Shown one piece after another: positions 1 to 64,000 of a stretch of 64,000 bases of DNA. The notes beneath the pieces are model-generated. The model was not told the DNA's origin. It worked only from the letters and a program-made list of their open reading frames with translations, and made no database searches. The stretch's first letter is position 1. Each line of letters begins with the position of its first letter. Position numbers and translations under genes: made by a program. The DNA comes from Paenibacillus bovis. Its GTDB lineage: Bacteria > Bacillota > Bacilli > Paenibacillales > Paenibacillaceae. The DNA lies in assembly GCF_001421015.2 (NCBI RefSeq), contig NZ_CP013023.1:1106001-1170000 (forward strand). Direction: 5' to 3'.

Positions 1-471
1 TGCTTGGCCGGCTGCACCGAAGAGACGATTACGCCTCATTCCTCCCAGACGCCAGCTGTTACTTCCAAGCCAACCACACCGGATCTGCCCGAGCAAAACA
101 GCAGCGAGAAGCAGGCGGTACAAGCCAAGCCGAATACCGATAATATTGATTGGGATGATTTCAACGATCCGCTTGTAAATAAAGATATGGCAGCCCAGAT
201 CAAAGCATCTGTGGCAGCTATAGTAAGCCGGGATGTAGACCAGCTGCATCAAGCGATCGGCAAAGACTTGGGAAATGGATACGATTATCTGCTGGAGCAT
301 AATGTACAATTTACCAGGGTAAGTCCGGCATACAGGGAATCCGGACGGATCGTTGTTCCTGTAGAAGGGAAACGGACAGATAACGATACCGGAGAAGTAA
401 GCGAAGCTTCTTATGTATTTTATTTTGTAAAAGGTCCAAATGGAGCTTGGACACTGGGTTCGATTGATTAA
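1..471 (+). CDS. Lipoprotein, 5' end outside the window
   Basis: The frame is open from base 1 and starts with Leu-Ala-Gly-Cys, a lipobox. The leucine codon near the left edge is therefore inside a signal peptide and the true start lies upstream. After the lipid-anchored cysteine comes a Thr/Pro/Ser/Gln-rich linker of about 40 residues. A compact domain of about 100 residues follows, ending in a basic and aromatic segment (YVFYFVKGPNGAWTLGSID). That ending resembles the last strands of small NTF2- or DUF4878-like lipoproteins, but the family is not certain. The protein should sit on the outer face of the membrane. A bidirectional terminator follows. Confidence 0.75.
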   Translation, partial: CLAGCTEETITPHSSQTPAVTSKPTTPDLPEQNSSEKQAVQAKPNTDNIDWDDFNDPLVNKDMAAQIKASVAAIVSRDVDQLHQAIGKDLGNGYDYLLEHNVQFTRVSPAYRESGRIVVPVEGKRTDNDTGEVSEASYVFYFVKGPNGAWTLGSID

Positions 472-530
472 GCTTTATTGTGCTGATCAAGAGTTATTTT
501 TGCTAAGGAAGATTTATTCTGCATAACAAT

Positions 531-562
531 AAAAAGACGCCTTTTGGGCGTCTTTGTTTTCT
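531..562. terminator. Bidirectional terminator
   Basis: Stem AAAGACGCC / GGCGTCTTT with a short loop. T-rich tails lie on both sides, the better one on the minus strand. It serves the lipoprotein gene and the convergent marR gene. Confidence 0.85.
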
Positions 563-575
563 TTCTTAATCATCA

Positions 576-1034
576 TTAGTCGGAGATGCCTGCTGTTGCT
601 GCTTCATTCACGCGTGCATTGTCTTTGATCTTGTTCAGTAGTCTTCGCAACACGATCAATTCGTCATCAGAGATCCCGTCCATCAGATCCAGGCTGATCT
701 CTTTCATAATGACAGCGACTTCCTGCTCTAGCTGTGCGCCTTCGGGAGTTAGATAGATTTTGAAGCAGCGGCGATCATCGGTACAGGTAATCTTGCGAAT
801 AAACCCTTTGCTCTCCAGATTGGAGATCATGCGCGTAATATTGGTTTTATCCTTGCCCAGACGCTCGCCGATTTCATTCTGAGCGAGTCCGTCCTTTTTC
901 CACAGCAGCATTAATACAAAAGTCTGCTCGGGAGCAAGATTGAAAGGAGCTAATTTATTTTTGATATATCCGGCAATCGCAAGATGAACGTCACGAATGA
1001 ATACGGTGTAACTATTTTCTAAGTCATATGGCAT
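576..1034 (-). CDS. MarR family transcriptional regulator
   Basis: A 152-residue winged-helix regulator of normal MarR length. The recognition region (QNEIGERLGKDKTNITRMISNLESKG) and the wing with its DDRR turn (CTDDRRCFKIYLT) sit in the middle. Helices at both ends form the dimer interface. One cysteine lies just before DDRR. Family members sense phenolics, oxidants or antibiotics and usually repress themselves and a neighbour. It is divergent from zwf. An identical 19-bp motif lies over its own -10 (minus-strand TATAAT, 1085-1080) and in front of zwf. The inference is autoregulation plus control of the pentose phosphate pathway; the ligand is unknown. Confidence 0.9.
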   Translation of the reverse strand: MPYDLENSYTVFIRDVHLAIAGYIKNKLAPFNLAPEQTFVLMLLWKKDGLAQNEIGERLGKDKTNITRMISNLESKGFIRKITCTDDRRCFKIYLTPEGAQLEQEVAVIMKEISLDLMDGISDDELIVLRRLLNKIKDNARVNEAATAGISD

Positions 1035-1081
1035 GAGTATTCACCCTTAAATAATTTTGTATTTGGCAATACATGTAGTAT

Positions 1082-1100
1082 TATAGTTGCTATATCAACC
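1082..1100. promoter_or_regulatory. Putative MarR operator, copy 1 (marR side)
   Basis: TATAGTTGCTATATCAACC, with imperfect dyad GTTG-N6-CAAC. It overlaps the minus-strand -10 of marR and lies about 50 bp upstream of its start, which suits autorepression. The identical 19-mer recurs upstream of zwf. Confidence 0.7.
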
Positions 1101-1228
1101 TTTTAATCGACGTTAGACTAACATTTTTACAGATAGCTGTCAACGAAGCTATTCACAAACTGCCAAAAGTTACCGATAAATAATTTAGCCAACAAGTAAT
1201 ATTCATTGTGAAACTTTCATTTTTACCC

Positions 1229-1257
1229 TTGACATTGTTCGACACAAGGTCTATTGT
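1229..1257 (+). promoter_or_regulatory. Distal zwf promoter, sigma-A type
   Basis: TTGACA (1229-1234), a 17-bp spacer, then TATTGT (1252-1257). It would give a leader of about 230 nt ahead of zwf, containing a hairpin (1331-1354) and the second MarR-type operator. Confidence 0.6.
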
Positions 1258-1330
1258 AAATTTTGTAAAGAATGACTGTCACAAAAGAGACACAATGAAA
1301 GATTGACTTCATGACGAGGCTTCGATATAC

Positions 1331-1354
1331 AGCTGCCGTTTACCAAACGCAGCT
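1331..1354 (+). other. Hairpin in the zwf leader
   Basis: AGCTG(C)CGTTT, loop ACC, AAACGCAGCT: a 10-bp stem with one bulged base. It is followed by a weak AACGG/TCGTT stem and a T-rich run (1359-1381) that could act as an attenuator. The role is not established. Confidence 0.35.
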
Positions 1355-1386
1355 ACATAACGGGTCGCTCGTTTATTTTTTGCCGA

Positions 1387-1405
1387 TATAGTTGCTATAT
1401 CAACC
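1387..1405. promoter_or_regulatory. Putative MarR operator, copy 2 (zwf side)
   Basis: The same 19-mer as at 1082-1100. It is immediately followed by TATAGT (1407-1412), a candidate proximal -10. The operator therefore occupies the spacer, the same layout as at marR. Confidence 0.7.
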
Positions 1406-1493
1406 GTATAGTATACCCATGAAATAAGTCTGAATACTTACACCCAGGCCATATAGAGAACCGGGTGGGGTACATTTTGGAGGAGAAACCATT

Positions 1494-2993
1494 ATGGAAG
1501 CTATGACATTTGTATTGTTCGGTTCAACAGGGGATTTGGCAAAACGCAAAATCTTCCCTGCATTGTATAATTTATTTCTTGATCGCAAGATGCCGGAAGC
1601 ATTCTCCATTATCGGTTTGGGACGCAAATCATTCAATGATGCGACTTTCCAAACCTATGTAGAACAGGCACTGCAGGAATTTTCCCGTAATACACCGCAA
1701 GAGCGTGAGACAGTGGATGCGTTTCTGCGTTCGATCCGTTATCACATTCTGAATGTGAATGATACGGCCGGCTACCAGGAACTGCTGAAGCTGGTAGAAC
1801 AGCGTGAGACAGAACTGAATATCCCGCAAAACCGCATGTTCTACATGTCTGTTGCGCCGGAATTCTTTGAAATGATCGCTGATAACATCAAAGCAAGCGG
1901 ACTCGGTAACACCACAGGCTGGAAGCGTCTGATCATCGAGAAACCATTTGGTCATGATCTGGCTTCTGCACGTCAGCTGAACGAACAGCTGAGCAGAACT
2001 TTTGCCGAAGAAGAGATTTTCCGTATCGACCACTATCTGGGCAAACCGATGGTACAAAATATGGAATCATTCACTTCCGCGAATCCTGTGATCCAGTCGC
2101 TGTGGAATAACCGCCACATCGCCAATGTACAGATTACCGCTTCCGAAGTGGTAGGCGTGGAAGAACGTGCCGGTTACTATGATCATACCGGAGCCATCCG
2201 CGATATGGTACAAAACCATATGCTGCAGGTGCTGATGATGACAGCGATGACGCTGCCAGGCGGTCATACTGCCGACGATGTACGTACACACAAAAAGTAT
2301 ATCGCCAAAGCGCTGCGTCCGATCTCCAAAGAAGATGCACACAAGCACTTTGTACGTGCCCAGTACACTGCCGGTGAAGTGAACGGCAAAGAAGTACAGG
2401 GTTACCAGGATGAGCCGGGGATCGAATTGGGCTCCAACACCGATACTTTTGTCGCTGCACGCGTCTGGGTCGATGATTTCTCCTGGCAGGGCGTACCGTT
2501 CTACATTCGTACCGGTAAACGCATGAAAGAAAAATCTACACGTATCGTCGTAGAATTCAAAAACACCATGCAAAACAATGATATCTGCGTGGATTGCGAC
2601 GGTCAGCCGAATATGCTGACTATCAGCATCAATCCGGAAGAAAAAATCACGCTGCAGCTGAACCGCCGCAATGTCAAAACCGGCCAGCTGGAGCCGATGA
2701 CTTCCGAGTTTGTAATGGGTACGGACAACGATCCTGAAGCTTACGAGCTGCTGATCGGCGATGCCCTGAACGGCGACGCTACTTTCTTTGCCCACTGGGA
2801 TGAAGTAGAATTGTCCTGGCAGTGGATTCAGCCAATACTGGAAGCTTTTGCAGACAACAGCCTGCCGGTTCATGATTATGCATCGGGTACCTATGGTCCG
2901 GAAGCATCGAATGCACTGCTGGCAGAGCAAGGATTCCGCTGGCTGGGGGACAAAGCTCCGGCACCTGTAAGAGAAAGTGCAGTTGTACGCTAA
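1494..2993 (+). CDS. zwf: Glucose-6-phosphate 1-dehydrogenase
   Basis: Oxidises glucose 6-phosphate to 6-phosphogluconolactone with NADP+, the entry step of the oxidative pentose phosphate pathway in the cytosol. The 499 residues match the usual family length. The N-terminal dinucleotide-binding segment reads FGSTGDLAKRKIFPAL (residues 9-24). The catalytic substrate-binding motif RIDHYLGKP lies at 177-185, with IIEKPFG just before it. The ATG follows GGAGGAG at good spacing. A short-form gnd follows in the same direction and a pgl-type lactonase lies at 30.2 kb, completing the branch. Regulation by the divergent MarR protein is inferred from the shared operator. Confidence 0.97.
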   Translation: MEAMTFVLFGSTGDLAKRKIFPALYNLFLDRKMPEAFSIIGLGRKSFNDATFQTYVEQALQEFSRNTPQERETVDAFLRSIRYHILNVNDTAGYQELLKLVEQRETELNIPQNRMFYMSVAPEFFEMIADNIKASGLGNTTGWKRLIIEKPFGHDLASARQLNEQLSRTFAEEEIFRIDHYLGKPMVQNMESFTSANPVIQSLWNNRHIANVQITASEVVGVEERAGYYDHTGAIRDMVQNHMLQVLMMTAMTLPGGHTADDVRTHKKYIAKALRPISKEDAHKHFVRAQYTAGEVNGKEVQGYQDEPGIELGSNTDTFVAARVWVDDFSWQGVPFYIRTGKRMKEKSTRIVVEFKNTMQNNDICVDCDGQPNMLTISINPEEKITLQLNRRNVKTGQLEPMTSEFVMGTDNDPEAYELLIGDALNGDATFFAHWDEVELSWQWIQPILEAFADNSLPVHDYASGTYGPEASNALLAEQGFRWLGDKAPAPVRESAVVR

Positions 2994-3038
2994 GTTATCT
3001 ATTGCGTATATTGATCTTTATATAATTGAATGAGTGGC

Positions 3039-3070
3039 ATACGCTCTGGTTAATGATGGACAGAGCGTAT
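3039..3070 (+). terminator. Stem-loop downstream of zwf
   Basis: Perfect 10-bp stem ATACGCTCTG / CAGAGCGTAT with a 12-nt loop, followed by only a short T/C-rich tail. It is a weak terminator or mRNA-stabilising hairpin between zwf and gnd. Confidence 0.5.
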
Positions 3071-3257
3071 TCTCCATGCTTTCAGAGCCGGTTTCCGGCT
3101 TTGTCAAACCGCTTTGTGTCTCCATGCATAATGCGGTAATAGATTCGGACGCATAAACAAGCGTCCGGGGTGAGTGTTCCGCACTCGCTGCAGTGGATAG
3201 AGAGTACGACCAAAAAAAGAGGGATACAACATCCCCAACAACACGGAGGACTATACA

Positions 3258-4157
3258 ATGAAAATCGGACTGATTGGCTTAGGCAAAATGGGTATGAATC
3301 TGGGACAAAACCTGATGGATCACAATCATGAAGTGGTTGCATTTGACCTGAACAAAGAAGCGGTAAAAGAATTGTCCGGTCTGGGTGCACAAGGTGCAGA
3401 TACAATCGCTGAAATGGTTAGCAAACTGGAAGCTCCACGCGTGGTATGGGTAATGGTACCTCACGGCGTAGTAGATTCCGTATTGGCTGAAGTGGCTCCG
3501 CTGCTGTCCGAGAACGATATCGTGATCGAAGCAGGGAACTCCCACTACAAAGAATCCATCCGTCGCTACAACGAAATGAAAAAAAGCGGCATTCGTTACA
3601 TGGACGCAGGTACTTCCGGCGGCATGAGCGGTGCTCGTAACGGTGCTTGTTACATGGTTGGTGGCGACAAAGAAGCTTGGGAAGTTGTAGAACCAATCTT
3701 CCGCGATACAGCTGTAGAAAACGGCTATCTGTATGCTGGTGAAGCAGGCAGCGGTCACTACCTGAAAATGGTCCACAACGGTATCGAGTACGGTATGATG
3801 GCAGCAATCGGTGAAGGCTTCGAAGTTCTGGAGAAAAGCCCATACGACTTCAACTACGAAAAAGTGGCACGCGTATGGAACAATGGCTCCGTTATCCGCT
3901 CTTGGCTGATGGAACTGACTGAAAATGCATTTGCCAAAGATGGTCGTCTGGAAGAAATCCAGGGTATCATGCACTCTTCCGGTGAAGGTAAATGGACTGT
4001 GGAAGAAGCTATGGATCTGCAAATGGCAACGCCGGTTATCGCGCTGTCCCTGCTGATGCGTTACCGTTCCCTGGACAACGATACATTCACAGGTAAAGTC
4101 GTAGCTGCTCTGCGTAACGAATTTGGCGGCCACGCTGTTGAGAAATCCAATAAGTAA
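3258..4157 (+). CDS. gnd: 6-phosphogluconate dehydrogenase, short form (YqeC type)
   Basis: Oxidative decarboxylation of 6-phosphogluconate to ribulose 5-phosphate. The Rossmann motif GLIGLGKMGMNL is at the N-terminus. The substrate loop GTSGGMSGARNGACYMVGGD is near residue 120 and the catalytic region GHYLKMVHNGIEYG near 170. At 299 residues it belongs to the short class, like B. subtilis YqeC, rather than the ~470-residue GndA/GntZ class. Short forms are generally NAD+-preferring, so this enzyme may yield NADH where zwf yields NADPH; that is inferred from class only. It has its own AGGAGG site and follows zwf after 264 bp. A strong terminator ends the unit. Confidence 0.93.
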   Translation: MKIGLIGLGKMGMNLGQNLMDHNHEVVAFDLNKEAVKELSGLGAQGADTIAEMVSKLEAPRVVWVMVPHGVVDSVLAEVAPLLSENDIVIEAGNSHYKESIRRYNEMKKSGIRYMDAGTSGGMSGARNGACYMVGGDKEAWEVVEPIFRDTAVENGYLYAGEAGSGHYLKMVHNGIEYGMMAAIGEGFEVLEKSPYDFNYEKVARVWNNGSVIRSWLMELTENAFAKDGRLEEIQGIMHSSGEGKWTVEEAMDLQMATPVIALSLLMRYRSLDNDTFTGKVVAALRNEFGGHAVEKSNK

Positions 4158-4231
4158 GATCAATAAATAAACAGAACAGGAATGCTTACCGACTGCTTGG
4201 AAAAAGCAGCTGGAGCATTTCTGCTCACAGC

Positions 4232-4282
4232 AAAGCCTCTGCACCCGGAGAATGACTTGTCCGGGCAGCAGAGGCTTTTTTA
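4232..4282 (+). terminator. Terminator after gnd
   Basis: AAAGCCTCTGC ... GCAGAGGCTTTTTT with an inner CCGGA/TCCGG stem and a T run. Strong rho-independent structure. Beyond it, 4283-4430 holds nothing recognisable. Confidence 0.9.
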
Positions 4283-4430
4283 TGTCTTGGCACAATGGAG
4301 ACGATACCTATAGATGTTCAGAACTTCTGATGGTGTATGCCGTGTATTTATCGCGCATAGGGTTTTAAGATCGGTCCTTATTTTATATAAGGATAGAAAT
4401 ACTATTTTGTTTTGGTACAAGTCTGTCTGA

Positions 4431-4670
4431 TCAGCTCTCCTGAGGGACAGGATCGCCAGGATTATCCACATCACGAATGACATTCAGAATGACCAGAAAA
4501 TCAGCTTTGTCCTCGGTTTTGAATAGTTCAACGACTTGATGCACTTCTACATAATCATTCTGGTACTGCCTTTGACGTCGGACGATCTCGGCCAGTGTCG
4601 CGCCCAGGGATGTATTTTCCCAGCTGGCAATTGTCAGTTCGATATAAGCCTGTGATTTGGTGATATTCAT
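4431..4670 (-). CDS. Small hypothetical protein, 79 aa
   Basis: No family recognised. The product is acidic and soluble, with no membrane segment or signal peptide. A helical first half (AYIELTIASWENTSLGATLAEIVRRQRQYQ) precedes a VHQVVELFKTEDKADFLVILNVIRDV segment, and the tail is Pro/Gly-rich. A convincing AGGAGGAA ribosome binding site precedes the ATG at normal spacing, which is the main reason to accept it. It stands alone, divergent from the MerR gene and convergent with the gnd terminator. Confidence 0.65.
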   Translation of the reverse strand: MNITKSQAYIELTIASWENTSLGATLAEIVRRQRQYQNDYVEVHQVVELFKTEDKADFLVILNVIRDVDNPGDPVPQES

Positions 4671-4864
4671 AGGTTCCTCCTGCTGAATGAGATTTGGTAT
4701 TCGCTTTCAGGATCTTATTCACCATAGCATAACTGTCTGCGGAAACAAAATACAAAGCGCACTCCATTAAGGAAACAGAGGAACATTCAGAATAACAGGA
4801 TAAAAATGTTTTCTGCCTTGCCACAATTTCATTTTTTTCTGAAAAAATCTATTTATTTTCTTAA

Positions 4865-4898
4865 TAACGTTGACGTTAACGTTAGATTGTACTATTAT
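4865..4898 (+). promoter_or_regulatory. Promoter and dyad for the MerR regulator gene
   Basis: TTGACG (4870-4875), 17 bp, TATTAT (4893-4898). A perfect inverted repeat TAACGTT-N6-AACGTTA (4865-4884) overlaps the -35. It is a likely autoregulatory operator for the MerR protein just downstream. Confidence 0.6.
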
Positions 4899-4936
4899 AT
4901 TCATATAAGATATGTAAATAATTAAATAAAGAGAAG

Positions 4937-5380
4937 GTGGACACAATAACACTCTATAAAATTGATGAAGTGGCTACCGAGTGCAATCTGACCAAGCGCA
5001 CCCTTCGTTATTATGAGGAGATCGGATTGGTGTCGCCGCAGCGGAGTGATGGCAATACCCGGCTGTATACACGCGAAGATATCGAGCGGCTCAAGAAAAT
5101 CATCAGCGCGCGCGATGTGCTGGGATTCTCGTTACAGGAATTGCAGCGGTATATCGAAGTGGTGGAGATGCTGAGAGGTCAGCGGGAACGTTATCGCAGC
5201 ATCACTGATCATGAGGAACGCCGACATCAGCTGGAACAGATTGACCAGACTCTGGGTGAGCAGCTGGAGATGATGGAAGAGAAGATTCGTACAATTCATT
5301 CATTTAAGGCGGAAGCTGAACAGCTGCGCGAGCAGGTTCGCGATGGACTGGCGAGGCTGAACAGTGAAGTAGAGAATTGA
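4937..5380 (+). CDS. yfmP: MerR family regulator, YfmP-like
   Basis: The N-terminal MerR helix-turn-helix reads YKIDEVATECNLTKRTLRYYEEIGLVSP, followed by the wing (DGNTRLYTREDIERL) and a long C-terminal coiled coil. No cysteine metal loop is visible, so it is a drug- or organic-ligand type rather than a metal sensor. The sequence resembles B. subtilis YfmP, which represses the MFS exporter gene yfmO; the exporter follows here too, after 241 bp. The start is awkward. The GTG used here lies directly against its AGAAGG box, whereas an in-frame ATA at 4946 would have better spacing to AAGGTGG. The N-terminus could therefore be three residues shorter. Confidence 0.88.
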   Translation: MDTITLYKIDEVATECNLTKRTLRYYEEIGLVSPQRSDGNTRLYTREDIERLKKIISARDVLGFSLQELQRYIEVVEMLRGQRERYRSITDHEERRHQLEQIDQTLGEQLEMMEEKIRTIHSFKAEAEQLREQVRDGLARLNSEVEN

Positions 5381-5621
5381 TACGATTTAGCAGTCATTTG
5401 GTTAGTGACTGAATAGATTTCAGATTAGTGGTTAATATGTCAATGGATACATTAGTGTCTCTGAAGTACAGTTCATTCATTTTTGTTTTCTTTAAAACAG
5501 GCTTTCTTTACACACACCGAGTATCCGATGGAGCCGGTTTTTCCTTTTGTCTCTAAATACTTAGCAAAACAATAAAATGATTTTGATGTGAATCAGCAGG
5601 ATCAAGGAGGAGTTTTTCATT

Positions 5622-6836
5622 ATGAGTAGTAAACCAGCGACTGCAAAGCAGCTGCCACAGCAGGGCGGATTGTTATCCCAGCCCAAAGCCGTATGGGCCG
5701 TTGCTTTTGCCTGTGTTATTTCATTTATGGGTCTGGGCTTGGTTGACCCTATTCTACCGGCGATTGCGAGTCAATTGAACGCAACGCCAAGTCAGGTATC
5801 TCTGCTATTTACCAGCTATAATCTGGTAACCGGTCTGGCAATGCTGATTACCGGTGTCGTATCCAGCCGTATCGGTGTCAAATGGACATTGCTCAGCGGT
5901 GTTGTACTGATTATTATTTTCTCGGCACTTGGTGGTTATTCCAATACGATCGGCCAAATCGTCGGATTCCGCGGTGGTTGGGGACTTGGTAACGCGCTGT
6001 TCATCGCCACTGCATTGTCCGCTATCGTCGGATTGTCCACTTCCGGTACAGCCAAAGCGATTATTTTGTATGAAGCTGCACTCGGTCTTGGTATCTCTGT
6101 CGGCCCACTGCTCGGCGGCGAGCTGGGTTCGATCTCCTGGAGAGGTCCTTTCTTCGGTGTTAGTGTACTGATGCTGATCGGTTTTATCTTTATTATGGTG
6201 ATGCTGCCCAAGATTCCAAAACCAAAAACACGCAGCACCCTGGCGGACCCGTTCCGCGCACTGAAATTCCCGGCACTGAAAACGCTGGCGATTGTTGCTT
6301 TTCTGTATAACTTTGGTTTCTTTACCCTGATGGCGTATTCTCCTTATGTAATGGGATTGGATGAGCATGGTCTCGGTTATGTATTCTTTGGCTGGGGAAT
6401 TCTGCTGGCGATCACTTCCGTATTTGTGGCACCGAAGCTGCAGGCGCGCTTTAACCTGGCAGGTTCAATGGGCGTAATGCTTACCCTGTTCGCACTGGAT
6501 CTGGTATTTATGGGTCTAGGTGCAGCGACAGGTTCACCGACACTGGTCATTATTGGTGTTATCGTAGCCGGTATTTTCCTTGGTATCAACAATACGCTGA
6601 TTACTACAGCGGTCATGGAATCGGCTCCGGTCGAACGTTCGGTTGCTTCGGCAGCGTACAGCTTTGTTCGTTTCCTCGGTGGTGCGGTATCGCCGTTCCT
6701 GGCTGGTAAACTGGCAGAATGGTACAACTCGGCAACTCCGTTCTACTTTGGCGGTGCGATGGTGCTGGTAGCGGTTATCGTGCTGGCGGTACGTCGTCGT
6801 CATCTGGCGGGAATTGATGTGTCGCACGGGCATTGA
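5622..6836 (+). CDS. yfmO: MFS drug/proton antiporter, YfmO-like
   Basis: A 404-residue integral membrane exporter with twelve predicted hydrophobic segments. The early GLGLVDPILPAIASQLNATPSQVSLLFTSY stretch is typical of 12-TM multidrug MFS proteins. A positively charged central loop (PKIPKPKTRSTLADPFRALK) separates the two halves, and the tail is short and basic. In B. subtilis the homologous yfmO is controlled by YfmP; the neighbouring MerR gene preserves that pairing. A perfect AAGGAGGAG box precedes the ATG. The substrate cannot be read from sequence. A large palindromic structure lies immediately downstream. Confidence 0.9.
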   Translation: MSSKPATAKQLPQQGGLLSQPKAVWAVAFACVISFMGLGLVDPILPAIASQLNATPSQVSLLFTSYNLVTGLAMLITGVVSSRIGVKWTLLSGVVLIIIFSALGGYSNTIGQIVGFRGGWGLGNALFIATALSAIVGLSTSGTAKAIILYEAALGLGISVGPLLGGELGSISWRGPFFGVSVLMLIGFIFIMVMLPKIPKPKTRSTLADPFRALKFPALKTLAIVAFLYNFGFFTLMAYSPYVMGLDEHGLGYVFFGWGILLAITSVFVAPKLQARFNLAGSMGVMLTLFALDLVFMGLGAATGSPTLVIIGVIVAGIFLGINNTLITTAVMESAPVERSVASAAYSFVRFLGGAVSPFLAGKLAEWYNSATPFYFGGAMVLVAVIVLAVRRRHLAGIDVSHGH

Positions 6837-6862
6837 TTTTGCTTGTTTGCATCATCCGCTGC

Positions 6863-6969
6863 GCAAAGAGATTCTGCCATTCCCTCCGGTTAAGCAGGGA
6901 GATCTGGAATGACCACATAGTGGTCGATCTCCCTGCTTAAATGTCGGTCATTGGCAGAATTCTCTTTGC
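6863..6969. repeat. 107-bp nested palindrome
   Basis: Three nested arms are visible. The outer arms are 6863-6880 / 6950-6969, about 18 bp with two one-base bulges. The middle arms are 6890-6904 / 6926-6940, 15 bp perfect (TTAAGCAGGGAGATC). An inner perfect hairpin GACCAC-ATA-GTGGTC lies at 6911-6925. There is no T run, so it is not a standard terminator. It could be a palindromic mobile unit or an RNA structure between yfmO and uspA. Confidence 0.8.
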
Positions 6970-7022
6970 TCCGCTTGGTGCAGGGAAGTTGTATATCAAT
7001 AGATGAAATGGAGGAACAGATC

Positions 7023-7469
7023 ATGTCAGAAGTACAGGGAAGTTCAGCGTATGAGCGTATACTGGTAGCGGTAGATGGTTCGGAGCATGCGCAGCGCGCA
7101 TTGGAGCATGCGGTGCAGCTGGTGAAATCTTTGAAAGCAGACAGTCGTCTGACGGTGCTGCATGTCAATCCGGTTATGATGGTGGCAGAGCCGCCGCTGG
7201 GAGTGGATGTGGATGAACGTCTGGATGAAGAAGGACATGCGGTAACCGAGCCGTATCGTACGTATTTGAATACGACAGGTGTACAGTATGAAGTTCGTTA
7301 TCATACCGGTGATCCGGCGACTGTGATCTGTGATGCTGCCAATGATGAAAAGATGGATCTGGTCATTATGGGGACAAGTGGCAAAAGCGCAGTTTCCGAA
7401 TTGTTCCTTGGCAGTGTGAGTCATAAGGTCATCCAGCATGCGGAATGTCCGGTTATGACAGTAAAATAA
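7023..7469 (+). CDS. Universal stress protein, UspA family
   Basis: A single UspA domain of 148 residues. It opens with the first strand RILVAVDGSEHAQRALEHA. The C-terminal ATP-binding motif G-2x-G-9x-G-S appears as GTSGKSAVSELFLGS, so it belongs to the nucleotide-binding subgroup. The family is cytosolic, dimeric and linked to stress and starvation. The ATG at 7023 is chosen because GGAGG precedes it at normal spacing; upstream in-frame codons would extend into the palindrome. It is monocistronic, followed by a 236-bp gap and a bidirectional terminator. Confidence 0.92.
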   Translation: MSEVQGSSAYERILVAVDGSEHAQRALEHAVQLVKSLKADSRLTVLHVNPVMMVAEPPLGVDVDERLDEEGHAVTEPYRTYLNTTGVQYEVRYHTGDPATVICDAANDEKMDLVIMGTSGKSAVSELFLGSVSHKVIQHAECPVMTVK

Positions 7470-7680
7470 AAGAACGGATAAGAACTTACAAAGATTAATG
7501 GATAAGAACGTACAGAAGATTATATGTAATAATCCGTAGTTTTACTGGGTTTGCTTCGACTCTGGATAGATGATTTGAACGTATTGAGGTTAAAGCGAAA
7601 AGACTTATTGAGAATTAAAATATGGTTTTGATGTGCTTCTGTTTTTGTCGTATCCAGCGTGTGAACAGGTAATATGATAA

Positions 7681-7726
7681 ATGGAAAAGCACCGATACAT
7701 TATAGTCATGTATCGGTGCTTTTTTG
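7681..7726. terminator. Bidirectional terminator containing a stop codon
   Basis: AAAAGCACCGATACAT / ATGTATCGGTGCTTTTTT. The minus-strand membrane protein gene ends inside the loop at 7706-7708, so the stem doubles as that gene's 3' end. Confidence 0.9.
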
Positions 7727-8098
7727 TATTCGTTGGTCTTTGTTTCTATATAGCAGTGCATCGAACAGCCCGAATACGGCTATATAAATCGGCAAAATTT
7801 GTATATTTAGTGCAGCCAAGACAGAGACTACATATAGAACCAGTGCAATAGCCAGAAAAAGGGGCAGTACCAGCCGTTGTGCCACAAAATAACGAAGTAG
7901 TGCAGATAACAGACCTCCGCCGATCAGAATAAAGCTCCAGCTGGTCATTATCGCGAAGATGACTATTCCGATGAGGTCTCCCCAGCCGAAATGGATCAGA
8001 TCGGTGTCCGAATCTCTATCCATAATCACGAGCAGGACAGGAACAATGGCCGAAGTTAGCAGTGTAACCCATACATAATGCTTGATCAGCGGATGCAC
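7706..8098 (-). CDS. Small integral membrane protein, unknown family
   Basis: About 130 residues with four hydrophobic segments (VWVTLLTSAIVPVLLVI; LIGIVIFAIMTSWSFILIGGGLL; LPLFLAIALVLYVVSVLAAL; ILPIYIAVFGLFDALLY) and a short basic cytoplasmic tail. No domain recognised. The GTG at 8098 is preferred because AAGGAG lies eight bases upstream; the more distal TTG/ATG codons (to 8167) have no ribosome binding site. The last codons fall in the terminator loop. It is convergent with uspA. Confidence 0.65.
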   Translation of the reverse strand: MHPLIKHYVWVTLLTSAIVPVLLVIMDRDSDTDLIHFGWGDLIGIVIFAIMTSWSFILIGGGLLSALLRYFVAQRLVLPLFLAIALVLYVVSVLAALNIQILPIYIAVFGLFDALLYRNKDQRIQKSTDT

Positions 8099-8167
8099 AA
8101 TACGATCTCCTTTTTCAAAAGGTGGATGATTATATTCCAGCATAGCGCAACCCATTAGCTTATTCAA

Positions 8168-8494
8168 TGTGATGTTTTGGGTAGCCTTTTAATATTCTAT
8201 ATTTCACATTCCACATTCCATATTCAGTCAAGGAGGACACACAGTAACAATGAAAGCAAGATATTAAAATAGAAAGAACCCGGATCAATCGCCCGGGTTC
8301 TGCATATCCATATGATCGCTATCTACCTATAAGTTCATAGACAATACCTATAAATCGCTGGGTCTTGTAAGCTTATAAAATCATATTGTATTCCATTCCA
8401 TATTCGCTTTTATATGCGTAACAGTAAATCCAATATTGGCGTATGGCTCCGTGCATATAACGAGCTGAATACCAATGGTCAATCGCCGAATGTC
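8168..8494. other. Intergenic stretch without a gene
   Basis: AT-rich. It holds the ldh terminator (8262-8301) and an isolated AAGGAGG followed by a five-codon frame (ATG at about 8250) that is unlikely to be meaningful. Nothing else was seen. Confidence 0.5.
8262..8301 (-). terminator. Terminator downstream of ldh
   Basis: Read on the minus strand: AGAACCCGG(G) loop CCGGGTTCT followed by TTCTATTTT. It lies about 190 bp beyond the ldh stop. Confidence 0.7.
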
Positions 8495-9451
8495 CTACAC
8501 CATCACCTGAACCTGTTCAATAGCCGAGCGGATCACTTGGCAGGAATGATGGAACTGGCGCTGTTCATGTTCTTCCAGACGAAGTTCAATGATTTCCTGG
8601 ATACCTTCTCCGGAAATAATAGCCGGTACGCCTGCGCATACATTCTGCTCGTTATACTCGCCATCGAGAATAGCGGAGACTGCGATAATCCGGTGCTCAT
8701 CGTACAGAATCGAGCGGGCGATATGGGCGAGGGCATTGCCGATCCCGAACTGGGTGTGGCCTTTGCGGGTGAAAATTTCCCAGCCTGCATCCCTTGTCTT
8801 GAGCGCGACATCATCCAGACTCAGCTCCGGGAAGCGCAGCGCATGCTGTTCCATAATATGCAGCAGCGGCTTGCCGCCAATCGTCACATGCGACCAGGCG
8901 ACAAATTGGGATTCGCCATGTTCACCGAGTACATAGCCGTGGACGCTGCGTGGATCGATAGAGAACACATCGGACAGAATCGTTTTGAGGCGGGAAGAAT
9001 CGATAGAGGTACCTGTACCAATAATACGTTCGCGCGGCAGACCGGAGTACTGCCATGTGAGGTAAGTGACCACGTCTACCGGATTGGCCGCGATAATAAA
9101 TATGCCGTCAAATCCACTGGCCATGATCGGATCGGTAATGTCGCGTACGATCTCGGACGCTTCATGTAGCAGGGTCATGCGGTCTTGTCCTGGTTTGGGA
9201 TTGGGACCTGCTGTAATGATGACAATATCCATATCTCCGCAGTCATGCAGTGTACCAGCGTATACTTTGGTACGATGGGACGTAAAGTCCATGCAGTGCG
9301 ACAGATCGAGCGCCTGGGCAACCGCCTTCTCATGGGTGCGTCCCACCATCATAATCTCGTCGGCAATCGACTGGTTAATCATTGAATAGGCACATCCTGC
9401 TCCGACCATTCCTACGCCGACAATTGCTACTTTTCTGTTCTTTTTACCCAC
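8495..9451 (-). CDS. ldh: L-lactate/2-hydroxyacid dehydrogenase, LDH family
   Basis: A 318-residue NAD-dependent enzyme reducing a 2-oxoacid. The Rossmann motif VGVGMVGAGCAYSM is at residues 11-24. The catalytic His is in GEHGES (H178), with the Asp/Arg pair in TSIDSSR (D151, R154). The mobile-loop arginine is kept (R91). The substrate loop is unusual: it reads AGPNPKPGQDR where classical LDH has AGANQKPGETR, so the specificity residue Gln102 is replaced by Pro85. It may prefer another 2-oxoacid, as hydroxyisocaproate dehydrogenases do. A GTG start with AGGAGGG upstream is well supported. A weak Rex-like site lies upstream. Confidence 0.85.
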   Translation of the reverse strand: MGKKNRKVAIVGVGMVGAGCAYSMINQSIADEIMMVGRTHEKAVAQALDLSHCMDFTSHRTKVYAGTLHDCGDMDIVIITAGPNPKPGQDRMTLLHEASEIVRDITDPIMASGFDGIFIIAANPVDVVTYLTWQYSGLPRERIIGTGTSIDSSRLKTILSDVFSIDPRSVHGYVLGEHGESQFVAWSHVTIGGKPLLHIMEQHALRFPELSLDDVALKTRDAGWEIFTRKGHTQFGIGNALAHIARSILYDEHRIIAVSAILDGEYNEQNVCAGVPAIISGEGIQEIIELRLEEHEQRQFHHSCQVIRSAIEQVQVMV

Positions 9452-9472
9452 GTTGTACAGCCCTCCTGCTAT

Positions 9473-9504
9473 TTATAATCATGATATACTTTCTACCATG
9501 TCAA
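9473..9504 (-). promoter_or_regulatory. ldh: Probable ldh promoter
   Basis: Minus strand TTGACA (9504-9499) followed 17 to 20 bp later by TGATTATAA. The -35 is perfect but the -10 is poor and its exact register is unclear. Confidence 0.4.
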
Positions 9505-9596
9505 AAATTACATAAATTAAATCAGAAAGAATACATATTTGAATGTCAATTTACTTTCCATATCTACTATTATACATACTTTTACCAGAATGATAA

Positions 9597-9614
9597 TAAG
9601 GAAATATGTCACAA
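9597..9614 (-). promoter_or_regulatory. Rex-like site upstream of ldh
   Basis: Minus strand TTGTGACATATTTCCTTA matches 14 of 18 positions of the Rex consensus TTGTGAAATATTTCACAA. One half-site is good and the other poor. Rex control of ldh is well known in Gram-positives, but the distance (about 145 bp upstream of the start) is large. Confidence 0.3.
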
Positions 9615-9990
9615 TAATTAACTTATTGCTTAAAAAAGATAGGAAATGGGTCTGGTATTCTATCCGTACAGAGATAAAAGCGAACAATACTGTCTATTTG
9701 TTTTTTGGAAAGCGAAATTAAAAAGAAAACAAACTGTCCAAAATAAAAAGCTCACCTATAAAAGAACAAGTTAACAATACATTTAAGCCAAAATGATCTA
9801 TACCAGGAGGATAAACAAGGAGTTAACAACACAGACATGATATAGAAATAGATAAATTTCATCTTAATTTCAGGTAGAAAGGGTAATAATAAAAGGTGGC
9901 ATGCCAATAATACTGGATAACGGGATGATTGGGCATGCGGATGTTCTATATTATGGAACGCAGATACTTATACTTTTGGGAGGAATCAAC

Positions 9991-11007
9991 ATGGCTGAAG
10001 AACAAAATGAATATATTGCACTGGCGAGTCGCCCGCAGGGTACACCTCAAATGGAGAACTTTTCGTTTAACAAGGCAGAACTGGGTAATCCGGAAGAAGG
10101 ACAGCTGTTAGTGAAAACACTGTACGTCTCTGTCGATCCTTATATGCGTGGGCGGATGAAAGATGCCAAATCCTATGCGGCACCATTTCAGGTTGGAGAG
10201 CCGATTACCGGCGGGTCGGTCGGCAAGGTTCTGAGCAGCAAGCATCCTGATTACCAGGAAGGCGATATTATCGCAGGCGGCTGGGGCTGGCAGCGATATG
10301 CGATTGTAGACGGGAAAGGTCAGCGCAAAGTCGATCCGGAACTGGCTCCGATCACTACAGCGCTTGGCGTACTCGGCATGACCGGATTGACTGCGTATTA
10401 CGGTACACTGCGTATCGGGAATCCGCAGCCGGGCGAGACGATGGTCGTATCCGGCGCAGGCGGTGCGGTCGGCATGATCGCCGGACAGATCGGCAAAATC
10501 AAAGGCGCACGTGTCGTGGGCATCTCCGGTTCGGATGAGAAGAACCGATATCTCAAGGAAGAACTGGGCTTTGACGAAGTGATTAACTACAAAACAGATC
10601 AGCCGATTCGCGAAGCACTGCAAAAAGCATGCCCGGACGGTATCGATGTCTATTTTGAAAATGTGGGCGGGGATATTACTGATGCTGTAATCGAGCAGCT
10701 CAACCGTAATGCGCGTATTCCACTGTGCGGACAAATCTCGCTCTATAATCAGGAGAATCCGGAGCTTGGACCACGTATTTTGCCGGCACTGCTGACCCGT
10801 ACCGTACTGCTCAAAGGCTTCCTCGTAGGCGATTACGCCGATGAGAATGTACAGGCCCTGCAGGAACTGGGACAATGGGTACGTGAAGGCAAGCTCAAAT
10901 ACAAGGAAAATATTGTAGAAGGATTCGACCGCATTCCAGAAGCTTTCCTCGGACTGTTCACCGGCGAGAACCTGGGTAAACAGCTGGTCAAAGTAGCAGA
11001 AGAATAA
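9991..11007 (+). CDS. yfmJ: NADPH-dependent alkenal/quinone reductase, YfmJ-like
   Basis: A zinc-free medium-chain dehydrogenase/reductase of the leukotriene B4 12-hydroxydehydrogenase type, acting on alpha,beta-unsaturated carbonyls or quinones. Visible are VKTLYVSVDPYMRGRM near residue 45, the nucleotide-binding glycine motif VVSGAGGAVGMIAGQIGKIKGARVVGISGS in the middle, then YFENVGG. The sequence closely follows B. subtilis YfmJ along its length (338 aa here). The ATG at 9991 has GGGAGGA at ideal spacing; upstream in-frame codons lack one. It is monocistronic, ending in two terminator-like hairpins. Confidence 0.92.
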   Translation: MAEEQNEYIALASRPQGTPQMENFSFNKAELGNPEEGQLLVKTLYVSVDPYMRGRMKDAKSYAAPFQVGEPITGGSVGKVLSSKHPDYQEGDIIAGGWGWQRYAIVDGKGQRKVDPELAPITTALGVLGMTGLTAYYGTLRIGNPQPGETMVVSGAGGAVGMIAGQIGKIKGARVVGISGSDEKNRYLKEELGFDEVINYKTDQPIREALQKACPDGIDVYFENVGGDITDAVIEQLNRNARIPLCGQISLYNQENPELGPRILPALLTRTVLLKGFLVGDYADENVQALQELGQWVREGKLKYKENIVEGFDRIPEAFLGLFTGENLGKQLVKVAEE

Positions 11008-11113
11008 AAGAATCACGTTATGTTGTCTTGTCTGGAATGGTTCTGTGAGAGAATGTACAGGTAATACACGTTTTGTCACTTCATGCAATTCGGAATAATC
11101 CATCAGGCAGGAG

Positions 11114-11176
11114 AAAAGGCAGATTGGTTAGCCAATAGTCTACACTTCCTTCTATGATCGTACTGCCTTTCTTTTT
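11114..11176 (+). terminator. Terminator after the yfmJ-like gene
   Basis: AAAAGGCAG ... CTGCCTTTCTTTTT with an inner ATTGG/CCAAT stem. A plausible intrinsic terminator with a long loop. Confidence 0.6.
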
Positions 11177-11216
11177 CCAATTGCAGCAGACCCAATAAAA
11201 ACGCATTAGGCCAAAT

Positions 11217-11259
11217 AAAAAAGCTAGCCACCGGATCAGACCGGATGGCTAGCTTTTTG
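11217..11259. terminator. Bidirectional terminator
   Basis: AAAAAGCTAGCCA ... TGGCTAGCTTTTT with an inner CCGG/CCGG stem and A/T runs on both sides, between the convergent yfmJ-like and ccdC-like genes. Confidence 0.9.
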
Positions 11260-11316
11260 ATGATATAAGTTCATTTTGATAATGATATAGTTTGTTTTGA
11301 TGCTAATCCAGGTTGC

Positions 11317-11829
11317 TTATGCGGTTGGTTTGGAATCTGCAGCTTCGGTAATTTTGCGATACTTGCGGAACATATCGAGCCGCCAGTGCAGCAGTGTACC
11401 AAAAGCGAGAATAAAGAACACACCTGCTGTCTGCGGGATGGTGATGTAATGCTCGATAAAACGGTGCAGCAGCAGACGAATCAGCAGCAGTCCGATCAGA
11501 ATAAACAAAAAGCTTTTGGAGCGCTGTACGACTACATCGGTTCCGTTATGCTCAAACCGGGTTCCGCGAATCAGCGGATACGAGAAAATAAACCAGCCCA
11601 CCAGAAAAGCACCCAACGCCCATAGCCAGGACACCCGGAAATCCGGCACCACAAACATGAAAAAGCCGGTACTCATGCCAAGCGGCGGGATCAGAATCTT
11701 TTTGGCGTTAACTGGTCGATGATTGGTGCGGGAACGTACAAGAATAGCGGTCAGAGCAATAACCAGCAGACCGACAGTAGAACCTATCTGTAAAAAGGAG
11801 GGACTGAATTGTAACATGATAAAGGACAA
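11317..11829 (-). CDS. CcdC-like membrane protein
   Basis: About 170 residues with five or so membrane segments. The stretches NAKKILIPPLGMSTGFFMFVVPDFRV and VVVQRSKSFLFILIGLLLIRLLL match the B. subtilis CcdC (YneJ) pattern. That gene sits in the ccdA cytochrome c maturation operon, but CcdC is not itself essential for cytochrome c and its function is unknown. Here it stands alone. The TTG at 11829 lies six bases after AGGAG; an ATG at 11817 is the alternative. The start is uncertain by four residues. Confidence 0.75.
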   Translation of the reverse strand: MSFIMLQFSPSFLQIGSTVGLLVIALTAILVRSRTNHRPVNAKKILIPPLGMSTGFFMFVVPDFRVSWLWALGAFLVGWFIFSYPLIRGTRFEHNGTDVVVQRSKSFLFILIGLLLIRLLLHRFIEHYITIPQTAGVFFILAFGTLLHWRLDMFRKYRKITEAADSKPTA

Positions 11830-12392
11830 ACCCCTCTCCTGAATATAAAATATGTTAAATTCCAAAATGATGTTGAATGACCTGTATCCAGTAGAATATC
11901 GAAAATGCAGTGAAATACTTTATTAGTATATCATATTTTGGGGAGCAACCCTATTGTGTGCGACAATCCATATTGAACATCTTTTGACAGCTTAAACAAT
12001 AGCGAAAAGCCTGCCGCATACAAGCTAATCCATATGAATATCGTCTTCGTACATAAGATATATGCTCCGATCCAACCTCTTACTTATACCCACACAATAC
12101 GCAGATTGCGTATTAGGTCCTATTTTTAGATTCTACTCGCCAACCGACATTATAGAAGAAAGTCTGCCCTTTATACCGACGATAAGTTAACGGATAGGCC
12201 GATCTCTAATACTTGTTCCAACACGAAAGTAAAGGTCCGCCCAATTCGATGGTTTATCAGGTCCACAGGAGCAGATTGGCACAATTGTGTTAAAATTAAA
12301 TTGCTATTGTTTTTAAAATAGTCCATTTATTGTTAATTATCATATAACAGCAACTATTTATTTTGTTCTATTTACTATACAAGGAGGAATCA
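11830..12392. other. Intergenic region ahead of the signalling/EPS operon
   Basis: About 560 bp, AT-rich near the right end. It contains the AAGGAGG box of the CheY-like gene (12381-12387). No gene, clear riboswitch or clean promoter was found, although a long leader is possible. It is the region to probe for control of the operon. Confidence 0.5.
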
Positions 12393-12785
12393 ATGATGTC
12401 ATCATATCAGATTTTAATTGCGGAGGATGAACCTGCGCTGCGTTTTTTGCTGCTGGAGACATTGGAAGACGAAGGGTACCAGGTTACAGAAGCCGAGGAT
12501 GGCGGACTGGCACGGGAGAAGCTGGCCGGGCAGTCTTATGATCTGATTATTCTTGATTATATGATGCCGGAAGCTACAGGGATCGAAGTATGTGAATGGC
12601 TGCGGGGCAGCGGTGGTATCAATGAAGATAAACCGGTCATTTTGTTGACTGCCAAAGCACAGGAGAAGGATCGGATCCGGGCAGAACAGGCCGGGGTTAC
12701 CCTTTATATTTCCAAGCCATTTAGTCCGCTGCAGCTGCTGGATGCTGTGGAAGAATTGCTATCCGGTACGCAGAGGGATAACTGA
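12393..12785 (+). CDS. Single-domain response regulator (CheY-like)
   Basis: A stand-alone receiver domain. The acidic pair E11/D12, phospho-acceptor D55 in LIILDYMMP, the T/S switch (LLTAK) and K108 in YISKPF are all present. There is no output domain, so it should act by protein contact or as a phosphate shuttle. It is the first gene of a co-directional cluster. Its TGA overlaps the ATG of the hybrid kinase (TGATG), a sign of translational coupling. Two consecutive ATG codons (12393 and 12396) follow AAGGAGG; either could start. Confidence 0.92.
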   Translation: MMSSYQILIAEDEPALRFLLLETLEDEGYQVTEAEDGGLAREKLAGQSYDLIILDYMMPEATGIEVCEWLRGSGGINEDKPVILLTAKAQEKDRIRAEQAGVTLYISKPFSPLQLLDAVEELLSGTQRDN

Positions 12786-15700
12786 TGCAGGCCGGCGGGG
12801 GATTGGCACGCAGAATTGCCCGGTGGACGATCATTGTTTTTCTGATTTTTGGACTGATTGTATTTGCTGTGGAATGGACATTCAAGCAGCAGGTTTCGCA
12901 GATCACGGATCAGATTAATTACCATCTTGATCAGCAGAATCGCCTGCAAAAGATGGGGGAAGACTATCGCTCGACAGTATCGAATTTTCGGGCGTATCTG
13001 GCATATGACCGTGAAGATTTTCTGACAGCAGCCCGTACGGATCGGGATCAATTTCGCAGTGAACTGAACGATTATCGTACACAGCTGAGCCATAGTACGA
13101 CCATGACCGAACAGCTGGATGGATTGGTGCGTCAGAGCGAGGAGTATTTCAGTTATTTCCCGACGATTCAGCAGATGAAGCAGGAGGGCAACCAGACAGA
13201 GATTGAGCGTCTGTCCCAGACGACAAGCGCACTGGTCAAGACGGTTAATGGAGAAATGGAGCAGCTGATTGCTGCTGAACGCAACGAAGTTACTCTGCTG
13301 ATGCAAAAGAGCCAGCATCTCAATTCACTGGTGCTATTTATCCCGCTGGTATTTATTGCGCTCGGACTAATAGCGGCGCTGCTGCTGATCCGTTATCTAA
13401 GGGAATTGATCGTCAAGCCGGTCATACAGATGGAATCTGCCGTCCGTCATATCAGCCAGGGAGAACATGTACGGCTGGATCATCGGGTGAATGAAGACGA
13501 GATCGGCAGTCTTATGGATGGCATTAATCATATGAGTGACCAGTTACAGGAACGCCATCAGGAACTGGAAAAAACGCTGCAGCATATGGCAGAACAGCAT
13601 GATGAACTGGAAGCACAAAACGAGGAAATTCTGGTACAGCAGCATGAGCAGGAAGTCATTCTGGCCAAATTGACCGACCGGGAGAGACAGCTGCAATTAA
13701 TTAACTCTTATCAGGAAAAGCTGACCGGCTTTACAACAATGAGCGAATTTTTGGAGAGCAGTCTGCGCGCACTGCTGCAGGCAACCCATCATGATGCATT
13801 GATGCTCGTGATCCAGTCGGAGCAGGAAGCATCGGTATTTCATACGATTCATGCGATTGGGTGGCCCGGACATACAGAGCCGTCTCATCGCACCGGGTTA
13901 TTCGGTCCCGCACTCCAGGTGATGGAAGAAAAAAGACCGATTATACGCAGCCGGGTACTGAGCGGAGAAGAACGCGGCATTCATCTGGGCTATGAACGCG
14001 CAGATGATCATTACTATCCGCTCTGCGATGATCATATGAGAGTAATCGGTTTTCTTTTGCTGACGACCTATGGAAGTGCAGCCGTTCAGATACATGACAA
14101 AATGCTGACCGAAGGACTGGTTAATCAGTTCGGAATGGCCTATCAGGCACAGCTCGCAGGAGAAGAACGTCTCAAGCAGAGTATCCGCCTGGAAGAATTG
14201 AATGCCGAGCTGGAAGTGGAAAAGCTGATGATTCGTCAGCAGCGCGATACCATTCAGGAGATTATCGACTCGCTGCATGAAGGACTGGTGCTGTGCGACC
14301 AGGAAGGAACGGTTTCCTTTTCCAATGAGCAGGTAAGCCGTGTACTGCCGGATCTGCGTACAGGTGCAAGCATTATGGCGCTGGGCGATTATCTGGATAC
14401 ACATAGCGTTCATGCGGAGAATCTGAGTGCACAGATTCAGCAGGCTATCCAGGGAATGGAAAATGACTGGAAAACCCAGTTTTCCCTGCGCGGCCGTGAC
14501 GGCTCTATTTATTATCTGGAACTGTATATCAATACGATTACAGGAGCGGATATGAAGGAATATTATCTGCTGGTTTTCCGCGATCGTACCGAAGAAGAAC
14601 AGGCCGATCAGATGAAAAATGAATTTGTCAGCATCGTCTCACATGAGCTGCGTACGCCGCTGGCCAGTATTCTCGGTTTTGTGGAGATACTGCTGCATCG
14701 TGAAGTGAAACCTGAGAAATCACGCAAATACATGGAGACTATCCACCGGGAAGCGAATCGGCTATCCAATCTGATCAGCGATTTTCTGGATCTGCAGCGC
14801 ATGGAGTCCGGCAAGCAAAATTATACGCGGGTTCCATTTGATCTGAGACCGATTGTACATGATGTTGCCCGTCAGTGGGACGGCAAGCAGGAGCACCAGA
14901 TACAGATTATGCTGCCGGAAGATCCGTGTTTTGTCGATGCGGATACAGACCGGATCACCCAGGTGATGCACAATCTGATCAGCAATGCCATCAAGTATTC
15001 GCCGGGTCAGCCGCAGATTGATGTGCGGATTGTCGATGGTGGAACCGACTGGATCGCCGAGGTGCAGGATTACGGACTCGGCATACCGGACGAAGCCAAG
15101 GATAAAATGTTCGGTAAATTCTATCGGGTAGATAATTCGGATCGCCGCCAGATTGGCGGAACCGGACTGGGTCTGGCGATTGTACGTGAAATCGTACGCG
15201 ATCTAGGCGGGGACGTTTATTTTGATTCCCGTCTGGGTGAAGGCAGTACATTTGCAGTACGTTTACCCAAGTTCAATATCTCGCAGCTGGATAATAAAGT
15301 CGTAATTATCGAGGATGATGATAATCTGTCCGGTCTGATCCGGGCTACTTTTGAGGAACAGCAGTATGATATCCTGTCGCTGACGACAGCAGAAGCAGCC
15401 ATACTCAGCCTGGAGCAGAGCGAGAAGCCGCCGCTGCTGTGCATTGTAGATATTCAGCTGTCCGGCTCGCGCAGCGGCTGGGACTTTATCAGTATTCTCA
15501 AAAACCGGGAAGAAAGCCGCCATGTGCCTGTAATTGTCTCGTCTGCGCTGGATCAGCCGGGAGACTTTGCAGAGAAACCGAATGAAAAGTATTTGCAGAA
15601 GCCGTTTACGGTAGAGCGGATGAAAGAACTTGGTATTGCGCTAATTCAGAAGGGCACCCATACAACGGATGTGGTGATCGCCGGGCATAATGAACAGGTA

Positions 15701-15796
15701 ATTCAGTCGGCTTTGAAAAAGAATGGACTGCAGGCTGTGCACATGAAGGTCAACGAAGATTTTATTAGCGTAGATCTGCTGGGAGAAGAAGACTGA
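12785..15796 (+). CDS. Hybrid sensor histidine kinase with C-terminal receiver
   Basis: A 1003-residue membrane kinase. TM1 lies near 12-29, then an extracytoplasmic helical sensor of about 150 residues (CHASE3-like in length), then TM2 near 182-203. A HAMP segment and a coiled coil (255-310) follow. Next are a GAF-like region (310-450), a PAS-like region (490-600) and HisKA with H620 in SHELRTPL. The ATPase domain shows an N box (HNLISNAIKYSP) and G boxes (DYGLGIPD, GGTGLGLAIV). The terminal receiver has E843-D845, D889 and K939. Its phosphate could pass to the HPt of the next gene and on to the free receivers. Translationally coupled to the CheY-like gene. Confidence 0.93.
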   Translation: MQAGGGLARRIARWTIIVFLIFGLIVFAVEWTFKQQVSQITDQINYHLDQQNRLQKMGEDYRSTVSNFRAYLAYDREDFLTAARTDRDQFRSELNDYRTQLSHSTTMTEQLDGLVRQSEEYFSYFPTIQQMKQEGNQTEIERLSQTTSALVKTVNGEMEQLIAAERNEVTLLMQKSQHLNSLVLFIPLVFIALGLIAALLLIRYLRELIVKPVIQMESAVRHISQGEHVRLDHRVNEDEIGSLMDGINHMSDQLQERHQELEKTLQHMAEQHDELEAQNEEILVQQHEQEVILAKLTDRERQLQLINSYQEKLTGFTTMSEFLESSLRALLQATHHDALMLVIQSEQEASVFHTIHAIGWPGHTEPSHRTGLFGPALQVMEEKRPIIRSRVLSGEERGIHLGYERADDHYYPLCDDHMRVIGFLLLTTYGSAAVQIHDKMLTEGLVNQFGMAYQAQLAGEERLKQSIRLEELNAELEVEKLMIRQQRDTIQEIIDSLHEGLVLCDQEGTVSFSNEQVSRVLPDLRTGASIMALGDYLDTHSVHAENLSAQIQQAIQGMENDWKTQFSLRGRDGSIYYLELYINTITGADMKEYYLLVFRDRTEEEQADQMKNEFVSIVSHELRTPLASILGFVEILLHREVKPEKSRKYMETIHREANRLSNLISDFLDLQRMESGKQNYTRVPFDLRPIVHDVARQWDGKQEHQIQIMLPEDPCFVDADTDRITQVMHNLISNAIKYSPGQPQIDVRIVDGGTDWIAEVQDYGLGIPDEAKDKMFGKFYRVDNSDRRQIGGTGLGLAIVREIVRDLGGDVYFDSRLGEGSTFAVRLPKFNISQLDNKVVIIEDDDNLSGLIRATFEEQQYDILSLTTAEAAILSLEQSEKPPLLCIVDIQLSGSRSGWDFISILKNREESRHVPVIVSSALDQPGDFAEKPNEKYLQKPFTVERMKELGIALIQKGTHTTDVVIAGHNEQVIQSALKKNGLQAVHMKVNEDFISVDLLGEED

Positions 15797-15915
15797 TACT
15801 TCCTCCAAAATGGGTAATGAAACAGTAAAAGGAAATTATTCTGGATATGAAAACTGGCTGCTTCATAGGCGCTGTATTCTGATCGCGCAAATGCAGAACA
15901 GCCGGGGGAGGCAGT

Positions 15916-18090
15916 ATGGATAAATATCAGCGGCTTTTTATCAAACAGATGAAAGATAAAATCAAAAAAATGACGTTGACTGGTCAAACGACACCCGAGC
16001 CGGAGCTGTATCGTCTGGTGCATTCTGCCAAAGGCACCTCCGGCACGATTGGACTGGATGACTGGTTTGGCGCAGCTGCAGAATTGATAGATCGTCTGGA
16101 GCCGGAAGGAGAAAAAGTATGGTCGGCAGAGCAGGTACGAGAGCTGCTGGCACCGATGGTCTATTTATTTCTGCTGGCGGATGAAGATGCCGAAGAAGAC
16201 GATGTGCCTGCAAATGAGCCGGAGACCCAGCCGGCTCCGGTCTATCAGGGTACGCTGCTGGTAGTGGATGATGATACGAGTCTGCTGCAAATGCTCAAGG
16301 ATCAGCTGGAGCAGGCAGGCTATATGACATTTGCCGCTTCGGACGGTACGCGGGCGATGGAGCTTTTTTATAATATGAAGCCGGATTGTATCATTCTGGA
16401 TATTATGCTGCACGATAAGGATGGATTTGAGCTGCTGCAGGAAATTCAGGCACGCAGTGAGCAGTATTTGATTCCGGTTATTCTGATAAGTACCAGCGCA
16501 GACCGGACGACACGAATGAGAGCATATGCCTCGGGAGCCGATGACTTTATCGGCAAACCGCTGGATATGGAAGAATTTATTTTACGTATTCGTCATCAGG
16601 TACAGCGGAGGATGAAGCTGAACACGCTGCTTATGTCGGATGAACTGACCGGCGCGTATAACAGTACTTATTTTGCCCAGGAACTGGTTCGTCATCTGCA
16701 GCGGCTAGCCGATCATCATGAGCCGGCGGTATTGACCTTATTCGATCTGGACAGCTTCCGTCATATCAATGAGCGTTACGGTTATGCAGAAGGAGATCGA
16801 CTGCTTCGTTATTTCTCCGATCTGGTACGTCGTTCGCTCGGACCGCAAGATATCTGGGCACGTGATCGGCATGACCGGTTTTATCTGCTCCAGCCCGGCA
16901 TCAGGGAAAAGGAAGCTGTTTCTTTTGCCAATCAGCTGTTGGAACGATTGGAAAGGGAAGAACATCTGATTGGCCCCGACAGCTACCGGGTTACTTTTTC
17001 GGCAGGAGTGCTGGAGCTGAAGGCGGGGATGACGGCGCAGTCTTGCTATGATCAGATTCTGCGCATCGTAGCAGAAGCCAAGCGCAGGCATGACGGGGTC
17101 ATGATCGTACCGGAGCGACGCCGGATTGCAGAGGTTCATCCAGCCCATCTATTCGGAGAAACGAGAAGCGAACTATCGGCGGCGACTGTACGATCCAACC
17201 CGGAATCGGCTGAGACGATGAGTAACGTTCCGGATTCTGTCGTAGAGGAAGAGAAACACGCAGCGAATCAGGTAGAAGCGCTGCTAAGCTCTGTTTCTTC
17301 CCGTATCAAGAAATATGCGGACAAAAAGCCTATTTTCTCTATCGACCGGGAAGAGCAGTCTGCTACACCGACTGTAGATCCATCTCGTCAATTGATGCCA
17401 TCCGAACAGGAAACTACTGGGTTTGATAAAAGTGAACCGTCTGTAGATCCAGCCGGTTCAGCAGAAGGGATGCTCGAAGAAGATCATGTTCTACCGGGTG
17501 CTGTCGATCAGAAGATATCTTCGGTTGTGGAATCTTCGCTGCCGCTTCAAACCGATATGATTCGTGAACGTGAAGCAACCGGAGAGAGTGGTGGACACCG
17601 CGCTATGCTGGAATGGGTAGGCTATGAGGAGCAGACGCTCGTTAGCCGGCAGGTGGCGGAGGTAGAGCAGGCTCCTGTGCCACCTGCCGGGATTAAGCCG
17701 TGGCGATTGGCTATTATTGATGATGATGACCTGATCCGCGGCATGCTTAGTAAACGGCTGGGCGGACTGGATATCGAACATACGCTGGAAATCCGAACAT
17801 TTAGCGATGGTGAAGACTTTTTCACCGATCCGTGGCATGGAGAAGATGCGCAGTATGTCGTTATCCTCGACCGGATGATGCCGCGAATGAACGGAATGGA
17901 AGTACTGCGCCGGATTCGCAATATGGAGACGCGGGCCAATTATATGGTACTCATGCTGACCAGTGTCGGCGATGATCGTGAAGTCGCAGAGGCTATCCGG
18001 GCCGGCACGGATGACTACCTGACCAAGCCGTTCAGTATTGTAGAACTGGAAGCCCGTATCCGGCGTCTGCTCGGGAGGATGGGATTATGA
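15916..18090 (+). CDS. HPt-receiver-degenerate GGDEF-receiver protein
   Basis: A 724-residue soluble multi-domain protein. It begins with an HPt module (H36 in HSAKGTSGTIG). Receiver 1 covers about 112-232 (DDD at 118-120, D162, K214). A GGDEF-like domain follows at 240-395, then a long acidic linker (400-590), then receiver 2 at 594-724 (D652, K704). In the GGDEF-like domain the catalytic signature is RHDRF (318-322) instead of GGDEF. The inhibitory RxxD is GPQD (309-312), so neither cyclase activity nor classical I-site binding is expected. It may be a c-di-GMP-independent scaffold or a relic receptor. GGGGGAGG precedes the ATG. Its end overlaps the HEAT gene by four bases. Confidence 0.92.
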   Translation: MDKYQRLFIKQMKDKIKKMTLTGQTTPEPELYRLVHSAKGTSGTIGLDDWFGAAAELIDRLEPEGEKVWSAEQVRELLAPMVYLFLLADEDAEEDDVPANEPETQPAPVYQGTLLVVDDDTSLLQMLKDQLEQAGYMTFAASDGTRAMELFYNMKPDCIILDIMLHDKDGFELLQEIQARSEQYLIPVILISTSADRTTRMRAYASGADDFIGKPLDMEEFILRIRHQVQRRMKLNTLLMSDELTGAYNSTYFAQELVRHLQRLADHHEPAVLTLFDLDSFRHINERYGYAEGDRLLRYFSDLVRRSLGPQDIWARDRHDRFYLLQPGIREKEAVSFANQLLERLEREEHLIGPDSYRVTFSAGVLELKAGMTAQSCYDQILRIVAEAKRRHDGVMIVPERRRIAEVHPAHLFGETRSELSAATVRSNPESAETMSNVPDSVVEEEKHAANQVEALLSSVSSRIKKYADKKPIFSIDREEQSATPTVDPSRQLMPSEQETTGFDKSEPSVDPAGSAEGMLEEDHVLPGAVDQKISSVVESSLPLQTDMIREREATGESGGHRAMLEWVGYEEQTLVSRQVAEVEQAPVPPAGIKPWRLAIIDDDDLIRGMLSKRLGGLDIEHTLEIRTFSDGEDFFTDPWHGEDAQYVVILDRMMPRMNGMEVLRRIRNMETRANYMVLMLTSVGDDREVAEAIRAGTDDYLTKPFSIVELEARIRRLLGRMGL

Positions 18091-19202
18091 ACAGCATGGA
18101 TCCCGATTCCGTACTGACTGTTGTACTATGGCTCTGCGCTGTGATGCTGGCCGCACTGGTCGCACTGTATGTCTATCTGGCAATACGTAAATCCAGATTC
18201 AATCGAAGAGCAGCTGCCGTCTACAAACTGCGCAAGGAAATGGAGCAATCCGACTCGGTGCTGGAAGAATATCTATTGACCGGCGAGACATCGCGCCGTC
18301 TGTCCACCAAAGAGCCTTTTCGAATGGAGGCGATTCAGGAGGCGCTGCTGCATCGGCTGTCGATCAGTCGTACGCCTGAGGAACGCAGCCGGATTTATGA
18401 TTTTGCGGAAAAGTATTTTTCCAGTCAATATGAACACTCACTGCATGATCGCCAGTGGAGCACCCGTATGAATACCCTGCTCTGGATTGAACAGTTCCAG
18501 ATGACATCTATGGAAAAGGATCTGCTCGAATGGATGAACGATCCGCAGTGTTCGGAAGAAGAATATTTTCAGATTCTGCGAATTCTGTCCAAACTGAACA
18601 GCCATAAAATCCCTGAATATTTGAAAGGGAATGACCATGATCTGTCCGACAGTCAGCTGCTGCAGATTTTGCTTCCACTGAATGATGAGCTGCAGGGCGA
18701 GCTGATTGCCGAATTCGACCAGTATCCGTTCCGGGTGCGCTGCAGTTTTATTGATTCGCTGCGTATTCGCAATATTCGATCTGCCGAAGTGCTGAACTTG
18801 CTGGAGCGTCAGCTGGCTGGAAACGACAGTGAGCTGCGTATCCGCGCACTCAAGGCAATTTCCAACTTTGGCTATCTAACGCCGGAAGCGACCCGGCAGC
18901 TGGTAGAGAAGATGGAGCATGAGCATGATCAGGCGGTAGAACAGGTATCCTGGCCGGAACGGCTGATGCGTGCCAGAGTCATGGGTAATATCCGTGAAGA
19001 TATCTTCGTACCCTATCTGGAGGAAATGCTGGGGGATTCGGCTTACCGGGTTCGCCAGCAGGCAGCCGAATCCCTGGCTGCCTACAAAAACGGACTGGAG
19101 CTGCTGGAAAAGGTGGCTGCCGGTGAACATGCGGACCGCTATGCGCGCGAGATGGCGGAGGAGACGCTGGAAAGGAAACAATATGAGCGGAATCTGGCTT
19201 GA
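18087..19202 (+). CDS. Membrane-anchored HEAT-repeat protein
   Basis: The 371 residues begin with one N-terminal membrane segment (VLTVVLWLCAVMLAALVALYVYLAI). A basic stop and a long alpha-helical cytoplasmic part follow. From about residue 230 there are HEAT-like repeats (ELRIRALKAISNFGYLTPEATRQL; AYRVRQQAAESLAAYKNGLELL). Such repeats are protein-binding scaffolds. It starts within the last codons of the HPt/GGDEF gene (ATGA overlap) and ends 20 bp inside the glycosyltransferase gene. A role in tethering the signalling proteins to the glycosyltransferase at the membrane is inferred from position. Confidence 0.85.
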   Translation: MNSMDPDSVLTVVLWLCAVMLAALVALYVYLAIRKSRFNRRAAAVYKLRKEMEQSDSVLEEYLLTGETSRRLSTKEPFRMEAIQEALLHRLSISRTPEERSRIYDFAEKYFSSQYEHSLHDRQWSTRMNTLLWIEQFQMTSMEKDLLEWMNDPQCSEEEYFQILRILSKLNSHKIPEYLKGNDHDLSDSQLLQILLPLNDELQGELIAEFDQYPFRVRCSFIDSLRIRNIRSAEVLNLLERQLAGNDSELRIRALKAISNFGYLTPEATRQLVEKMEHEHDQAVEQVSWPERLMRARVMGNIREDIFVPYLEEMLGDSAYRVRQQAAESLAAYKNGLELLEKVAAGEHADRYAREMAEETLERKQYERNLA

Positions 19203-20619
19203 TATTACAGGAACCATTTTCGAAATCCTGAGCATTATTATTATGATCTATGTCGTCAGTGTCAGTATTGCTTATGTTGTTCTATTTTTCGTGGCAGCAC
19301 GGAAGTTGAACCGGGAAAAGGACCTGAACGAGAGCCAGTATGATCAGGTGCTGGAAGAAGAGCTCGCTCCGCCGCTGTCGATTATCGTACCGGCTTATAA
19401 TGAAGAACTGAATATTGTCTGGAGTGTGCGTTCGCTGCTGGGTATCAATTACAAGCAGTTCGAGATTGTAGTCGTCAATGACGGCTCCAAGGATCAGACG
19501 GTACAGTATCTGATCGATGAATTCGATATGGTCGAGGTCAAGAGCCGGGTGCGCTGGTCCGGACTGGGTAAGCCGACCAAGCCGATCCGGGGGATTTACC
19601 GTTCGCTGCAGCATAACAATCTGGTGCTGGTCGACAAGGAAAATGGCGGCAAAGCCGACGCCCTGAATGTAGGTATTAATGTATGCCAGTATCCGTACTT
19701 TGCTTCGCTGGACGGGGATACCGTACTGGACCAGGATGCTTTTATCAAAGTTATGAAGCCGATTATGGATGCCGGTCCCAATGAAGAGATTGTCGCTACA
19801 GGTGGCAGTGTGGGGATTGCCAACGGCAGTTATGTGGATAGCGGTTATCTGAGTCGCGAGAGTGTGCGTCTGTCCAGCAAGCCGCTGGTGGTGATGCAGG
19901 TTATCGAGTATCTGCGCGCTTTCCTGATGGGGCGGATCGGACTCAGCCGGCATAATCTGCTGCTGATCGTATCCGGTGCATTCGGTATTTTCAAAAAAAG
20001 CTGGGTAATCGAGGTCGGTGGCTATGAGGTCGATACGGTCGGTGAAGATATGGAGCTGATCGTACGCCTGCATCGCCGGATTCAGGAAAAGAAAAGCAAA
20101 GCACAGATCGTCTATGTGCCCGATCCGGTCTGCTGGACCGAAGCCCCGGAGAAAGCCAAAATTCTGCGTCGTCAGCGTACCCGTTGGCATCGCGGTCTAT
20201 ATGAGAGTCTGTGGCGGCACAAAGTGATGCTGTTCAATCCCAAGTACGGCAAGATCGGTATGATCTCGATGCCTTATTTTCTGTTCGTGGAGCTGCTCGG
20301 ACCAGTCGTTGAGCTGGCAGGGGTGCTGACTGTCATCGTAGGGATTTTCCTCGATACGGTCGATGTGCGGATTACGATTGTACTGGCTCTGCTCATGCTG
20401 CTGTACGGTTCCCTGCTGTCCATGGGGGCAGTCTTGTTCGAGGAATGGTGCTTCAAGCGATACAACCGGGTAGCGGATCTGACACGGCTGTTTTTGTTCG
20501 CATTATCCGAGACCTTCTGGTATCGTCCGATTATGACACTCTGGCGGTTTGAAGGACTGGTTCAGATTGTACGGCGCAAAAATCAGGGCTGGGGGGTATG
20601 GCACGCGGTGGTGTCATGA
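19183..20619 (+). CDS. Processive-type GT2 glycosyltransferase (PgaC/IcaA/BcsA-like)
   Basis: A 478-residue membrane glycosyltransferase. One TM segment lies near 13-38. The GT-A domain has PLSIIVPAYNEELNI (65-79), VVVNDGS (97-102), the DGD metal site (177-179), the GED catalytic-base motif (287-289) and the QRTRW product-channel motif (331-335). C-terminal TM segments follow (about 365-460). This set is shared with synthases of beta-linked polymers such as PNAG and cellulose, so it probably polymerises and exports a surface polysaccharide; the sugar is unknown. The ATG at 19183 has AAAGGA upstream. There is no PilZ domain, so any c-di-GMP control must act through a partner. Confidence 0.92.
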   Translation: MSGIWLDITGTIFEILSIIIMIYVVSVSIAYVVLFFVAARKLNREKDLNESQYDQVLEEELAPPLSIIVPAYNEELNIVWSVRSLLGINYKQFEIVVVNDGSKDQTVQYLIDEFDMVEVKSRVRWSGLGKPTKPIRGIYRSLQHNNLVLVDKENGGKADALNVGINVCQYPYFASLDGDTVLDQDAFIKVMKPIMDAGPNEEIVATGGSVGIANGSYVDSGYLSRESVRLSSKPLVVMQVIEYLRAFLMGRIGLSRHNLLLIVSGAFGIFKKSWVIEVGGYEVDTVGEDMELIVRLHRRIQEKKSKAQIVYVPDPVCWTEAPEKAKILRRQRTRWHRGLYESLWRHKVMLFNPKYGKIGMISMPYFLFVELLGPVVELAGVLTVIVGIFLDTVDVRITIVLALLMLLYGSLLSMGAVLFEEWCFKRYNRVADLTRLFLFALSETFWYRPIMTLWRFEGLVQIVRRKNQGWGVWHAVVS

Positions 20620-20659
20620 ACTCCAAAAAACCGGATAACCGGACTAATGGAGGTCAGCC

Positions 20660-21799
20660 ATGAAACGTAAACGTACCTGGACCTTCTGGCTGATTCCTCT
20701 GCTGGTCATCGCCCTGCTGCTGACCCCGTGGATATGGTGGGAAGCCAAGCCGGCGACTACGCTGCAGGTGGCTATTCTCGACAAAACGGTACCGGATACG
20801 ACGTACCGTGAGCATAAAGGACTCGTCTGGCTGCTCAATCAGCAAAAATATGTCAAAGCGGATCAGCAGCCTTATGATTATACCAAAGATTATTATGGAT
20901 TTTTTCCAAAGCCGGATCATCAGTATGAGACCACCGGACTGCCAGCCGACTTAACGGGTACCGACATGATCTATGTAACCGATACGTACGGTATCGAACG
21001 TGCCCAGTATAACAAGGACAATTCGACCACCGGTGATCTATCGGCAGGAATGCTCTACGGAGGACTGACCGTCCCGGATGTGCAGCGGATTCGCAGTGCG
21101 GTGACAAGTGGTGGGGTAAAAACGCTGATCGCCGAGTTCAATAGTCTCGCGACACCTACACAGCCCGGTACCCGCAAAGAATTTTATCCGCTGATTGGAG
21201 CGGAATGGACCGGATGGACAGGCAGATATTTCAGCGATCTGACCCGCGGCGGCGAAGTGCCTGCCTTTCTGAGCGGGGATGGCAGTGATCCGAATCGCTG
21301 GCCATATACCGGGCCTGGCGTAGTATTTGTCCATGAAGACGGTCGGGTGGTCGTGCTGGAACAAGGCAAGCAGATCGGCGAAGAAGGTGTACAGACGATA
21401 TTGACGACCCAGGGCAAAGCCCGGCTGGGACTGGACAGCACGATTCGTTACAATTACTGGTTTGACGTAATGAAGCCTGCTGAAGGCACAGAAGTACTGG
21501 CCAATTACAATCTGGGTCTGACCGAGGATGGCAAGCACAAGCTGCAGGCCGCCGGGATCAGTTATGAATTCCCGGCTGTAATCCGGCAGCAGCATGACAC
21601 CTATGTATCGTATTACTTTGCAGGAGATTATGCGGACTACGATCACTATTCGTTCTGGCGCAAGTATCAGGGCTGGGAGACTTTCAAACGCTGGCTGACA
21701 TTTGACCGTCCCAACAGCGAAGACGCTTTTTACTGGCATATTTATGTGCCTTTGATGAAATCGATTCTTCAGGAAACGGCCGCAGCCAGCAGCAAATAA
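20660..21799 (+). CDS. Membrane-anchored extracytoplasmic protein, unknown function
   Basis: 379 residues: a basic N-terminus, one membrane segment (about 9-28), then a large extracytoplasmic domain rich in Tyr, Asp and Trp. The opening (LQVAILDKTVPDTTYREHKGLVWLLNQQK) and later GTDMIYVTDTYG, SGGVKTLIAEFNSLA and EWTGWTGRYFSDL suggest a Rossmann-like, glutamine-amidotransferase or deacetylase-like fold. No catalytic triad was recognised. It closes the operon 40 bp after the glycosyltransferase, with GGAGG before the ATG. By position it may modify, bind or help export the polysaccharide, a place held by YdaL-like proteins in B. subtilis ydaJKLMN. Confidence 0.8.
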   Translation: MKRKRTWTFWLIPLLVIALLLTPWIWWEAKPATTLQVAILDKTVPDTTYREHKGLVWLLNQQKYVKADQQPYDYTKDYYGFFPKPDHQYETTGLPADLTGTDMIYVTDTYGIERAQYNKDNSTTGDLSAGMLYGGLTVPDVQRIRSAVTSGGVKTLIAEFNSLATPTQPGTRKEFYPLIGAEWTGWTGRYFSDLTRGGEVPAFLSGDGSDPNRWPYTGPGVVFVHEDGRVVVLEQGKQIGEEGVQTILTTQGKARLGLDSTIRYNYWFDVMKPAEGTEVLANYNLGLTEDGKHKLQAAGISYEFPAVIRQQHDTYVSYYFAGDYADYDHYSFWRKYQGWETFKRWLTFDRPNSEDAFYWHIYVPLMKSILQETAAASSK

Positions 21800-21827
21800 A
21801 GGCGTGATACCTGTCTGTCTCTATCAT

Positions 21828-21856
21828 AAGCGGGGAAGCTCCCGGGCTTTTCCTGC
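21828..21856 (+). terminator. Probable terminator of the signalling/EPS operon
   Basis: AAGC-(GG)-GGGA ... TCCC-GG-GCTT followed by TTCCTG. A modest stem with a short T-rich tail. Confidence 0.5.
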
Positions 21857-22054
21857 TCATGATGGAGACTTTTTATTTGCGGTCAGATGGATTTACTCTA
21901 TACCGCTTCTGTGATACTATCGCACTAATACATATAACAACCGGGGAAATATCGATGATTAAGCAGGTGAATGATTGCACTTCATGTACAAATCCGGCAT
22001 GTATGGCAGGAGGCTGCTGGATACAGACCGGCATGAAGATGGAGGGGGAAAGAA

Positions 22055-22507
22055 ATGGATCAGGTAGATCAAAATATCCTGCTGCATTTGCAGCAGCAGG
22101 CACGTATCTCGATGACGGATCTGGGCAAGGCGGTCGGACTGTCGCAGCCTGCCGTGACCGAAAGGGTACGCCGGCTGGAGGAGAGCGGCATCATTCAGGG
22201 CTACCGGGCGATCCTGTCCCCAGAGAAAATTGGGCATCAGTCTACAGCCTATTATTTGTTTCGGGCTAGCGATGGTCTGAACTTTCTGGATTTCTGCCGG
22301 GAAGCGGTAGAGATTGTAGAGTGTCATCGGACCAGCGGCGCGTATAATTATTTGCTCAAGGTAGTCACCTCTTCGATCCGCGAGCTGGAGGATTTTGAAG
22401 ACAGGATTAGCAATCATGGAGATTATACAACGCTGATTGTACTATCCTCTCCGATCGAACACAAAGCACTCAAGCCGAATCTGCTGGAAGATCAGCGGCT
22501 GGTCTAA
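22055..22507 (+). CDS. Lrp/AsnC family regulator
   Basis: 150 residues. The N-terminal helix-turn-helix (DQNILLHLQQQARISMTDLGKAVGLSQPAVTERVRRLEESGII) is followed by a RAM ligand/oligomer domain (GAYNYLLKVVTSSIRELEDF). Members of this family respond to amino acids or small ligands and form octamers. It is alone between the polysaccharide operon and the chromate transporter genes, so its target is not evident. GGAGGGGG precedes the ATG. Its end is separated from the convergent chromate genes by an inverted repeat. Confidence 0.92.
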   Translation: MDQVDQNILLHLQQQARISMTDLGKAVGLSQPAVTERVRRLEESGIIQGYRAILSPEKIGHQSTAYYLFRASDGLNFLDFCREAVEIVECHRTSGAYNYLLKVVTSSIRELEDFEDRISNHGDYTTLIVLSSPIEHKALKPNLLEDQRLV

Positions 22508-22565
22508 ATAGAGAATACCGTCTATTCACCGAGCGGCAGTCTATACATACTTATAATGCATATCC

Positions 22566-22603
22566 ATAATAAAGACCCTGCCATGAATATCTGGCAGGGT
22601 CTT
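22566..22603. terminator. Terminator between lrp-like and chromate genes
   Basis: Perfect 12-bp stem AAGACCCTGCCA / TGGCAGGGTCTT with an 8-nt loop. The better T-rich tail (TTATTATGG) is on the minus strand, for the chromate operon. Confidence 0.75.
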
Positions 22604-22666
22604 CGGCGTAGTTGGATTCGGTTATAACCGGATAACAGCCCAGCCGCCGCTTTAATGACAAATCGT

Positions 22667-23227
22667 TTAGATAAAATAAGGCAGTACAATAGCTCCATAG
22701 GCAAAAGCCGCCAAAATGACAAAGGCTGGATGAATCTTGCGAATCTGCATAGCCCAGAATGCGACCAGAGCAATCCCCAGCGTCTGCCACAATCCGATAG
22801 AGCCATAGGATTCATCTGCCAGCTGCCATGTCAATACCAGCATCATGACCGCTATAACAGGCTGGACCAGTAGCGTCAGTCCTTTGACCACTGGAGAGGA
22901 GCGATGCTTTTGCAGCAGTCGCAGCAGAATAATCATTGCCGCTGCCGAAGGCACAATCGTCGCCAGCAGAGCGATCAACAGACCTGGAATACCTGCCACA
23001 TCAAAGCCGACAAAAGCAGCGATCTTGGTCGCGATCGGTCCTGGCAGCGTATTGCCGAGTGCCAGTACATTGGAGAATGCCGTATCATCCAGCCAGTGGT
23101 AATGCGTAACGATCTCATTATACATAAGCGGGATCGAAGCCGGCCCTCCACCATAACCAAGTACATTGGCCAGGAAGAATCCCCACAGCAGCCGCAGCCA
23201 TTCCAGCCAGTCATTTACGAGTGACAT
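22667..23227 (-). CDS. ywrA: Chromate transporter subunit, short CHR (C-type half)
   Basis: A 186-residue membrane protein with the CHR signature FFLANVLGYGGGPASIPLMYNEI and NVLALGNTLPGPIATKIAAFVGF. It is half the length of classical ChrA, so it is one of a short-chain pair that works as a heterodimer to export chromate. Its start overlaps the stop of the partner gene by one base, so the two are translationally coupled. The arrangement regulator-chr-chr matches B. subtilis ywrC-ywrB-ywrA. The natural substrate may be sulfate-like rather than chromate. Confidence 0.88.
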   Translation of the reverse strand: MSLVNDWLEWLRLLWGFFLANVLGYGGGPASIPLMYNEIVTHYHWLDDTAFSNVLALGNTLPGPIATKIAAFVGFDVAGIPGLLIALLATIVPSAAAMIILLRLLQKHRSSPVVKGLTLLVQPVIAVMMLVLTWQLADESYGSIGLWQTLGIALVAFWAMQIRKIHPAFVILAAFAYGAIVLPYFI

Positions 23228-23859
23228 CAGCGTCCACCTCCATTCATGCGTCGTTCACGCAGACGCTGTACCAGCTTGAAATGAAAAGCCCCGTAGATCA
23301 GAAATGCCGCAATCACGATAGCAGCATGCACATTCAGCAGCTGCAGCAAAACAAACACGATCACGAACAAAATAATACCGAGCGTCTTGCCCAGTCCCTT
23401 GACTGCTTTCTCGCCAAATTCATAAGCCATTACACCCAGCATGACGGCAATAACCGGTACGACGGCGGCGATCATGCCCTGGATGACTTTGGAGCTGCTA
23501 AGGTAGGCGACCGCCGACAGCAGTACAATCATGGCGATCAAAGAAGGCACAATATGTGCGAGTACAGCCAGAATCGCTCCCGGAATGCCTTTGCCGCGAT
23601 AGCCCAGATAGGCAGCCATCTTGGTCGCAATCGGTCCGGGCAGCGCATTGCCCAGCGCCAGAATTTCGCCAAATTCGTCGTCGCTGATCCAGCGGTAACG
23701 GGTGACAGCTTCATACCGGAATAAGGGCATAACCGAAGGTCCTCCGCCATATCCGAGTACACCGGTACGGATCATAGACCAGACCAGTTCACTATAGGTC
23801 GCCTGACGATAAGCCGGGGCATCGGCAGAAGCCGAAGAAGGGGGAGCATGTGTAGTCAT
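23227..23859 (-). CDS. ywrB: Chromate transporter subunit, short CHR (N-type half)
   Basis: The 210-residue partner of the preceding protein, with the same motifs (MIRTGVLGYGGGPSVMPLFRYEA; EILALGNALPGPIATKMAAYLGY). It has an N-terminal polar extension of about 25 residues rich in Ala, Ser and Pro. Six hydrophobic segments are visible. It follows the Lrp-type regulator gene by five bases, so all three form one operon. In B. subtilis both halves are needed for chromate resistance. Confidence 0.88.
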   Translation of the reverse strand: MTTHAPPSSASADAPAYRQATYSELVWSMIRTGVLGYGGGPSVMPLFRYEAVTRYRWISDDEFGEILALGNALPGPIATKMAAYLGYRGKGIPGAILAVLAHIVPSLIAMIVLLSAVAYLSSSKVIQGMIAAVVPVIAVMLGVMAYEFGEKAVKGLGKTLGIILFVIVFVLLQLLNVHAAIVIAAFLIYGAFHFKLVQRLRERRMNGGGR

Positions 23860-23864
23860 GATGC

Positions 23865-24353
23865 CTATAACCTCATTCCCATCCGGCTTTTGTAGCGTGT
23901 GATCAGCACCTGACAGTCCACGCTCATAATACCCGGCATATTGTATAATTTCTCGCGCAAAAAAGTCTCCATCTCCTGATTATCCTTGAACAGACCGTGC
24001 ATATGCAGCTTGCTGGGTCCGGTCATATGGTACAGGCTCGTTACAAATGGCTCCTCGGCCAGCTGATCCGCAGTTTCATGCAGATGCTTGGGCTCTACCT
24101 CGACATTAAAAAAGGCAGAGACAGCGATGCCTATTTTGGCCGGATTAATAACAGCTGCAAAACGCTCAATCGTTCCATTCTCCATCAATGCATTTACCCG
24201 TGCCTGTACAGCGACACGCGATAAGCCGATGTCTTTGGCCAGATCGGTATAGGATATACGTCCATTCTGGTTGAGAATAGCAATAATCTTGCGGTCGATA
24301 TCATCAATATGATTCTCCTGCATGCCGCCGCCGGAGGATTTGGATTGGCTCAT
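23865..24353 (-). CDS. ywrC: Lrp/AsnC-type regulator of the chromate operon (ChrS/YwrC-like)
   Basis: 162 residues: a short Gly/Ser-rich leader, an Lrp helix-turn-helix ([44 protein letters not shown]), then a RAM domain ([28 protein letters not shown]). In B. subtilis the equivalent gene (ywrC/chrS) controls chromate-inducible expression of the adjacent transporter genes; gene order here is the same. GGGAG lies ten bases before the ATG. A 13-bp perfect palindrome upstream (24389-24401) is the likely operator. An internal ATG eleven codons in is a less likely start. Confidence 0.9.
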
Positions 24354-24388
24354 TTATATTCACTCCCAGGTTGTTCAGCTGTCCGATA

Positions 24389-24401
24389 GTGCATGATGCA
24401 C
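24389..24401. promoter_or_regulatory. Palindrome upstream of the chromate operon
   Basis: GTGCATGATGCAC, a perfect 13-bp dyad about 36 bp upstream of the Lrp-type regulator. It is a candidate autoregulatory operator. Confidence 0.45.
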
Positions 24402-24585
24402 AATTACCTAATAGCTGAAATAATAGTATGACAACTTTCTTTTTGAATGAAAAATAATACTTTTAATTACAATATGGATAAATATATAATGTTTAAAAAT
24501 CGTTTTCAATATTAAAAATGAAATTCGGCTTACGTTTGACAGGGTGGCTGTGCTGCCGTTAACCGACTATAGGGGAGGACTCCGT

Positions 24586-25794
24586 ATGACTTCTGAGTGG
24601 AATGCATTTGTAAATGAGCAGTTTACGCTAACACGGAACCAGAACGACAAAGGTTTGCTAAGCGGGTTAACCTTTGGGGTCAAGGATGTATTTGCACTGG
24701 AAGGCTACACGTCAGGGGCAGGCAATCCGGACTGGCTGCGTACGCATGAGCCATCGTCCGATACTGCTCCTGCGATTCTGAATCTGCTGCACGCAGGCGC
24801 TGTCCTGAAAGGCACTACCCATACGGACGAACTGATGTACAGTCTGAACGGACAAAACAGCCATTATGGTACACCGGTTAATCCTCGTGCAGCAGACCGG
24901 ATTCCGGGTGGTTCTTCCAGCGGTTCGGCTGTAGCGGTAGCCGCTGGTTTGCGCGATTTTGCTCTCGGTACAGATACAGGTGGATCGGTACGGATTCCTT
25001 CGTCCTACTGTGGAATCTACGGTATGCGTCCAACCCATAATGCGGTATCGCTGGAAGGGGTGATTCCGCTGGCAGCAGGCTTTGACACGGTAGGCTGGAT
25101 GGCGAAGACAGCAGGACTGCTGCATGATGTGGGGCAGGTTCTGCTGGCGGCTGACCCAATGCAGACTTCACCGGATAACGGACATTTTGCCAGGGTATAC
25201 TGGCCGCGGGAAGCATGGGATATTGCCGAAGAAAACACAAGAAAACTGCTGCTGGCAGCTGCGCAGGAGCTGCTGTCCGGACTGCCGGGGCATTCATCCT
25301 CCGGGGAATGGATCTCTATCGCTCCGGAAGGACTGGGTACCTGGATGACTGCATTTCGCAGTGTGCAGGGTATTCAGATCTGGGAGCAGCACCGGGAATG
25401 GATCGAACTGGTACAGCCGGTATTTGCCCCGGATATAGCCGAACGCTTCGCCTGGGCAAGTACGCTAAAGCGTGAGGAGCAGAGCGAAGCCTTTACCAGA
25501 ATGAATACCGTGCGGGACTCGCTGCGAACGCTGCTGGGCACAGATGGCCTGATGATCTTGCCAACGGCGACGGGGCCGGCACCATCACTGCATATTCAGG
25601 GTGAAGATAGTGAACGCCGCCGCTCGCAGACGATGCAGCTGTCCTCGATAGCCGGTCTGGCCGGCCTGCCGCAGATTACGATTCCGGCAGGCGAGGTAGA
25701 CGGAGCACCTGTCGGCCTGTCGGTCATTGCCGGGGCACATCAGGATCTGCGCTTGCTTCAGTGGGTGCGTCAGAGTGCAATCATCACATCATAA
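24586..25794 (+). CDS. Amidase signature enzyme, AMI1-like
   Basis: A 402-residue amidase of the Ser-cisSer-Lys family. K33 (FGVKDVF), the GGSSSGSAVAV region (cis-Ser near 110) and nucleophile S134 (DTGGSVRIPS) are present. The spacing equals that of plant AMI1 (K36, S113, S137) with a uniform offset of three. Neighbouring text (AGNPDWLRTHEPSSDTAPA; YSLNGQNSHYGTPVNP) also resembles AMI1, which hydrolyses indole-3-acetamide to auxin. The substrate here is unproven. The ATG at 24586 is chosen for its GGGGAGG box. Monocistronic; the end overlaps the convergent small gene by six bases. Confidence 0.88.
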   Translation: MTSEWNAFVNEQFTLTRNQNDKGLLSGLTFGVKDVFALEGYTSGAGNPDWLRTHEPSSDTAPAILNLLHAGAVLKGTTHTDELMYSLNGQNSHYGTPVNPRAADRIPGGSSSGSAVAVAAGLRDFALGTDTGGSVRIPSSYCGIYGMRPTHNAVSLEGVIPLAAGFDTVGWMAKTAGLLHDVGQVLLAADPMQTSPDNGHFARVYWPREAWDIAEENTRKLLLAAAQELLSGLPGHSSSGEWISIAPEGLGTWMTAFRSVQGIQIWEQHREWIELVQPVFAPDIAERFAWASTLKREEQSEAFTRMNTVRDSLRTLLGTDGLMILPTATGPAPSLHIQGEDSERRRSQTMQLSSIAGLAGLPQITIPAGEVDGAPVGLSVIAGAHQDLRLLQWVRQSAIITS

Positions 25795-25983
25795 ATATAT
25801 ACAAAAAGGATCGTTGGTATCTCTGCAACGATCCTTTTTGTCATCCGTCAATGTTTCTCCTAATTCATTCATCATTATAGAGTGCTGCAGCTTATGGAGC
25901 AGCTGCGTTTTTGTCAGTCCGCGAACTTCTACGACACGCTTAATCTGTTTGCAATCAGGGTATTTTCCGTTTTCGCTGTACAC
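25789..25983 (-). CDS. Small hypothetical protein, 64 aa
   Basis: No family recognised. It opens with YSENGKYPDCKQIKRVVEVRGLTKTQLLHKLQHS, which could be a small helical, regulator-like fold, followed by an acidic, Asp/Lys-rich tail. A GTG start has AGGAG ten bases upstream, which supports translation. The C-terminal 13 to 17 codons are written across the 16-bp terminator hairpin of the convergent amidase gene, so the tail sequence is constrained by the terminator. Confidence 0.55.
   Translation of the reverse strand: MYSENGKYPDCKQIKRVVEVRGLTKTQLLHKLQHSIMMNELGETLTDDKKDRCRDTNDPFCIYL
25801..25841. terminator. Bidirectional terminator
   Basis: Perfect 16-bp stem ACAAAAAGGATCGTTG / CAACGATCCTTTTTGT with a 9-nt loop. 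It terminates the amidase transcript and lies inside the 3' coding end of the small minus-strand gene. Confidence 0.9.
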
Positions 25984-26065
25984 TTTTAATCACTCCTGAA
26001 AAATGAGATTAAATCCTCAGTATATTCAAAAATACAGGTAATATGAACATATATAAATCCTATAG

Positions 26066-26096
26066 TTGACAGTGGATAGGTATGATTATATAATCA
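26066..26096 (+). promoter_or_regulatory. Consensus sigma-A promoter for the nitroreductase
   Basis: TTGACA (26066-26071), 17 bp, TATAAT (26089-26094), both hexamers perfect. The palindrome TGATTATATAATCA (26083-26096) covers the -10. A TTAC-TATTG-GTAA dyad at 26116-26128 lies just downstream. A promoter this strong is probably held by a repressor. Confidence 0.75.
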
Positions 26097-26199
26097 CAAT
26101 GGAATATATACTTAATTACTATTGGTAACTAATATTGATAGTTATGCATTCAGTCATCCTGCTTATAATTCCTGACTTAAAATATCCCGAGGAGTGGTT

Positions 26200-26832
26200 A
26201 TGATGTCCAATATGGTCAAACCGGAAACAATTCAGGTAATGGAAGAACGTCATTCGGTCAAAGTATACGAAAAAGGCTATATTATTCCGCAAGAAGACAT
26301 GGAGACGATCCTGTCTGCTGCCAATGCCGCTCCTTCCGCATGGAATCTGCAGCACTGGAAATTCCTCGTAATTGATGATGAAGCCAAAAAGCAGGAACTG
26401 CTGCCTATCGCCTACAATCAGTCCCAGATCAGTGACAGTTCTTTTGTCGTAGCGGTACTGGGTGACCTGGAAGCGAACCGTAATGCAGCACCTGTCTATG
26501 ATTCCCTGGTAGAAGCCGGTGCGATGACACAGGAAATCCGCGATACACTGGTTAACCAGATCAATGGCGCATACCAGAGCCCTGATGTAGCACGTGACAG
26601 TGCCAACCGCAATGCTTCTTATGCAGCGATGAACCTGATGCTGGCTGCCAAAGCACTCGGTTATGATACTTGCCCAATGGGTGGATTTGACGCTGCTGCA
26701 TTCATGGAACATTTCAATGTGCCTGCACGTTATATTCCAACACTGTTGATCTCTGTCGGTAAAGCGGCGAAGCCTGCTTATGCGTCAGGTCGCTTCTCCC
26801 TGGAAGAAGCAGTTATCAAAAATTCATTCTAA
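26200..26832 (+). CDS. yodC: NAD(P)H nitroreductase, YodC-like
   Basis: An FMN-dependent nitroreductase-fold enzyme of 210 residues. It has the RHSVKVYEKGYIIPQEDM start, the FMN/substrate motif NAAPSAWNLQHWKFLVI, then NQSQISDSSFVVAVLGDL and GYDTCPMGGFD. The order and wording match B. subtilis YodC, which is induced by quinones and diamide through the DUF24 repressor YodB. GAGGAG precedes two adjacent ATGs (26200, 26203). The perfect promoter and overlapping dyads fit a repressed detoxification gene. No yodB-like gene lies next to it. Confidence 0.92.
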   Translation: MMSNMVKPETIQVMEERHSVKVYEKGYIIPQEDMETILSAANAAPSAWNLQHWKFLVIDDEAKKQELLPIAYNQSQISDSSFVVAVLGDLEANRNAAPVYDSLVEAGAMTQEIRDTLVNQINGAYQSPDVARDSANRNASYAAMNLMLAAKALGYDTCPMGGFDAAAFMEHFNVPARYIPTLLISVGKAAKPAYASGRFSLEEAVIKNSF

Positions 26833-26860
26833 TTTCGTATTGTACTAAAAAGTATAAAAG

Positions 26861-26891
26861 ACCTGGCCCTATCGGACGCCAGGTTTTTTTA
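26861..26891 (+). terminator. Terminator after yodC-like gene
   Basis: ACCTGGC ... GCCAGGT followed by TTTTTTATTTG. Confidence 0.85.
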
Positions 26892-27120
26892 TTTGTTTTC
26901 TGCAAAGCTTACCAACTGACCCGGAATGTATTTGCGCATAAATGAAGAACGTGTAACAGATGATAGAAGATATCCGGTTATAATGGAGAAGGTCTGTGCA
27001 AATGAACCATTTGCTTCTGAAGACCGTAACTATACATGGGTTCTTCTGGCTGTATTGCTGCCGAAGGAGTTCGTCTAAGGCGAATCCCATGAATACCGTT
27101 TGTATGAAAGGCTGGATATC

Positions 27121-28203
27121 ATGCTGATTAATCTGTTGAATAATTTAACATTAATGACGACTTTTCTGTTTCTGTGCAATCTGCTGCTGAACAAGATCCA
27201 GGAAAGCTTCCCTCAATACAGCCGTACTTTCCCTTATATTACCGGGCTATTGCTTGGTCTGCTGGGGATTGGGCTGATGTTTTTTAATGTCAGTGCACCT
27301 GGCGGTTTTCATCTGGATTTGCGTGTACTGGCTATTATCAGTGCAGTCTATATGTCCGGCCGTCTGGCAGGAGGCATCAGTCTGATTATTTTGCTGCTTG
27401 CACGATTTCTGCTGCTGGATACGAGTAATCCAGCCGGATTGTTTATTGGAACGACTATGCTGATTCTGGCGTTTGTGCTGTCGAGTCTTTTATTTGACGG
27501 GAAACATAATTACTCCTGGCGGCGCTGGGCTATTATTGTCGAGTGCAGTATGGTGCTGCCCTGCATCCCTATATATCTGATGTACAATGGCACTATTGTA
27601 CTGCCATTTTTGCTGGTTATGTTTGTTTATACACTGGGCGGGTTATTTACGTATCTATTGCTGACGTACCTGAGCCGTTCGAATCGTTCCATCTATCTGC
27701 TCAAAGAGAGTGCCAGTCGCGACTATCTCACCGGACTACATAATCCGAGGGCATTTGAAGCGATTTTTGAACAAAAGGTATTGCATGCCATGCGTACCCA
27801 CGAGCCGTTTGCTTTGCTGATGATGGATATTGATCATTTCAAATCGGTTAATGATACGTACGGCCACAGCGCAGGAGATGCGGTATTGTCCGAGATCGGC
27901 GAACTGCTGCATCATTTTGTCCGCTCTTCGGATGATTGTGCACGCAAAGGCGGAGAGGAATTCGTCGTTCTGCTGCACTGCTGCAATCATGAGCAGGCCC
28001 GGCAGGCAGGAGAGCGTCTGCGCCAGCAGATCGAGCAGCATGTTTTCCCGCTGCCGGATGGTCAACAGCTGCGTATTACGGCTTCGATCGGCATTTCTGT
28101 TTTCCCGGATCGGTCGGCGGAGGAGCTGCTGGACCAGGCCGATCAGGAACTGTACCGGGCCAAGAACGAAGGGCGCAACCGGGTCTGTGCAGCCGGAATA
28201 TAA
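27121..28203 (+). CDS. Diguanylate cyclase with 5TMR-LYT sensor
   Basis: 360 residues. The N-terminal membrane sensor has five to six hydrophobic segments. It includes the FNVSAPGGFHLDLRVLAIISAVYMSGRLAGGISLIILLLAR pattern of LytS-type 5TMR domains. A GGDEF domain begins near 197 (SRDYLTGLHN). The active site is GGEEF (277-281) and the inhibitory RxxD is intact (RSSD, 268-271), so it should make c-di-GMP and be feedback-inhibited. The ATG at 27121 follows AAAGG; a TTG seven codons earlier is possible. A second 5TMR protein begins at 63.4 kb. No operon partner. Confidence 0.92.
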   Translation: MLINLLNNLTLMTTFLFLCNLLLNKIQESFPQYSRTFPYITGLLLGLLGIGLMFFNVSAPGGFHLDLRVLAIISAVYMSGRLAGGISLIILLLARFLLLDTSNPAGLFIGTTMLILAFVLSSLLFDGKHNYSWRRWAIIVECSMVLPCIPIYLMYNGTIVLPFLLVMFVYTLGGLFTYLLLTYLSRSNRSIYLLKESASRDYLTGLHNPRAFEAIFEQKVLHAMRTHEPFALLMMDIDHFKSVNDTYGHSAGDAVLSEIGELLHHFVRSSDDCARKGGEEFVVLLHCCNHEQARQAGERLRQQIEQHVFPLPDGQQLRITASIGISVFPDRSAEELLDQADQELYRAKNEGRNRVCAAGI

Positions 28204-28288
28204 AGCAGTTCAGACAGCCGTCGGACTCGCTTTTTGACAGGTGGTTATAGAGCACGGGATAATAGATGCAAGAACAAGTATACATTAC

Positions 28289-28332
28289 AAGGAGGTGAAC
28301 CGAAGTCTAGCATTAGACTTTGGGGCATAATG
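28289..28332 (+). promoter_or_regulatory. Structured ribosome binding site of the MBL-fold gene
   Basis: A full AAGGAGGTGA box (28289-28298) lies 31 nt before the ATG (28330). Between them is the perfect hairpin AAGTCTA-GCAT-TAGACTT (28303-28320). Folding removes 18 nt and brings the box to about 13 nt from the ATG. Confidence 0.55.
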
Positions 28333-29058
28333 AATATTACAGACACAATGGAAGTTATTGAAATCAAGTCGAAATATGGCGAGCATGAAATGGTTATTTA
28401 TCCAGTCGTGATCTACGAGGGAGAACAGGCTGTATTGATCGATACCGGAATTCCGGGTGGCTACGATACGCTTATGCAGCATATTCGTCCAGGATTTTCT
28501 GTAGGCTCTGTGATCCTGACACATCAGGATCTTGATCATATCGGTACACTGCCACAGCTGCTGGAGGCGGCGCCGGGCAAGCTGAACGTCTATGCACATA
28601 CGGGAGATCAGCCGGCGATTGACGGCAGAGCACCTATTCTCAAAGCTTCACCAGAGCGGTTGAATGGAATACTGTCTACGCTGCCGCAGCCGGAGCAGGA
28701 CGCATTCCGCTCGGTCTTCTCGACAGAGACACCGGGCAATGTAACCCATACTTTGCATGGCGGGGAAATGCTGCCATTTGCAGGCGGTCTTCAGGTTATT
28801 CATACACCTGGACATACGCCGGGGCATATCAGCTTGTACCATCCTGCCAGCAAAACGCTGATTACGGCAGATGCGATGGTCATCAATGAAGGTCAGCTGA
28901 TGGGACCGGTGCCGCAGTTTACACCGAATATGGATCAGGCGCTGCAATCACTCAATGCTTTTCGCGAGCTGGATGTAGATACTGTCGTATGCTATCATGG
29001 CGGATTGTTCCGTGGTGATTTGCAGCAGCGACTGGATGAACTGGTACCGTCTCTGTGA
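28330..29058 (+). CDS. MBL-fold metallohydrolase
   Basis: 242 residues of the metallo-beta-lactamase fold. Metal motif 1 is THQDLDHIG (HxDxDH, with the usual second His replaced by Asp as in one common subgroup). HTPGHTPGHISLYH follows, then the ADAM acidic ligand (TADAMVI) and CYHGG. The substrate class cannot be told; relatives hydrolyse thioesters, lactones or phosphodiesters. The ATG at 28330 has only a poor adjacent box; the strong upstream box works only if the intervening hairpin folds. Its TGA overlaps the GTG of the AbrB-type gene, so the two are coupled. Confidence 0.9.
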   Translation: MNITDTMEVIEIKSKYGEHEMVIYPVVIYEGEQAVLIDTGIPGGYDTLMQHIRPGFSVGSVILTHQDLDHIGTLPQLLEAAPGKLNVYAHTGDQPAIDGRAPILKASPERLNGILSTLPQPEQDAFRSVFSTETPGNVTHTLHGGEMLPFAGGLQVIHTPGHTPGHISLYHPASKTLITADAMVINEGQLMGPVPQFTPNMDQALQSLNAFRELDVDTVVCYHGGLFRGDLQQRLDELVPSL

Positions 29059-30137
29059 ATAACCGGTTCCAATGGCTGAGCTGGGGCTATACGCTGCTGC
29101 TGGCACTGCTGGGCGGGCTGCTGTTCAAATGGCTCAATCTGCCAGTGCCATGGCTACTCGGACCCATGATTCTGGTATTTATCGGTTCCCGGTTGTTCCG
29201 TGGGCACAGGCTGCAGCTGGCCTGGCCCACAGCAGCGCGGGATGCAGGTACAATTATTGTCGGCTATTCATTGGGATTATCGCTGACAGTCTCTACCTTA
29301 TCCCGGATTGGGCAGCAGCTGCCGTCAATGATCGTTATGACGGTACTGCTGCTTTTATTTTCAACAGCGACTGCCTATCTCATCTCACGCTGGACAGGGA
29401 TTTCTTTTCCGACTGTACTGATCGGCAGTATTCCCGGCGGACTGACCCAGATGGTCTTACTGGCACAGGAGCTGAAAGGGATTGATCTGACAGTCGTTAC
29501 CTTTCTGCAGGTATCCCGGCTGATGATGATTGTGATTTTTGTACCGCTGCTGATTTTCAGTCCGCTGTTTGGCGTGGATCTGAATACAGTGACAGAAGCC
29601 ATGACCCATTCTTCGCCGGGTTGGTCGTCACTGCCGCCAACGATCTGGTTGTTCGCTATTGTCTGTCCTGTTGCGGCAGTGATCGGCAAAAGATTTCATT
29701 TCCCGACCGCTTATATGCTGCTGCCGATGCTGGTGACTGCGGTTATCCAGCTAATGGGTATCCCGGGTCCGGCGCTTCCGGCATCTCTGCTGGACGCAGC
29801 CCAGCTAATGATCGGCAGCTCTATTGGACTAATGCTTCATCCAGAGCAGTTGAACCGCAAATTGCAGATGATTATACTCGCTGTCGGTAGTGGAGTGGTT
29901 TTGCTTATTTTTGCCTGCGTCATGAGTGTTATTCTGATTCAGTGGCATCAGCTGACACCGGCAACCGCGCTGCTCAGTATGGCACCCGGCGGTATGGATC
30001 AGATGGGGATTATTGCACATGAGGTCAATGCGGATATTGCCACGGTCAGCTGCTACCAGCTGTTCCGTACGCTGCTGATTTTTCTGGCGGTACCGACCTT
30101 TTTGCGTATGTTTATCCGCAGGATAACGATGCGCTGA
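29055..30137 (+). CDS. AbrB-family (PF05145) integral membrane protein
   Basis: 360 residues, ten or so membrane segments in two homologous halves. Each half carries the family pattern: WLLGPMILVFIGSRLFRG / GSIPGGLTQMVLLAQEL in the first and MLLPMLVTAVIQLMGIPGP / SMAPGGMDQMGIIAHEV in the second. This is the family misnamed ammonia monooxygenase or AbrB regulator. It is a probable transporter with no relation to the DNA-binding AbrB. It starts at a GTG overlapping the stop of the MBL-fold gene, so the two products probably act in one pathway. Confidence 0.88.
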   Translation: MNNRFQWLSWGYTLLLALLGGLLFKWLNLPVPWLLGPMILVFIGSRLFRGHRLQLAWPTAARDAGTIIVGYSLGLSLTVSTLSRIGQQLPSMIVMTVLLLLFSTATAYLISRWTGISFPTVLIGSIPGGLTQMVLLAQELKGIDLTVVTFLQVSRLMMIVIFVPLLIFSPLFGVDLNTVTEAMTHSSPGWSSLPPTIWLFAIVCPVAAVIGKRFHFPTAYMLLPMLVTAVIQLMGIPGPALPASLLDAAQLMIGSSIGLMLHPEQLNRKLQMIILAVGSGVVLLIFACVMSVILIQWHQLTPATALLSMAPGGMDQMGIIAHEVNADIATVSCYQLFRTLLIFLAVPTFLRMFIRRITMR

Positions 30138-30239
30138 TGATTCATCCTCTCGTAGAATCGGTATTAATTAGAGAATGAACCAGCCTGCTGTACGCTATAT
30201 GATGCGGCAGGCCAATACGGATACGAGAGGGGAATTGTC

Positions 30240-31307
30240 ATGTCGGTAACCGATAATCAGGTATGGATGTACATTGGTACATATGCAGGCAAGGAAGAAG
30301 CCGGTATTCATGTCGCTGTGATGAATCAGGAGACAGGAGAGCTGCGCATCGTCTCGGAAATGGCCGGAGTAGAGAACCCGTCTTATCTGGCGTTGTCCGC
30401 AGAAGGAAGTCATCTCTATGCTGCCAGCGAGATCGATGAAGGTGAGATTGCTGCCTTTACGATAGATGAGCAGACGCATGAGCTGCATCTGGTCGATCGC
30501 AAAGCTACCGGTGGCGGTGCACCATGCTACGTACAGCTGACGCCCAATGGAGAGCATCTGCTGGTCGCCAACTATAGCGGCAAGAATGCCAACATTTTCC
30601 CGGTGCAAGAAGACGGAAGTCTTGGCGAAATGAGCGGCGAAGTTCATCATGAAGGCAGTGGTACGCATCCGGAGCGTCAGGATGCTCCGCATCTTCATTC
30701 TGCTGTATCTTCACTGGATAGCCGCATGGCTTATGTCTCCGATCTGGGACTGGATCAGATTGTCAGCTATACGATCGAGAACGGTACACTGGTCAAAGCA
30801 GGAGTCACCGAACTGCCACCGCAGTCCGGACCGCGTCATCTGGTGTTCCATCCGAACGGTCAGCTCGCCTACGGCATTAATGAGCTAAACAGCACCGTCA
30901 CTTCCTATGCACGTAACGTCGAGAATGGGGTACTGGAAATTCTGGATACGGTATCGACACTTCCCGAAGATTTCCAGGGCGAAAATACCGGCGGCGATAT
31001 CCGCCTGTCCCTGTGCGGTCGCTACGTATATGCTTCCAACCGTGGTCACGACAGTCTTATCCATTATGATATCGATGAACAGTCTGGTAAGTTGACCCCT
31101 GTAGAATGGGTGCCGGTCAAAGGGCAGACACCACGCAACTTTGCTGTAGTGCCTGGCGGATATGTACTCGTCTGCAACCAGGACAGCAATAACATTGTCC
31201 AGTTTGCGGCCGAACCGGATACCGGTCGTCTGACGCCTACCGGCCATGAGCTTACCCTGAACCGTCCAGTCTGTCTGATGGCAGATCTGAACGAAGTGGA
31301 AGGCTGA
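30240..31307 (+). CDS. pgl: 6-phosphogluconolactonase, beta-propeller lactonase family
   Basis: 355 residues of the seven-bladed propeller type (YbhE/YkgB). Repeated blades are recognisable, e.g. GVENPSYLALSAEGSHLYAASE, GGAPCYVQLTPNGEHLLVANYSG, SGPRHLVFHPNGQLAYGINEL and GQTPRNFAVVPGGYVLVCNQDSNNIVQF. The family hydrolyses 6-phosphogluconolactone, the step between the zwf and gnd products, so all three oxidative pentose phosphate enzymes are in this window though 26 kb apart. GAGAGGGG precedes the ATG. Monocistronic with a strong terminator. Confidence 0.9.
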   Translation: MSVTDNQVWMYIGTYAGKEEAGIHVAVMNQETGELRIVSEMAGVENPSYLALSAEGSHLYAASEIDEGEIAAFTIDEQTHELHLVDRKATGGGAPCYVQLTPNGEHLLVANYSGKNANIFPVQEDGSLGEMSGEVHHEGSGTHPERQDAPHLHSAVSSLDSRMAYVSDLGLDQIVSYTIENGTLVKAGVTELPPQSGPRHLVFHPNGQLAYGINELNSTVTSYARNVENGVLEILDTVSTLPEDFQGENTGGDIRLSLCGRYVYASNRGHDSLIHYDIDEQSGKLTPVEWVPVKGQTPRNFAVVPGGYVLVCNQDSNNIVQFAAEPDTGRLTPTGHELTLNRPVCLMADLNEVEG

Positions 31308-31362
31308 TAGGATTACGATTCACTGGACTATTGTCAATAAATAACCTTGCTTCACATATAAG

Positions 31363-31419
31363 AAAGGTGCAGTATCTGAATAACCCGATCAAGGTTATGG
31401 CAGAAACTGCACCTTTTTT
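31363..31419. terminator. Bidirectional terminator
   Basis: AAAGGTGCAGT ... ACTGCACCTTTTTTT with an inner ATAACC/GGTTAT stem. It serves pgl, and its right edge touches the stop codon of the convergent membrane gene. Confidence 0.9.
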
Positions 31420-32269
31420 ATTCATATTCTCCGGCATAGGGACGTTCTTTGCGCTTGGGTTCACGGGTGAGCCGATATCCGGCAGCATACATCAGAATCT
31501 GTGCAACCAGAATATACGGCGCAGCGGTCAATCCGAGTATGTGCAGCAGCGTCAGCGCGCATATAATCAGCGTGACGATGACAAAGGAAGCCCGTCGCCC
31601 ACTTTCCCGGAATTCGGTACGGATCACACCATATAGCAGCAGCAGCGCTCCACTGCAGGACACAAACCGCATGACAGCGAACAAAGGCGCGTCCCCAGAG
31701 GGTTCCGAATACTGCAGCTCGTTAATCAGCTGCCAGCAGAACATCATTTCTACGATCAATGCTGCAAATGGCAGCAGCGGACGCAGTGTCATCCAGAACA
31801 GCGTGCCCCAGCGCGGATGCTCGCCGCGTGTCAGCAGTCCATTACGCTCACGCGTAAGCCGGCTAATCTCCATCTCCAGTGTCCGGTAGAGCAGCAGCGT
31901 GGACTGCCGATCCGAACGCTCCAGGTATTCGTCAATCCGCTTCAGCAGCTCACCAGAGGCGTAGGGAGCCGCTTTGCAGCCTAGAATAACTGTCGAAGCT
32001 GAACTCCGATTATCTGTTATACTGTACGACTTGGCTGCGGCAGCAGACTGCATGGCAACAGGCGCAGCAACAGCCGGATACAAGTGTCCGGCTGCTTGGG
32101 TAAAATAATCCAGGCTGGATTGAATCCTGCGCATGCGTTCCCGGTCTGTACTTTGCCGCTGTCTGGCAGACAGGCTATACGTTAGGACGAGCAGCACCAA
32201 TCCGGCAAAGCTGACAGCGATCAGCAGTGCCGGATCATGTTGAAAAGAAGTCCATTCCAGTGATCCCAC
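31418..32269 (-). CDS. Membrane protein, unknown family
   Basis: About 283 residues. One TM near the N-terminus (ALLIAVSFAGLVLLVLTYSL) precedes a polar cytoplasmic region of about 130 residues with a predicted helix (ELLKRIDEYLERSDRQSTLLLYRTLEMEISRLTRER). Four C-terminal TM segments and a basic tail follow. No domain recognised. GTG at 32269 is chosen because AAAGGAG lies eight bases upstream; a TTG eight codons earlier has no box. It is followed in the same direction by no other gene. The small membrane gene at 32.4-32.7 kb lies upstream on the same strand. Confidence 0.7.
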   Translation of the reverse strand: MGSLEWTSFQHDPALLIAVSFAGLVLLVLTYSLSARQRQSTDRERMRRIQSSLDYFTQAAGHLYPAVAAPVAMQSAAAAKSYSITDNRSSASTVILGCKAAPYASGELLKRIDEYLERSDRQSTLLLYRTLEMEISRLTRERNGLLTRGEHPRWGTLFWMTLRPLLPFAALIVEMMFCWQLINELQYSEPSGDAPLFAVMRFVSCSGALLLLYGVIRTEFRESGRRASFVIVTLIICALTLLHILGLTAAPYILVAQILMYAAGYRLTREPKRKERPYAGEYE

Positions 32270-32372
32270 CCGATTCACTCCTTTGTTGATCAATTGATAC
32301 GAACAATATGGTTATGCTGATAATATCACTATTTATAATATAAGAACAGGTGGGAGAGAAGCAGAGTCCGGC

Positions 32373-32696
32373 TTAGTAACGACGATAACGATCTGTACTG
32401 CGGGTTCCGGTTACGGCAATCGATTCGATCAGCAGCAGGACAGCCGCGATACAGTGCATAATCCAGCCGAGGAAGGGAATCCAGGCCAGTGCCGACGTGA
32501 TAACACCAAAAGCGTTACCGAACGGCGAGCGTCCGAGACGTACGGCCAGCACCAGCGCGACCAGATGCAGGATAAAAGCGATAAACAGCGGCGAATATCC
32601 ATAGGAGATTACGAATGTTCCGCCTATGATCGGAATTGCCATCAATGCTTCCAGCGCAAAGGTGATCCATTTTAATACAGGCAATGCAGTTGACAT
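32373..32696 (-). CDS. Small membrane protein, 107 aa
   Basis: Three hydrophobic segments (FALEALMAIPIIGGTFVISYG; LFIAFILHLVALVLAVRLG; GVITSALAWIPFLGWIMHCIAAVLLLIESI) and a short Arg/Tyr-rich cytoplasmic tail (DRYRRY). The family is unknown; similar small proteins are common in Paenibacillus and Bacillus genomes. AAAGGAAG before the ATG supports it. It lies about 100 bp upstream of the 283-residue membrane gene on the same strand and may be co-transcribed. Confidence 0.75.
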   Translation of the reverse strand: MSTALPVLKWITFALEALMAIPIIGGTFVISYGYSPLFIAFILHLVALVLAVRLGRSPFGNAFGVITSALAWIPFLGWIMHCIAAVLLLIESIAVTGTRSTDRYRRY

Positions 32697-33039
32697 GATA
32701 TCAGCTTCCTTTCCGAAAAAAGATCTATATCAAACCGACAGGACGATAAAATACTCACTCTTATTCTATTAAACGAAAAATCCGTTTTTGAGCTTCAAAA
32801 TAAGGCAGATATTCTGACGGTAGCAGGCATACATGGCAGATTGCTCTATTTCTGTATAAAGTGTCTCCACAAAAAGCACGGTTTGTCCGTACCTGATCGA
32901 TAAACCGTATTGGTTTTGCGCAAATTGCTGGTATACTAAATTATGGACTGGAATTGTAATCATTATAAATAGACGATTATTCATATAAATGGGAACCTGA
33001 TCGCCGTATCAGAATGCCAGCAGGAAAGGAGGAATCCAG
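32697..33039. other. Divergent intergenic region
   Basis: 343 bp between the small membrane gene and the Rrf2 gene. It holds the promoter TTGGTT-16 bp-TATACT (32910-32937, plus strand) for the Rrf2 gene. A 71-codon minus frame here lacks a ribosome binding site and was not accepted. Confidence 0.5.
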
Positions 33040-33486
33040 ATGGCGTATAACAGTCGTTTTGCTGTAGCGATTCATACATTGTCGTTGCTTGATTCCACAG
33101 AGGGACGGATTACTTCAGAGATGATCGCAGGCAGCGTTAATACCAATCCGGTGGTCATCCGGCGAATGATTAGCCAGTTAACCAAATCAGGCTTGCTGCG
33201 TACCCAGCCAGGGGTTGCCGGTGCACAGCTGACCCGTTCCGCTGACCAGATCACACTGCTCGATATTTACCGGGCGACGCAGAATGATGCACGGGATGAA
33301 TTATTTGCTATACACGATAATCCCAATCCCAATTGTGAGGTTGGACGCAATATCCAGCAGGAGTTGGAACAGGTATTTGCCCGCGCCCAGCGTGCGATGG
33401 AGCAGGAATTGGAGCAAATTACACTGCATCAGATTACGACAGATATCCATCAGATGGAAGAAGTTCGCCAGGCGATTCAGAGCTAA
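33040..33486 (+). CDS. ywnA: Rrf2 family regulator, YwnA-like
   Basis: 148 residues with the Rrf2 winged helix (SRFAVAIHTLSLLDS; TSEMIAGSVNTNPVVIRRMISQLTKSGLL) and a C-terminal dimer helix. Only one cysteine (NPNCEVG) is present, so the three-Cys iron-sulfur cluster of IscR/NsrR is absent. This is the YwnA subgroup, proposed to sense thiol-reactive compounds through one cysteine. It is followed after 81 bp by the YwnB-like oxidoreductase, the same pairing as in B. subtilis. AAAGGAGG precedes the ATG. Confidence 0.9.
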   Translation: MAYNSRFAVAIHTLSLLDSTEGRITSEMIAGSVNTNPVVIRRMISQLTKSGLLRTQPGVAGAQLTRSADQITLLDIYRATQNDARDELFAIHDNPNPNCEVGRNIQQELEQVFARAQRAMEQELEQITLHQITTDIHQMEEVRQAIQS

Positions 33487-33567
33487 GACTGAATCAGCAG
33501 CAGCTTCCGAGGGTATGTAAAAAACAGAAACAGGCTTAATCGGTCAAGACGGAAAGGATGAATAACA

Positions 33568-34200
33568 ATGAAAGTAATTATTATTGGTGCAACAGGTACG
33601 ATTGGACAGCGTCTCGTGCAGGAGGGACTGCGACGCGGCTATGAAGTGACTGCTGCTACACGCGATTCTTCCAAAATCGATCCCAACACCGAGCGTCTGA
33701 GCGGCATTCGTCTGGATGTAATGGAGCCGTCCAGCGTCGAAGCGGCTGTCGCCGGACATGATGTAGTTATTAATGCATTTGGTCCGCAATTTGGACAGGA
33801 ATCCGATCTGCCGGAAGCAGCGCGTTCGATTGTAGAAGGTATGAAAAAAGCGGGTGTCTCCCGCCTGGTTATTGTTGGCGGAGCAGGTAGTCTGGAAGTG
33901 GAACCAGGCGTACGTCTGATGGACACGCCCGATTTCCCGGTAGAAATCAAACCGCTCGCACTGGCACACGTAGAAGCCTACGACGTATATCGTCACAGCG
34001 ATCTGGAATGGACGTATGTCAGTCCTGCTAGCTGGATCGAGCCCGGCAAGCGCACAGGCAATTTCCGTATTGGCACATCCCGCCTGATCACGGATGATGA
34101 CGGAGCCAGCCGCATTTCGGCTGAGGATTATGCCGCTGCTCTGTTTGACGAAGTGGAAGATCCACAATTTATCCACGACCGTTTTACGGTAGCTTACTGA
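33568..34200 (+). CDS. ywnB: NAD(P)-binding oxidoreductase, YwnB-like (atypical SDR)
   Basis: 210 residues. The nucleotide-binding motif GATGTIGQRLVQEGLRRGYEVTAATR is at the N-terminus. A second segment (VINAFGPQFGQESDLPEAARSIVEGMKKAGVSRLVIVGGAG) and a degenerate SDR active site follow (EAYDVYRHSDLEWTYVSPA). Atypical NmrA/biliverdin reductase-like SDRs of this kind bind NAD(P)H; the substrate is unknown. It is almost certainly in one operon with the preceding Rrf2 regulator and is presumably its target. Ends at a strong terminator. Confidence 0.9.
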   Translation: MKVIIIGATGTIGQRLVQEGLRRGYEVTAATRDSSKIDPNTERLSGIRLDVMEPSSVEAAVAGHDVVINAFGPQFGQESDLPEAARSIVEGMKKAGVSRLVIVGGAGSLEVEPGVRLMDTPDFPVEIKPLALAHVEAYDVYRHSDLEWTYVSPASWIEPGKRTGNFRIGTSRLITDDDGASRISAEDYAAALFDEVEDPQFIHDRFTVAY

Positions 34201-34268
34201 TCAGGTTGTTGAACAATACAGAAGGAACAGTTAGAACGTCGTCCTTTTAAATGAATACCTTGAATAAT

Positions 34269-34318
34269 AACAAGCGACCTTTATTGATCTCGGATCAGAT
34301 AAAGGTCGCTTGTTTGGT
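34269..34318 (+). terminator. Terminator after ywnB-like gene
   Basis: 16-bp stem AACAAGCGACCTTTAT / ATAAAGGTCGCTTGTT with an inner TGATC-TCG-GATCA hairpin. The rest of 34201-34522 shows nothing recognisable. Confidence 0.9.
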
Positions 34319-34522
34319 ATAGTCGCTCAAGTGGATAATCGCTTTGCTATAAGTATCAAGCAATAAAAATATGCCTGAAAAATACCAAACATATATACCG
34401 GACAACCCGAATCACTTTGTACAGGTAGCTCTTATTCAACAAGCCTGATTTTTGTTCAACCACAAATACGGTTATATAGTAAAAGAAAGCCTTACACGGT
34501 GAATCAGGAAAGGAGCAGAACC

Positions 34523-36232
34523 ATGTACATTGTAACCGCGCAGCAGATGCGTGATCTGGATCAATATACGATTGAACAGCTGGGAATTCCGGCGATGTCC
34601 CTGATGGAGAGTGCAGGCAAAGCGATAGCGGAGGAAGTAATTGCCTGGTGCGGCGGACAGCAAGAGGAGCAGGCCGATGTGCCGCGTGGACGAGCGCTCA
34701 CCAACGAAGGAGGCATCCGCAGTGACGAGAGAGTCATTCCGGATCGTTCCCGTCAGCATTGGCTCGTATTGGTCGGCAAAGGCAACAATGGTGGAGATGG
34801 ATTGGTCGCAGTACGTTATCTGATGGATGCAGGAATCGCGGTCACGCTGCTCTACGCCCAGGATCCGCAGGAACTTACAGGACATGCAGCAGCACAGCGT
34901 GATGCCGCCCATCGTTCCGGTATTGCATATCGGGTCTGGAGTGAGGAGTGGAATTTGCATGCAGAAACGGAAGAAGGCAATAAACAGGAAAGCGGCATCA
35001 ATCATACCGCTTCCGGCTCGAAACAGGCAGAGCATAATCAACATCCATGGAGCAACTATACCGGTATTATCGACGCACTGCTCGGTACCGGCAGCAAAGG
35101 TGAGCCGCGTGAACCGTATGCATCGATCATCCGCTCTGCGAATATTTCAGGTAAACCGATTATTGCTGCGGATATTCCGAGCGGTCTGAACGCGGATACC
35201 GGAGAGGTGGCAGAGAACTGCATTCAGGCCCAAGTTACAGTGTGTCTCGCTTTTCTCAAGCAGGGACTTACCCAGTATCCCGGAGCGACAGCCGCAGGCG
35301 AAGTCGTGGTACGATCAATAGGCATTCCGCGTTCTACTGCAAAGCAAGCCGGCCTGCGCGCGCATCTTATTACAGACGATGTGCTTCGGGACGTACTGCA
35401 GATCGATACGAGCCGTGCCCGTGCGATCGATGGACACAAAGGCACCTACGGTCATGTTATGGTAATTGGCGGCAGTATGAAGATGAGTGGTGCCGGATTG
35501 ATGGCTTCCCGCTCTGCACTTCGCATAGGCAGTGGTCTGGTGAGCTGGGCACTGCCGGAGCAGCTGATGAAGCATATGGTTGGGCATGTACCCGAACTGA
35601 TGATGATCCCGGCTTCCGAGGACCCGGATGGACAATGGAAAGCAGATACAGCACAGACTATTGTCGAGCAGACCGCCAAAGCGGATGTGCTCGCGATCGG
35701 TCCGGGATTGGGTCGGTTTGAGGATGATAACGAATGGCTGCGTACCCTGTGGGAAGAGACACAGCAGCCATTGGTGCTGGATGCCGATGGTCTGAATATA
35801 TTATCCGAAGCCGAAGGACTGTCACGCTGGCCCCGTCGTCAGGCGGATACGGTACTGACTCCGCATCCTGGAGAAATGGCCCGGCTGGCCGGCGTATCCA
35901 CTGCCGATATCCAGCGCGACCGGATCGGGATCGCTCGTGATTTTGCGAGCAAGCACGGGGTAGTGCTTGTACTGAAAGGTGCGCGAACTATCGTGGCTTC
36001 TCCGCAGGGAGATATTTTCGTAAATACGACGGGTCATCCGGGCATGGCTACCGGAGGTTCGGGAGATGTACTGACCGGTGTCATCTCCGGTCTGATGGCG
36101 CAAGGGCTAAGCGGACTGCAGGCAGCTGCATTTGGAGTGCATCTGCATGGACATGCCGGAGAAGAGGCAGCCCGCAAGCGGACAGGCAACCCGGCATCTC
36201 TGCTGGCTGGCGATATTATTGAATCTTTATAA
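34523..36232 (+). CDS. nnr: Bifunctional NAD(P)HX epimerase/dehydratase
   Basis: 569 residues in two enzymes. The N-terminal YjeF-type epimerase (about 1-255) shows MRDLDQYTIEQLGIPAMSLMESAG, the phosphate-binding GKGNNGGDG and DALLGTGSKGEPREPY. The C-terminal ribokinase-like dehydratase (about 280-569) shows HKGTYGHVMVIGGSMKMSGA, DADGLNIL, TPHPGEMARL and GSGDVLTGVISG. Together they repair hydrated NADH/NADPH using ADP. A Gln/Glu-rich insertion (EEGNKQESGINHTASGSKQAEHNQH) sits inside the epimerase. The ATG at 34523 has AAAGGAG upstream. Monocistronic. Confidence 0.95.
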   Translation: MYIVTAQQMRDLDQYTIEQLGIPAMSLMESAGKAIAEEVIAWCGGQQEEQADVPRGRALTNEGGIRSDERVIPDRSRQHWLVLVGKGNNGGDGLVAVRYLMDAGIAVTLLYAQDPQELTGHAAAQRDAAHRSGIAYRVWSEEWNLHAETEEGNKQESGINHTASGSKQAEHNQHPWSNYTGIIDALLGTGSKGEPREPYASIIRSANISGKPIIAADIPSGLNADTGEVAENCIQAQVTVCLAFLKQGLTQYPGATAAGEVVVRSIGIPRSTAKQAGLRAHLITDDVLRDVLQIDTSRARAIDGHKGTYGHVMVIGGSMKMSGAGLMASRSALRIGSGLVSWALPEQLMKHMVGHVPELMMIPASEDPDGQWKADTAQTIVEQTAKADVLAIGPGLGRFEDDNEWLRTLWEETQQPLVLDADGLNILSEAEGLSRWPRRQADTVLTPHPGEMARLAGVSTADIQRDRIGIARDFASKHGVVLVLKGARTIVASPQGDIFVNTTGHPGMATGGSGDVLTGVISGLMAQGLSGLQAAAFGVHLHGHAGEEAARKRTGNPASLLAGDIIESL

Positions 36233-36252
36233 AAATAACCCAAGCAATAAAC

Positions 36253-36301
36253 AAAAACCTCCTGTTCGCTGCCAGATAATCGGCGAACAGGAGGTTTTTC
36301 T
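36253..36301. terminator. Bidirectional terminator
   Basis: Perfect 17-bp stem AAAAACCTCCTGTTCGC / GCGAACAGGAGGTTTTT with a 13-nt loop, between convergent nnr and the chemoreceptor gene. Confidence 0.92.
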
Positions 36302-36308
36302 ATCGGTA

Positions 36309-37895
36309 TTAGATTTTAAATGTATTGATAGACGAATGCAGACGGTCGGCGAGCTGTGCCAGATCCTGGGAAGAACTAGCTGTTTGTTCACAGGCCGATG
36401 CTACTTCTTCACTGGCAGAAGCAATCTCTGTGACAGAGTGCATCACCTCGACAGATTGGGCACTTTGTTCTTCACTGGCGGCGGCAATTCCGTTGATCTT
36501 CATCGCAGAATCACTGACACGGTTGATAATATCCGTAAAAGCTTCGCTTGTATGAATCGAATACTGGGCATTGCGTTCCACAGCGTTCAGGCTTTGCTTC
36601 ATATTGGACTGCATGGAGCGGATAATGCCGGTAATTTCTTTGGTAGCAGCACTGCTGCGTTCAGCCAGTTTGCGTACTTCATCAGCCACGACAGCGAACC
36701 CAAGACCCTGTTCTCCGGCACGTGCTGCTTCGATCGCAGCATTGAGTGCGAGCAGGTTGGTTTGATCGGCGATATCATCGATGACTCCGATAATCTCACC
36801 GATCTGATTGGAGTCTTTTTCCAGATTGCACATCTGTTGATTCATTTCCTGCATGCCCGTAGTGGATTGAGAGACAATTTCGCCGCCTTTTTGCGCTTTG
36901 TTAACGGTGTTGTTGGACAGTTCGGCTGCTTCTTCGGCGCTGTGAGCGACATCATCAATAGCTACAGACATATCTTTGAACAGCTGGGCGATCGATTGTG
37001 CATATTGAGACTGGTTGGCACTGCTGCCGGCGATCTCCTGTGTACTGGCCGAGATTTGTTCGGAAGTGGCGGCTACAGTCTGGGCAGAATCGACAATTTC
37101 GGATACAAGCACATTCAGACGTTCGGTCATTTCGTTGGCAGCTGCAGCCAGCTGACCAATCTCATCTTTGCCTGTCAGGCTGGAGCGTTCGCGCAGATCA
37201 CCGGAAGCTACCTTTTTGAGCAGGCCGGCGATATTTTTGAGTGGTGCACTGATCATTCGGGCAATTACGGTACCGAGCAGCAGACAGAACAGGAACGAGA
37301 CGATAATCCAGATGGTGGTCCACAGCTTGGCGCTGTTGAATACATTTCCGGCTGTATTGTAAGCTTCTCCAGCCTGTTTGATATTCAGTTCGTTCAGTTT
37401 GCCGATACTGCTGTACATATCGGTTCCGGCAGGAAGCACTTTGGATTGGACAAAACGCTGGAATTGCGCAGGAGAAGAATTTTCTGCCAGAGTCACGGCA
37501 CGGTTATACAGTTCCTGATAATTGGCCCATAGTTTGTCAAAGTTCTGCAGCTCTGCACTTTCAGCAGCGCTCAAGGGAGTACTGCGATATTTAGCCATAT
37601 TTTCATTTACAGTAGTGATCAGATCGGGGATGGTATCCATTACTTTTTGTTTATCGGCAGTAGTTGTACTTAGGGCGATATCACGAGAGGCTACACGCAT
37701 TTTCTGAAGGGACAGTTCGGCGGCGGCCAGGGACTGCATGGAGACCAGATTGTTAGTATATAGACCGTCGATATTTTTTTTCATTATATTCTGATTGTTC
37801 AGTCCATAGATGCCTACCGCTGCAAGGATAAGGGCTACAAGAATAAAAGCGCTGATCAATTTAGTGAATGTTTTGAAATTACCGGCTAGTCGCAT
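36309..37895 (-). CDS. Methyl-accepting chemotaxis protein
   Basis: 528 residues. TM1 (about 14-32) is followed by an extracytoplasmic four-helix sensor of about 150 residues with [22 protein letters not shown], the 4HB_MCP pattern. TM2 (about 185-205), HAMP and a long signalling domain follow. The hairpin tip reads [47 protein letters not shown]. It relays ligand occupancy to CheA/CheW. GGAGTG precedes the ATG at 37895. There is no C-terminal NWETF tether. No chemotaxis genes lie nearby, and no clear sigma-D promoter was seen. Confidence 0.95.
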
Positions 37896-38222
37896 AGTAT
37901 TCACTCCAATGTATTGTAGTGTAAGCTTCTTGCAGAGCTTATGTAACACAGTTATCCAAATTATATAATCATAAACCTTTTAATTTCTATAATTTGAAAT
38001 ATAATCCATATATAGCTCTGAAGAACTCACCTTGTTTGAGCACGTATGATTATTATTTCGTCCATAAATTCAAAATTATAATAGTTAATTCAAAATTATG
38101 GAAAATTAATTAGCTAGTCTATGTATATCGGGTATTACAATAGCCATCGACAAAGTAAAATACACAAAAAAACGAGCGAAGCCCCGGATGGAGACTTCGC
38201 TCGCTTGCTCGAAAGATTGTAC
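37896..38222. other. AT-rich intergenic region
   Basis: About 330 bp holding the terC-like terminator and a pair of direct repeats of TTCAAAATTAT near 38068-38098. No gene seen. Confidence 0.5.
38166..38203 (-). terminator. Terminator of the TerC/YkoY gene
   Basis: Minus strand CGAGCGAAG ... CTTCGCTCG followed by TTTTTTTG. Confidence 0.9.
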
Positions 38223-39053
38223 TTACAGATCCTGCTTGATTTCTTCTTTAACCTCTTTGACAGCATTTCCGTTTTCATCAACAGTCCTCTTGCTGGATAG
38301 GAACCAGCCCGCCAGTGCAATCCCGACGAGGACGATGTAGAAGCTGAGCTTCCAGATCGAGTTTTCAGGGAAATGCTCAGATATGATAGCCAGAGACGGG
38401 TGTGCCAGTGTAATAACGGTCAGCTTGATACCTACCCAGCCGACGATTACAAATGCAGCAAGTTCCAGACCCGGACGCTCTTGAAGCAGCTTGACGAAGA
38501 AGGAAGCCGCAAAACGCATGATGATCAATCCGATCAGACCACCCAGGAAGATAACGATGAATTGTCCGCCATCGAGTCCGCCGATCGGTGGCAATCCACT
38601 GGCCGGCAGGGCTACTGCCAGCGCAACGGCTGCCAGAATCGAGTCTACGGCAAAAGCGATATCGGCTACTTCGACCTTGAATACAGTCATCCAGAAACCG
38701 GACTGCTTTTTCGGGTTGGCTGCCGGGCCTTTATCCTCGGCAGCTTCCTCGGTCTCGCTTCGCTTGGAGAGCAGCGCACGAACAATATGATTGATGGAAA
38801 TGTACAACAGATAAAGAGCACCAATCGCCTGAACCTGCCATACATCGACGAGGAAGGAGATGACGAACAGGGAGCCGAAGCGGAAAATGAAAGCTCCAAA
38901 CAATCCATAAAACAAAGCTTTTTTACGCTGATCATCCGGAAGATGTTTTACCATAATCGCCAGTACAAGCGCGTTGTCTGCGGCCAACAGACCTTCCAGT
39001 GCAATCAATACGAGTAATACCCAGCCATACTCTAACAACAAAGCTGCATCCAT
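38223..39053 (-). CDS. ykoY: TerC-family membrane protein, YkoY/MeeY-like
   Basis: 276 residues, about seven membrane segments. The TerC motifs GLLAADNALVLAIMVKHLP (first TM) and VADIAFAVDSILAAVALAVAL (mid-protein) each carry the conserved Asp/Asn used for metal. The central loop is charged (SKRSETEEAAEDKG) and the cytoplasmic tail acidic/basic. In B. subtilis the YkoY/YceF pair supplies Mn2+ to exported proteins. The upstream yybP-ykoY riboswitch makes a manganese role firm here. The ATG at 39053 is set by AGGAGGAG. Confidence 0.93.
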   Translation of the reverse strand: MDAALLLEYGWVLLVLIALEGLLAADNALVLAIMVKHLPDDQRKKALFYGLFGAFIFRFGSLFVISFLVDVWQVQAIGALYLLYISINHIVRALLSKRSETEEAAEDKGPAANPKKQSGFWMTVFKVEVADIAFAVDSILAAVALAVALPASGLPPIGGLDGGQFIVIFLGGLIGLIIMRFAASFFVKLLQERPGLELAAFVIVGWVGIKLTVITLAHPSLAIISEHFPENSIWKLSFYIVLVGIALAGWFLSSKRTVDENGNAVKEVKEEIKQDL

Positions 39054-39106
39054 AAGACTCCTCCTAAAAATATAATATATACCGGTCAAATGACTCGGCG
39101 TGTATT

Positions 39107-39275
39107 AAAAAAGACCTTTACCACAAAGGTAAAGGTTTCTCGAAAAATAGCGAGTCTTCACCAATTTGTGGTAAAGGTCTCGCTAACAATGGTTGTGATT
39201 CATTGCCAGGCAGAACCGGGGTTATTCACCCGTAATGACGACTGTGCCTGTACAGCTACTCCCCTTTAACAGGAA
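39107..39275 (-). promoter_or_regulatory. yybP-ykoY manganese riboswitch with terminator platform
   Basis: On the minus strand the leader has AAAGGGGAGTAGC (39267-39255), then the CCCCGG helix region, and closes with GCGAGACCTTTACC (to about 39170), the family's conserved elements. A terminator follows: ACCTTTACC-TTTGT-GGTAAAGGT then CTTTTTT (39136-39107). The aptamer's 3' strand (39179-39165) is perfectly complementary over 15 nt to the terminator's descending side (39127-39113), giving the alternative pairing. Family knowledge: Mn2+ binding turns expression on. Confidence 0.95.
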
Positions 39276-39356
39276 TAGAATTATGAGGTTGATACCGCTG
39301 CTTACGCCCGGTATGGATCAAGCCTATTTTTTGCAAAATCAATCTACTTTAAGCAA

Positions 39357-39385
39357 ATCATATGCAATTCAATCGCGAAAGTCAA
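39357..39385 (-). promoter_or_regulatory. Promoter of the riboswitch-ykoY transcript
   Basis: Minus strand TTGACT (39385-39380), 17 bp, TATGAT (39362-39357). It would start transcription about 80 nt ahead of the aptamer. Confidence 0.7.
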
Positions 39386-39450
39386 TCTTTTTATTTCCAG
39401 CATTTTTCTGATATGGAATAAATTACATACCAGTGCCGGATACAGCTGAT

Positions 39451-39954
39451 TTATAGCAGGCATACCGCCTGTCCACTCACCATACTACGATTAATATCGA
39501 CAATACGCTGATTGCGGCTTCCGCGATAGAGCAGGGACACATCGCGCTGCTGCTGATCGAATCGACCATCTATCAATACGTCGCATAATTGCAAAAGTTT
39601 CAAATATTCCGGATGATTCGAATGAATAATTTCTTCCCATGTATATCCGCTATAAATCCAGATCGAGAAATCCGGCAAAGCTGCCCGGACGCGCTGCACA
39701 AATTCACTTGTTTCGGCTGCGGAAAAGAACGGATCGCCTCCGGCAATTGTCAGACCGCCGAGCAATGGATTCTCGGCCATTTCCCCGATAATCTGCTGCT
39801 GCAGTTCCAGGGTAAATGGCTTGCCAGCCTGAAAAGACCATGTATGCGGACTGAAGCAGCCGGGACAACGATGCGTGCAGCCGCTGATAAATACCACTGC
39901 ACGCAGTCCGGGTCCTTCATTAATCGACTCGGGAATATAACCGCAGATATTCAT
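39451..39954 (-). CDS. nrdG: Anaerobic ribonucleotide reductase activating protein
   Basis: 167 residues, a radical SAM enzyme. The cluster motif is CTHRCPGC (C26, C30, C33), with GGLTIAGGDPFF for SAM binding. It makes the glycyl radical on NrdD under anaerobiosis. The start ATG overlaps the stop of nrdD (TGATG), so the two are coupled. Its presence with ldh supports facultative anaerobic growth. Confidence 0.95.
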   Translation of the reverse strand: MNICGYIPESINEGPGLRAVVFISGCTHRCPGCFSPHTWSFQAGKPFTLELQQQIIGEMAENPLLGGLTIAGGDPFFSAAETSEFVQRVRAALPDFSIWIYSGYTWEEIIHSNHPEYLKLLQLCDVLIDGRFDQQQRDVSLLYRGSRNQRIVDINRSMVSGQAVCLL

Positions 39955-42212
39955 CAGCTGTGCTTCAGCCGGTCACGGACTTCGGCCTGCTTGGCCGGAT
40001 TGAACCGGGTCTGGTAATCGCCTGTCAGATAACCGGTGACCCGGCGAAGTCTTGCAATATGCACTTCCTGCTCGGATGCGCCGCAGTTCGGACAGTGTGA
40101 ACCGATGATGCCTTCATGTCCGCAAGCCGTACAGCGATCGATAGGATGATTGATACTAAAGTAGCTGATATTTTGTGACAGTGCATACCGGATAATAGAA
40201 TTCATTGCTTCGGGATTCTGTCTGGCATTGCCGTCCAGCTCGATATAGGAGATCGCTCCGGCATTGCAGTAGTGATGGAATGGCGCCTCCAGCCGGATTT
40301 TGCGCGCGGCAGTCACTGGATAATAGACCGGAATATGAAACGAATTAGTGTAATACTCCCGGTCGGTCACTCCTTCGATAGAGCCGTAGGTTTGGCGATC
40401 CTTTTGTACGAATTTGCCGGATAGTCCTTCGGCAGGTGTAGCCATCAACGAGAAGTTCAGATTGTGCTGTTCACTCAGTGCATCACAGGCCTCGCGCATA
40501 TAGGTGATCAGTGCGAGAGCGCGTTCGTATACCTGCTCGTCCTCACCATGATGGGCACCATAGAGAGCTTTCATACATTCGGCCAGACCGATGAATCCGA
40601 TCGACAAAGTACCATGCTTGAGACAGTCGCCGACCTGTTCATCCGGCTGCAGCTGATCTCCACCTTCCCAGACACCTTCACGCATCATAAAGTCCGATGC
40701 CTTGGCAGGCTGTACTGCCTGAATGCGGTAACGATGCAGCAGTGCCTCTGCAGCGATAGCAATACACTCGTCCAGTGCACGATAGAATCCTTTTTCATCC
40801 GGCAGTGCAGGAGCGGAGTCCGCAGCCATATGTACATGAGTCGTCCGTAGTGTGGAATTGTCGAGTCTGCTGTCTGGTCGCTGTTCCTGATTCTGCTGAC
40901 GATGGAACGAAGCAAGCGGGTTCCGGTACATTCCGTGATCGATTCCTAGCTTCACCAGATTAATCGTATTGAATGAAAGGTTTCCTTTGCCAGACAGATG
41001 ATTGCGTCCGAATCGGTCAGCTACAACCCGTGTACGACAGCCCATGGTAGCAAATTCCGTATCGGGCTCGCCGGGAATCATATATTCCGCGTTCAGCGGC
41101 GCATCCAGATTGGCGAAGTTCGGATACAGTCGACGGGAGGAGCATTCGATAGCCTGCAGGAACAGATCGTAATTGGGGTCACCGGGCTGCTGATTGATGC
41201 CCTGCTTGCATTTGAAGATCTGTATCGGGAAAATAGGCGTCTCGCCATGTCCCAATCCACGTACTGTAGCAGCCAGCAGGCTCTGTACGATCAGACGCCC
41301 TTCGGTCGATGTGCAGGTACCATAATTGATACTGGTAAAAGGAATCTGGCCACCGCCGCGGCTGGACATCGTATTTAGGTTGTGAACCAGGCTCTCTGCC
41401 GCCTGGTACGTCTCCGTACGCGTCTCTTCCACAGCATATGCATAAGCATGAGGATAACGGGCAGCCAGCTGCTCATCGCCCATAGACGCGGTCAGAATCA
41501 TCTCTTCCAGATCATTTCTATTTGCATGCTCAAATAGTGTAGAACCTGGATGCTGTATACAATCGGATAGCCGGCCAGCAGACGGAGGTTGTACATCCGA
41601 CGAACCGCTCGATGCTGTAAACTCGCCTGTTCCTGCAGCAGCATTCGCCGCAGTATGGCTTACTGATGATTCAAAATAACGCAGACCTTTACGCAGATGC
41701 TTACGGAAGGAGCGGGTCACATAGGGTGCCAGATCATAATCCAGCTTATTGGCGGCGACGCCTCCGTACTGGGCATTTTGTTGACACTGGAAAATAATCG
41801 CGACCTGCGCCATCGCTGTCATGATGGAGTTGGGTGTGCGCAGACTGCCATTGCCGCTGCTGAATCCGTCACGCAGCAGTTTCTCGAACGGAATAAAAAT
41901 ACAGTTGGTGGTACCCAGTGCATAATGGTCCAGATCATGGATATAGATGCGATTCTGCTGTACAGCTTGTTGTACCGGCTCAGGCAGCACATTCTGGCGG
42001 GTATACCAGCGGGCATATTCACTGCCAAGACGACTCATTTTGCCGGAAAAGCTGTCTCCGTTCAGGTTGGCGTTCTCGCGGGCGGATTCATGTTCACCGT
42101 GAATAATATGATCTCCCAGCTCAGCCAGAGGCAGCAGGTGGGCGTAGGTATCTGAAGCAGGAGCAGCCGGTGATTCAGGCTGATAGGTGGAAGAAGGTCG
42201 CAGTATGGTCAT
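39954..42212 (-). CDS. nrdD: Anaerobic ribonucleoside-triphosphate reductase
   Basis: 752 residues. The core is clear: SARENANLNGDSFSGKMSRLGSEYARWY, the IYIHDLDHYALGTTNCIFIP segment and QCQQNAQYGGVA. The C-terminal zinc site is CTACGHEGIIGSHCPNCG, and RVTGYL carries the radical glycine. The N-terminus is odd: before the core there are only about 45 residues, Pro/Ala/Ser-rich, and the ATP-cone found in many NrdD proteins is not visible. A second non-conserved Ser/Ala/Gly-rich insertion (SHTAANAAAGTGEFTASSGSS) interrupts the core near residue 220. The ATG at 42212 has AAAGGA upstream; nrdG follows. Confidence 0.95.
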   Translation of the reverse strand: MTILRPSSTYQPESPAAPASDTYAHLLPLAELGDHIIHGEHESARENANLNGDSFSGKMSRLGSEYARWYTRQNVLPEPVQQAVQQNRIYIHDLDHYALGTTNCIFIPFEKLLRDGFSSGNGSLRTPNSIMTAMAQVAIIFQCQQNAQYGGVAANKLDYDLAPYVTRSFRKHLRKGLRYFESSVSHTAANAAAGTGEFTASSGSSDVQPPSAGRLSDCIQHPGSTLFEHANRNDLEEMILTASMGDEQLAARYPHAYAYAVEETRTETYQAAESLVHNLNTMSSRGGGQIPFTSINYGTCTSTEGRLIVQSLLAATVRGLGHGETPIFPIQIFKCKQGINQQPGDPNYDLFLQAIECSSRRLYPNFANLDAPLNAEYMIPGEPDTEFATMGCRTRVVADRFGRNHLSGKGNLSFNTINLVKLGIDHGMYRNPLASFHRQQNQEQRPDSRLDNSTLRTTHVHMAADSAPALPDEKGFYRALDECIAIAAEALLHRYRIQAVQPAKASDFMMREGVWEGGDQLQPDEQVGDCLKHGTLSIGFIGLAECMKALYGAHHGEDEQVYERALALITYMREACDALSEQHNLNFSLMATPAEGLSGKFVQKDRQTYGSIEGVTDREYYTNSFHIPVYYPVTAARKIRLEAPFHHYCNAGAISYIELDGNARQNPEAMNSIIRYALSQNISYFSINHPIDRCTACGHEGIIGSHCPNCGASEQEVHIARLRRVTGYLTGDYQTRFNPAKQAEVRDRLKHS

Positions 42213-42557
42213 GGTTATCATCCTTTTCCGATATAGTATAGGATCGAGCAGTCCGTTGTAAGGCAACAAAATCTCATCTTATTCTATATATAGATGTGTA
42301 TGTGATGATATGACCCAATATATTGACAAATCAAACGATAGCAGCATAGGAGGATAAGAAGAGAATGTGACAGGAAAATGGCGAATAAAAGAAGCTGGCT
42401 GTCTGACTGAAGATCGCGTAGAGTTGTAAAAAAGGATCAACAGGCGCCCAACGCAGACCATCTGCAAGTCTCTTCTGCGAGGGTACAGTTGGAAAGGGCA
42501 CCCAACAGGTTTAATATAAGAATAGACCTATTTTGATCAGACCAAGGAGGAGATCGT
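42213..42557. other. Divergent intergenic region (nrdD / thiamine-binding gene)
   Basis: 345 bp. A candidate promoter for the plus-strand gene is TTGGAA-17 bp-TAATAT (42489-42517). Clear NrdR or Fnr boxes were not recognised. Confidence 0.4.
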
Positions 42558-42866
42558 ATGGCAATTGCAGAAGTAACCGTTATTCCGGTTGGTACAGGCA
42601 GTACAAGCCTGAGTGCATATGTAGCACAAATGCAGCGCGTGCTGAACAGCCAGCAGGGAATTACTTTCCAGCTGACACCGATGAGTACGATTATTGAGGG
42701 AGATATCAAGGATGTGATGCAGGCTATTCTGGCACTGCATGAATGTCCGTTCGACGAGGGAGCAGGCCGTGTATCGACTTCTGTCAAAATTGATGATCGT
42801 CGTGACCATCCTACATCCGCCCAGTACAAAATCGAGTCGGTTCGGCAGAAATTGGCCGATTCCTGA
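42558..42866 (+). CDS. Thiamine-binding protein, MTH1187/YqgV family
   Basis: 102 residues, one ferredoxin-like domain. It has the family start AIAEVTVIPVGTGSTSLSAYVAQMQ and a middle FQLTPMSTIIEGDIKDVMQAILALHECPFDEGAGRVSTSVKIDDRRD. Homologues bind thiamine or its precursor HMP and form tetramers; the physiological role is unclear. A consensus AAGGAGGAG precedes the ATG. No thiamine transport or TPP riboswitch genes lie nearby. Downstream are the small-RNA-like units. Confidence 0.88.
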   Translation: MAIAEVTVIPVGTGSTSLSAYVAQMQRVLNSQQGITFQLTPMSTIIEGDIKDVMQAILALHECPFDEGAGRVSTSVKIDDRRDHPTSAQYKIESVRQKLADS

Positions 42867-42943
42867 GCATCTGCAGAGTAGAGTAAAGTGTTTGAATATA
42901 GCATTTGCCAAGCGGAATAAAGCTTCTTAACGTGGCTTTTCGT

Positions 42944-43007
42944 AAAATTAATGCGATTTTTAGGTACAGTTCATAAACCTTTAAGATAATCCGGTTATAG
43001 TAAATGC
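42944..43007 (+). promoter_or_regulatory. Upstream region of small-RNA unit 1
   Basis: AAAATTAATG (42944-42953), TTTAAGAT (36 bp from that start, 42980-42987) and the -10 TATAGT (52 bp from that start, 42996-43001). The same three elements occur at identical spacing in unit 2. Confidence 0.55.
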
Positions 43008-43108
43008 ATACCCCTTTTGAATATATAAACGAATTGAACGCCATGGACTGCGACCGTGGCGTTCACTTTTTTTGGCATAATATTATAAAAGAAGATACCT
43101 AAAAATCG
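42954..43108. repeat. 13-bp inverted repeats flanked by 10-bp direct repeats
   Basis: CGATTTTTAGGTA (42954-42966) and its exact complement TACCTAAAAATCG (43096-43108) face inward. AAAATTAATG touches both outer ends (42944-42953, 43109-43118). The layout is that of a 155-bp non-autonomous element with a target duplication. However, the direct repeats are also shared promoter elements of the two tandem small-RNA units. Confidence 0.55.
43008..43075 (+). ncRNA. Putative small RNA 1 with C-rich seed
   Basis: Predicted transcript of about 66 nt. It starts near 43008, has CCCCUUUUGAAU in the unpaired 5' part (43011-43022), and ends at a strong terminator (TGAACGCCATGG / CCGTGGCGTTCA, then seven T, 43035-43073). 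No reading frame. The C-rich motif is complementary to Shine-Dalgarno-like AAAAGGGG, as in RsaE/RoxS-type sRNAs. Confidence 0.6.
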
Positions 43109-43172
43109 AAAATTAATGTTTCTTTAAGGTTTCTATCAGGTTATTTTAAGATGAGCAGGCTACAATGTCTGT
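43109..43172 (+). promoter_or_regulatory. Upstream region of small-RNA unit 2
   Basis: AAAATTAATG (43109-43118), TTTAAGAT (43145-43152) and the -10 TACAAT (43161-43166). Spacings equal those of unit 1 exactly (36 and 52 bp). No good -35 hexamer is seen in either unit, which suggests activator-dependent transcription. Confidence 0.55.
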
Positions 43173-43240
43173 AATAACCCCTTTTGAATTACTATATCTT
43201 GGACTCCATCAGCTGCGAATGATGGAGTCTCTTTTTTTGT
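43173..43240 (+). ncRNA. Putative small RNA 2 with C-rich seed
   Basis: Predicted transcript of about 66 nt, with CCCCUUUUGAAU at 43178-43189. It terminates at GACTCCATCA / TGATGGAGTC followed by CTTTTTTTG (43202-43239). Only the 5' C-rich part is conserved with unit 1; the terminator stems differ. Confidence 0.6.
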
Positions 43241-43244
43241 TCTT

Positions 43245-43820
43245 TTATAAAGCTCTATTTTCTGTAGACGGCGCTGCAGTGACAGAAGACGATTTGGCAC
43301 CGATCAGCCATTTACCGCACAAGACGGTTGTCATAAATGCCAAATAACCAATCACGCCGCCTGCTGTGTTGAGCATCAGGTCATCCACATCGAATATGCC
43401 TATGCCGGTCAACAGCTGCGTGACCTCGTACCCTAGACTGAGCAGCAGCGAGATCGGCAATACGAGAATGCCGGACCATACCGGGTGACGCAGAAGCACA
43501 GGAATAAAAATCCCCAGCGGGAAAAATGCCAGCACATTGCCAATCAGCTGGATCGATGTACCCGATGGATGCAGGGACAGTCGGTGCCAGTCTCTGGTAA
43601 TCTCCTGAAACGGCGTCAGGTTGATCGTACGCGTATAGATTAGATCCGGCTGCTGCAGCCATGCCATCAGCTGTACTTTGATGATACCGGGGTCTACAGG
43701 GCCTCCTTTGAACAGAATAATCTGTGTCAGCAGGTACAGATAGGCGACGAACAGGATCAACGGAATAATCTGCAGGCTGTGTTTATACGGATTGCCCGGT
43801 GAGGTATGGTTATGCTTCAT
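43245..43820 (-). CDS. vanZ: VanZ family protein
   Basis: 191 residues. Five hydrophobic segments with the VanZ signature NLTPFQEI ... QLIGNVLAFFPLGIFIPVL ... LLLSLGYEVTQLLTGIGIFDVDDLMLNTAGGVIGYL. VanZ proteins give low-level teicoplanin resistance in enterococci and in general bind lipids or assist cell-surface processes. AAAGGA precedes the ATG at 43820. It is the last gene of a vanR-vanS-vanY-vanZ cluster, 28 bp after vanY. Confidence 0.92.
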   Translation of the reverse strand: MKHNHTSPGNPYKHSLQIIPLILFVAYLYLLTQIILFKGGPVDPGIIKVQLMAWLQQPDLIYTRTINLTPFQEITRDWHRLSLHPSGTSIQLIGNVLAFFPLGIFIPVLLRHPVWSGILVLPISLLLSLGYEVTQLLTGIGIFDVDDLMLNTAGGVIGYLAFMTTVLCGKWLIGAKSSSVTAAPSTENRAL

Positions 43821-43848
43821 GCTGGTTTCCTTTCCGGTCATAGGACCG

Positions 43849-44715
43849 TTAATTGCTGGCGGTCACAATGATACCTTGCATATTATCCCCGGATATGACG
43901 TAGGAGCCTTGCCGGGGAACGTAAATATTCGCTTCGGAAGCGATAGGGTAATAGCGGATATTATAATCATGATTGTTCAGCGAGAACGACATTTCTTTCT
44001 TTTCCCTGAGCAGCTGGAGGTACTGTTCCAGCACCAGATTCTTTTTGTACATAATGGCGCTATGCGGCAGTCCTACATAACGGAAATGCCAGGGTTCGTA
44101 CTGAATGCCTGTAATATCTACTTTGTCCTTTGGATAGCGCAGGATAAATCCGTATTTCCACGCATTCTTCTCCAGCCAATCTCCTTCCGGCGCTTGCTCC
44201 ATTCTGGTCAGGGAAGAACCGATATCGAGGGACAAGCCTATATTGTGCTCGCTGTGTCCTGCAGGGAGGGCATAATCGGCCCCTTTTTCCTGGAACAGCT
44301 CATCCTGCTTGTCCAGGTCACGGTATCCGCTGCTTATCAAAAAGGAATGAACTCCTTCTGTTGCAGCGGCTGACGTCATCTCCTGAAATCGCTCTGCTAC
44401 CTGCCGGGACAGACTCATATCCCGATCCAGCAAGACAAAGCCGCTGTTCAGCTCGTCGTGGTCTGCAAGAACCACAATATCTTTTTTTACTCCTTCCGGA
44501 CGGATTGCATAGGACGTATTGACGAGTAGTAAATCTCCTTTATGTACCCAGCTCTGCAGGTTGGCGGTCAAAGGTACACTGTAATCCCAATCGGTATTTC
44601 CTGCAGGTTCCAGATCAACAAGCAGTCTGTCTTTGTAATGAAACCATACGACTGCTTCCAGAATCGCGCAGCCGAGCAATATGCCCACAATCCAAAATCC
44701 CCACTTTTTCTTCAT
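43849..44715 (-). CDS. vanY: D-Ala-D-Ala carboxypeptidase, VanY-like
   Basis: 288 residues with an N-terminal membrane anchor (about 5-24) and an extracytoplasmic zinc peptidase of the M15B type. The zinc ligands are seen in SEHNIGLSLD (H157, D164) and EPWHFRYVG (H210, with E207 as likely base); SSGYRDLDKQ is the substrate-pocket arginine motif. It trims the terminal D-Ala from pentapeptide stems. A C-terminal extension of about 60 residues is not part of the catalytic core. AAGGAGG sets the ATG at 44715. It follows vanS by 100 bp. Confidence 0.92.
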   Translation of the reverse strand: MKKKWGFWIVGILLGCAILEAVVWFHYKDRLLVDLEPAGNTDWDYSVPLTANLQSWVHKGDLLLVNTSYAIRPEGVKKDIVVLADHDELNSGFVLLDRDMSLSRQVAERFQEMTSAAATEGVHSFLISSGYRDLDKQDELFQEKGADYALPAGHSEHNIGLSLDIGSSLTRMEQAPEGDWLEKNAWKYGFILRYPKDKVDITGIQYEPWHFRYVGLPHSAIMYKKNLVLEQYLQLLREKKEMSFSLNNHDYNIRYYPIASEANIYVPRQGSYVISGDNMQGIIVTASN

Positions 44716-44815
44716 CCGTGATCCTCCTTGTTCTGTATACAATCAAGGATAAAGGAAATGGATTAAAGAAAAAGTGGGGCATTTTTAAAGTTTTTCTTAA
44801 GTTTGTTTGGCGGAT

Positions 44816-45903
44816 TTAGGTTATGGCAGGCAGGCGTACTTCAAACAGCGTCTGCACAACATCGCTTTGGACCGAGATGGTACCATCATGCTGCTCTACA
44901 ATATTACGTGCAATAAACAGTCCCAGACCTGTTCCGCCTTCCTGCGGAGTACGCGCCCGATCTGCAGTATAGTACATATCAAAAATATACGGCAGATCCT
45001 CGGGATGGATATAGCCGCCATAATTAATGACCCGGATTACTATCTGGTCGGCATCCCGGAATCCATGAATATCGACATAGACACCGTCTTTGCCATGACG
45101 TGAAGCGTTCATCAGCAGATTCTCGAAGACACGCGCCAGCAGCTCCCCGTCACCGGAGACGACCAGATCGTTGTCCAGCTTCAGACGGGTGATAAGGCGG
45201 CTTTTCTCGAATACGGGATACAGTTCTTCATTCATCTGCTTCAGCAGCTCGCTCAGATTCAGCTGTGCTTTCTGAAGCGGCAGCATACCATAATTCATAC
45301 GGGTGATTTCAAATAAATTATCGATCAGCTTTTCCAGCCGCCGGGATTTGGTAAAAGCAATCGAGGTGAAATGCCGCACCTGTTCATCGGTCAGCTGATC
45401 ATCTTTCATCAGCAGGTCGAGATAGCCAAGCACCGAAGTCAGCGGTGTTCGCAGATCATGCGCCAGATTGACGACCAGCTGATCTTTGCTGCTCTCGGCA
45501 AAATCTCCTCGTTCGATCGCCTGCTGCAGCTTCTCGCTGGCCAGATTCACGTCCTCGGCAATCATGCCCAGCTCATCCCTGGAGGAAATCTGTACCCGAT
45601 GCTGAAAATCGCCATTGGCCAAATGACTGATACCTGCCGAGATATCCCGGAAATAGGCGGCATATGGCTTGGTAAACCAGAAGAAAAACAAAATAGCCAG
45701 AGGGATAAACAGCAGCAGGAAAAAATAAATATCTCCGATATTACGCATGAAGTGGCGGTATTGGGCGAGCTGATCTTCGGCCCGTACCCCCAATAATACG
45801 CCTGCAGCAGTTTGTATACGCCGTATGTAATAGCGCCAGACGCCAGCATACTCAGACCAAGCAGCAAAATCATGGTTGTACGGAAGCTTCTTCGTTTAGT
45901 CAT
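44816..45903 (-). pseudogene. vanS: VanS-like sensor histidine kinase, frameshifted
   Basis: The N-terminal part (MTKRRSFRTTMILLLGLSMLASGAITYGVYKLLQAYYWG, with TM1) starts at the ATG at 45903, overlapping the stop of vanR. It runs out of frame at a run of five C (45787-45791; G5 in the coding strand). The rest continues in another frame as VRAEDQLAQYRHFMRN, then TM2, HAMP, HisKA (VNLAHDLRTPLTSVLGYL) and a complete ATPase domain (DYYIFD-like loop, GGTGLGLFIARNIV). One extra base would restore a 362-residue kinase, so it is a frameshift mutation, a sequencing error in a homopolymer, or slippage. Confidence 0.75.
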
Positions 45904-46591
45904 TGAACGTATACCCCACACCCCAGATCGTTTTGATAAATTTATTTTTGTCCAGATCTTCACCTAGCTTTTTGCGCAGGGTACGAATATGGACCATAAC
46001 CGTATTACCGCCCTCGTAATAAGCTTCGCCCCACACCTGTTCGAAAATGCTTTCGGCGCTGAATACCTGCTTGCTGTGGCTGGCGAGCAGGTACAGGATA
46101 TCGAATTCCTTGGGTGTCAGCTCCAGCGGCTTGCCGTAGAGCGTCACGCTGTGCTGCTCGGGCATGATTACCAGTCCGCCTTTTTCCAGTAGGGTACGCT
46201 GGGTGGGAACAGCCTGGTTGAACTGCAGCGAGCGTCGCAACTGGGAATTGACGCGTGCGACCAGCTCCATGGGATTGAAAGGTTTGGTCATATAATCATC
46301 GGCTCCGGTAATAAGCCCCGTAATTTTGTCCATATCCGACGTTTTGGCACTGAGGAAAATGATCGGCATATGATGCTGCTCCCGTATTTTGCGAGTGACT
46401 TCGTAGCCGTCCATACCCGGCATCATGATATCCAGTACCGCCAAATCGATTGCCTGCGTCTGAACGGCATGCAGTGCCGATTGTCCGTCCAGTACTTTGA
46501 CCGTGTGATAACCTTCTTTTTGCAGATGCAGAGCGACCAGATCGGCGATCTCGGCTTCGTCATCGGCGATTAGAATTGTAATTCGCTTCAT
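45896..46591 (-). CDS. vanR: VanR-like response regulator, OmpR family
   Basis: 231 residues. The receiver has the DDE acidic cluster (residues 10-12), D54 in LAVLDIMMP, T/S switch (FLSAKTSD) and K in YMTKPF. The C-terminal winged helix includes LELTPKEFDILYLLASHSKQVFSAESIFEQVWGE and VMVHIRTLRKKLGED. It should activate the downstream van genes. AGAGGTGA precedes the ATG at 46591; the vanS start overlaps its stop by eight bases. No vanHAX-type genes are present in the window. Confidence 0.93.
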   Translation of the reverse strand: MKRITILIADDEAEIADLVALHLQKEGYHTVKVLDGQSALHAVQTQAIDLAVLDIMMPGMDGYEVTRKIREQHHMPIIFLSAKTSDMDKITGLITGADDYMTKPFNPMELVARVNSQLRRSLQFNQAVPTQRTLLEKGGLVIMPEQHSVTLYGKPLELTPKEFDILYLLASHSKQVFSAESIFEQVWGEAYYEGGNTVMVHIRTLRKKLGEDLDKNKFIKTIWGVGYTFND

Positions 46592-46811
46592 AATGCAGTT
46601 CACCTCTGTATATAATGATGTACTAATCTAATTGAATGTAACAGATACTATAGAGCAGATACAATGCGGTGTCTCCGCTGTCTTTATCATTTCACGGTAA
46701 ATCTCAGATCGTTGTCCGATATCGGGACATAGGTATATCCTTTTGCTATCTATGTACCCTATTGTATGCGATTCAGGGTTGCTGCGATCCCACGTATCCG
46801 ATATGAATTTG

Positions 46812-46975
46812 ACAAGAATAATAAGAGAACTGGAAAAGGAAGCAGAAAGAAGAACAGGAAAGAAGAGAAGGAAGAGAAGGAAGAGTAAAAATAAGAACAA
46901 AAGAGCAAGAGCAAAAGAGCAAGAGCAAAAGAGAACAGGAGAGTAGCGCAGAACAACAGGAGAGTATGAGAGAAA
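46812..46975 (+). repeat. Purine-rich low-complexity tract
   Basis: About 160 bp almost entirely A and G on the plus strand. It includes a GGAAGAGAA-type repeat (about 46861-46885) and 14-bp AAAAGAGCAAGAGC repeated twice plus a partial copy (46899-46933). It lies upstream of vanR on the other strand. Any encoded peptide would be a Lys/Arg/Glu-rich artefact. Confidence 0.8.
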
Positions 46976-47659
46976 TATCCCTATAAATTGGACGATCTCC
47001 GGAAGACAACCTGTTGGGTCGTCCTGCCGGAGATCTTTGGTGTTGCGTCTTATGTTTGATTTTGCTTGAAATGCCATAAGCCGTGATACAGCCTACGAGC
47101 CATATGTGAATTGCTTCATGCTCAACAATGTGTGTAATTGATGTTTCCGGATTTTGCAAAATGGCATGTTAGTATGCCGTGGGGTGCAAAATGTACTGCT
47201 TTAGTTACAGAGTCAGGCTGCGTAATCCTGCTCTCCGGTATCCATATGGCTGCTTAACTGCAGCTATCATTAACCCGTAACCCCGTGTGCGGTGAAATGT
47301 GAAATGTATAGACGGGGACGGTTTTGGTTCGCTTGCTTGGTGTATACAGACGGGACATACATGGAATAGTCTGTGTCTGAACACGTTGAATCCAAAACAA
47401 CAAAAGCCCTACCTCTCTTCTGTCCTTGCGGCTCCGATGACCGCGCCAGTGTGAATCAGATCGTCAAATTTCAAATGAGTTTGGAATAAAAAGAAATTTG
47501 GGATGATTCCGGCAGCACCCGGAAAAATTTGCGAAGGATAAAACCGAGGGTTAAAAACAACTGTTCTATCGTATCATAGAGCATAGATAAAGTCAAATTA
47601 TTACAATATAACCTGTATTATTAAATAAATAATCTATTTAGTGTATAAAAAATAGATAT

Positions 47660-47725
47660 ATAAAAGATAAATCTATAAGCAAAACAGGCCTTTCTCTGCG
47701 AAATAGGCCTGTTTTGCTTATAGAT
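47660..47725 (-). terminator. Terminator with a 21-bp perfect stem
   Basis: Arms 47671-47691 and 47705-47725 are exact complements around a 13-nt loop. On the minus strand the stem is followed by TTTATCTTTT, so it probably terminates the 160-residue exported protein gene. Confidence 0.75.
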
Positions 47726-47858
47726 AGATATGTGAACGTGCAGCCAAGTCAGTTTTATCTTAATAGAGGATCAAGGGCGATCCGTGTAAATGAAGATTAG
47801 TAGTAAGGATCAATACAGGATCAATGGTAAAGATCATTGAAAGATTTAATAGCAAGAA

Positions 47859-48341
47859 TTAGTAGCGTTTGTACAGCGTGACCAGTCCATTTTCATATAC
47901 AAGAGTCCAATCCAGCGTATCCGCTACCCACGAAGCAGGAATCAATACATGACCGTCCCGGGAAAGGATCGGTGCGTCTGCGCGCATCTCCATATTGTCG
48001 ACTCGATAGCGGCTGCTGTTGTCCCAGAATTCATAGCGTGCCAGCCCGGTATCCAGCCAGGTTGTACCTGTTGCAGCATCATAGGATACAGTGGCACCAT
48101 CCATGCTGTCTGCCAGATCGCGCAGCGGAATATAGGCGACATTATTGTACACGGTCGCTTCGGTATCTACCGTCTCTGATAATCCATTGACCATATACCG
48201 GTCGCTGCCGATCGTAAACTGAATCACTTTGGTCTCCAGCTCCGGATTCTGGTCAGCTGTCGTCTCGGCAGCAAAGCCGCTGGCGGCAGGAAACAGCAGG
48301 GAAAGCGACAAAGCAGGGACGATCCATTTTCTTGATTTCAT
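47859..48341 (-). CDS. Exported protein with copper amine oxidase N-terminal-like domain
   Basis: 160 residues: a signal peptide (MKSRKWIVPALSLSLLFPAASGFAAE) and one stalk-type domain (VIQFTIGSDRYMVNG ... VAYIPLRDLADSMDGATVSYDAATGTTWLDTG ... HVLIPASWVADTLDWTLVY). This domain class is common in Paenibacillus exported proteins and has no amine oxidase activity by itself. It is a diverged paralogue of the next two genes and lacks their Met-rich GKSMSMxIMPVEYMG segment. The ATG at 48341 has AAGGAG eight bases upstream. Confidence 0.88.
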   Translation of the reverse strand: MKSRKWIVPALSLSLLFPAASGFAAETTADQNPELETKVIQFTIGSDRYMVNGLSETVDTEATVYNNVAYIPLRDLADSMDGATVSYDAATGTTWLDTGLARYEFWDNSSRYRVDNMEMRADAPILSRDGHVLIPASWVADTLDWTLVYENGLVTLYKRY

Positions 48342-48494
48342 ATGCACAGCTCCTTTTCAAATCATGGGATTAAAAATCCATAGAAATGGGGACAGGCGGC
48401 AGCATGAACGACAAGATAAATCATCATACACTTTCTATCTAATCATTAAATGTAATCATTAATAGATACACCCGGGGGCATACGCCTAATCAGT

Positions 48495-48540
48495 TTATAA
48501 ATAAAAAAGCCCTGACCGCTGTAAGGAGCAGTCAGAGCTG
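48495..48540 (-). terminator. Terminator after the 161-aa exported protein gene
   Basis: Minus strand AGCTCTGACTGCT ... AGCGGTCAGGGCT followed by TTTTTTATTTAT. Confidence 0.85.
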
Positions 48541-48606
48541 AATGGCTTCGGAAAGACGATAAAGTCGATCCGATCGCCATTACCTGGTATTGGAAAAGTA
48601 TGATGC

Positions 48607-49092
48607 TTAGTAGGTTTTGGTAAGGGTGATCATGCCTTTGTCATACATCAGATCCCATTCGAAGTTGTCTGCGAACCAGCGAACCGGTACGAGTACGTGT
48701 CCATTTCTGGAGATCACCATATCGTTCATGCCTTTACGCATGTTGTCGACTTTGTATACTTTGGAGTTGACCCAGAATTCATAACGCTGAATACCAGTGT
48801 CCAGCCATGTAGTGGAAGTCGCTTTGTCATACGATACTTTCATGTTGGCGTTGTTGGCCAGGTAACGAAGCGGCACATATGTAGTACCCATGTATTCAAC
48901 AGGCATGATGCTCATGCTCATGGATTTACCATTGACCATGTACATTTTGCTGCCCATGTTAAATTGGATAGCTCTTGTTTTCAGCTCCGGGTTGTAATCT
49001 GCAGTTGTACCTTCTGCAGCGAATGCGCCAGCAGCTGGCAGTAACAGGGAAAGTCCAAGAACGGGTGCGATCAGTTTTCTCATTTTCATCAT
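48607..49092 (-). CDS. Exported protein with Met-rich copper amine oxidase N-terminal-like domain
   Basis: 161 residues: a signal peptide (KLIAPVLGLSLLLPAAGAFAAE) and one domain. Roughly a dozen substitutions over about 134 residues separate it from the C-terminus of the 563-residue protein just upstream, pointing to a recent duplication. Methionines cluster in NMGSKMYMVNGKSMSMSIMPVEYMG, which could bind copper or simply be structural. AAAGGAG precedes the ATG. Its own terminator lies downstream, so it can be expressed alone. Confidence 0.88.
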   Translation of the reverse strand: MMKMRKLIAPVLGLSLLLPAAGAFAAEGTTADYNPELKTRAIQFNMGSKMYMVNGKSMSMSIMPVEYMGTTYVPLRYLANNANMKVSYDKATSTTWLDTGIQRYEFWVNSKVYKVDNMRKGMNDMVISRNGHVLVPVRWFADNFEWDLMYDKGMITLTKTY

Positions 49093-49516
49093 GTATTGCT
49101 CCTTTGCCTAATGTATTGTTATGTCTGTACAGAGATGAATAAACTTAAATTAAAGCGCTATCATGAGATAAAGCCAATGTAGTGGATCTTTCGGTCTTTG
49201 CCTGCCGTGCTGGTCTATGTGAGCCAGGGCGGAGAGCCCGGAGATCAATTTGTTACCTTGCTGTCTATGTATTGTATAAACCTATTAGAGAGTAGTTAAT
49301 CAGATAGTACCAAAAAAGGTGGATTTCTGTGTTTCCTGTTATATAAGACCCATGTCTATAGAAATGGGTAACAGCACCAAAAAACTGTACAGCTGGCTGG
49401 CAGCTGTACAGTTTTGGGCTGAAATGGACCGATTGATCAGGTTGCTGTCTGACCATTCGCATTGATACCGTACATCGATCTGATCCAAAAGATTGGTGTA
49501 GAGCAGCAAATGTAGA
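49093..49516. other. Intergenic region between paralogous exported-protein genes
   Basis: 424 bp. It holds the terminator of the 563-aa gene and presumably the promoter of the 161-aa gene. No gene accepted. Confidence 0.5.
49377..49417. terminator. Terminator after the 563-aa exported protein gene
   Basis: Perfect 15-bp stem AAAACTGTACAGCTG / CAGCTGTACAGTTTT with a 5-nt loop. The minus-strand tail is TTTTTTGGTG. Confidence 0.9.
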
Positions 49517-51208
49517 TTAATACGTTTTGGACAGGGTAATCATGCCATTATCATACGCCAGATTCCATTCAAAATTGTCTGCAAACCAGCGAACTGGTAC
49601 GAGTACATGTCCATTTCTGGAAATGATCATATCGTTCATGCCTTTACGCATGTTATCGACTTTGTAGACTTTGGAATTGACCCAGAATTCGTAACGCTGA
49701 ATACCGGTATCAAGCCATGTCGTAGAGGTTGCTTTGTCATAAGACACTTTCATATTGGCATTGTTGGCCAGGTAGCGTAGTGGTACATAAGTCGTACCCA
49801 TATACTCTACAGGCATAATGCCCATGCTCATGGATTTACCGTTGACCATATATGTTTTACTGCCCAGTGTGAACTGGATAACGCGCATTTTCAGCTCGGG
49901 ATTATAATCAGCAGATGTACCTTCAGCACCACCACCAGTAGGTGGAGCAGGTGTTGCAGGAGGCGCAGGTGTCATGCCCGGCATATTGCTGTGATCCGGC
50001 TGTGGTGGAGTCGGAGCTGCCGGAGCGCTTCCTCCGAATTTATCCGGGAACTGCATAACGATTGCTTCGCTCAGCGTGTTACCGAACATAAACATATGGG
50101 CGTATGCCATACGTTCCTGTGCATAAGCGGAAGTATAATTTTTGGCAACATAATCATCAAAAGCTTTGAGCAGCATATTGATGTGTTCTTCAAGACCCTG
50201 TTCCAGAGCAGCCTGTGGCAGGTTCGGATTGGCATCCGCGAAGAATTTGGCTTGCTCGACTTTGTATTCTTTCAGCTCGTCTTTGGCTTTTTGCTGACCG
50301 GTTGTATCTTTGGCAGCTGTTGCTTTGACGTAATCGACAAAGTAGCCGATATGGGACGCCCAGATGGTTTTGAATGCTTCGCCAGCTTTGTCACCATAGA
50401 CAGAAGCGACAGCTGCACTCAGTTCATTGGTATTCTGGTTCAGCAGTCCGGCAGCCTGATCAAAATCAGGAGCGCCATCAATACCTTTTTGCATCACCCA
50501 TACAGCCAGCGTGGCATGCTCGCCCAGTACGTTACCCAGAGCAGAGCGCAGATCGGAAGCAGGCATGCTGGACATATCACCGGTAAATTTGTCCGGGAAC
50601 TGTTTTACAATAGCCGCACTTAGAATATCGCCGAACATGAACATATGCTTGTAGGCTTTGTCAGCCATTTGGTAGGCACCGTTATAATCTTTGGCTACAT
50701 AGTCATCAAAGGCAGTCAGCAGCATATTGATATGCTCTTCCAGACCTTGTTCTAGTGCAGCCTGTGGCAGATTCGGATTGGCATCGGCGAAGAACTTGGC
50801 TTGTTCGACTTTGTACTCGGCCAGTTCATCTTTGGCTTTTTGTTGAGCAGCTGTATCTTTGGCAGCTGTGGCTTTGACATAATCGACAAAATAGCCGATA
50901 TGGGACGCCCAGATGGTTTTGAAGGCAGCACCGGCTTCATTGCCATAAACAGAAGCAACCGCAGCAGACAAATCATCGGTATTGGCGTTCAGGGCAGCGG
51001 CAGCCTGATCAAAATCGGCAGCCCCATCAATACCTTTTTGCATGGCGATTACAGCGAGCAACGCATGCTCACCGAGCACCTGACCAAGAGCGGATCGCAG
51101 ATCGGCACCTGCGCCTTTGGTGGTTGCTGCAGCGCCAGCAGTTGCCGGCAGGATCAGTATGACTGCCATCAGCAGAATACCGATTCTGGACAGAAAAGAT
51201 TTGGACAT
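49517..51208 (-). CDS. Exported two-repeat helical protein with copper amine oxidase N-terminal-like domain
   Basis: 563 residues. A signal peptide (1-27) precedes two tandem helical repeats (about 35-210 and 218-393), a Pro-rich linker (about 396-425, containing PDHSNMPGMTP) and the C-terminal domain shared with the 161-aa neighbour. The repeats are offset by exactly 183 residues with no gap. Each keeps four histidines in helices (H48, H103, H159, H188 and H231, H286, H342, H371) plus Met/Phe (HMFMFG). One His per helix of a four-helix bundle suggests a metal site, by analogy with hemerythrin or ferritin folds. Function unknown. AAGGAG precedes the ATG. Confidence 0.88.
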   Translation of the reverse strand: MSKSFLSRIGILLMAVILILPATAGAAATTKGAGADLRSALGQVLGEHALLAVIAMQKGIDGAADFDQAAAALNANTDDLSAAVASVYGNEAGAAFKTIWASHIGYFVDYVKATAAKDTAAQQKAKDELAEYKVEQAKFFADANPNLPQAALEQGLEEHINMLLTAFDDYVAKDYNGAYQMADKAYKHMFMFGDILSAAIVKQFPDKFTGDMSSMPASDLRSALGNVLGEHATLAVWVMQKGIDGAPDFDQAAGLLNQNTNELSAAVASVYGDKAGEAFKTIWASHIGYFVDYVKATAAKDTTGQQKAKDELKEYKVEQAKFFADANPNLPQAALEQGLEEHINMLLKAFDDYVAKNYTSAYAQERMAYAHMFMFGNTLSEAIVMQFPDKFGGSAPAAPTPPQPDHSNMPGMTPAPPATPAPPTGGGAEGTSADYNPELKMRVIQFTLGSKTYMVNGKSMSMGIMPVEYMGTTYVPLRYLANNANMKVSYDKATSTTWLDTGIQRYEFWVNSKVYKVDNMRKGMNDMIISRNGHVLVPVRWFADNFEWNLAYDNGMITLSKTY

Positions 51209-51720
51209 TTTTTCACACTCCTTCAGGATTAATGAACAGACCGCTATGATGATAACTCATGAGTCTGCCCGGTATAACGAATAAAGCCAATTACCGGTTC
51301 ATGCGGAATACCCCTAGTGCAAGAAAAGGGTAAGCGTGAACCTATTGTTTAGAGAAGTGAATCAGTCACCATGTATGTAGAATCATGACGTAAATTGTGA
51401 CTACCCTTTTTATTACACCCGGCAGTCCAAAAGCAAGCAGGCAAATTGTATAAAATTAAGGAACTAAATTACTTGCTGAATGCAATACAGGCACCTGTTC
51501 CCGGGCTGTTTCTCATAGTCCTAATGCGGTAACAGAGAAGGATTACAGCTCTAATGATCGGACTACCAGTTTTTCAAATGATAACGTTTACCCAAAAATA
51601 AGGATAATAAAAAAGATCTGATCCTTGATCTTTGACAAAAAATAAATATTGCAAAAAGTCATCCATCGCAAAATTTTCTGCGAACGCTATAATATAAGGG
51701 AATGGGAAAGGAGCCCTTGG
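51209..51720. other. Divergent intergenic region (exported protein / ECF sigma)
   Basis: 512 bp, AT-rich, no gene. It contains a possible CcpA cre-like site (51579-51592) and a TACCC-N14-GGGTA inverted repeat (51307-51331). No clean ECF-type promoter was identified. Confidence 0.45.
51579..51592. promoter_or_regulatory. cre-like site upstream of the ECF sigma gene
   Basis: TGATAACGTTTACC fits the CcpA cre pattern TGWAARCGYTWWCW at 12 of 14 positions. Weak evidence for carbon catabolite control. Confidence 0.3.
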
Positions 51721-52302
51721 ATGAATGACATAACTGATGATAGAGAACTCATGCGACGGATTGCCGAAAAGGATACCGAAGCATTAGAGCATGTGTACGA
51801 CCGTTATGAACGGGCCGTATACTCATTTGCCTATCGTATCGTACATGACACGATGGCTGCAGAAGAAGTTGTTCAGGAATTATTTCTCAGAGTATGGAAT
51901 AACGCGGAACGTTATGATCGAAGCCAGGGGAAGCTCTCGACATGGATGTTTACGATCACGCGTAATATAGCAGTAGACATGCTGCGGCGCAAAGCATCGC
52001 GCGCTACGGCAGATCCGTCCGGTGATGAAGCACTTCAGGTATTACCGGATACGAAAACGGATGTACAGGAGCAGGTATCGCTGAACTGGGAGCGGCAGCG
52101 TATACGTGAAGCCATGATGGAACTCCGGGAGGAGCAGCAGCAGGTGATTGAGTCTATCTATTTCCAGGGACTCACTCAGCACGAAGTATCTGAAAAGTTC
52201 AGCATTCCGCTTGGAACCGTCAAGAGCAGGGTACGCCTTGCCATACGGCAGCTTCATAACAAGCTTGCTGAAGCGGTAAAGGGGGGAAACGCATATGAGT
52301 AA
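51721..52302 (+). CDS. ECF RNA polymerase sigma factor (SigK-like, RskA-controlled)
   Basis: 193 residues. Region 2 (DRYERAVYSFAYRIVHDTMAAEEVVQELFLRVWNNAERYD ... STWMFTITRNIAVDMLRRK) and region 4 (EEQQQVIESIYFQGLTQHEVSEKFSIPLGTVKSRVRLAIRQLHNKL) are both complete. The next gene, overlapping by eight bases, is an RskA-type anti-sigma factor. The pair should respond to an envelope signal by regulated proteolysis of RskA. AAAGGAG sets the ATG at 51721. Targets are unknown. Confidence 0.93.
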   Translation: MNDITDDRELMRRIAEKDTEALEHVYDRYERAVYSFAYRIVHDTMAAEEVVQELFLRVWNNAERYDRSQGKLSTWMFTITRNIAVDMLRRKASRATADPSGDEALQVLPDTKTDVQEQVSLNWERQRIREAMMELREEQQQVIESIYFQGLTQHEVSEKFSIPLGTVKSRVRLAIRQLHNKLAEAVKGGNAYE

Positions 52303-53209
52303 CGATTACAAAAAAAGCGATATGATGGATATGGTCGAAATGTATGTGCTCGGCGGTCTGGATCGTGAAGAACAGGAGCGGTTTGAAGCATATATGAGAC
52401 AGGATGATGATTGCCGTACAGCTGTCGAAGAGCTGCAGGATATTATCGGTTTCCTTCCGCTGACTTCCGAGGTTGTGGAGCCGCCGCAGGGCATGAGAAA
52501 CCGTGTGCTGCAGCATGTATTCAGTAGCAGCGAGACAGGCAGTACAGCAGATAACGTAATACCTCTGGCACCGCGTACAGTCGAAGCGGGTACAGCATCT
52601 AATGCACCGGCAGCCGTACAGCAGCAGCCAGCACGGCCAGCAGAAGTCCATTCTGCAGAATCGGGTCAACCGGCAGCCAGACGCAAAACAGGCGTATTCT
52701 GGCGAGCGACAGCAGCAGTTACCGCAGCCGCCGCTGTTGTTGCAGGGCTGTATGCAGGCAATCTGCAGGGACAGCTCCATGATTTGCAGCAGCAGCTGGC
52801 TATCGCGAACACCCAGAAAAACAGTCTGCAAGGACAGCTGGCGACGGTATCCATGCCGACACAGGGCGCGCGAGTCGATGAAGCGGTTCAGCTGAGTCCG
52901 GCAGCCAAGGATATTGTGGCACAGGGACTGGCCACGATCGTTATCGATGCCAAAGGCACCCATCTGTTGGTGCAGGCGGATAATTTGCCAAAACTCCAGG
53001 GCAAGGAGGCATTTCAGGTCTGGCTCATTAAGGGCGATGTGAAACAGAGCGCCGGTACCTTCTGGGCAAGTGATGGTAAGGGCGCGATGTACTATACCTT
53101 TAAACCGGAGGGATATGATACAGTAGCCATTACGCTGGAACCGGATGAGAAAGGCAGTCAGCCTCGCGGACCGGTCATTCTCGCAGCGAGCATTCAGGAT
53201 CAGGGTTGA
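52295..53209 (+). CDS. Anti-sigma factor, RskA family
   Basis: 304 residues. The N-terminal anti-sigma domain (MVEMYVLGGLDREEQERFEAYMRQDDDCRTAVEELQDI) lacks the HxxxCxxC zinc motif, as is usual for RskA. A Pro/Ala/Gln-rich linker and one TM segment (about 145-163) follow. The extracytoplasmic RskA C-terminal domain reads LPKLQGKEAFQVWLIKGDVKQSAGTFWASDGKGAMYY and ITLEPDEKGSQPRGPVILAAS. It sequesters the upstream sigma factor at the membrane. Translationally coupled to the sigma gene. Confidence 0.92.
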   Translation: MSNDYKKSDMMDMVEMYVLGGLDREEQERFEAYMRQDDDCRTAVEELQDIIGFLPLTSEVVEPPQGMRNRVLQHVFSSSETGSTADNVIPLAPRTVEAGTASNAPAAVQQQPARPAEVHSAESGQPAARRKTGVFWRATAAVTAAAAVVAGLYAGNLQGQLHDLQQQLAIANTQKNSLQGQLATVSMPTQGARVDEAVQLSPAAKDIVAQGLATIVIDAKGTHLLVQADNLPKLQGKEAFQVWLIKGDVKQSAGTFWASDGKGAMYYTFKPEGYDTVAITLEPDEKGSQPRGPVILAASIQDQG

Positions 53210-53244
53210 TTGAATCACCTGCTGAACAGGCAGGTCCATGATAA

Positions 53245-53285
53245 AAAAGCAGCGTACCTCAACAGGGGTACGCTGCTTTTGTTTG
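53245..53285. terminator. Bidirectional terminator
   Basis: AAAAGCAGCGTACC / GGTACGCTGCTTTT with an 8-nt loop, between the convergent rskA-like and antiporter genes. Confidence 0.92.
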
Positions 53286-53311
53286 TATCACGATACATGG
53301 AATGGCTGTAT

Positions 53312-54787
53312 TCAGGAAGCACCGGGAGTATCGGCAGCAGGCTCGCCGGTGAACAGACGGCGGATATCTTCACGTTTGGCTTTGGGACCGAGCAGATACA
53401 CTTTGTCACCGGGAAGCAGAACCGTATCGCCGCGCGGTGTTACGATTTCCTCGTTACGCAGTACAGCGGTAATAAGTACACTTGGCGGCAAATCGATCTC
53501 CTGCAGCTCGCGGTGAATCATGCGGCTGCGGCTGGTCAGTGTCATATGCGTAATCTCGGAAGTGGTCCGGCCGGTCGCGACCAGCTCCAGAATCGACGGC
53601 TGCTGATCCAGCACTTTCTCGGTCAGACCGAGCTTCTGGGCGAGCGGAGCAATCGTCGTTCCCTGGATCAGCGTAGAAGTGAGTACGATAAAGAACACCA
53701 CATTGAAAAACAGCTGTCCATGCTCTACACCAGCGAGTAATGGATAAGTCGCCAGTACAATCGGTACGGCTCCACGAAGACCCGACCAGGACAGCAGTGT
53801 CTTTTCCCGGAAAGAAAATTGACTGAAAAGCAGGGATAACAACACGCCGATCGGGCGCGCTACAATGATCAGCAGCAGTGATAGAGCGAGTCCCTGCCAG
53901 ATCACAGAGATCAATTGATCGGTAAATACGAGCAGACCGAGCAGGACAAACATCAGAATCTGCATAATCCAGCCAAAGCCCTGATTGAACTGCAGAATCG
54001 TCCGGCGGTAGGTGAGATCGGAGTTCCCCATGACCAGTGCCATCACATACACTCCGAGGAAGCCGCTCGCATGCGTCAGGGAGCTTACTCCATACGTGAA
54101 CAGTGCACTGGATACAGCGAGCACCGGATAAAGGCTGGAGGTCTCAAAATCGATTTTGTTGATAAGGAACACGGCCAGCTTGCCGCAGATAATCCCCAGA
54201 ACGAGTCCAAATCCCATTTCCCAGAAAAAGGACAGAATCTCGCCCCATATGCTGGTCTCCGGATTGTTGAGCAGCTCGATAAACATCAGCGTCAGAAAGA
54301 CCGCCATCGGATCATTACTGCCGGATTCGGCTTCCAGTGTGGAGGTGAGGCGCTTGCGTACATTTTTGTTGCCGAGTACAGAGAAGACGGCTGCTGCGTC
54401 GGTAGAGCCGACAATAGAGCCAAACAGCATCCCCTCCAATAAACTGACACCCAGAATCAGATGGGCAAAATATCCGATCACAAAAGCAGTCAGCAATACA
54501 CCGATCGTAGCCAGCGACAGAGCCGGGCGAATAACCGGTTTGATCAGTTTCATATCGGTCTGCATACCGCCCTCGAACAGAATAATGACCAGTGCCAGCA
54601 CGCCAAACCACTGCGTAATAAAAGCATTGTCGTAATAAATAAAACGTCCCAAGATCATACCAGCTACGATAAAGAAAACGAGAGCCGGCATGCCAAAGCG
54701 CGACGAGAATTTGGTCGAGAGGACGCCGAGCAGCAGCAGCGTGCCAAGTAGCAGAATAAGATTACTGGTAAGTTCAATCGCTTGCAT
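53312..54787 (-). CDS. Potassium/proton antiporter, CPA1 family with TrkA-C domain
   Basis: 491 residues. Twelve or so membrane segments with the CPA motifs GMPALVFFIVAGMILG, LALVIILFEGGMQTD, SIVGSTDAAAVFSVLG (the TDAAA ion-binding turn) and LSWSGLRGAVPIVLATYPLL. A cytoplasmic RCK_C/TrkA-C domain follows (about 405-475: DLPPSVLITAVLRNEEIVTPRGDTVLLPGDKVYLLGP), placing it with NhaP2/CvrA-type K+/H+ antiporters. TrkA-C domains of such proteins can bind c-di-AMP in Firmicutes; not testable here. The ATG at 54787 has AGAGGGGG upstream. Monocistronic. Confidence 0.92.
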   Translation of the reverse strand: MQAIELTSNLILLLGTLLLLGVLSTKFSSRFGMPALVFFIVAGMILGRFIYYDNAFITQWFGVLALVIILFEGGMQTDMKLIKPVIRPALSLATIGVLLTAFVIGYFAHLILGVSLLEGMLFGSIVGSTDAAAVFSVLGNKNVRKRLTSTLEAESGSNDPMAVFLTLMFIELLNNPETSIWGEILSFFWEMGFGLVLGIICGKLAVFLINKIDFETSSLYPVLAVSSALFTYGVSSLTHASGFLGVYVMALVMGNSDLTYRRTILQFNQGFGWIMQILMFVLLGLLVFTDQLISVIWQGLALSLLLIIVARPIGVLLSLLFSQFSFREKTLLSWSGLRGAVPIVLATYPLLAGVEHGQLFFNVVFFIVLTSTLIQGTTIAPLAQKLGLTEKVLDQQPSILELVATGRTTSEITHMTLTSRSRMIHRELQEIDLPPSVLITAVLRNEEIVTPRGDTVLLPGDKVYLLGPKAKREDIRRLFTGEPAADTPGAS

Positions 54788-55058
54788 AAATAGCCCCCTC
54801 TTGTTAAATATCAATCTGTAAATGTATTCCTAAAATAAATTGTGCACAAACAAATATTGAATTTGGCATCAACTTTTGCAGGTTAGAGTCCGAAATAAAG
54901 AAGTAGGTCAATATAAGCGGAAATCTATTGAAGTAACAATAAAAACAGTGATAAAAGAGAAGACTTTCCTTAGACTATGTAATCCAAATGGATCGTAAAT
55001 GAAACGTAACATATGAATGGGAACGGCAGGCAGCAGCCTGGGAAATGAGGAGACATCA

Positions 55059-56627
55059 GTGAATGAATATCAAAAATTTCTCCGTCAGGTGTTATTTAAC
55101 TATATTCTGGGGTCATTAATCGCAGTCATGGTCGTCGGCGGACTGCTTGTATGGAATACGGTGGATACTTCAGTGCTTCAAAGTATGCGGATGATTGATA
55201 TCATGCTGATTTCATTTGTATTTATGCTGATAGTGGAAGGGTTGGTATTCCGCAAGCATATTCAGCCAATTCGTGATGCCATGCGTGAAGAAAAGCCGAC
55301 GCAGCAGCAGCTGGAGCACGCTTATAATCAGCTGCATCGTTTTCCTAAATTATCGATGTACCGGATCATGCTGCCGCATTTTCTGGGTCTGACGGTTCCA
55401 TCGATGATTCTGTTTGCCTTTGCCATGAACAGCGGATGGATTATAATTCCTGCCTATTATCTATGGATCGGTATTGCCGGGGCACTAATGGTTGCCAGTA
55501 TGCATGCATTTATTGAGTTTTTTCTCACTTCTTCGGCGATTCGCCCGATGCTGATCGCAGTCAAAGAACGTCTCAAAACGCTGTACGGACAGGAAACGCT
55601 GCTGCTCGGCAAAGTCCATCTGACTGTTCGCCGCAAATTCCAGCTGAGCATTTTCCTGATCGGGGTATTTCCGATTATGCTGTTCAGTCTGGCTGCACAG
55701 ATCAGGCTGCAGGAGATTACCGGTATGGAAGCTTCGGAATACTGGAGCTGGGCGGGTATGGTCATTGTAGTCAGTATTGCTTTTAGTATTGTCGGGGCGC
55801 AGCTGCTCGCGCGTGATGTGGAGCATCCGATCAATAATCTGTACAATGCGATGTCCCGGATCAAGGATGGCGATTTCAGTGCCGATGCACTGGATTATTA
55901 CTCGGATGATTTCTCCCTGCTGATTTCCGGATTCAATCATATGGTACAGGGGCTCAAAATGCGTGATGAGCGCAACCAGCTGCTGCTGGACAGCTACTTT
56001 GCGACGCTGGCAGCCGCACTGGATGCACGCGATCCGTACACAGCCGGTCATTCGCTGCGTGTCGCCGAATATGCACTGGCTATTGGCAAACGTGCCGGAC
56101 TATGTGCCTACGATCTGGATCAGCTGCGCAAAACAGCCCTGCTGCATGATATCGGCAAAATTGGTGTGCAGGATTCCGTACTGCTCAAAGATGGCAAACT
56201 GACCGATGAGGAGTTTGACCAGATCAAAAAGCATCCGGAAATGGGCGAAAGCATCCTGCGCCAGGTCGAACCCGCCGATGCGATGCGTCCTTATTTACCG
56301 GGTGTGCGTTCCCATCATGAACGCTTTGATGGACGCGGTTACCCGGATGGACTGGCAGGGTATCATATTCCTTTATTCGGTCGTATTATCGCTGTAGCGG
56401 ATGCTTTTGACGCGATGACATCGGATCGTCCCTATCGTAAAGGAATGCCCAAGATCAAAGCCATCTCTATCCTGGAAGAAGGACGGGGTACCCAGTGGGA
56501 CCCGCAGCTGGCGACGTTGTTTATCGAGCATTACCACAGTACCGAGGAAGCGAAAGCCTCTCTCCCGGATACCAAAGAATCGGATATCCCAAAGTACCCA
56601 AATAAAGAAAAAGACCTGATCTCCTGA
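55059..56627 (+). CDS. Membrane HD-GYP c-di-GMP phosphodiesterase
   Basis: 522 residues. Six N-terminal TM segments (about 13-32, 46-63, 105-123, 126-150, 194-213, 231-250) and a HAMP-like linker precede the HD-GYP domain. That domain has HS at 331, H363-D364 in LLHDIGKIG, and HHERFDGRGYP (419-429) containing the GYP signature. It should hydrolyse c-di-GMP, opposing the diguanylate cyclase at 27 kb. The start is GTG at 55059, seven bases after ATGAGGAG; an upstream in-frame ATG lacks a box. Convergent with yhgE, sharing the terminator. Confidence 0.93.
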   Translation: MNEYQKFLRQVLFNYILGSLIAVMVVGGLLVWNTVDTSVLQSMRMIDIMLISFVFMLIVEGLVFRKHIQPIRDAMREEKPTQQQLEHAYNQLHRFPKLSMYRIMLPHFLGLTVPSMILFAFAMNSGWIIIPAYYLWIGIAGALMVASMHAFIEFFLTSSAIRPMLIAVKERLKTLYGQETLLLGKVHLTVRRKFQLSIFLIGVFPIMLFSLAAQIRLQEITGMEASEYWSWAGMVIVVSIAFSIVGAQLLARDVEHPINNLYNAMSRIKDGDFSADALDYYSDDFSLLISGFNHMVQGLKMRDERNQLLLDSYFATLAAALDARDPYTAGHSLRVAEYALAIGKRAGLCAYDLDQLRKTALLHDIGKIGVQDSVLLKDGKLTDEEFDQIKKHPEMGESILRQVEPADAMRPYLPGVRSHHERFDGRGYPDGLAGYHIPLFGRIIAVADAFDAMTSDRPYRKGMPKIKAISILEEGRGTQWDPQLATLFIEHYHSTEEAKASLPDTKESDIPKYPNKEKDLIS

Positions 56628-56672
56628 TCAGGTCCCGGTCTGCAGAGAAATAGCTGCAGGCTTTTTTTATGG
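56611..56672. terminator. Double-hairpin terminator
   Basis: GACCTGATC-TCCT-GATCAGGTC, then CTGCAG ... CTGCAGGC followed by TTTTTTT. It lies between the convergent HD-GYP and yhgE genes. Confidence 0.75.
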
Positions 56673-59345
56673 AATCATTTTGGTCTTTTTGGCTTTTTCG
56701 GCCATTTTCTCGGTTAACGGACCGAGCGGTTTTTTGAATAGCAGGGCAAACAGGATAAACAGCAGCATAAAGATAATCAGGTACGTGATATCCTTGTACA
56801 CTGTCGTCATCAGCATACCGCCTACTGTCTCGCGCAGCAGTTCGACCGCATAGGTGAACGGGAACCACGGATGCAGCGCCTGGAAAAACGTGCCGGTCAT
56901 ACTCACCGGAAAGGTACCGCCCGAGCTGGAGAATTGCAGCACCAGCAGGATAATAGCCAGTCCTTTACCGATGTTGCCGAATACGGATACCAGCGTATAC
57001 ACCATGGTTACGAACACCATGCTGATCAGCATACTCATCGTTACAAACCAGACAGGATCGACCACATAGGCTTTGAGAATAAACAGATCGCCCATCGAGA
57101 TGACAAAAGCCTGCACCAGACCGATGGTCATAAAGGTAAACAGTCGGCCAAAGTACACCTGATACGGACGGAAGCGGCGTTCGGGATTATCGACTTCCGC
57201 TTTGAACATGGAGATCAGCAGCATCCCACCGACCCAGATCGAGAGTGTGGTATAAAATGGCGACATCGACGAACCGTAGTTCGGGATCGGATAAGTGCGA
57301 ACCTGCTTCAGATCGACCGGACTGGCGAGGAAGTCGCTTTCCTGCTGGATATCCCCTTTGAGCCATTTGATAATCTGGGCCAGTTCGCTGTCGCTGTTTT
57401 TGAGCAGGCGTACCTTGTCGGCAGCCTTATGCACGGATTTCTCCAGACCCGGCAAATCGTTGCGGACGAATTCACCAACTTTGTGCACGGCTTTTTCTGC
57501 TTCGGGCAGCTTGTTCTGGATCAGATCGGTGATTTTGTTCAGTTCCTTCTCGGCACGAGGCAGATCGTTACGGACAAAATCAGCCGCCTGATGGATTTTG
57601 TCTTCTATTTCAGGCAGATCGGTTCGTACGAAGCTCGCAGCTTTGTTGACTACTTGAGTAAACTGGGCCATCCGGCTCTGGATCAGTTCATTGGCATCAT
57701 GCAGCTTCTGCCGGATCTTCGGCAGGTCCTGCTTGAGCAGTCCCAGCTCCTCCTGACCGAACTGTACGCCGCTCTGTGCATCGCTTAGCACAGCCTCCAC
57801 ATCGGGCAGTGTACTCTGCGCGGTATGCAGTACATCGGCAGCATCACGGGCAGCCGTCTTGAGATTATCCAGTCCACGGTTGATATCCGGTACAATCTGT
57901 TCATCATATATAGTGATGATATCACCCAGTGTGTCGCTCGCATCGGTAGACAGCTGGCGCAGATTATCCAGAATCTCGCGCGCTGGCTGCTGTCCGTTCT
58001 GTATCGCCTGACTGATACTGCGCACCAGTGTAATCTGGCGTTCCATCAGATTGTGTACATTGTCGAGACGACTGATTACACGATCCAGCGGATGGTTGGG
58101 CAGTACATTATTGATCCGATTCAGCAGATCGGTCGTGCGCTCCAGAATAGCTGCGCCGCGGGATAGGCGCTGCTCGAGAAAGGACAGCGTATCAATGGCT
58201 GTCTGTGGATCAATATCCGCATTCTGCACAGCATCGACCAGTTGTGTCGTCGCATCGGCGGTCTGTTGGAGTAGTACCAGATTCTGGCGGATCACCGGCG
58301 CGATCGAATCAAAAGCACCATCATTTTCATCGAGGAACGTATTCACCCGGTCGGCAAATTCGGTACCGATATCTGTGATTTCTTTGACTTTGGGCAGCGC
58401 CTGCTGGGCAGTATTGATAATATTCGCCAGCTTGTCGGCATCTTCAATCGCCTGATTCAGCGCATCCTCAACCTTGTAGAAATTCTGATCCAGTTCGTTC
58501 ACTTTGTCCGCCGCAGTCTGGATTTCCGGCAGCCGCTTTTGCAGCAGCAAAATCTGGTCCCCGGCTTCGCGGATCTTGGGCAGGTTGTCTTCGACTTTGA
58601 GGATCATATCGCCGGCTTTCTCAATATCGGGAATCCGCTTTTGCAGTTCGACGATTTTCTGGGCCTGCGCATTGATTTGCGGCAGCTTTTTCTCCAGTTC
58701 CAGCGCCTGGTCGGCAAACTGGTTAATCTCCGGCAGCCGGGTTTCAAGCGTCAGAATCTTGTTTTCGATATTGCGGATCGTCGGCAATTCTTCTTCCAGT
58801 TTGATCCCGGCGTCCTGCATTTTGGTCAGCACCGCTTCACTGGCTGTACTGACAAACTCCTCGCTGATCTGCTGGGTAAGCGTAGTAGCACCTTTATCCG
58901 TAATCTTGGGAGCAATCGCACTGATCTTCTCGTTCACGGTGTACAAAATTTGCGGCTTCACCGGATCATCGGTCAGAATACTGCCGATTTTCTCGGAAAA
59001 GTCGGACGGGATCAGCAGGGTAGCATAATAATCGCCATTATCCAGGCCTTTTTGCGCCTGGTTGCGATCGACGAATGTCCAGCCCAGCGTATGATTCTTT
59101 TTGAGATTGTCAATCACCTGATCGCCGACATTTACTTTTTTGTCCTGAATCGTCGTGCCTTTATCTTCATTGGTTACGGCAATAATAATGCCCGATGTAT
59201 TGCTGTACGGGTCCCACATTGCTTTGATATTGAACCAGGCATATACAGAGGGCAGCAGCATAATCGCGATCACGAGTAGAATACCCGTAGAGACGCTGAA
59301 TAGATTTTTCCAATCGGTTTTGTAGATTTCCCATATCTTTTTCAT
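56667..59345 (-). CDS. yhgE: YhgE/Pip family membrane protein
   Basis: 892 residues. The N-terminal part has TM1 (about 17-36) and the Pip domain (LLPSVYAWFNIKAMWDPYSNTSGIIIAVTNEDKGTTI ... YYATLLIPSDFSEKIGSIL). A central region of over 500 residues is built of short helical repeats, many starting with LP and ending in hydrophobic heptads (DLPEIEDKIHQAADFVRNDLPRAEKELNKI). The C-terminal part has five or six TM segments of ABC-2 type. The family includes the phage infection protein and relatives of type VII secretion (EsaA/YueB); the exact role is unknown. No ESX genes lie nearby. Monocistronic. Confidence 0.9.
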   Translation of the reverse strand: MKKIWEIYKTDWKNLFSVSTGILLVIAIMLLPSVYAWFNIKAMWDPYSNTSGIIIAVTNEDKGTTIQDKKVNVGDQVIDNLKKNHTLGWTFVDRNQAQKGLDNGDYYATLLIPSDFSEKIGSILTDDPVKPQILYTVNEKISAIAPKITDKGATTLTQQISEEFVSTASEAVLTKMQDAGIKLEEELPTIRNIENKILTLETRLPEINQFADQALELEKKLPQINAQAQKIVELQKRIPDIEKAGDMILKVEDNLPKIREAGDQILLLQKRLPEIQTAADKVNELDQNFYKVEDALNQAIEDADKLANIINTAQQALPKVKEITDIGTEFADRVNTFLDENDGAFDSIAPVIRQNLVLLQQTADATTQLVDAVQNADIDPQTAIDTLSFLEQRLSRGAAILERTTDLLNRINNVLPNHPLDRVISRLDNVHNLMERQITLVRSISQAIQNGQQPAREILDNLRQLSTDASDTLGDIITIYDEQIVPDINRGLDNLKTAARDAADVLHTAQSTLPDVEAVLSDAQSGVQFGQEELGLLKQDLPKIRQKLHDANELIQSRMAQFTQVVNKAASFVRTDLPEIEDKIHQAADFVRNDLPRAEKELNKITDLIQNKLPEAEKAVHKVGEFVRNDLPGLEKSVHKAADKVRLLKNSDSELAQIIKWLKGDIQQESDFLASPVDLKQVRTYPIPNYGSSMSPFYTTLSIWVGGMLLISMFKAEVDNPERRFRPYQVYFGRLFTFMTIGLVQAFVISMGDLFILKAYVVDPVWFVTMSMLISMVFVTMVYTLVSVFGNIGKGLAIILLVLQFSSSGGTFPVSMTGTFFQALHPWFPFTYAVELLRETVGGMLMTTVYKDITYLIIFMLLFILFALLFKKPLGPLTEKMAEKAKKTKMIP

Positions 59346-59607
59346 AAAATGATTCTAACCACCCGGTATTTAATATTAATCTGCAGCATGTCTTATTACC
59401 CTGAACGAAGCAAATTGCATGAGCTATTCAACAAACTGAAGATAGCAGTCAAGGGAGCAGAATAGAAATAAGTTCCATTATCCAAATTAATTAGGTATAC
59501 TATCTAATTATAATTCATGTGAATATGGATTGCACGAATCATCTCATGATTGACCGGGAAAATCTATCTTTATCCAGATATTGATCTTTTCACGATTCAA
59601 TAATGTG

Positions 59608-60315
59608 TTAAAACTCAGAAGCGGATGCTCGGAGACGGGTAACAGCAATGGCCAGAATAATGATCATAATCACAATCGGAATCCAGATACCAAGCAGCGT
59701 GTGTGACTGCTCCATGAGTGTCGCAATAACGGCGCCCGATCCATAAATGATAACAGCAGCAAGACGCAGCAATGTATCCGATTTTAGCCAGCGTCGACGA
59801 TCGGCAGATCGTCCAAACCACTGGCGTACATGGGCTACCAGATCTTCGATCACACTGGCCAGATTATTGGTGAGTACGGTAGTCGAGATTCCGGCTACGC
59901 CCAGCTTGCGCGCCATCGTCGTCTGCATCCCCATCGTAAAGCTGAGCAGTACGATCAGCATATACTCTATCGCAGGTACCAGCGGAGTAGCGGATACCCA
60001 GGCAAATACGAGGAAAAATACCAGCTGTACCGAAATAATCGCCGTCAGACGCGGCGACCAGACCGATCCTGGATGCGATCGCCCCAGAAAAAGGGCAGCA
60101 GCAGCATTACCGATAATAAAGCCGATAAAAGCAGCGCCGGAACGCACCAGGGAAACGGTATGCAGATGTCCCAGAGCCATGCCCATAATAATGATGTTGC
60201 CCGTCATATTGGCTGTAAATACATGCCCCAGTTGCAGGTAGCCGATAACATCGACGATGCCGGATACCAGGCATAGCAGCAGTATAATGAGGTTGCGGTA
60301 AAAAACAGATTGCAT
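59608..60315 (-). CDS. DUF1275 (YoaK-like) membrane protein
   Basis: 235 residues, six membrane segments. Family features are LCLVSGIVDVIGYLQLGHVFTANMTGNIIIMGMAL at the N-terminus and SFTMGMQTTMARKLGVAGISTTVLTNNLASVIEDL in the middle. It is a predicted transporter of unknown substrate. The ATG at 60315 is set by AAAGGAGC. Single gene with a long upstream region. Confidence 0.9.
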   Translation of the reverse strand: MQSVFYRNLIILLLCLVSGIVDVIGYLQLGHVFTANMTGNIIIMGMALGHLHTVSLVRSGAAFIGFIIGNAAAALFLGRSHPGSVWSPRLTAIISVQLVFFLVFAWVSATPLVPAIEYMLIVLLSFTMGMQTTMARKLGVAGISTTVLTNNLASVIEDLVAHVRQWFGRSADRRRWLKSDTLLRLAAVIIYGSGAVIATLMEQSHTLLGIWIPIVIMIIILAIAVTRLRASASEF

Positions 60316-60443
60316 AAGTAAGCTCCTTTTCAAACGTTAGTATCAATCATTAATCATACTATAAATAGAGCCTTATATTCGACAGAATATGCTTTTTATA
60401 AATATGAAATATTTACCAAATGGCAATTTATTATTAAAAAGCC

Positions 60444-60562
60444 TTGCCAGAATGCTAAAAGTACGTTAAGATTACTTTGCATGTAACTACGACATAGATG
60501 GCACATAATATAAAGGACGGCTGTAGAATCCTGGTTCAGGAGACTACAGCCGTCTGTTTTTA
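60444..60562 (+). ncRNA. Possible small transcript
   Basis: TTGCCA (60444-60449), 17 bp, TAAGAT (60467-60472). About 80 nt downstream is a strong terminator (GACGGCTGTAG / CTACAGCCGTC with inner TCCTG/CAGGA, then TGTTTTT). There is no frame between them. It may be an orphan sRNA. Confidence 0.4.
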
Positions 60563-60737
60563 TCTATACTTTTATATATAGGTATGGATATGGGTTCAGA
60601 TGAGAACCTCAACCTTAACTCATAATTACCAATGGGTGATAAAAGGAGAATGAGGATTCGTTTTCTCCAATCTGCCCAGAAACCGTTTAAAAATTAACTT
60701 ACATAATACATATCTTCTATACTAAAAAGTACAAACC

Positions 60738-60788
60738 GCATAAAAAAGTGCAGACAGCGCCGACAGAAAATCTGTTGGCGCTGTCTGC
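60738..60788 (-). terminator. Terminator of the nitrilase-GNAT operon
   Basis: 17-bp stem (one G-U pair) between 60750-60766 and 60772-60788. On the minus strand it is followed by ACTTTTTTATG. Confidence 0.9.
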
Positions 60789-60899
60789 GGTAAAGGGCTG
60801 TTGTATAGAAAAATGATAACATAACCAATTTGCCTAACTTACACCTGTACAGGTCTATACCGATCCAGCCGCAATCAACATGCGATGCGGACAGGAGGG

Positions 60900-61571
60900 T
60901 TACAGCGGCAGCAGAGCGACCTGATCGCGCTGTCCCACTTCGTGTACCATCTGCTCCCACGCATCCGGTTTCTGAGCCAGTACAGCATAGTAGCGGCGCA
61001 AAAACTTCTCGATCAGCGCGCCAGGCAGGGATTGTACAGTCGGATCATACGCGAGGAAACACAGATCCAGCTCGGACACGGCTTCCCCGTCGTTGTTCCA
61101 GGATGGATGTACATAAGTAAAGTCCAGACGGCGGTAGCCCAGATGCGCTAGTACTTCACGGCGTACGAACGGGTCCATCGGCTTGACGCCGCCAAATTCA
61201 TGACGTTCGGCGCGATAAGGATCATAGATCTCTGCGAACATGCCGGACAGCTCTTTGCCGGCAGCGGCAGCGACTTTTTTCAGATCGGCCTGACGATGCT
61301 GCGCGAGGAAAGGTCCAATACCGAGCCCCGGCTCGCCAATAATCGTAAAGTCGGTCATCGCCACATTGTCGTCTTCATAATAGCGATATTCGGTAGCGCC
61401 GACTACACGACCTTCGTGTACAGCGACGAATACGCGGATACCCGGGTCTTCCAGCGGCTCACGCCACAATTCATACTCCAGTACTTCTTCTGCCGGGAAA
61501 ATACGTCCCATCAGTGCATGCATATCCGCGAACAAAGGATCATCAATATGAGTAATGTGTACATAATCCAT
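60900..61571 (-). CDS. GNAT family acetyltransferase-like protein
   Basis: 223 residues. The first part has a GNAT-like strand order (FVAVHEGRVVGATEYRYYEDDNVAMTDFTIIGEPGLGIGPFLAQHRQADLKKVAAAAG). The usual R/QxxGxG/A acetyl-CoA loop reads GLGIGPFL, so CoA binding is possible but not certain. The C-terminal half contains LGYRRLDFTYVHPSWNNDGEAVSELDLCFLAY. It is the third gene of an operon with a second GNAT gene and a nitrilase-like gene. GGGAGG lies in the end of the preceding gene. Confidence 0.8.
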   Translation of the reverse strand: MDYVHITHIDDPLFADMHALMGRIFPAEEVLEYELWREPLEDPGIRVFVAVHEGRVVGATEYRYYEDDNVAMTDFTIIGEPGLGIGPFLAQHRQADLKKVAAAAGKELSGMFAEIYDPYRAERHEFGGVKPMDPFVRREVLAHLGYRRLDFTYVHPSWNNDGEAVSELDLCFLAYDPTVQSLPGALIEKFLRRYYAVLAQKPDAWEQMVHEVGQRDQVALLPL

Positions 61572-61575
61572 CTAT

Positions 61576-62289
61576 TTAAATGCCTCCCTGAGTAGCTGCC
61601 GGTGGCAGCGGATTTTTCCATTCCATTAATACAGCATAGTGAAGCGATTCTTCATCATCCAAATAATCGGCAATTACGGTTAGCGGCGTTCGTCCGCATC
61701 TCATCAGAAAGGAAATTACTGGATCGTACAGCTCGCCGCTAGTGATACGTTCCACATACTGCTGAGGTGTACAGGTATCGGCGACCCGGTGATAGCCCGG
61801 CATCCGTCCTGCACCGAGCAGACGCTTCAGGCCGAGTGCAGCAGTTACTTCATACATAGACTGCATCAGCAGCTTGCCCAGTCCCCACTGACGATACTCC
61901 GGATGCACACACAGATCTGCGACATACAATGTATCTCCATCTGGCTGATGATTGCGGATATAGCCGTGATCAGTAACTTCTTCCCAGGTGTGCTCGGGAT
62001 GATGTTCATCAAAATCAATCAGCAGGCTGGTCATTGAACCAGCAATTACGCCATCGATCTCCACACACAGCGCTCCCTGGGGGAAACGATGGACATGTTC
62101 GTGCAGCTGCTCCCGGTTCCACCAAAGTTCGGATGGATAGGGCGGTGGGAAAGCAGCAGCCTGAATCTCGATCAGCCGCGTGAAATCCTTTGCCGTATAG
62201 GAACGAACAACAGCAGGATACGGACGGCGTTCATGGAATACATAACAGGACTTATGGTACTGCCCCGCTCGATCAGACCGTGCGTTCAT
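61576..62289 (-). CDS. GNAT family N-acetyltransferase
   Basis: 237 residues. The GNAT core is clear: VRSYTAKDFTRLIEIQAAAFPPPYPSELWW, GALCVEIDGVIAGSMTSLLIDFDEH, LYVADLCVHPEYRQWGLGKLLMQSMYEVTAALGLKRL (acetyl-CoA loop RQWGLGK), and a final LMEWKNP strand. In B. subtilis YhcX an acetyltransferase domain of this kind is fused to a nitrilase domain; here the two are separate adjacent genes. TGGAG for this gene is written in the last Trp-Ser-stop codons of the nitrilase gene. Substrate unknown. Confidence 0.88.
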   Translation of the reverse strand: MNARSDRAGQYHKSCYVFHERRPYPAVVRSYTAKDFTRLIEIQAAAFPPPYPSELWWNREQLHEHVHRFPQGALCVEIDGVIAGSMTSLLIDFDEHHPEHTWEEVTDHGYIRNHQPDGDTLYVADLCVHPEYRQWGLGKLLMQSMYEVTAALGLKRLLGAGRMPGYHRVADTCTPQQYVERITSGELYDPVISFLMRCGRTPLTVIADYLDDEESLHYAVLMEWKNPLPPAATQGGI

Positions 62290-62294
62290 GCTCC

Positions 62295-63152
62295 TCAGCT
62301 CCAGTCGGTATAGAGATCGGTACGACGGTCACGCCATGTAGTGACCGAGCCTTTTTCCCGTACCTTGTACAGCAGTTCCAGATCGAGATCAGCCGTAATG
62401 ATCATATCGTCGTTGATCTCTCCCTCGGCGAGAATACCGCGCGGTGGGAAAGGCACATCATTTGGCGTAATGACAGCAGCCTGGCCAAAATTGCCGCGCA
62501 TAAAGTCTACAGTTGGCAGGGAGCCGATCGTACCGGTCGTCACCACATATACTTGATTCTCTACGGCACGGGCATGGCTGGTATAGCGAACCCGGTGGAA
62601 GCCGTGCCGGTCATCCGTACAGGATGGACAGAAAATAACATCGGCACCGCGTGCTTTGGCCATGCGTACGATTTCGGGGAATTCGATATCGTAGCAGGTG
62701 AGCAGGGCGATCGTACCTTTGTCTGTCTCAAATACAGTCAATCCGTCTCCAGCTGACATATTCCATTCCGTGACTTCGGTAGGGGTGATATGGATTTTCG
62801 GCTGAGTGGCGACACGTCCGTCCGGATAGAACAGATGAGCGGTGTTGTACAGCTTGCCTTCCTTTTCCGTGACATGGGTACCGCCGATAATATGGGTGCC
62901 TGTCTCCCTCGCCAGTCCCTGGAACAGCTCCAGATAAGCATCCGTGAACTCGGGCAGACGCTCGATACCCAGTGCCGCACCGGATTCATCTCCGATCGAC
63001 AGCAGCTGGGTCGTAAAAAATTCCGGAAACAGTATAAAATCAACATCGAATTCCTGGGCAGTCCGCACATAGTGGGTTACCTGATCGGCAAATTGTTCAA
63101 ACGAAGATATGGTATGAAGGTGATATTGCACCGCAGATACGCGAAATTTCAT
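62295..63152 (-). CDS. Carbon-nitrogen hydrolase (nitrilase superfamily), YhcX-like domain
   Basis: 285 residues with the Glu-Lys-Cys triad: E44 (LFPEFF), K119 (QPKIHITPTE) and C153 (LLTCYDIEFPEI). It hydrolyses a nitrile or amide C-N bond. The text is close to the C-terminal half of YhcX; the GNAT half is encoded by the next gene. In plant-associated bacilli yhcX has been linked to indole-3-acetic acid formation, though the reaction is not proven. It is the first gene of the operon, with AGGAGG upstream and a plausible promoter in 63153-63250. Confidence 0.9.
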   Translation of the reverse strand: MKFRVSAVQYHLHTISSFEQFADQVTHYVRTAQEFDVDFILFPEFFTTQLLSIGDESGAALGIERLPEFTDAYLELFQGLARETGTHIIGGTHVTEKEGKLYNTAHLFYPDGRVATQPKIHITPTEVTEWNMSAGDGLTVFETDKGTIALLTCYDIEFPEIVRMAKARGADVIFCPSCTDDRHGFHRVRYTSHARAVENQVYVVTTGTIGSLPTVDFMRGNFGQAAVITPNDVPFPPRGILAEGEINDDMIITADLDLELLYKVREKGSVTTWRDRRTDLYTDWS

Positions 63153-63391
63153 AATAAAGGCAAGACCTCCTGTAAATAATATAATGTTAATCTATCTGGT
63201 ATATTCATATCGAAATACTACTGATATCATACCAGAAAGGCTCTGCAGGACAAAGGGGAGGAAATGCTGCATTTTTATGATATGATAAGAATAACTTTTA
63301 CCAATTATTTTCAATTACAAGAAAATAATTGGAACATAATATAAAACGAAATGAACGGTATATCTATCTGATCTCAATCAGGAGTGAGCAT

Positions 63392-64000
63392 ATGGAATTT
63401 GTGAAAAACTTCCTTATGAATGCAGGCATGATGGTCACGATCGCATACATAGCCAATCTGCTGTATAAATATGGACTGTCACGAATGTCCGGCAGAGTCA
63501 AATATGCCAGTTCAATACTGCTACTGATTTTTGCCGGTTGGATGAGCTCTTTTTTTGGCTTCCGGCTGCCGGGCAATCTGATTTTTGATCTCCGGTTCAT
63601 GCCGGTAATTGTAGCCGCTGCCGTCTATTCCCGTGCATGGGTTATCCTGCTGATCGGATTCGGGATCGGATTGACCCGGTTGACGTTTGGACTGGGAGAA
63701 GCGGCTTTTGTCGGACTGCTTAATCTGACTATTCTGGGTGCTGTCGGTGCGGTACTGAATGTGTGGATGCGCAGCAGTACAGCCAAGCTATCGGTCAAAG
63801 GAATAGTTACCGTGCTGACGATCAATCTGGTAAACACAGTGAATATTGCAACTTTTGGGGTGCTGCCCACCCGTACATATCTGACCGAGATTGTGCCTGT
63901 TATGCTGCCGGTGTCTATTATACTCAGTCTGGTGCTCATGCTGCTGCTGCGTGAATTTCATCTGGAGCAACAGCGGATGATGCAGCTGGAGCATGCCAAT
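63392..64000 (+). CDS. 5TMR-LYT sensor protein, 3' end outside the window
   Basis: The frame is open from the ATG at 63392 (AGGAG eight bases upstream) to the last base, 203 codons with no stop. The product has five to six TM segments with the LytS/5TMR pattern (WMSSFFGFRLPGNLIFDLRFMPVIVAAAVYSRAWVILLIGFGIGLTRLTFGLGEAAFVGLLNLTILGAVGAVLNVWM). It then enters a cytoplasmic helix (LREFHLEQQRMMQLEHAN). The output domain is cut off: GGDEF (as at 27.1 kb) and histidine kinase are both possible. Confidence 0.85.
   Translation, partial: MEFVKNFLMNAGMMVTIAYIANLLYKYGLSRMSGRVKYASSILLLIFAGWMSSFFGFRLPGNLIFDLRFMPVIVAAAVYSRAWVILLIGFGIGLTRLTFGLGEAAFVGLLNLTILGAVGAVLNVWMRSSTAKLSVKGIVTVLTINLVNTVNIATFGVLPTRTYLTEIVPVMLPVSIILSLVLMLLLREFHLEQQRMMQLEHAN

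Follow-up and report, generated by a model that had tools for sequence, protein, structure and literature searches.

A six-gene operon of Paenibacillus bovis in which a phosphorelay probably tunes polysaccharide synthesis by protein contact

The window analysed here is a stretch of 64,000 nucleotides of Paenibacillus bovis DNA (contig NZ_CP013023.1, positions 1,106,001 to 1,170,000). Its positions 12393-21799 hold six intact genes on the same strand, here called g1 to g6 (Table 1). Three pairs overlap (g1/g2 by 1 bp, g3/g4 by 4 bp, g4/g5 by 20 bp), and gaps of 119 bp and 40 bp separate g2 from g3 and g5 from g6. An earlier note on this DNA had described six co-directional genes at this place, with three overlaps and these domain types, all of which were found. 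Consensus scans, which are weak evidence, gave 19 promoter-like and 14 terminator-like sites, where shuffled sequence gave 15.4 and 8.5 respectively; by the same scan no + strand terminator-like site falls in either gap, and one lies directly past g6 (21831-21844). Decay of the operon was rejected, as the core motifs are intact and g6 is 91-94% identical in the nearest relatives.

Table 1. Genes and features of the operon, in window coordinates.
Feature	Position	Strand	Basis or remark
g1, stand-alone receiver, CheY-like	12393..12785	+	Pfam Response_reg, 99 bits
g1 phospho-acceptor Asp55	codon 12555-12557	+	Asp in 50/50 aligned rows
g2, membrane hybrid histidine kinase	12785..15796	+	Pfam: HAMP-PAS-HisKA-HATPase-REC after the sensor
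g2 phospho-sites: HisKA His620, C-terminal REC Asp889			His620 in 50/50 rows; Asp889 in 49/50, remaining row a gap
g3, HPt (His36) - REC1 (Asp162) - degenerate GGDEF - REC2 (Asp652)	15916..18090	+	Pfam
REC2 of g3	17695..18087	+	REC2 of relatives stays beside HEAT after the rest of g3 is gone
g4, N-terminal membrane helix and HEAT-repeat domain	18087..19202	+	HEAT_2, 52 bits; alignment of 29 rows
g4 membrane helix			read from sequence
g5, membrane GT2 polysaccharide synthase	19183..20619	+	Pfam GT2, 71 bits; ATG at 19183
g6, signal-anchored, GATase1 / GH42-trimerisation-like domain	20660..21799	+	glycosidase part of relatives absent

The first three genes encode the parts of a phosphorelay. The hybrid kinase g2 has a CHASE3 match only below the Pfam cut-off. 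In g3, Pfam recognizes two receiver domains, a GGDEF domain and a sub-threshold HPt (E 0.0053); despite this low score the HPt call is supported, because in the 58-row alignment its column holds 53 His, 1 Asp and 4 gaps, so that all but one of the 54 rows with a letter keep the His. Asp162 of REC1 is present in 49 of the 58 rows and Asp652 of REC2 in all 58, and the alignments show the phospho-sites to be conserved across the six-gene systems. With a hybrid kinase, an HPt His and receiver Asps present and conserved, a His-Asp-His-Asp phosphorelay is predicted. The four receivers and one HPt counted in the earlier note are borne out by Pfam and by the conservation of the HPt His, and its statement that DNA-binding and PilZ outputs are lacking also held, neither being found in the six proteins (Pfam, E up to 0.1).

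Processive-type GT2 enzymes are marked by the motifs D, DxD, (T/G)ED and QxxRW. In g5 the catalytic residues are intact (D100GS, D177xD179, GED289, Q331RxRW335), with D100, D177/D179, E288/D289 and Q331/R334/W335 at a frequency of 1.00 in 68 aligned rows, and processivity is predicted from this motif set. The protein is not a member of the PgaC/IcaA family (NCBIfam TIGR03937; 124.2 bits, threshold 422.3) or of the BcsA/CelA family (TIGR03030; 38.2 bits, threshold 699.1), whose cellulose synthases carry a C-terminal PilZ domain that Pfam does not find in g5. A same-strand GT2 gene lies within 300 bp of the HEAT gene in 118 of 119 distinct HEAT loci, and of the 134 Bacilli genera sampled, 26 have the HEAT protein, the neighbourhoods having been inspected for part of those genomes.

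The product of g6 had earlier been called a membrane-anchored unknown protein. The anchor stands; the protein is now seen to carry a domain of the GATase1 / GH42-trimerisation type, the likeness in structure covering most of that domain. A Pfam scan (E up to 0.1) returned no deacetylase or other domain. Among the 50 matches listed, GH42 trimerisation-domain proteins and Agd3 share 7-18% identity with g6; Agd3 is a deacetylase, whereas Pfam finds no such domain in g6. A likeness to PelA may also exist, on which a literature search returned nothing. The g6 protein is part of a large uncharacterised family, many members of which carry a fused glycosidase-like barrel with GH157 as its nearest candidate family: the fusion is present in 58 of 80 loci gathered by g6 similarity, and in 12 loci g6 is alone by the thresholds used, four of these being on short stretches.

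Simple loss of the glycosidase part from the window genome was considered and rejected, as an unlinked homologue exists at G000:C1:96936-98984 (an ORF of 759 aa). This copy falls in a group scoring about 627-728 bits, compared with 836-1108 bits for copies linked to HEAT-GT2, and because the lower-scoring group occurs also in genomes without HEAT, its tie to the operon is weak. Among Paenibacillaceae genomes the glycosidase is found in 30 of 32 that are HEAT-positive and in 24 of 86 that are HEAT-negative (kinship uncorrected), and at least two of these 24 (G065 and G127) hold a diverged HEAT protein under the cut-off.

A neighbourhood confined to this strain had been named in the earlier note as one of the findings that would refute its proposal; the neighbourhood is conserved in other strains, with all six genes in 44 of the 80 loci. 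Across 118 Paenibacillaceae genomes (E <= 1e-20), HEAT was found in 32, g6 in 32 and both in 26, and by coordinates all 26 pairs lie within about 4 kb; the association of these genes is beyond chance. The g6 family is also found outside the cluster, which counts against a tight unit.

A receiver recognized by the REC2 profile, which matches other receivers too, lies within 1.6 kb of HEAT in 100 of the 119 loci, elsewhere in the locus in 3, while 16 loci, including one at a contig edge, have none. The order of the genes is variable, with the relay genes 5' or 3' and the receiver ahead of HEAT or behind GT2. Six Neobacillus/Bacillus loci yielded neither g1 nor g2, and the place of g3 is taken there by a receiver of 140-144 aa that sits directly 5' of HEAT and has REC2 as its best match. 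The kinase, HPt and GGDEF are thus dispensable modules, missing from some relatives that retain the receiver. The phospho-Asp is lacking in 17 of the 100 nearby receivers, and together with the loci devoid of a receiver this indicates that control by phosphate is not universal. Relay and synthase might be functionally separate and merely co-located in the operon, with the targets of the relay elsewhere. The 16 loci with no receiver in the fetched stretch agree with this, since the HEAT-GT2 core can exist without the relay; five of them share the upstream flank of the window (ccdC and an oxidoreductase), and in relatives of the genus labelled g7 the upstream flank alone matches and the downstream flank differs. 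However, a receiver stays close to HEAT in most loci while the order varies, even in loci that lack a kinase and an HPt in the vicinity, and we regard such a separation as very improbable.

The GGDEF domain of g3 raises the question of c-di-GMP. The window protein has RHDRF in place of the motif and GPQD at the I-site, so that it has neither the GG(D/E)EF of an active diguanylate cyclase nor the RxxD of a YdaK-type receptor. In the aligned g3 proteins a GGDEF-type motif, G(G/S)(D/E)E(F/I), is retained in 40 of 58, 37 of these also with the RxxD I-site; therefore many relatives should make c-di-GMP, and in them it may act as the principal effector. The dead GGDEF is a lineage-specific trait: as read from the aligned motifs, the window lineage lost both motif and I-site while its other core motifs stayed intact. 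The earlier statement that the operon has no enzymatic output accordingly applies to the window and some other lineages, and not in general.

On a wider version of this argument, c-di-GMP is the true effector throughout: g3 would by origin be a relay-controlled PleD-like cyclase whose local product activates GT2 or HEAT, and in the window other cyclases would supply it, or the degenerate domain would have become a receptor like YdaK. The window genome has 22 GGDEF domains above the Pfam cut-off, that of g3 included, and 6 of 8 Saccharibacillus rows combine a dead motif with a retained RxxD. YdaK itself offers a precedent, its interaction with DgcK requiring an intact I-site according to the available part of the source (PMC7064775). 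Against this rival, the window g3 has lost both motif and I-site. GGDEF is also missing from three loci that keep HPt-REC-REC (L063, L076 and L093) and from the six stand-alone-receiver loci, yet receiver and HEAT-GT2 remain, and none of the six window proteins has a PilZ domain. We therefore consider c-di-GMP a rather unlikely effector for the system as a whole.

The relay probably tunes sugar-polymer production via protein contact and not via gene expression. The near-constant HEAT-GT2 pair, the frequent receiver beside it and the lack of a DNA-binding output fit control by contact, as the earlier note had proposed; so do the intact GT2 and phospho-sites, the contact itself being what we infer. 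We lean slightly towards an operon that makes polysaccharide with a synthase-type machine and carries its own post-translational switch, namely docking of phospho-REC2 on HEAT that changes GT2 activity. Phosphate would pass from His620 to Asp889 of g2, on to His36 of the g3 HPt and then to the receivers. In the next step phospho-REC2, possibly joined by g1 or REC1, would dock onto the cytoplasmic HEAT protein, a putative scaffold making a phosphate-dependent contact, and would alter the activity of the GT2 held there. The GT2 would extrude the polymer, and g6, together with the glycosidase domain in relatives, would handle it outside. In many relatives g3 would also make c-di-GMP; the window lineage would have dropped this branch, leaving the contact branch alone.

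Alternatively, the receiver may act directly on GT2, with HEAT serving only to assemble or stabilise the synthase. The pairing of HEAT with GT2 is tighter than that of receiver with HEAT, and EpsW is proposed to bind its own transferase directly in the available part of its description (PMC12802240), but the receiver gene mostly adjoins HEAT and not GT2, gene order being weak evidence either way. We hold this arrangement to be unlikely and retain the docking on HEAT.

The choice of REC2 as output among the four receivers is a guess. A distance co-evolution test, run on 23 loci after thinning of the 40 that were usable, gave partial correlations of 0.38 for HEAT-REC1 and 0.09 for HEAT-REC2, an order that survives omission of any single locus; this test favours REC1 and counts against REC2 as the output receiver. 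Three HEAT residues (E249, K256 and M128) differ in frequency with the presence of the receiver, over 4 independent pairs only and with a median p of 0.5 or 1.

Several known systems share parts of this arrangement. Over its REC-GGDEF part, g3 can be aligned with PleD structures (111 bits); it adds an HPt and a C-terminal REC, and in the window its catalytic motif is lost. To our knowledge, SypE of Vibrio fischeri acts without binding DNA. Termed a response regulator in one abstract, it controls a polysaccharide locus through its partner SypA, which in contrast to HEAT is a STAS-domain protein, and the syp locus comprises 18 genes (PMC4517449). The Bacillus subtilis operon ydaJKLMN comes, like that of the window, from a Gram-positive bacterium and combines synthesis and secretion genes with genes for a c-di-GMP receptor of degenerate-GGDEF type and a putative glycosyl hydrolase; compared by description and not by sequence, it differs in that the available parts of the sources mention no relay and no HEAT protein, and in that YdaK needs its I-site (PMC13274460; PMC7064775).

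In Myxococcus xanthus, the single-domain response regulator EpsW stimulates the phosphoglycosyl transferase EpsZ post-translationally in the Dif pathway, so that, as far as the available text describes it, a receiver-only regulator acts on a membrane transferase and controls exopolysaccharide after translation (PMC12802240). EpsZ belongs to the Wzx/Wzy pathway whereas g5 is a synthase-type GT2, and in the same text the kinase comes from a chemosensory system and no HEAT protein is mentioned. By its score g1 is outside the NCBIfam EpsW family (NF041866; 62 bits, cut-off 200). By analogy, the best reading is that receiver contact with HEAT-GT2 would gate synthesis as EpsW does for EpsZ, here for a synthase-type GT2. 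A broader proposal is possible and more doubtful: that a dedicated receiver gates the widespread HEAT-GT2 synthases of Bacilli via the HEAT adaptor, independently of c-di-GMP, and repeatedly became a non-phosphorylatable pseudo-receiver, so that binding and not phosphate would be constant while relay and cyclase modules were swapped in and out.

Discussion of how synthase-type polysaccharide machines are controlled mostly centres on c-di-GMP. The gene set, including HEAT repeats combined with the other parts, was undescribed in the literature searched (titles and abstract openings, with few subscription journals), and searches on neighbouring themes gave nothing on it among the matches listed. 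The analysis draws attention to a gene cluster of biofilm type, present in many Bacilli, for which no name was found, with two exported domains outside any Pfam family. Around one HEAT-GT2 pair its relatives form a natural series that runs from kinase-HPt-cyclase-receiver through a lone receiver and then one devoid of its phosphate site to no receiver at all, and this series makes the gating of polymer synthesis by receiver contact directly testable.

The six genes (g1 to g6) are all open and co-directional, with the spacing that the earlier note had described. The phospho-sites of the relay and the catalytic residues of the GT2 are intact in the window and conserved in alignments; the nearest NCBIfam model to g5, PgaC/IcaA, scores 124 bits, far under its cut-off of 422.

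Domain content of the operon and coordinates of two further proteins
Feature	Position	Content	Source or score
g1	window 12393-21799 (g1 to g6), + strand	REC	Pfam/NCBIfam
g2		HAMP-PAS-HisKA-HATPase-REC; sensor part CHASE3-like, below cut-off	Pfam/NCBIfam
g3		HPt-REC-GGDEF-REC	Pfam/NCBIfam
g4		membrane helix + HEAT	
g5		GT2	Pfam/NCBIfam
g6		no family match	Pfam, NCBIfam
367 aa protein	window 27100-28203	GGDEF (27712-28182)	160 bits, above cut-off
759 aa protein	L181:8733-11012 (G000:C1:96936-98984)	glycosidase-like	

The expected conservation beyond this strain was borne out. Among the 593 pattern-matching stretches listed for a g6 profile (A1) in named genomes, 494 encode a relative. Among the best 80 of these, kept as loci and thus biased towards g6, 44 hold all six genes and 12 g6 alone (score thresholds); with full flanks, 37 of 64 are complete. 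In Bacillaceae the usual order is g3-g4-g5-g6-g1-g2; Saccharibacillus and the Paenibacillus relatives of the window show g1-g2-g3-g4-g5-g6, and L086 (Alkalibacterium) and L087 (a Clostridiaceae MAG) show g6-g1-g2-g3-HEAT-g5. A second search (E <= 1e-15) used a HEAT profile (A3) built from the window together with the g6-fetched loci; of 348 Bacilli genomes, 76 gave a HEAT match, and of 134 genera, 26. Of 118 Paenibacillaceae genomes, 32 carry HEAT, 32 g6 and 26 both (Fisher p 6e-15, treating genomes as independent despite kinship), all 26 pairs lying within about 4 kb by coordinates. The six-gene arrangement is a family trait.

The g6 family extends past Bacilli, to records titled archaeal MAGs (L036, L041, L057, L071), where neither HEAT nor relay genes occur in the stretch, some stretches being short. 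The 759 aa protein, which is not linked to the operon, is a homologue of the C-terminal portion that g6 has in relatives; Paenibacillaceae that lack HEAT-GT2 carry homologues of it too.

Upstream, the operon adjoins a ccdC-like gene and an oxidoreductase. The same pair adjoins HEAT-GT2-g6 without relay genes (L097, L098, L177, L178), HEAT-GT2 (L096) and lone g6 (L105-L107), and ccdC adjoins Saccharibacillus clusters and lone g6 in L043-L045 and L061. The downstream neighbours have no match in the L096-L107 relatives (E <= 1e-30). As this flank is common to loci with and without the relay, the location seems to be a chromosomal position of long standing, where relay genes are present in some lineages only.

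Domain profiles run on L011-L110 and L141-L180, with four duplicates dropped, gave 119 loci with HEAT besides the window. A GT2 lies within 300 bp of HEAT on the same strand in 118, and at least one of two kinds of exported domain is present in 110. A receiver matching the REC2 profile (REC2 being the C-terminal receiver of g3) lies within 1.6 kb of HEAT in 100 loci and elsewhere in three; the remaining 16, including L059 at a contig edge, have none. Since this profile also matches other receiver kinds, "REC2-type" is a loose label for the most divergent receivers. In L143, L144, L175 and L176 the order is glycosidase-like part, HEAT, GT2, receiver, the last about 1.4 kb from HEAT.

The phospho-site of the 100 nearby receivers is Asp in 83, Asn in nine, Ser in three, Glu in three, Gly in one and Thr in one. 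Asn receivers occur in L102-L104, L155, L157, L160, L165, L170 and L172, and in L102 and L103 sit behind a remnant still matched by the GGDEF profile. On a quick GT2 tree with several long branches (119 rows: the window plus 118 of the HEAT loci), six changes are required to explain the pseudo-receiver state, all forced by well-supported branches, and six to explain receiver absence, at least five of them forced. Pseudo-receiver conversion happened repeatedly, and together with the locus counts the tree indicates that the receiver can persist after kinase, HPt and GGDEF are gone and, in several lineages, after the loss of its own phosphorylation site.

The GGDEF domain had been described as degenerate and without enzymatic output, which holds for the window but not as a general trait: 40 of 58 aligned g3 proteins keep a G(G/S)(D/E)E(F/I)-type motif, so that degeneracy is lineage-specific, and 37 of the 40 also keep the RxxD I-site. 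The motif is missing in 16 and the whole domain in two. Neither motif nor I-site survives in the window or in L011 and L012, the two relatives closest to it, and all eight Saccharibacillus rows have lost the motif (RxxD in six, K for R in two). From the wide spread of intact motifs, we infer that the degenerate domain is probably derived. C-di-GMP as effector may hold partly, in relatives with intact GGDEF. For the window's lineage this explanation would require both c-di-GMP supplied from elsewhere and a receptor for it, and no such receptor was found in this analysis. GGDEF domains above cut-off number 22 in the window's genome, that of g3 included; the 367 aa protein, encoded some 5 kb downstream of the operon, is a possible source of c-di-GMP.

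The positively charged N-terminus of g6, followed by one helix, suggests that its domain should lie outside the cell, and the HEAT protein should, judging from sequence, be cytoplasmic. A mechanism specific to REC2 is disfavoured by a co-evolution comparison of HEAT with the two g3 receivers (23 loci), which favoured REC1, by a comparison of HEAT residues with receiver presence, which gave no significance in four independent pairs, and by HEAT-GT2 loci without a receiver. The simplest reading is that relay output would dock on HEAT and thereby tune the GT2; Myxococcus offers an earlier example, in which a receiver acts on a transferase of polysaccharide synthesis (PMC12802240). The observation in the earlier note is upheld and extended, its interpretation in part only. 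The gene set is conserved and made of known kinds of parts, and no description of it was found in the literature searched.
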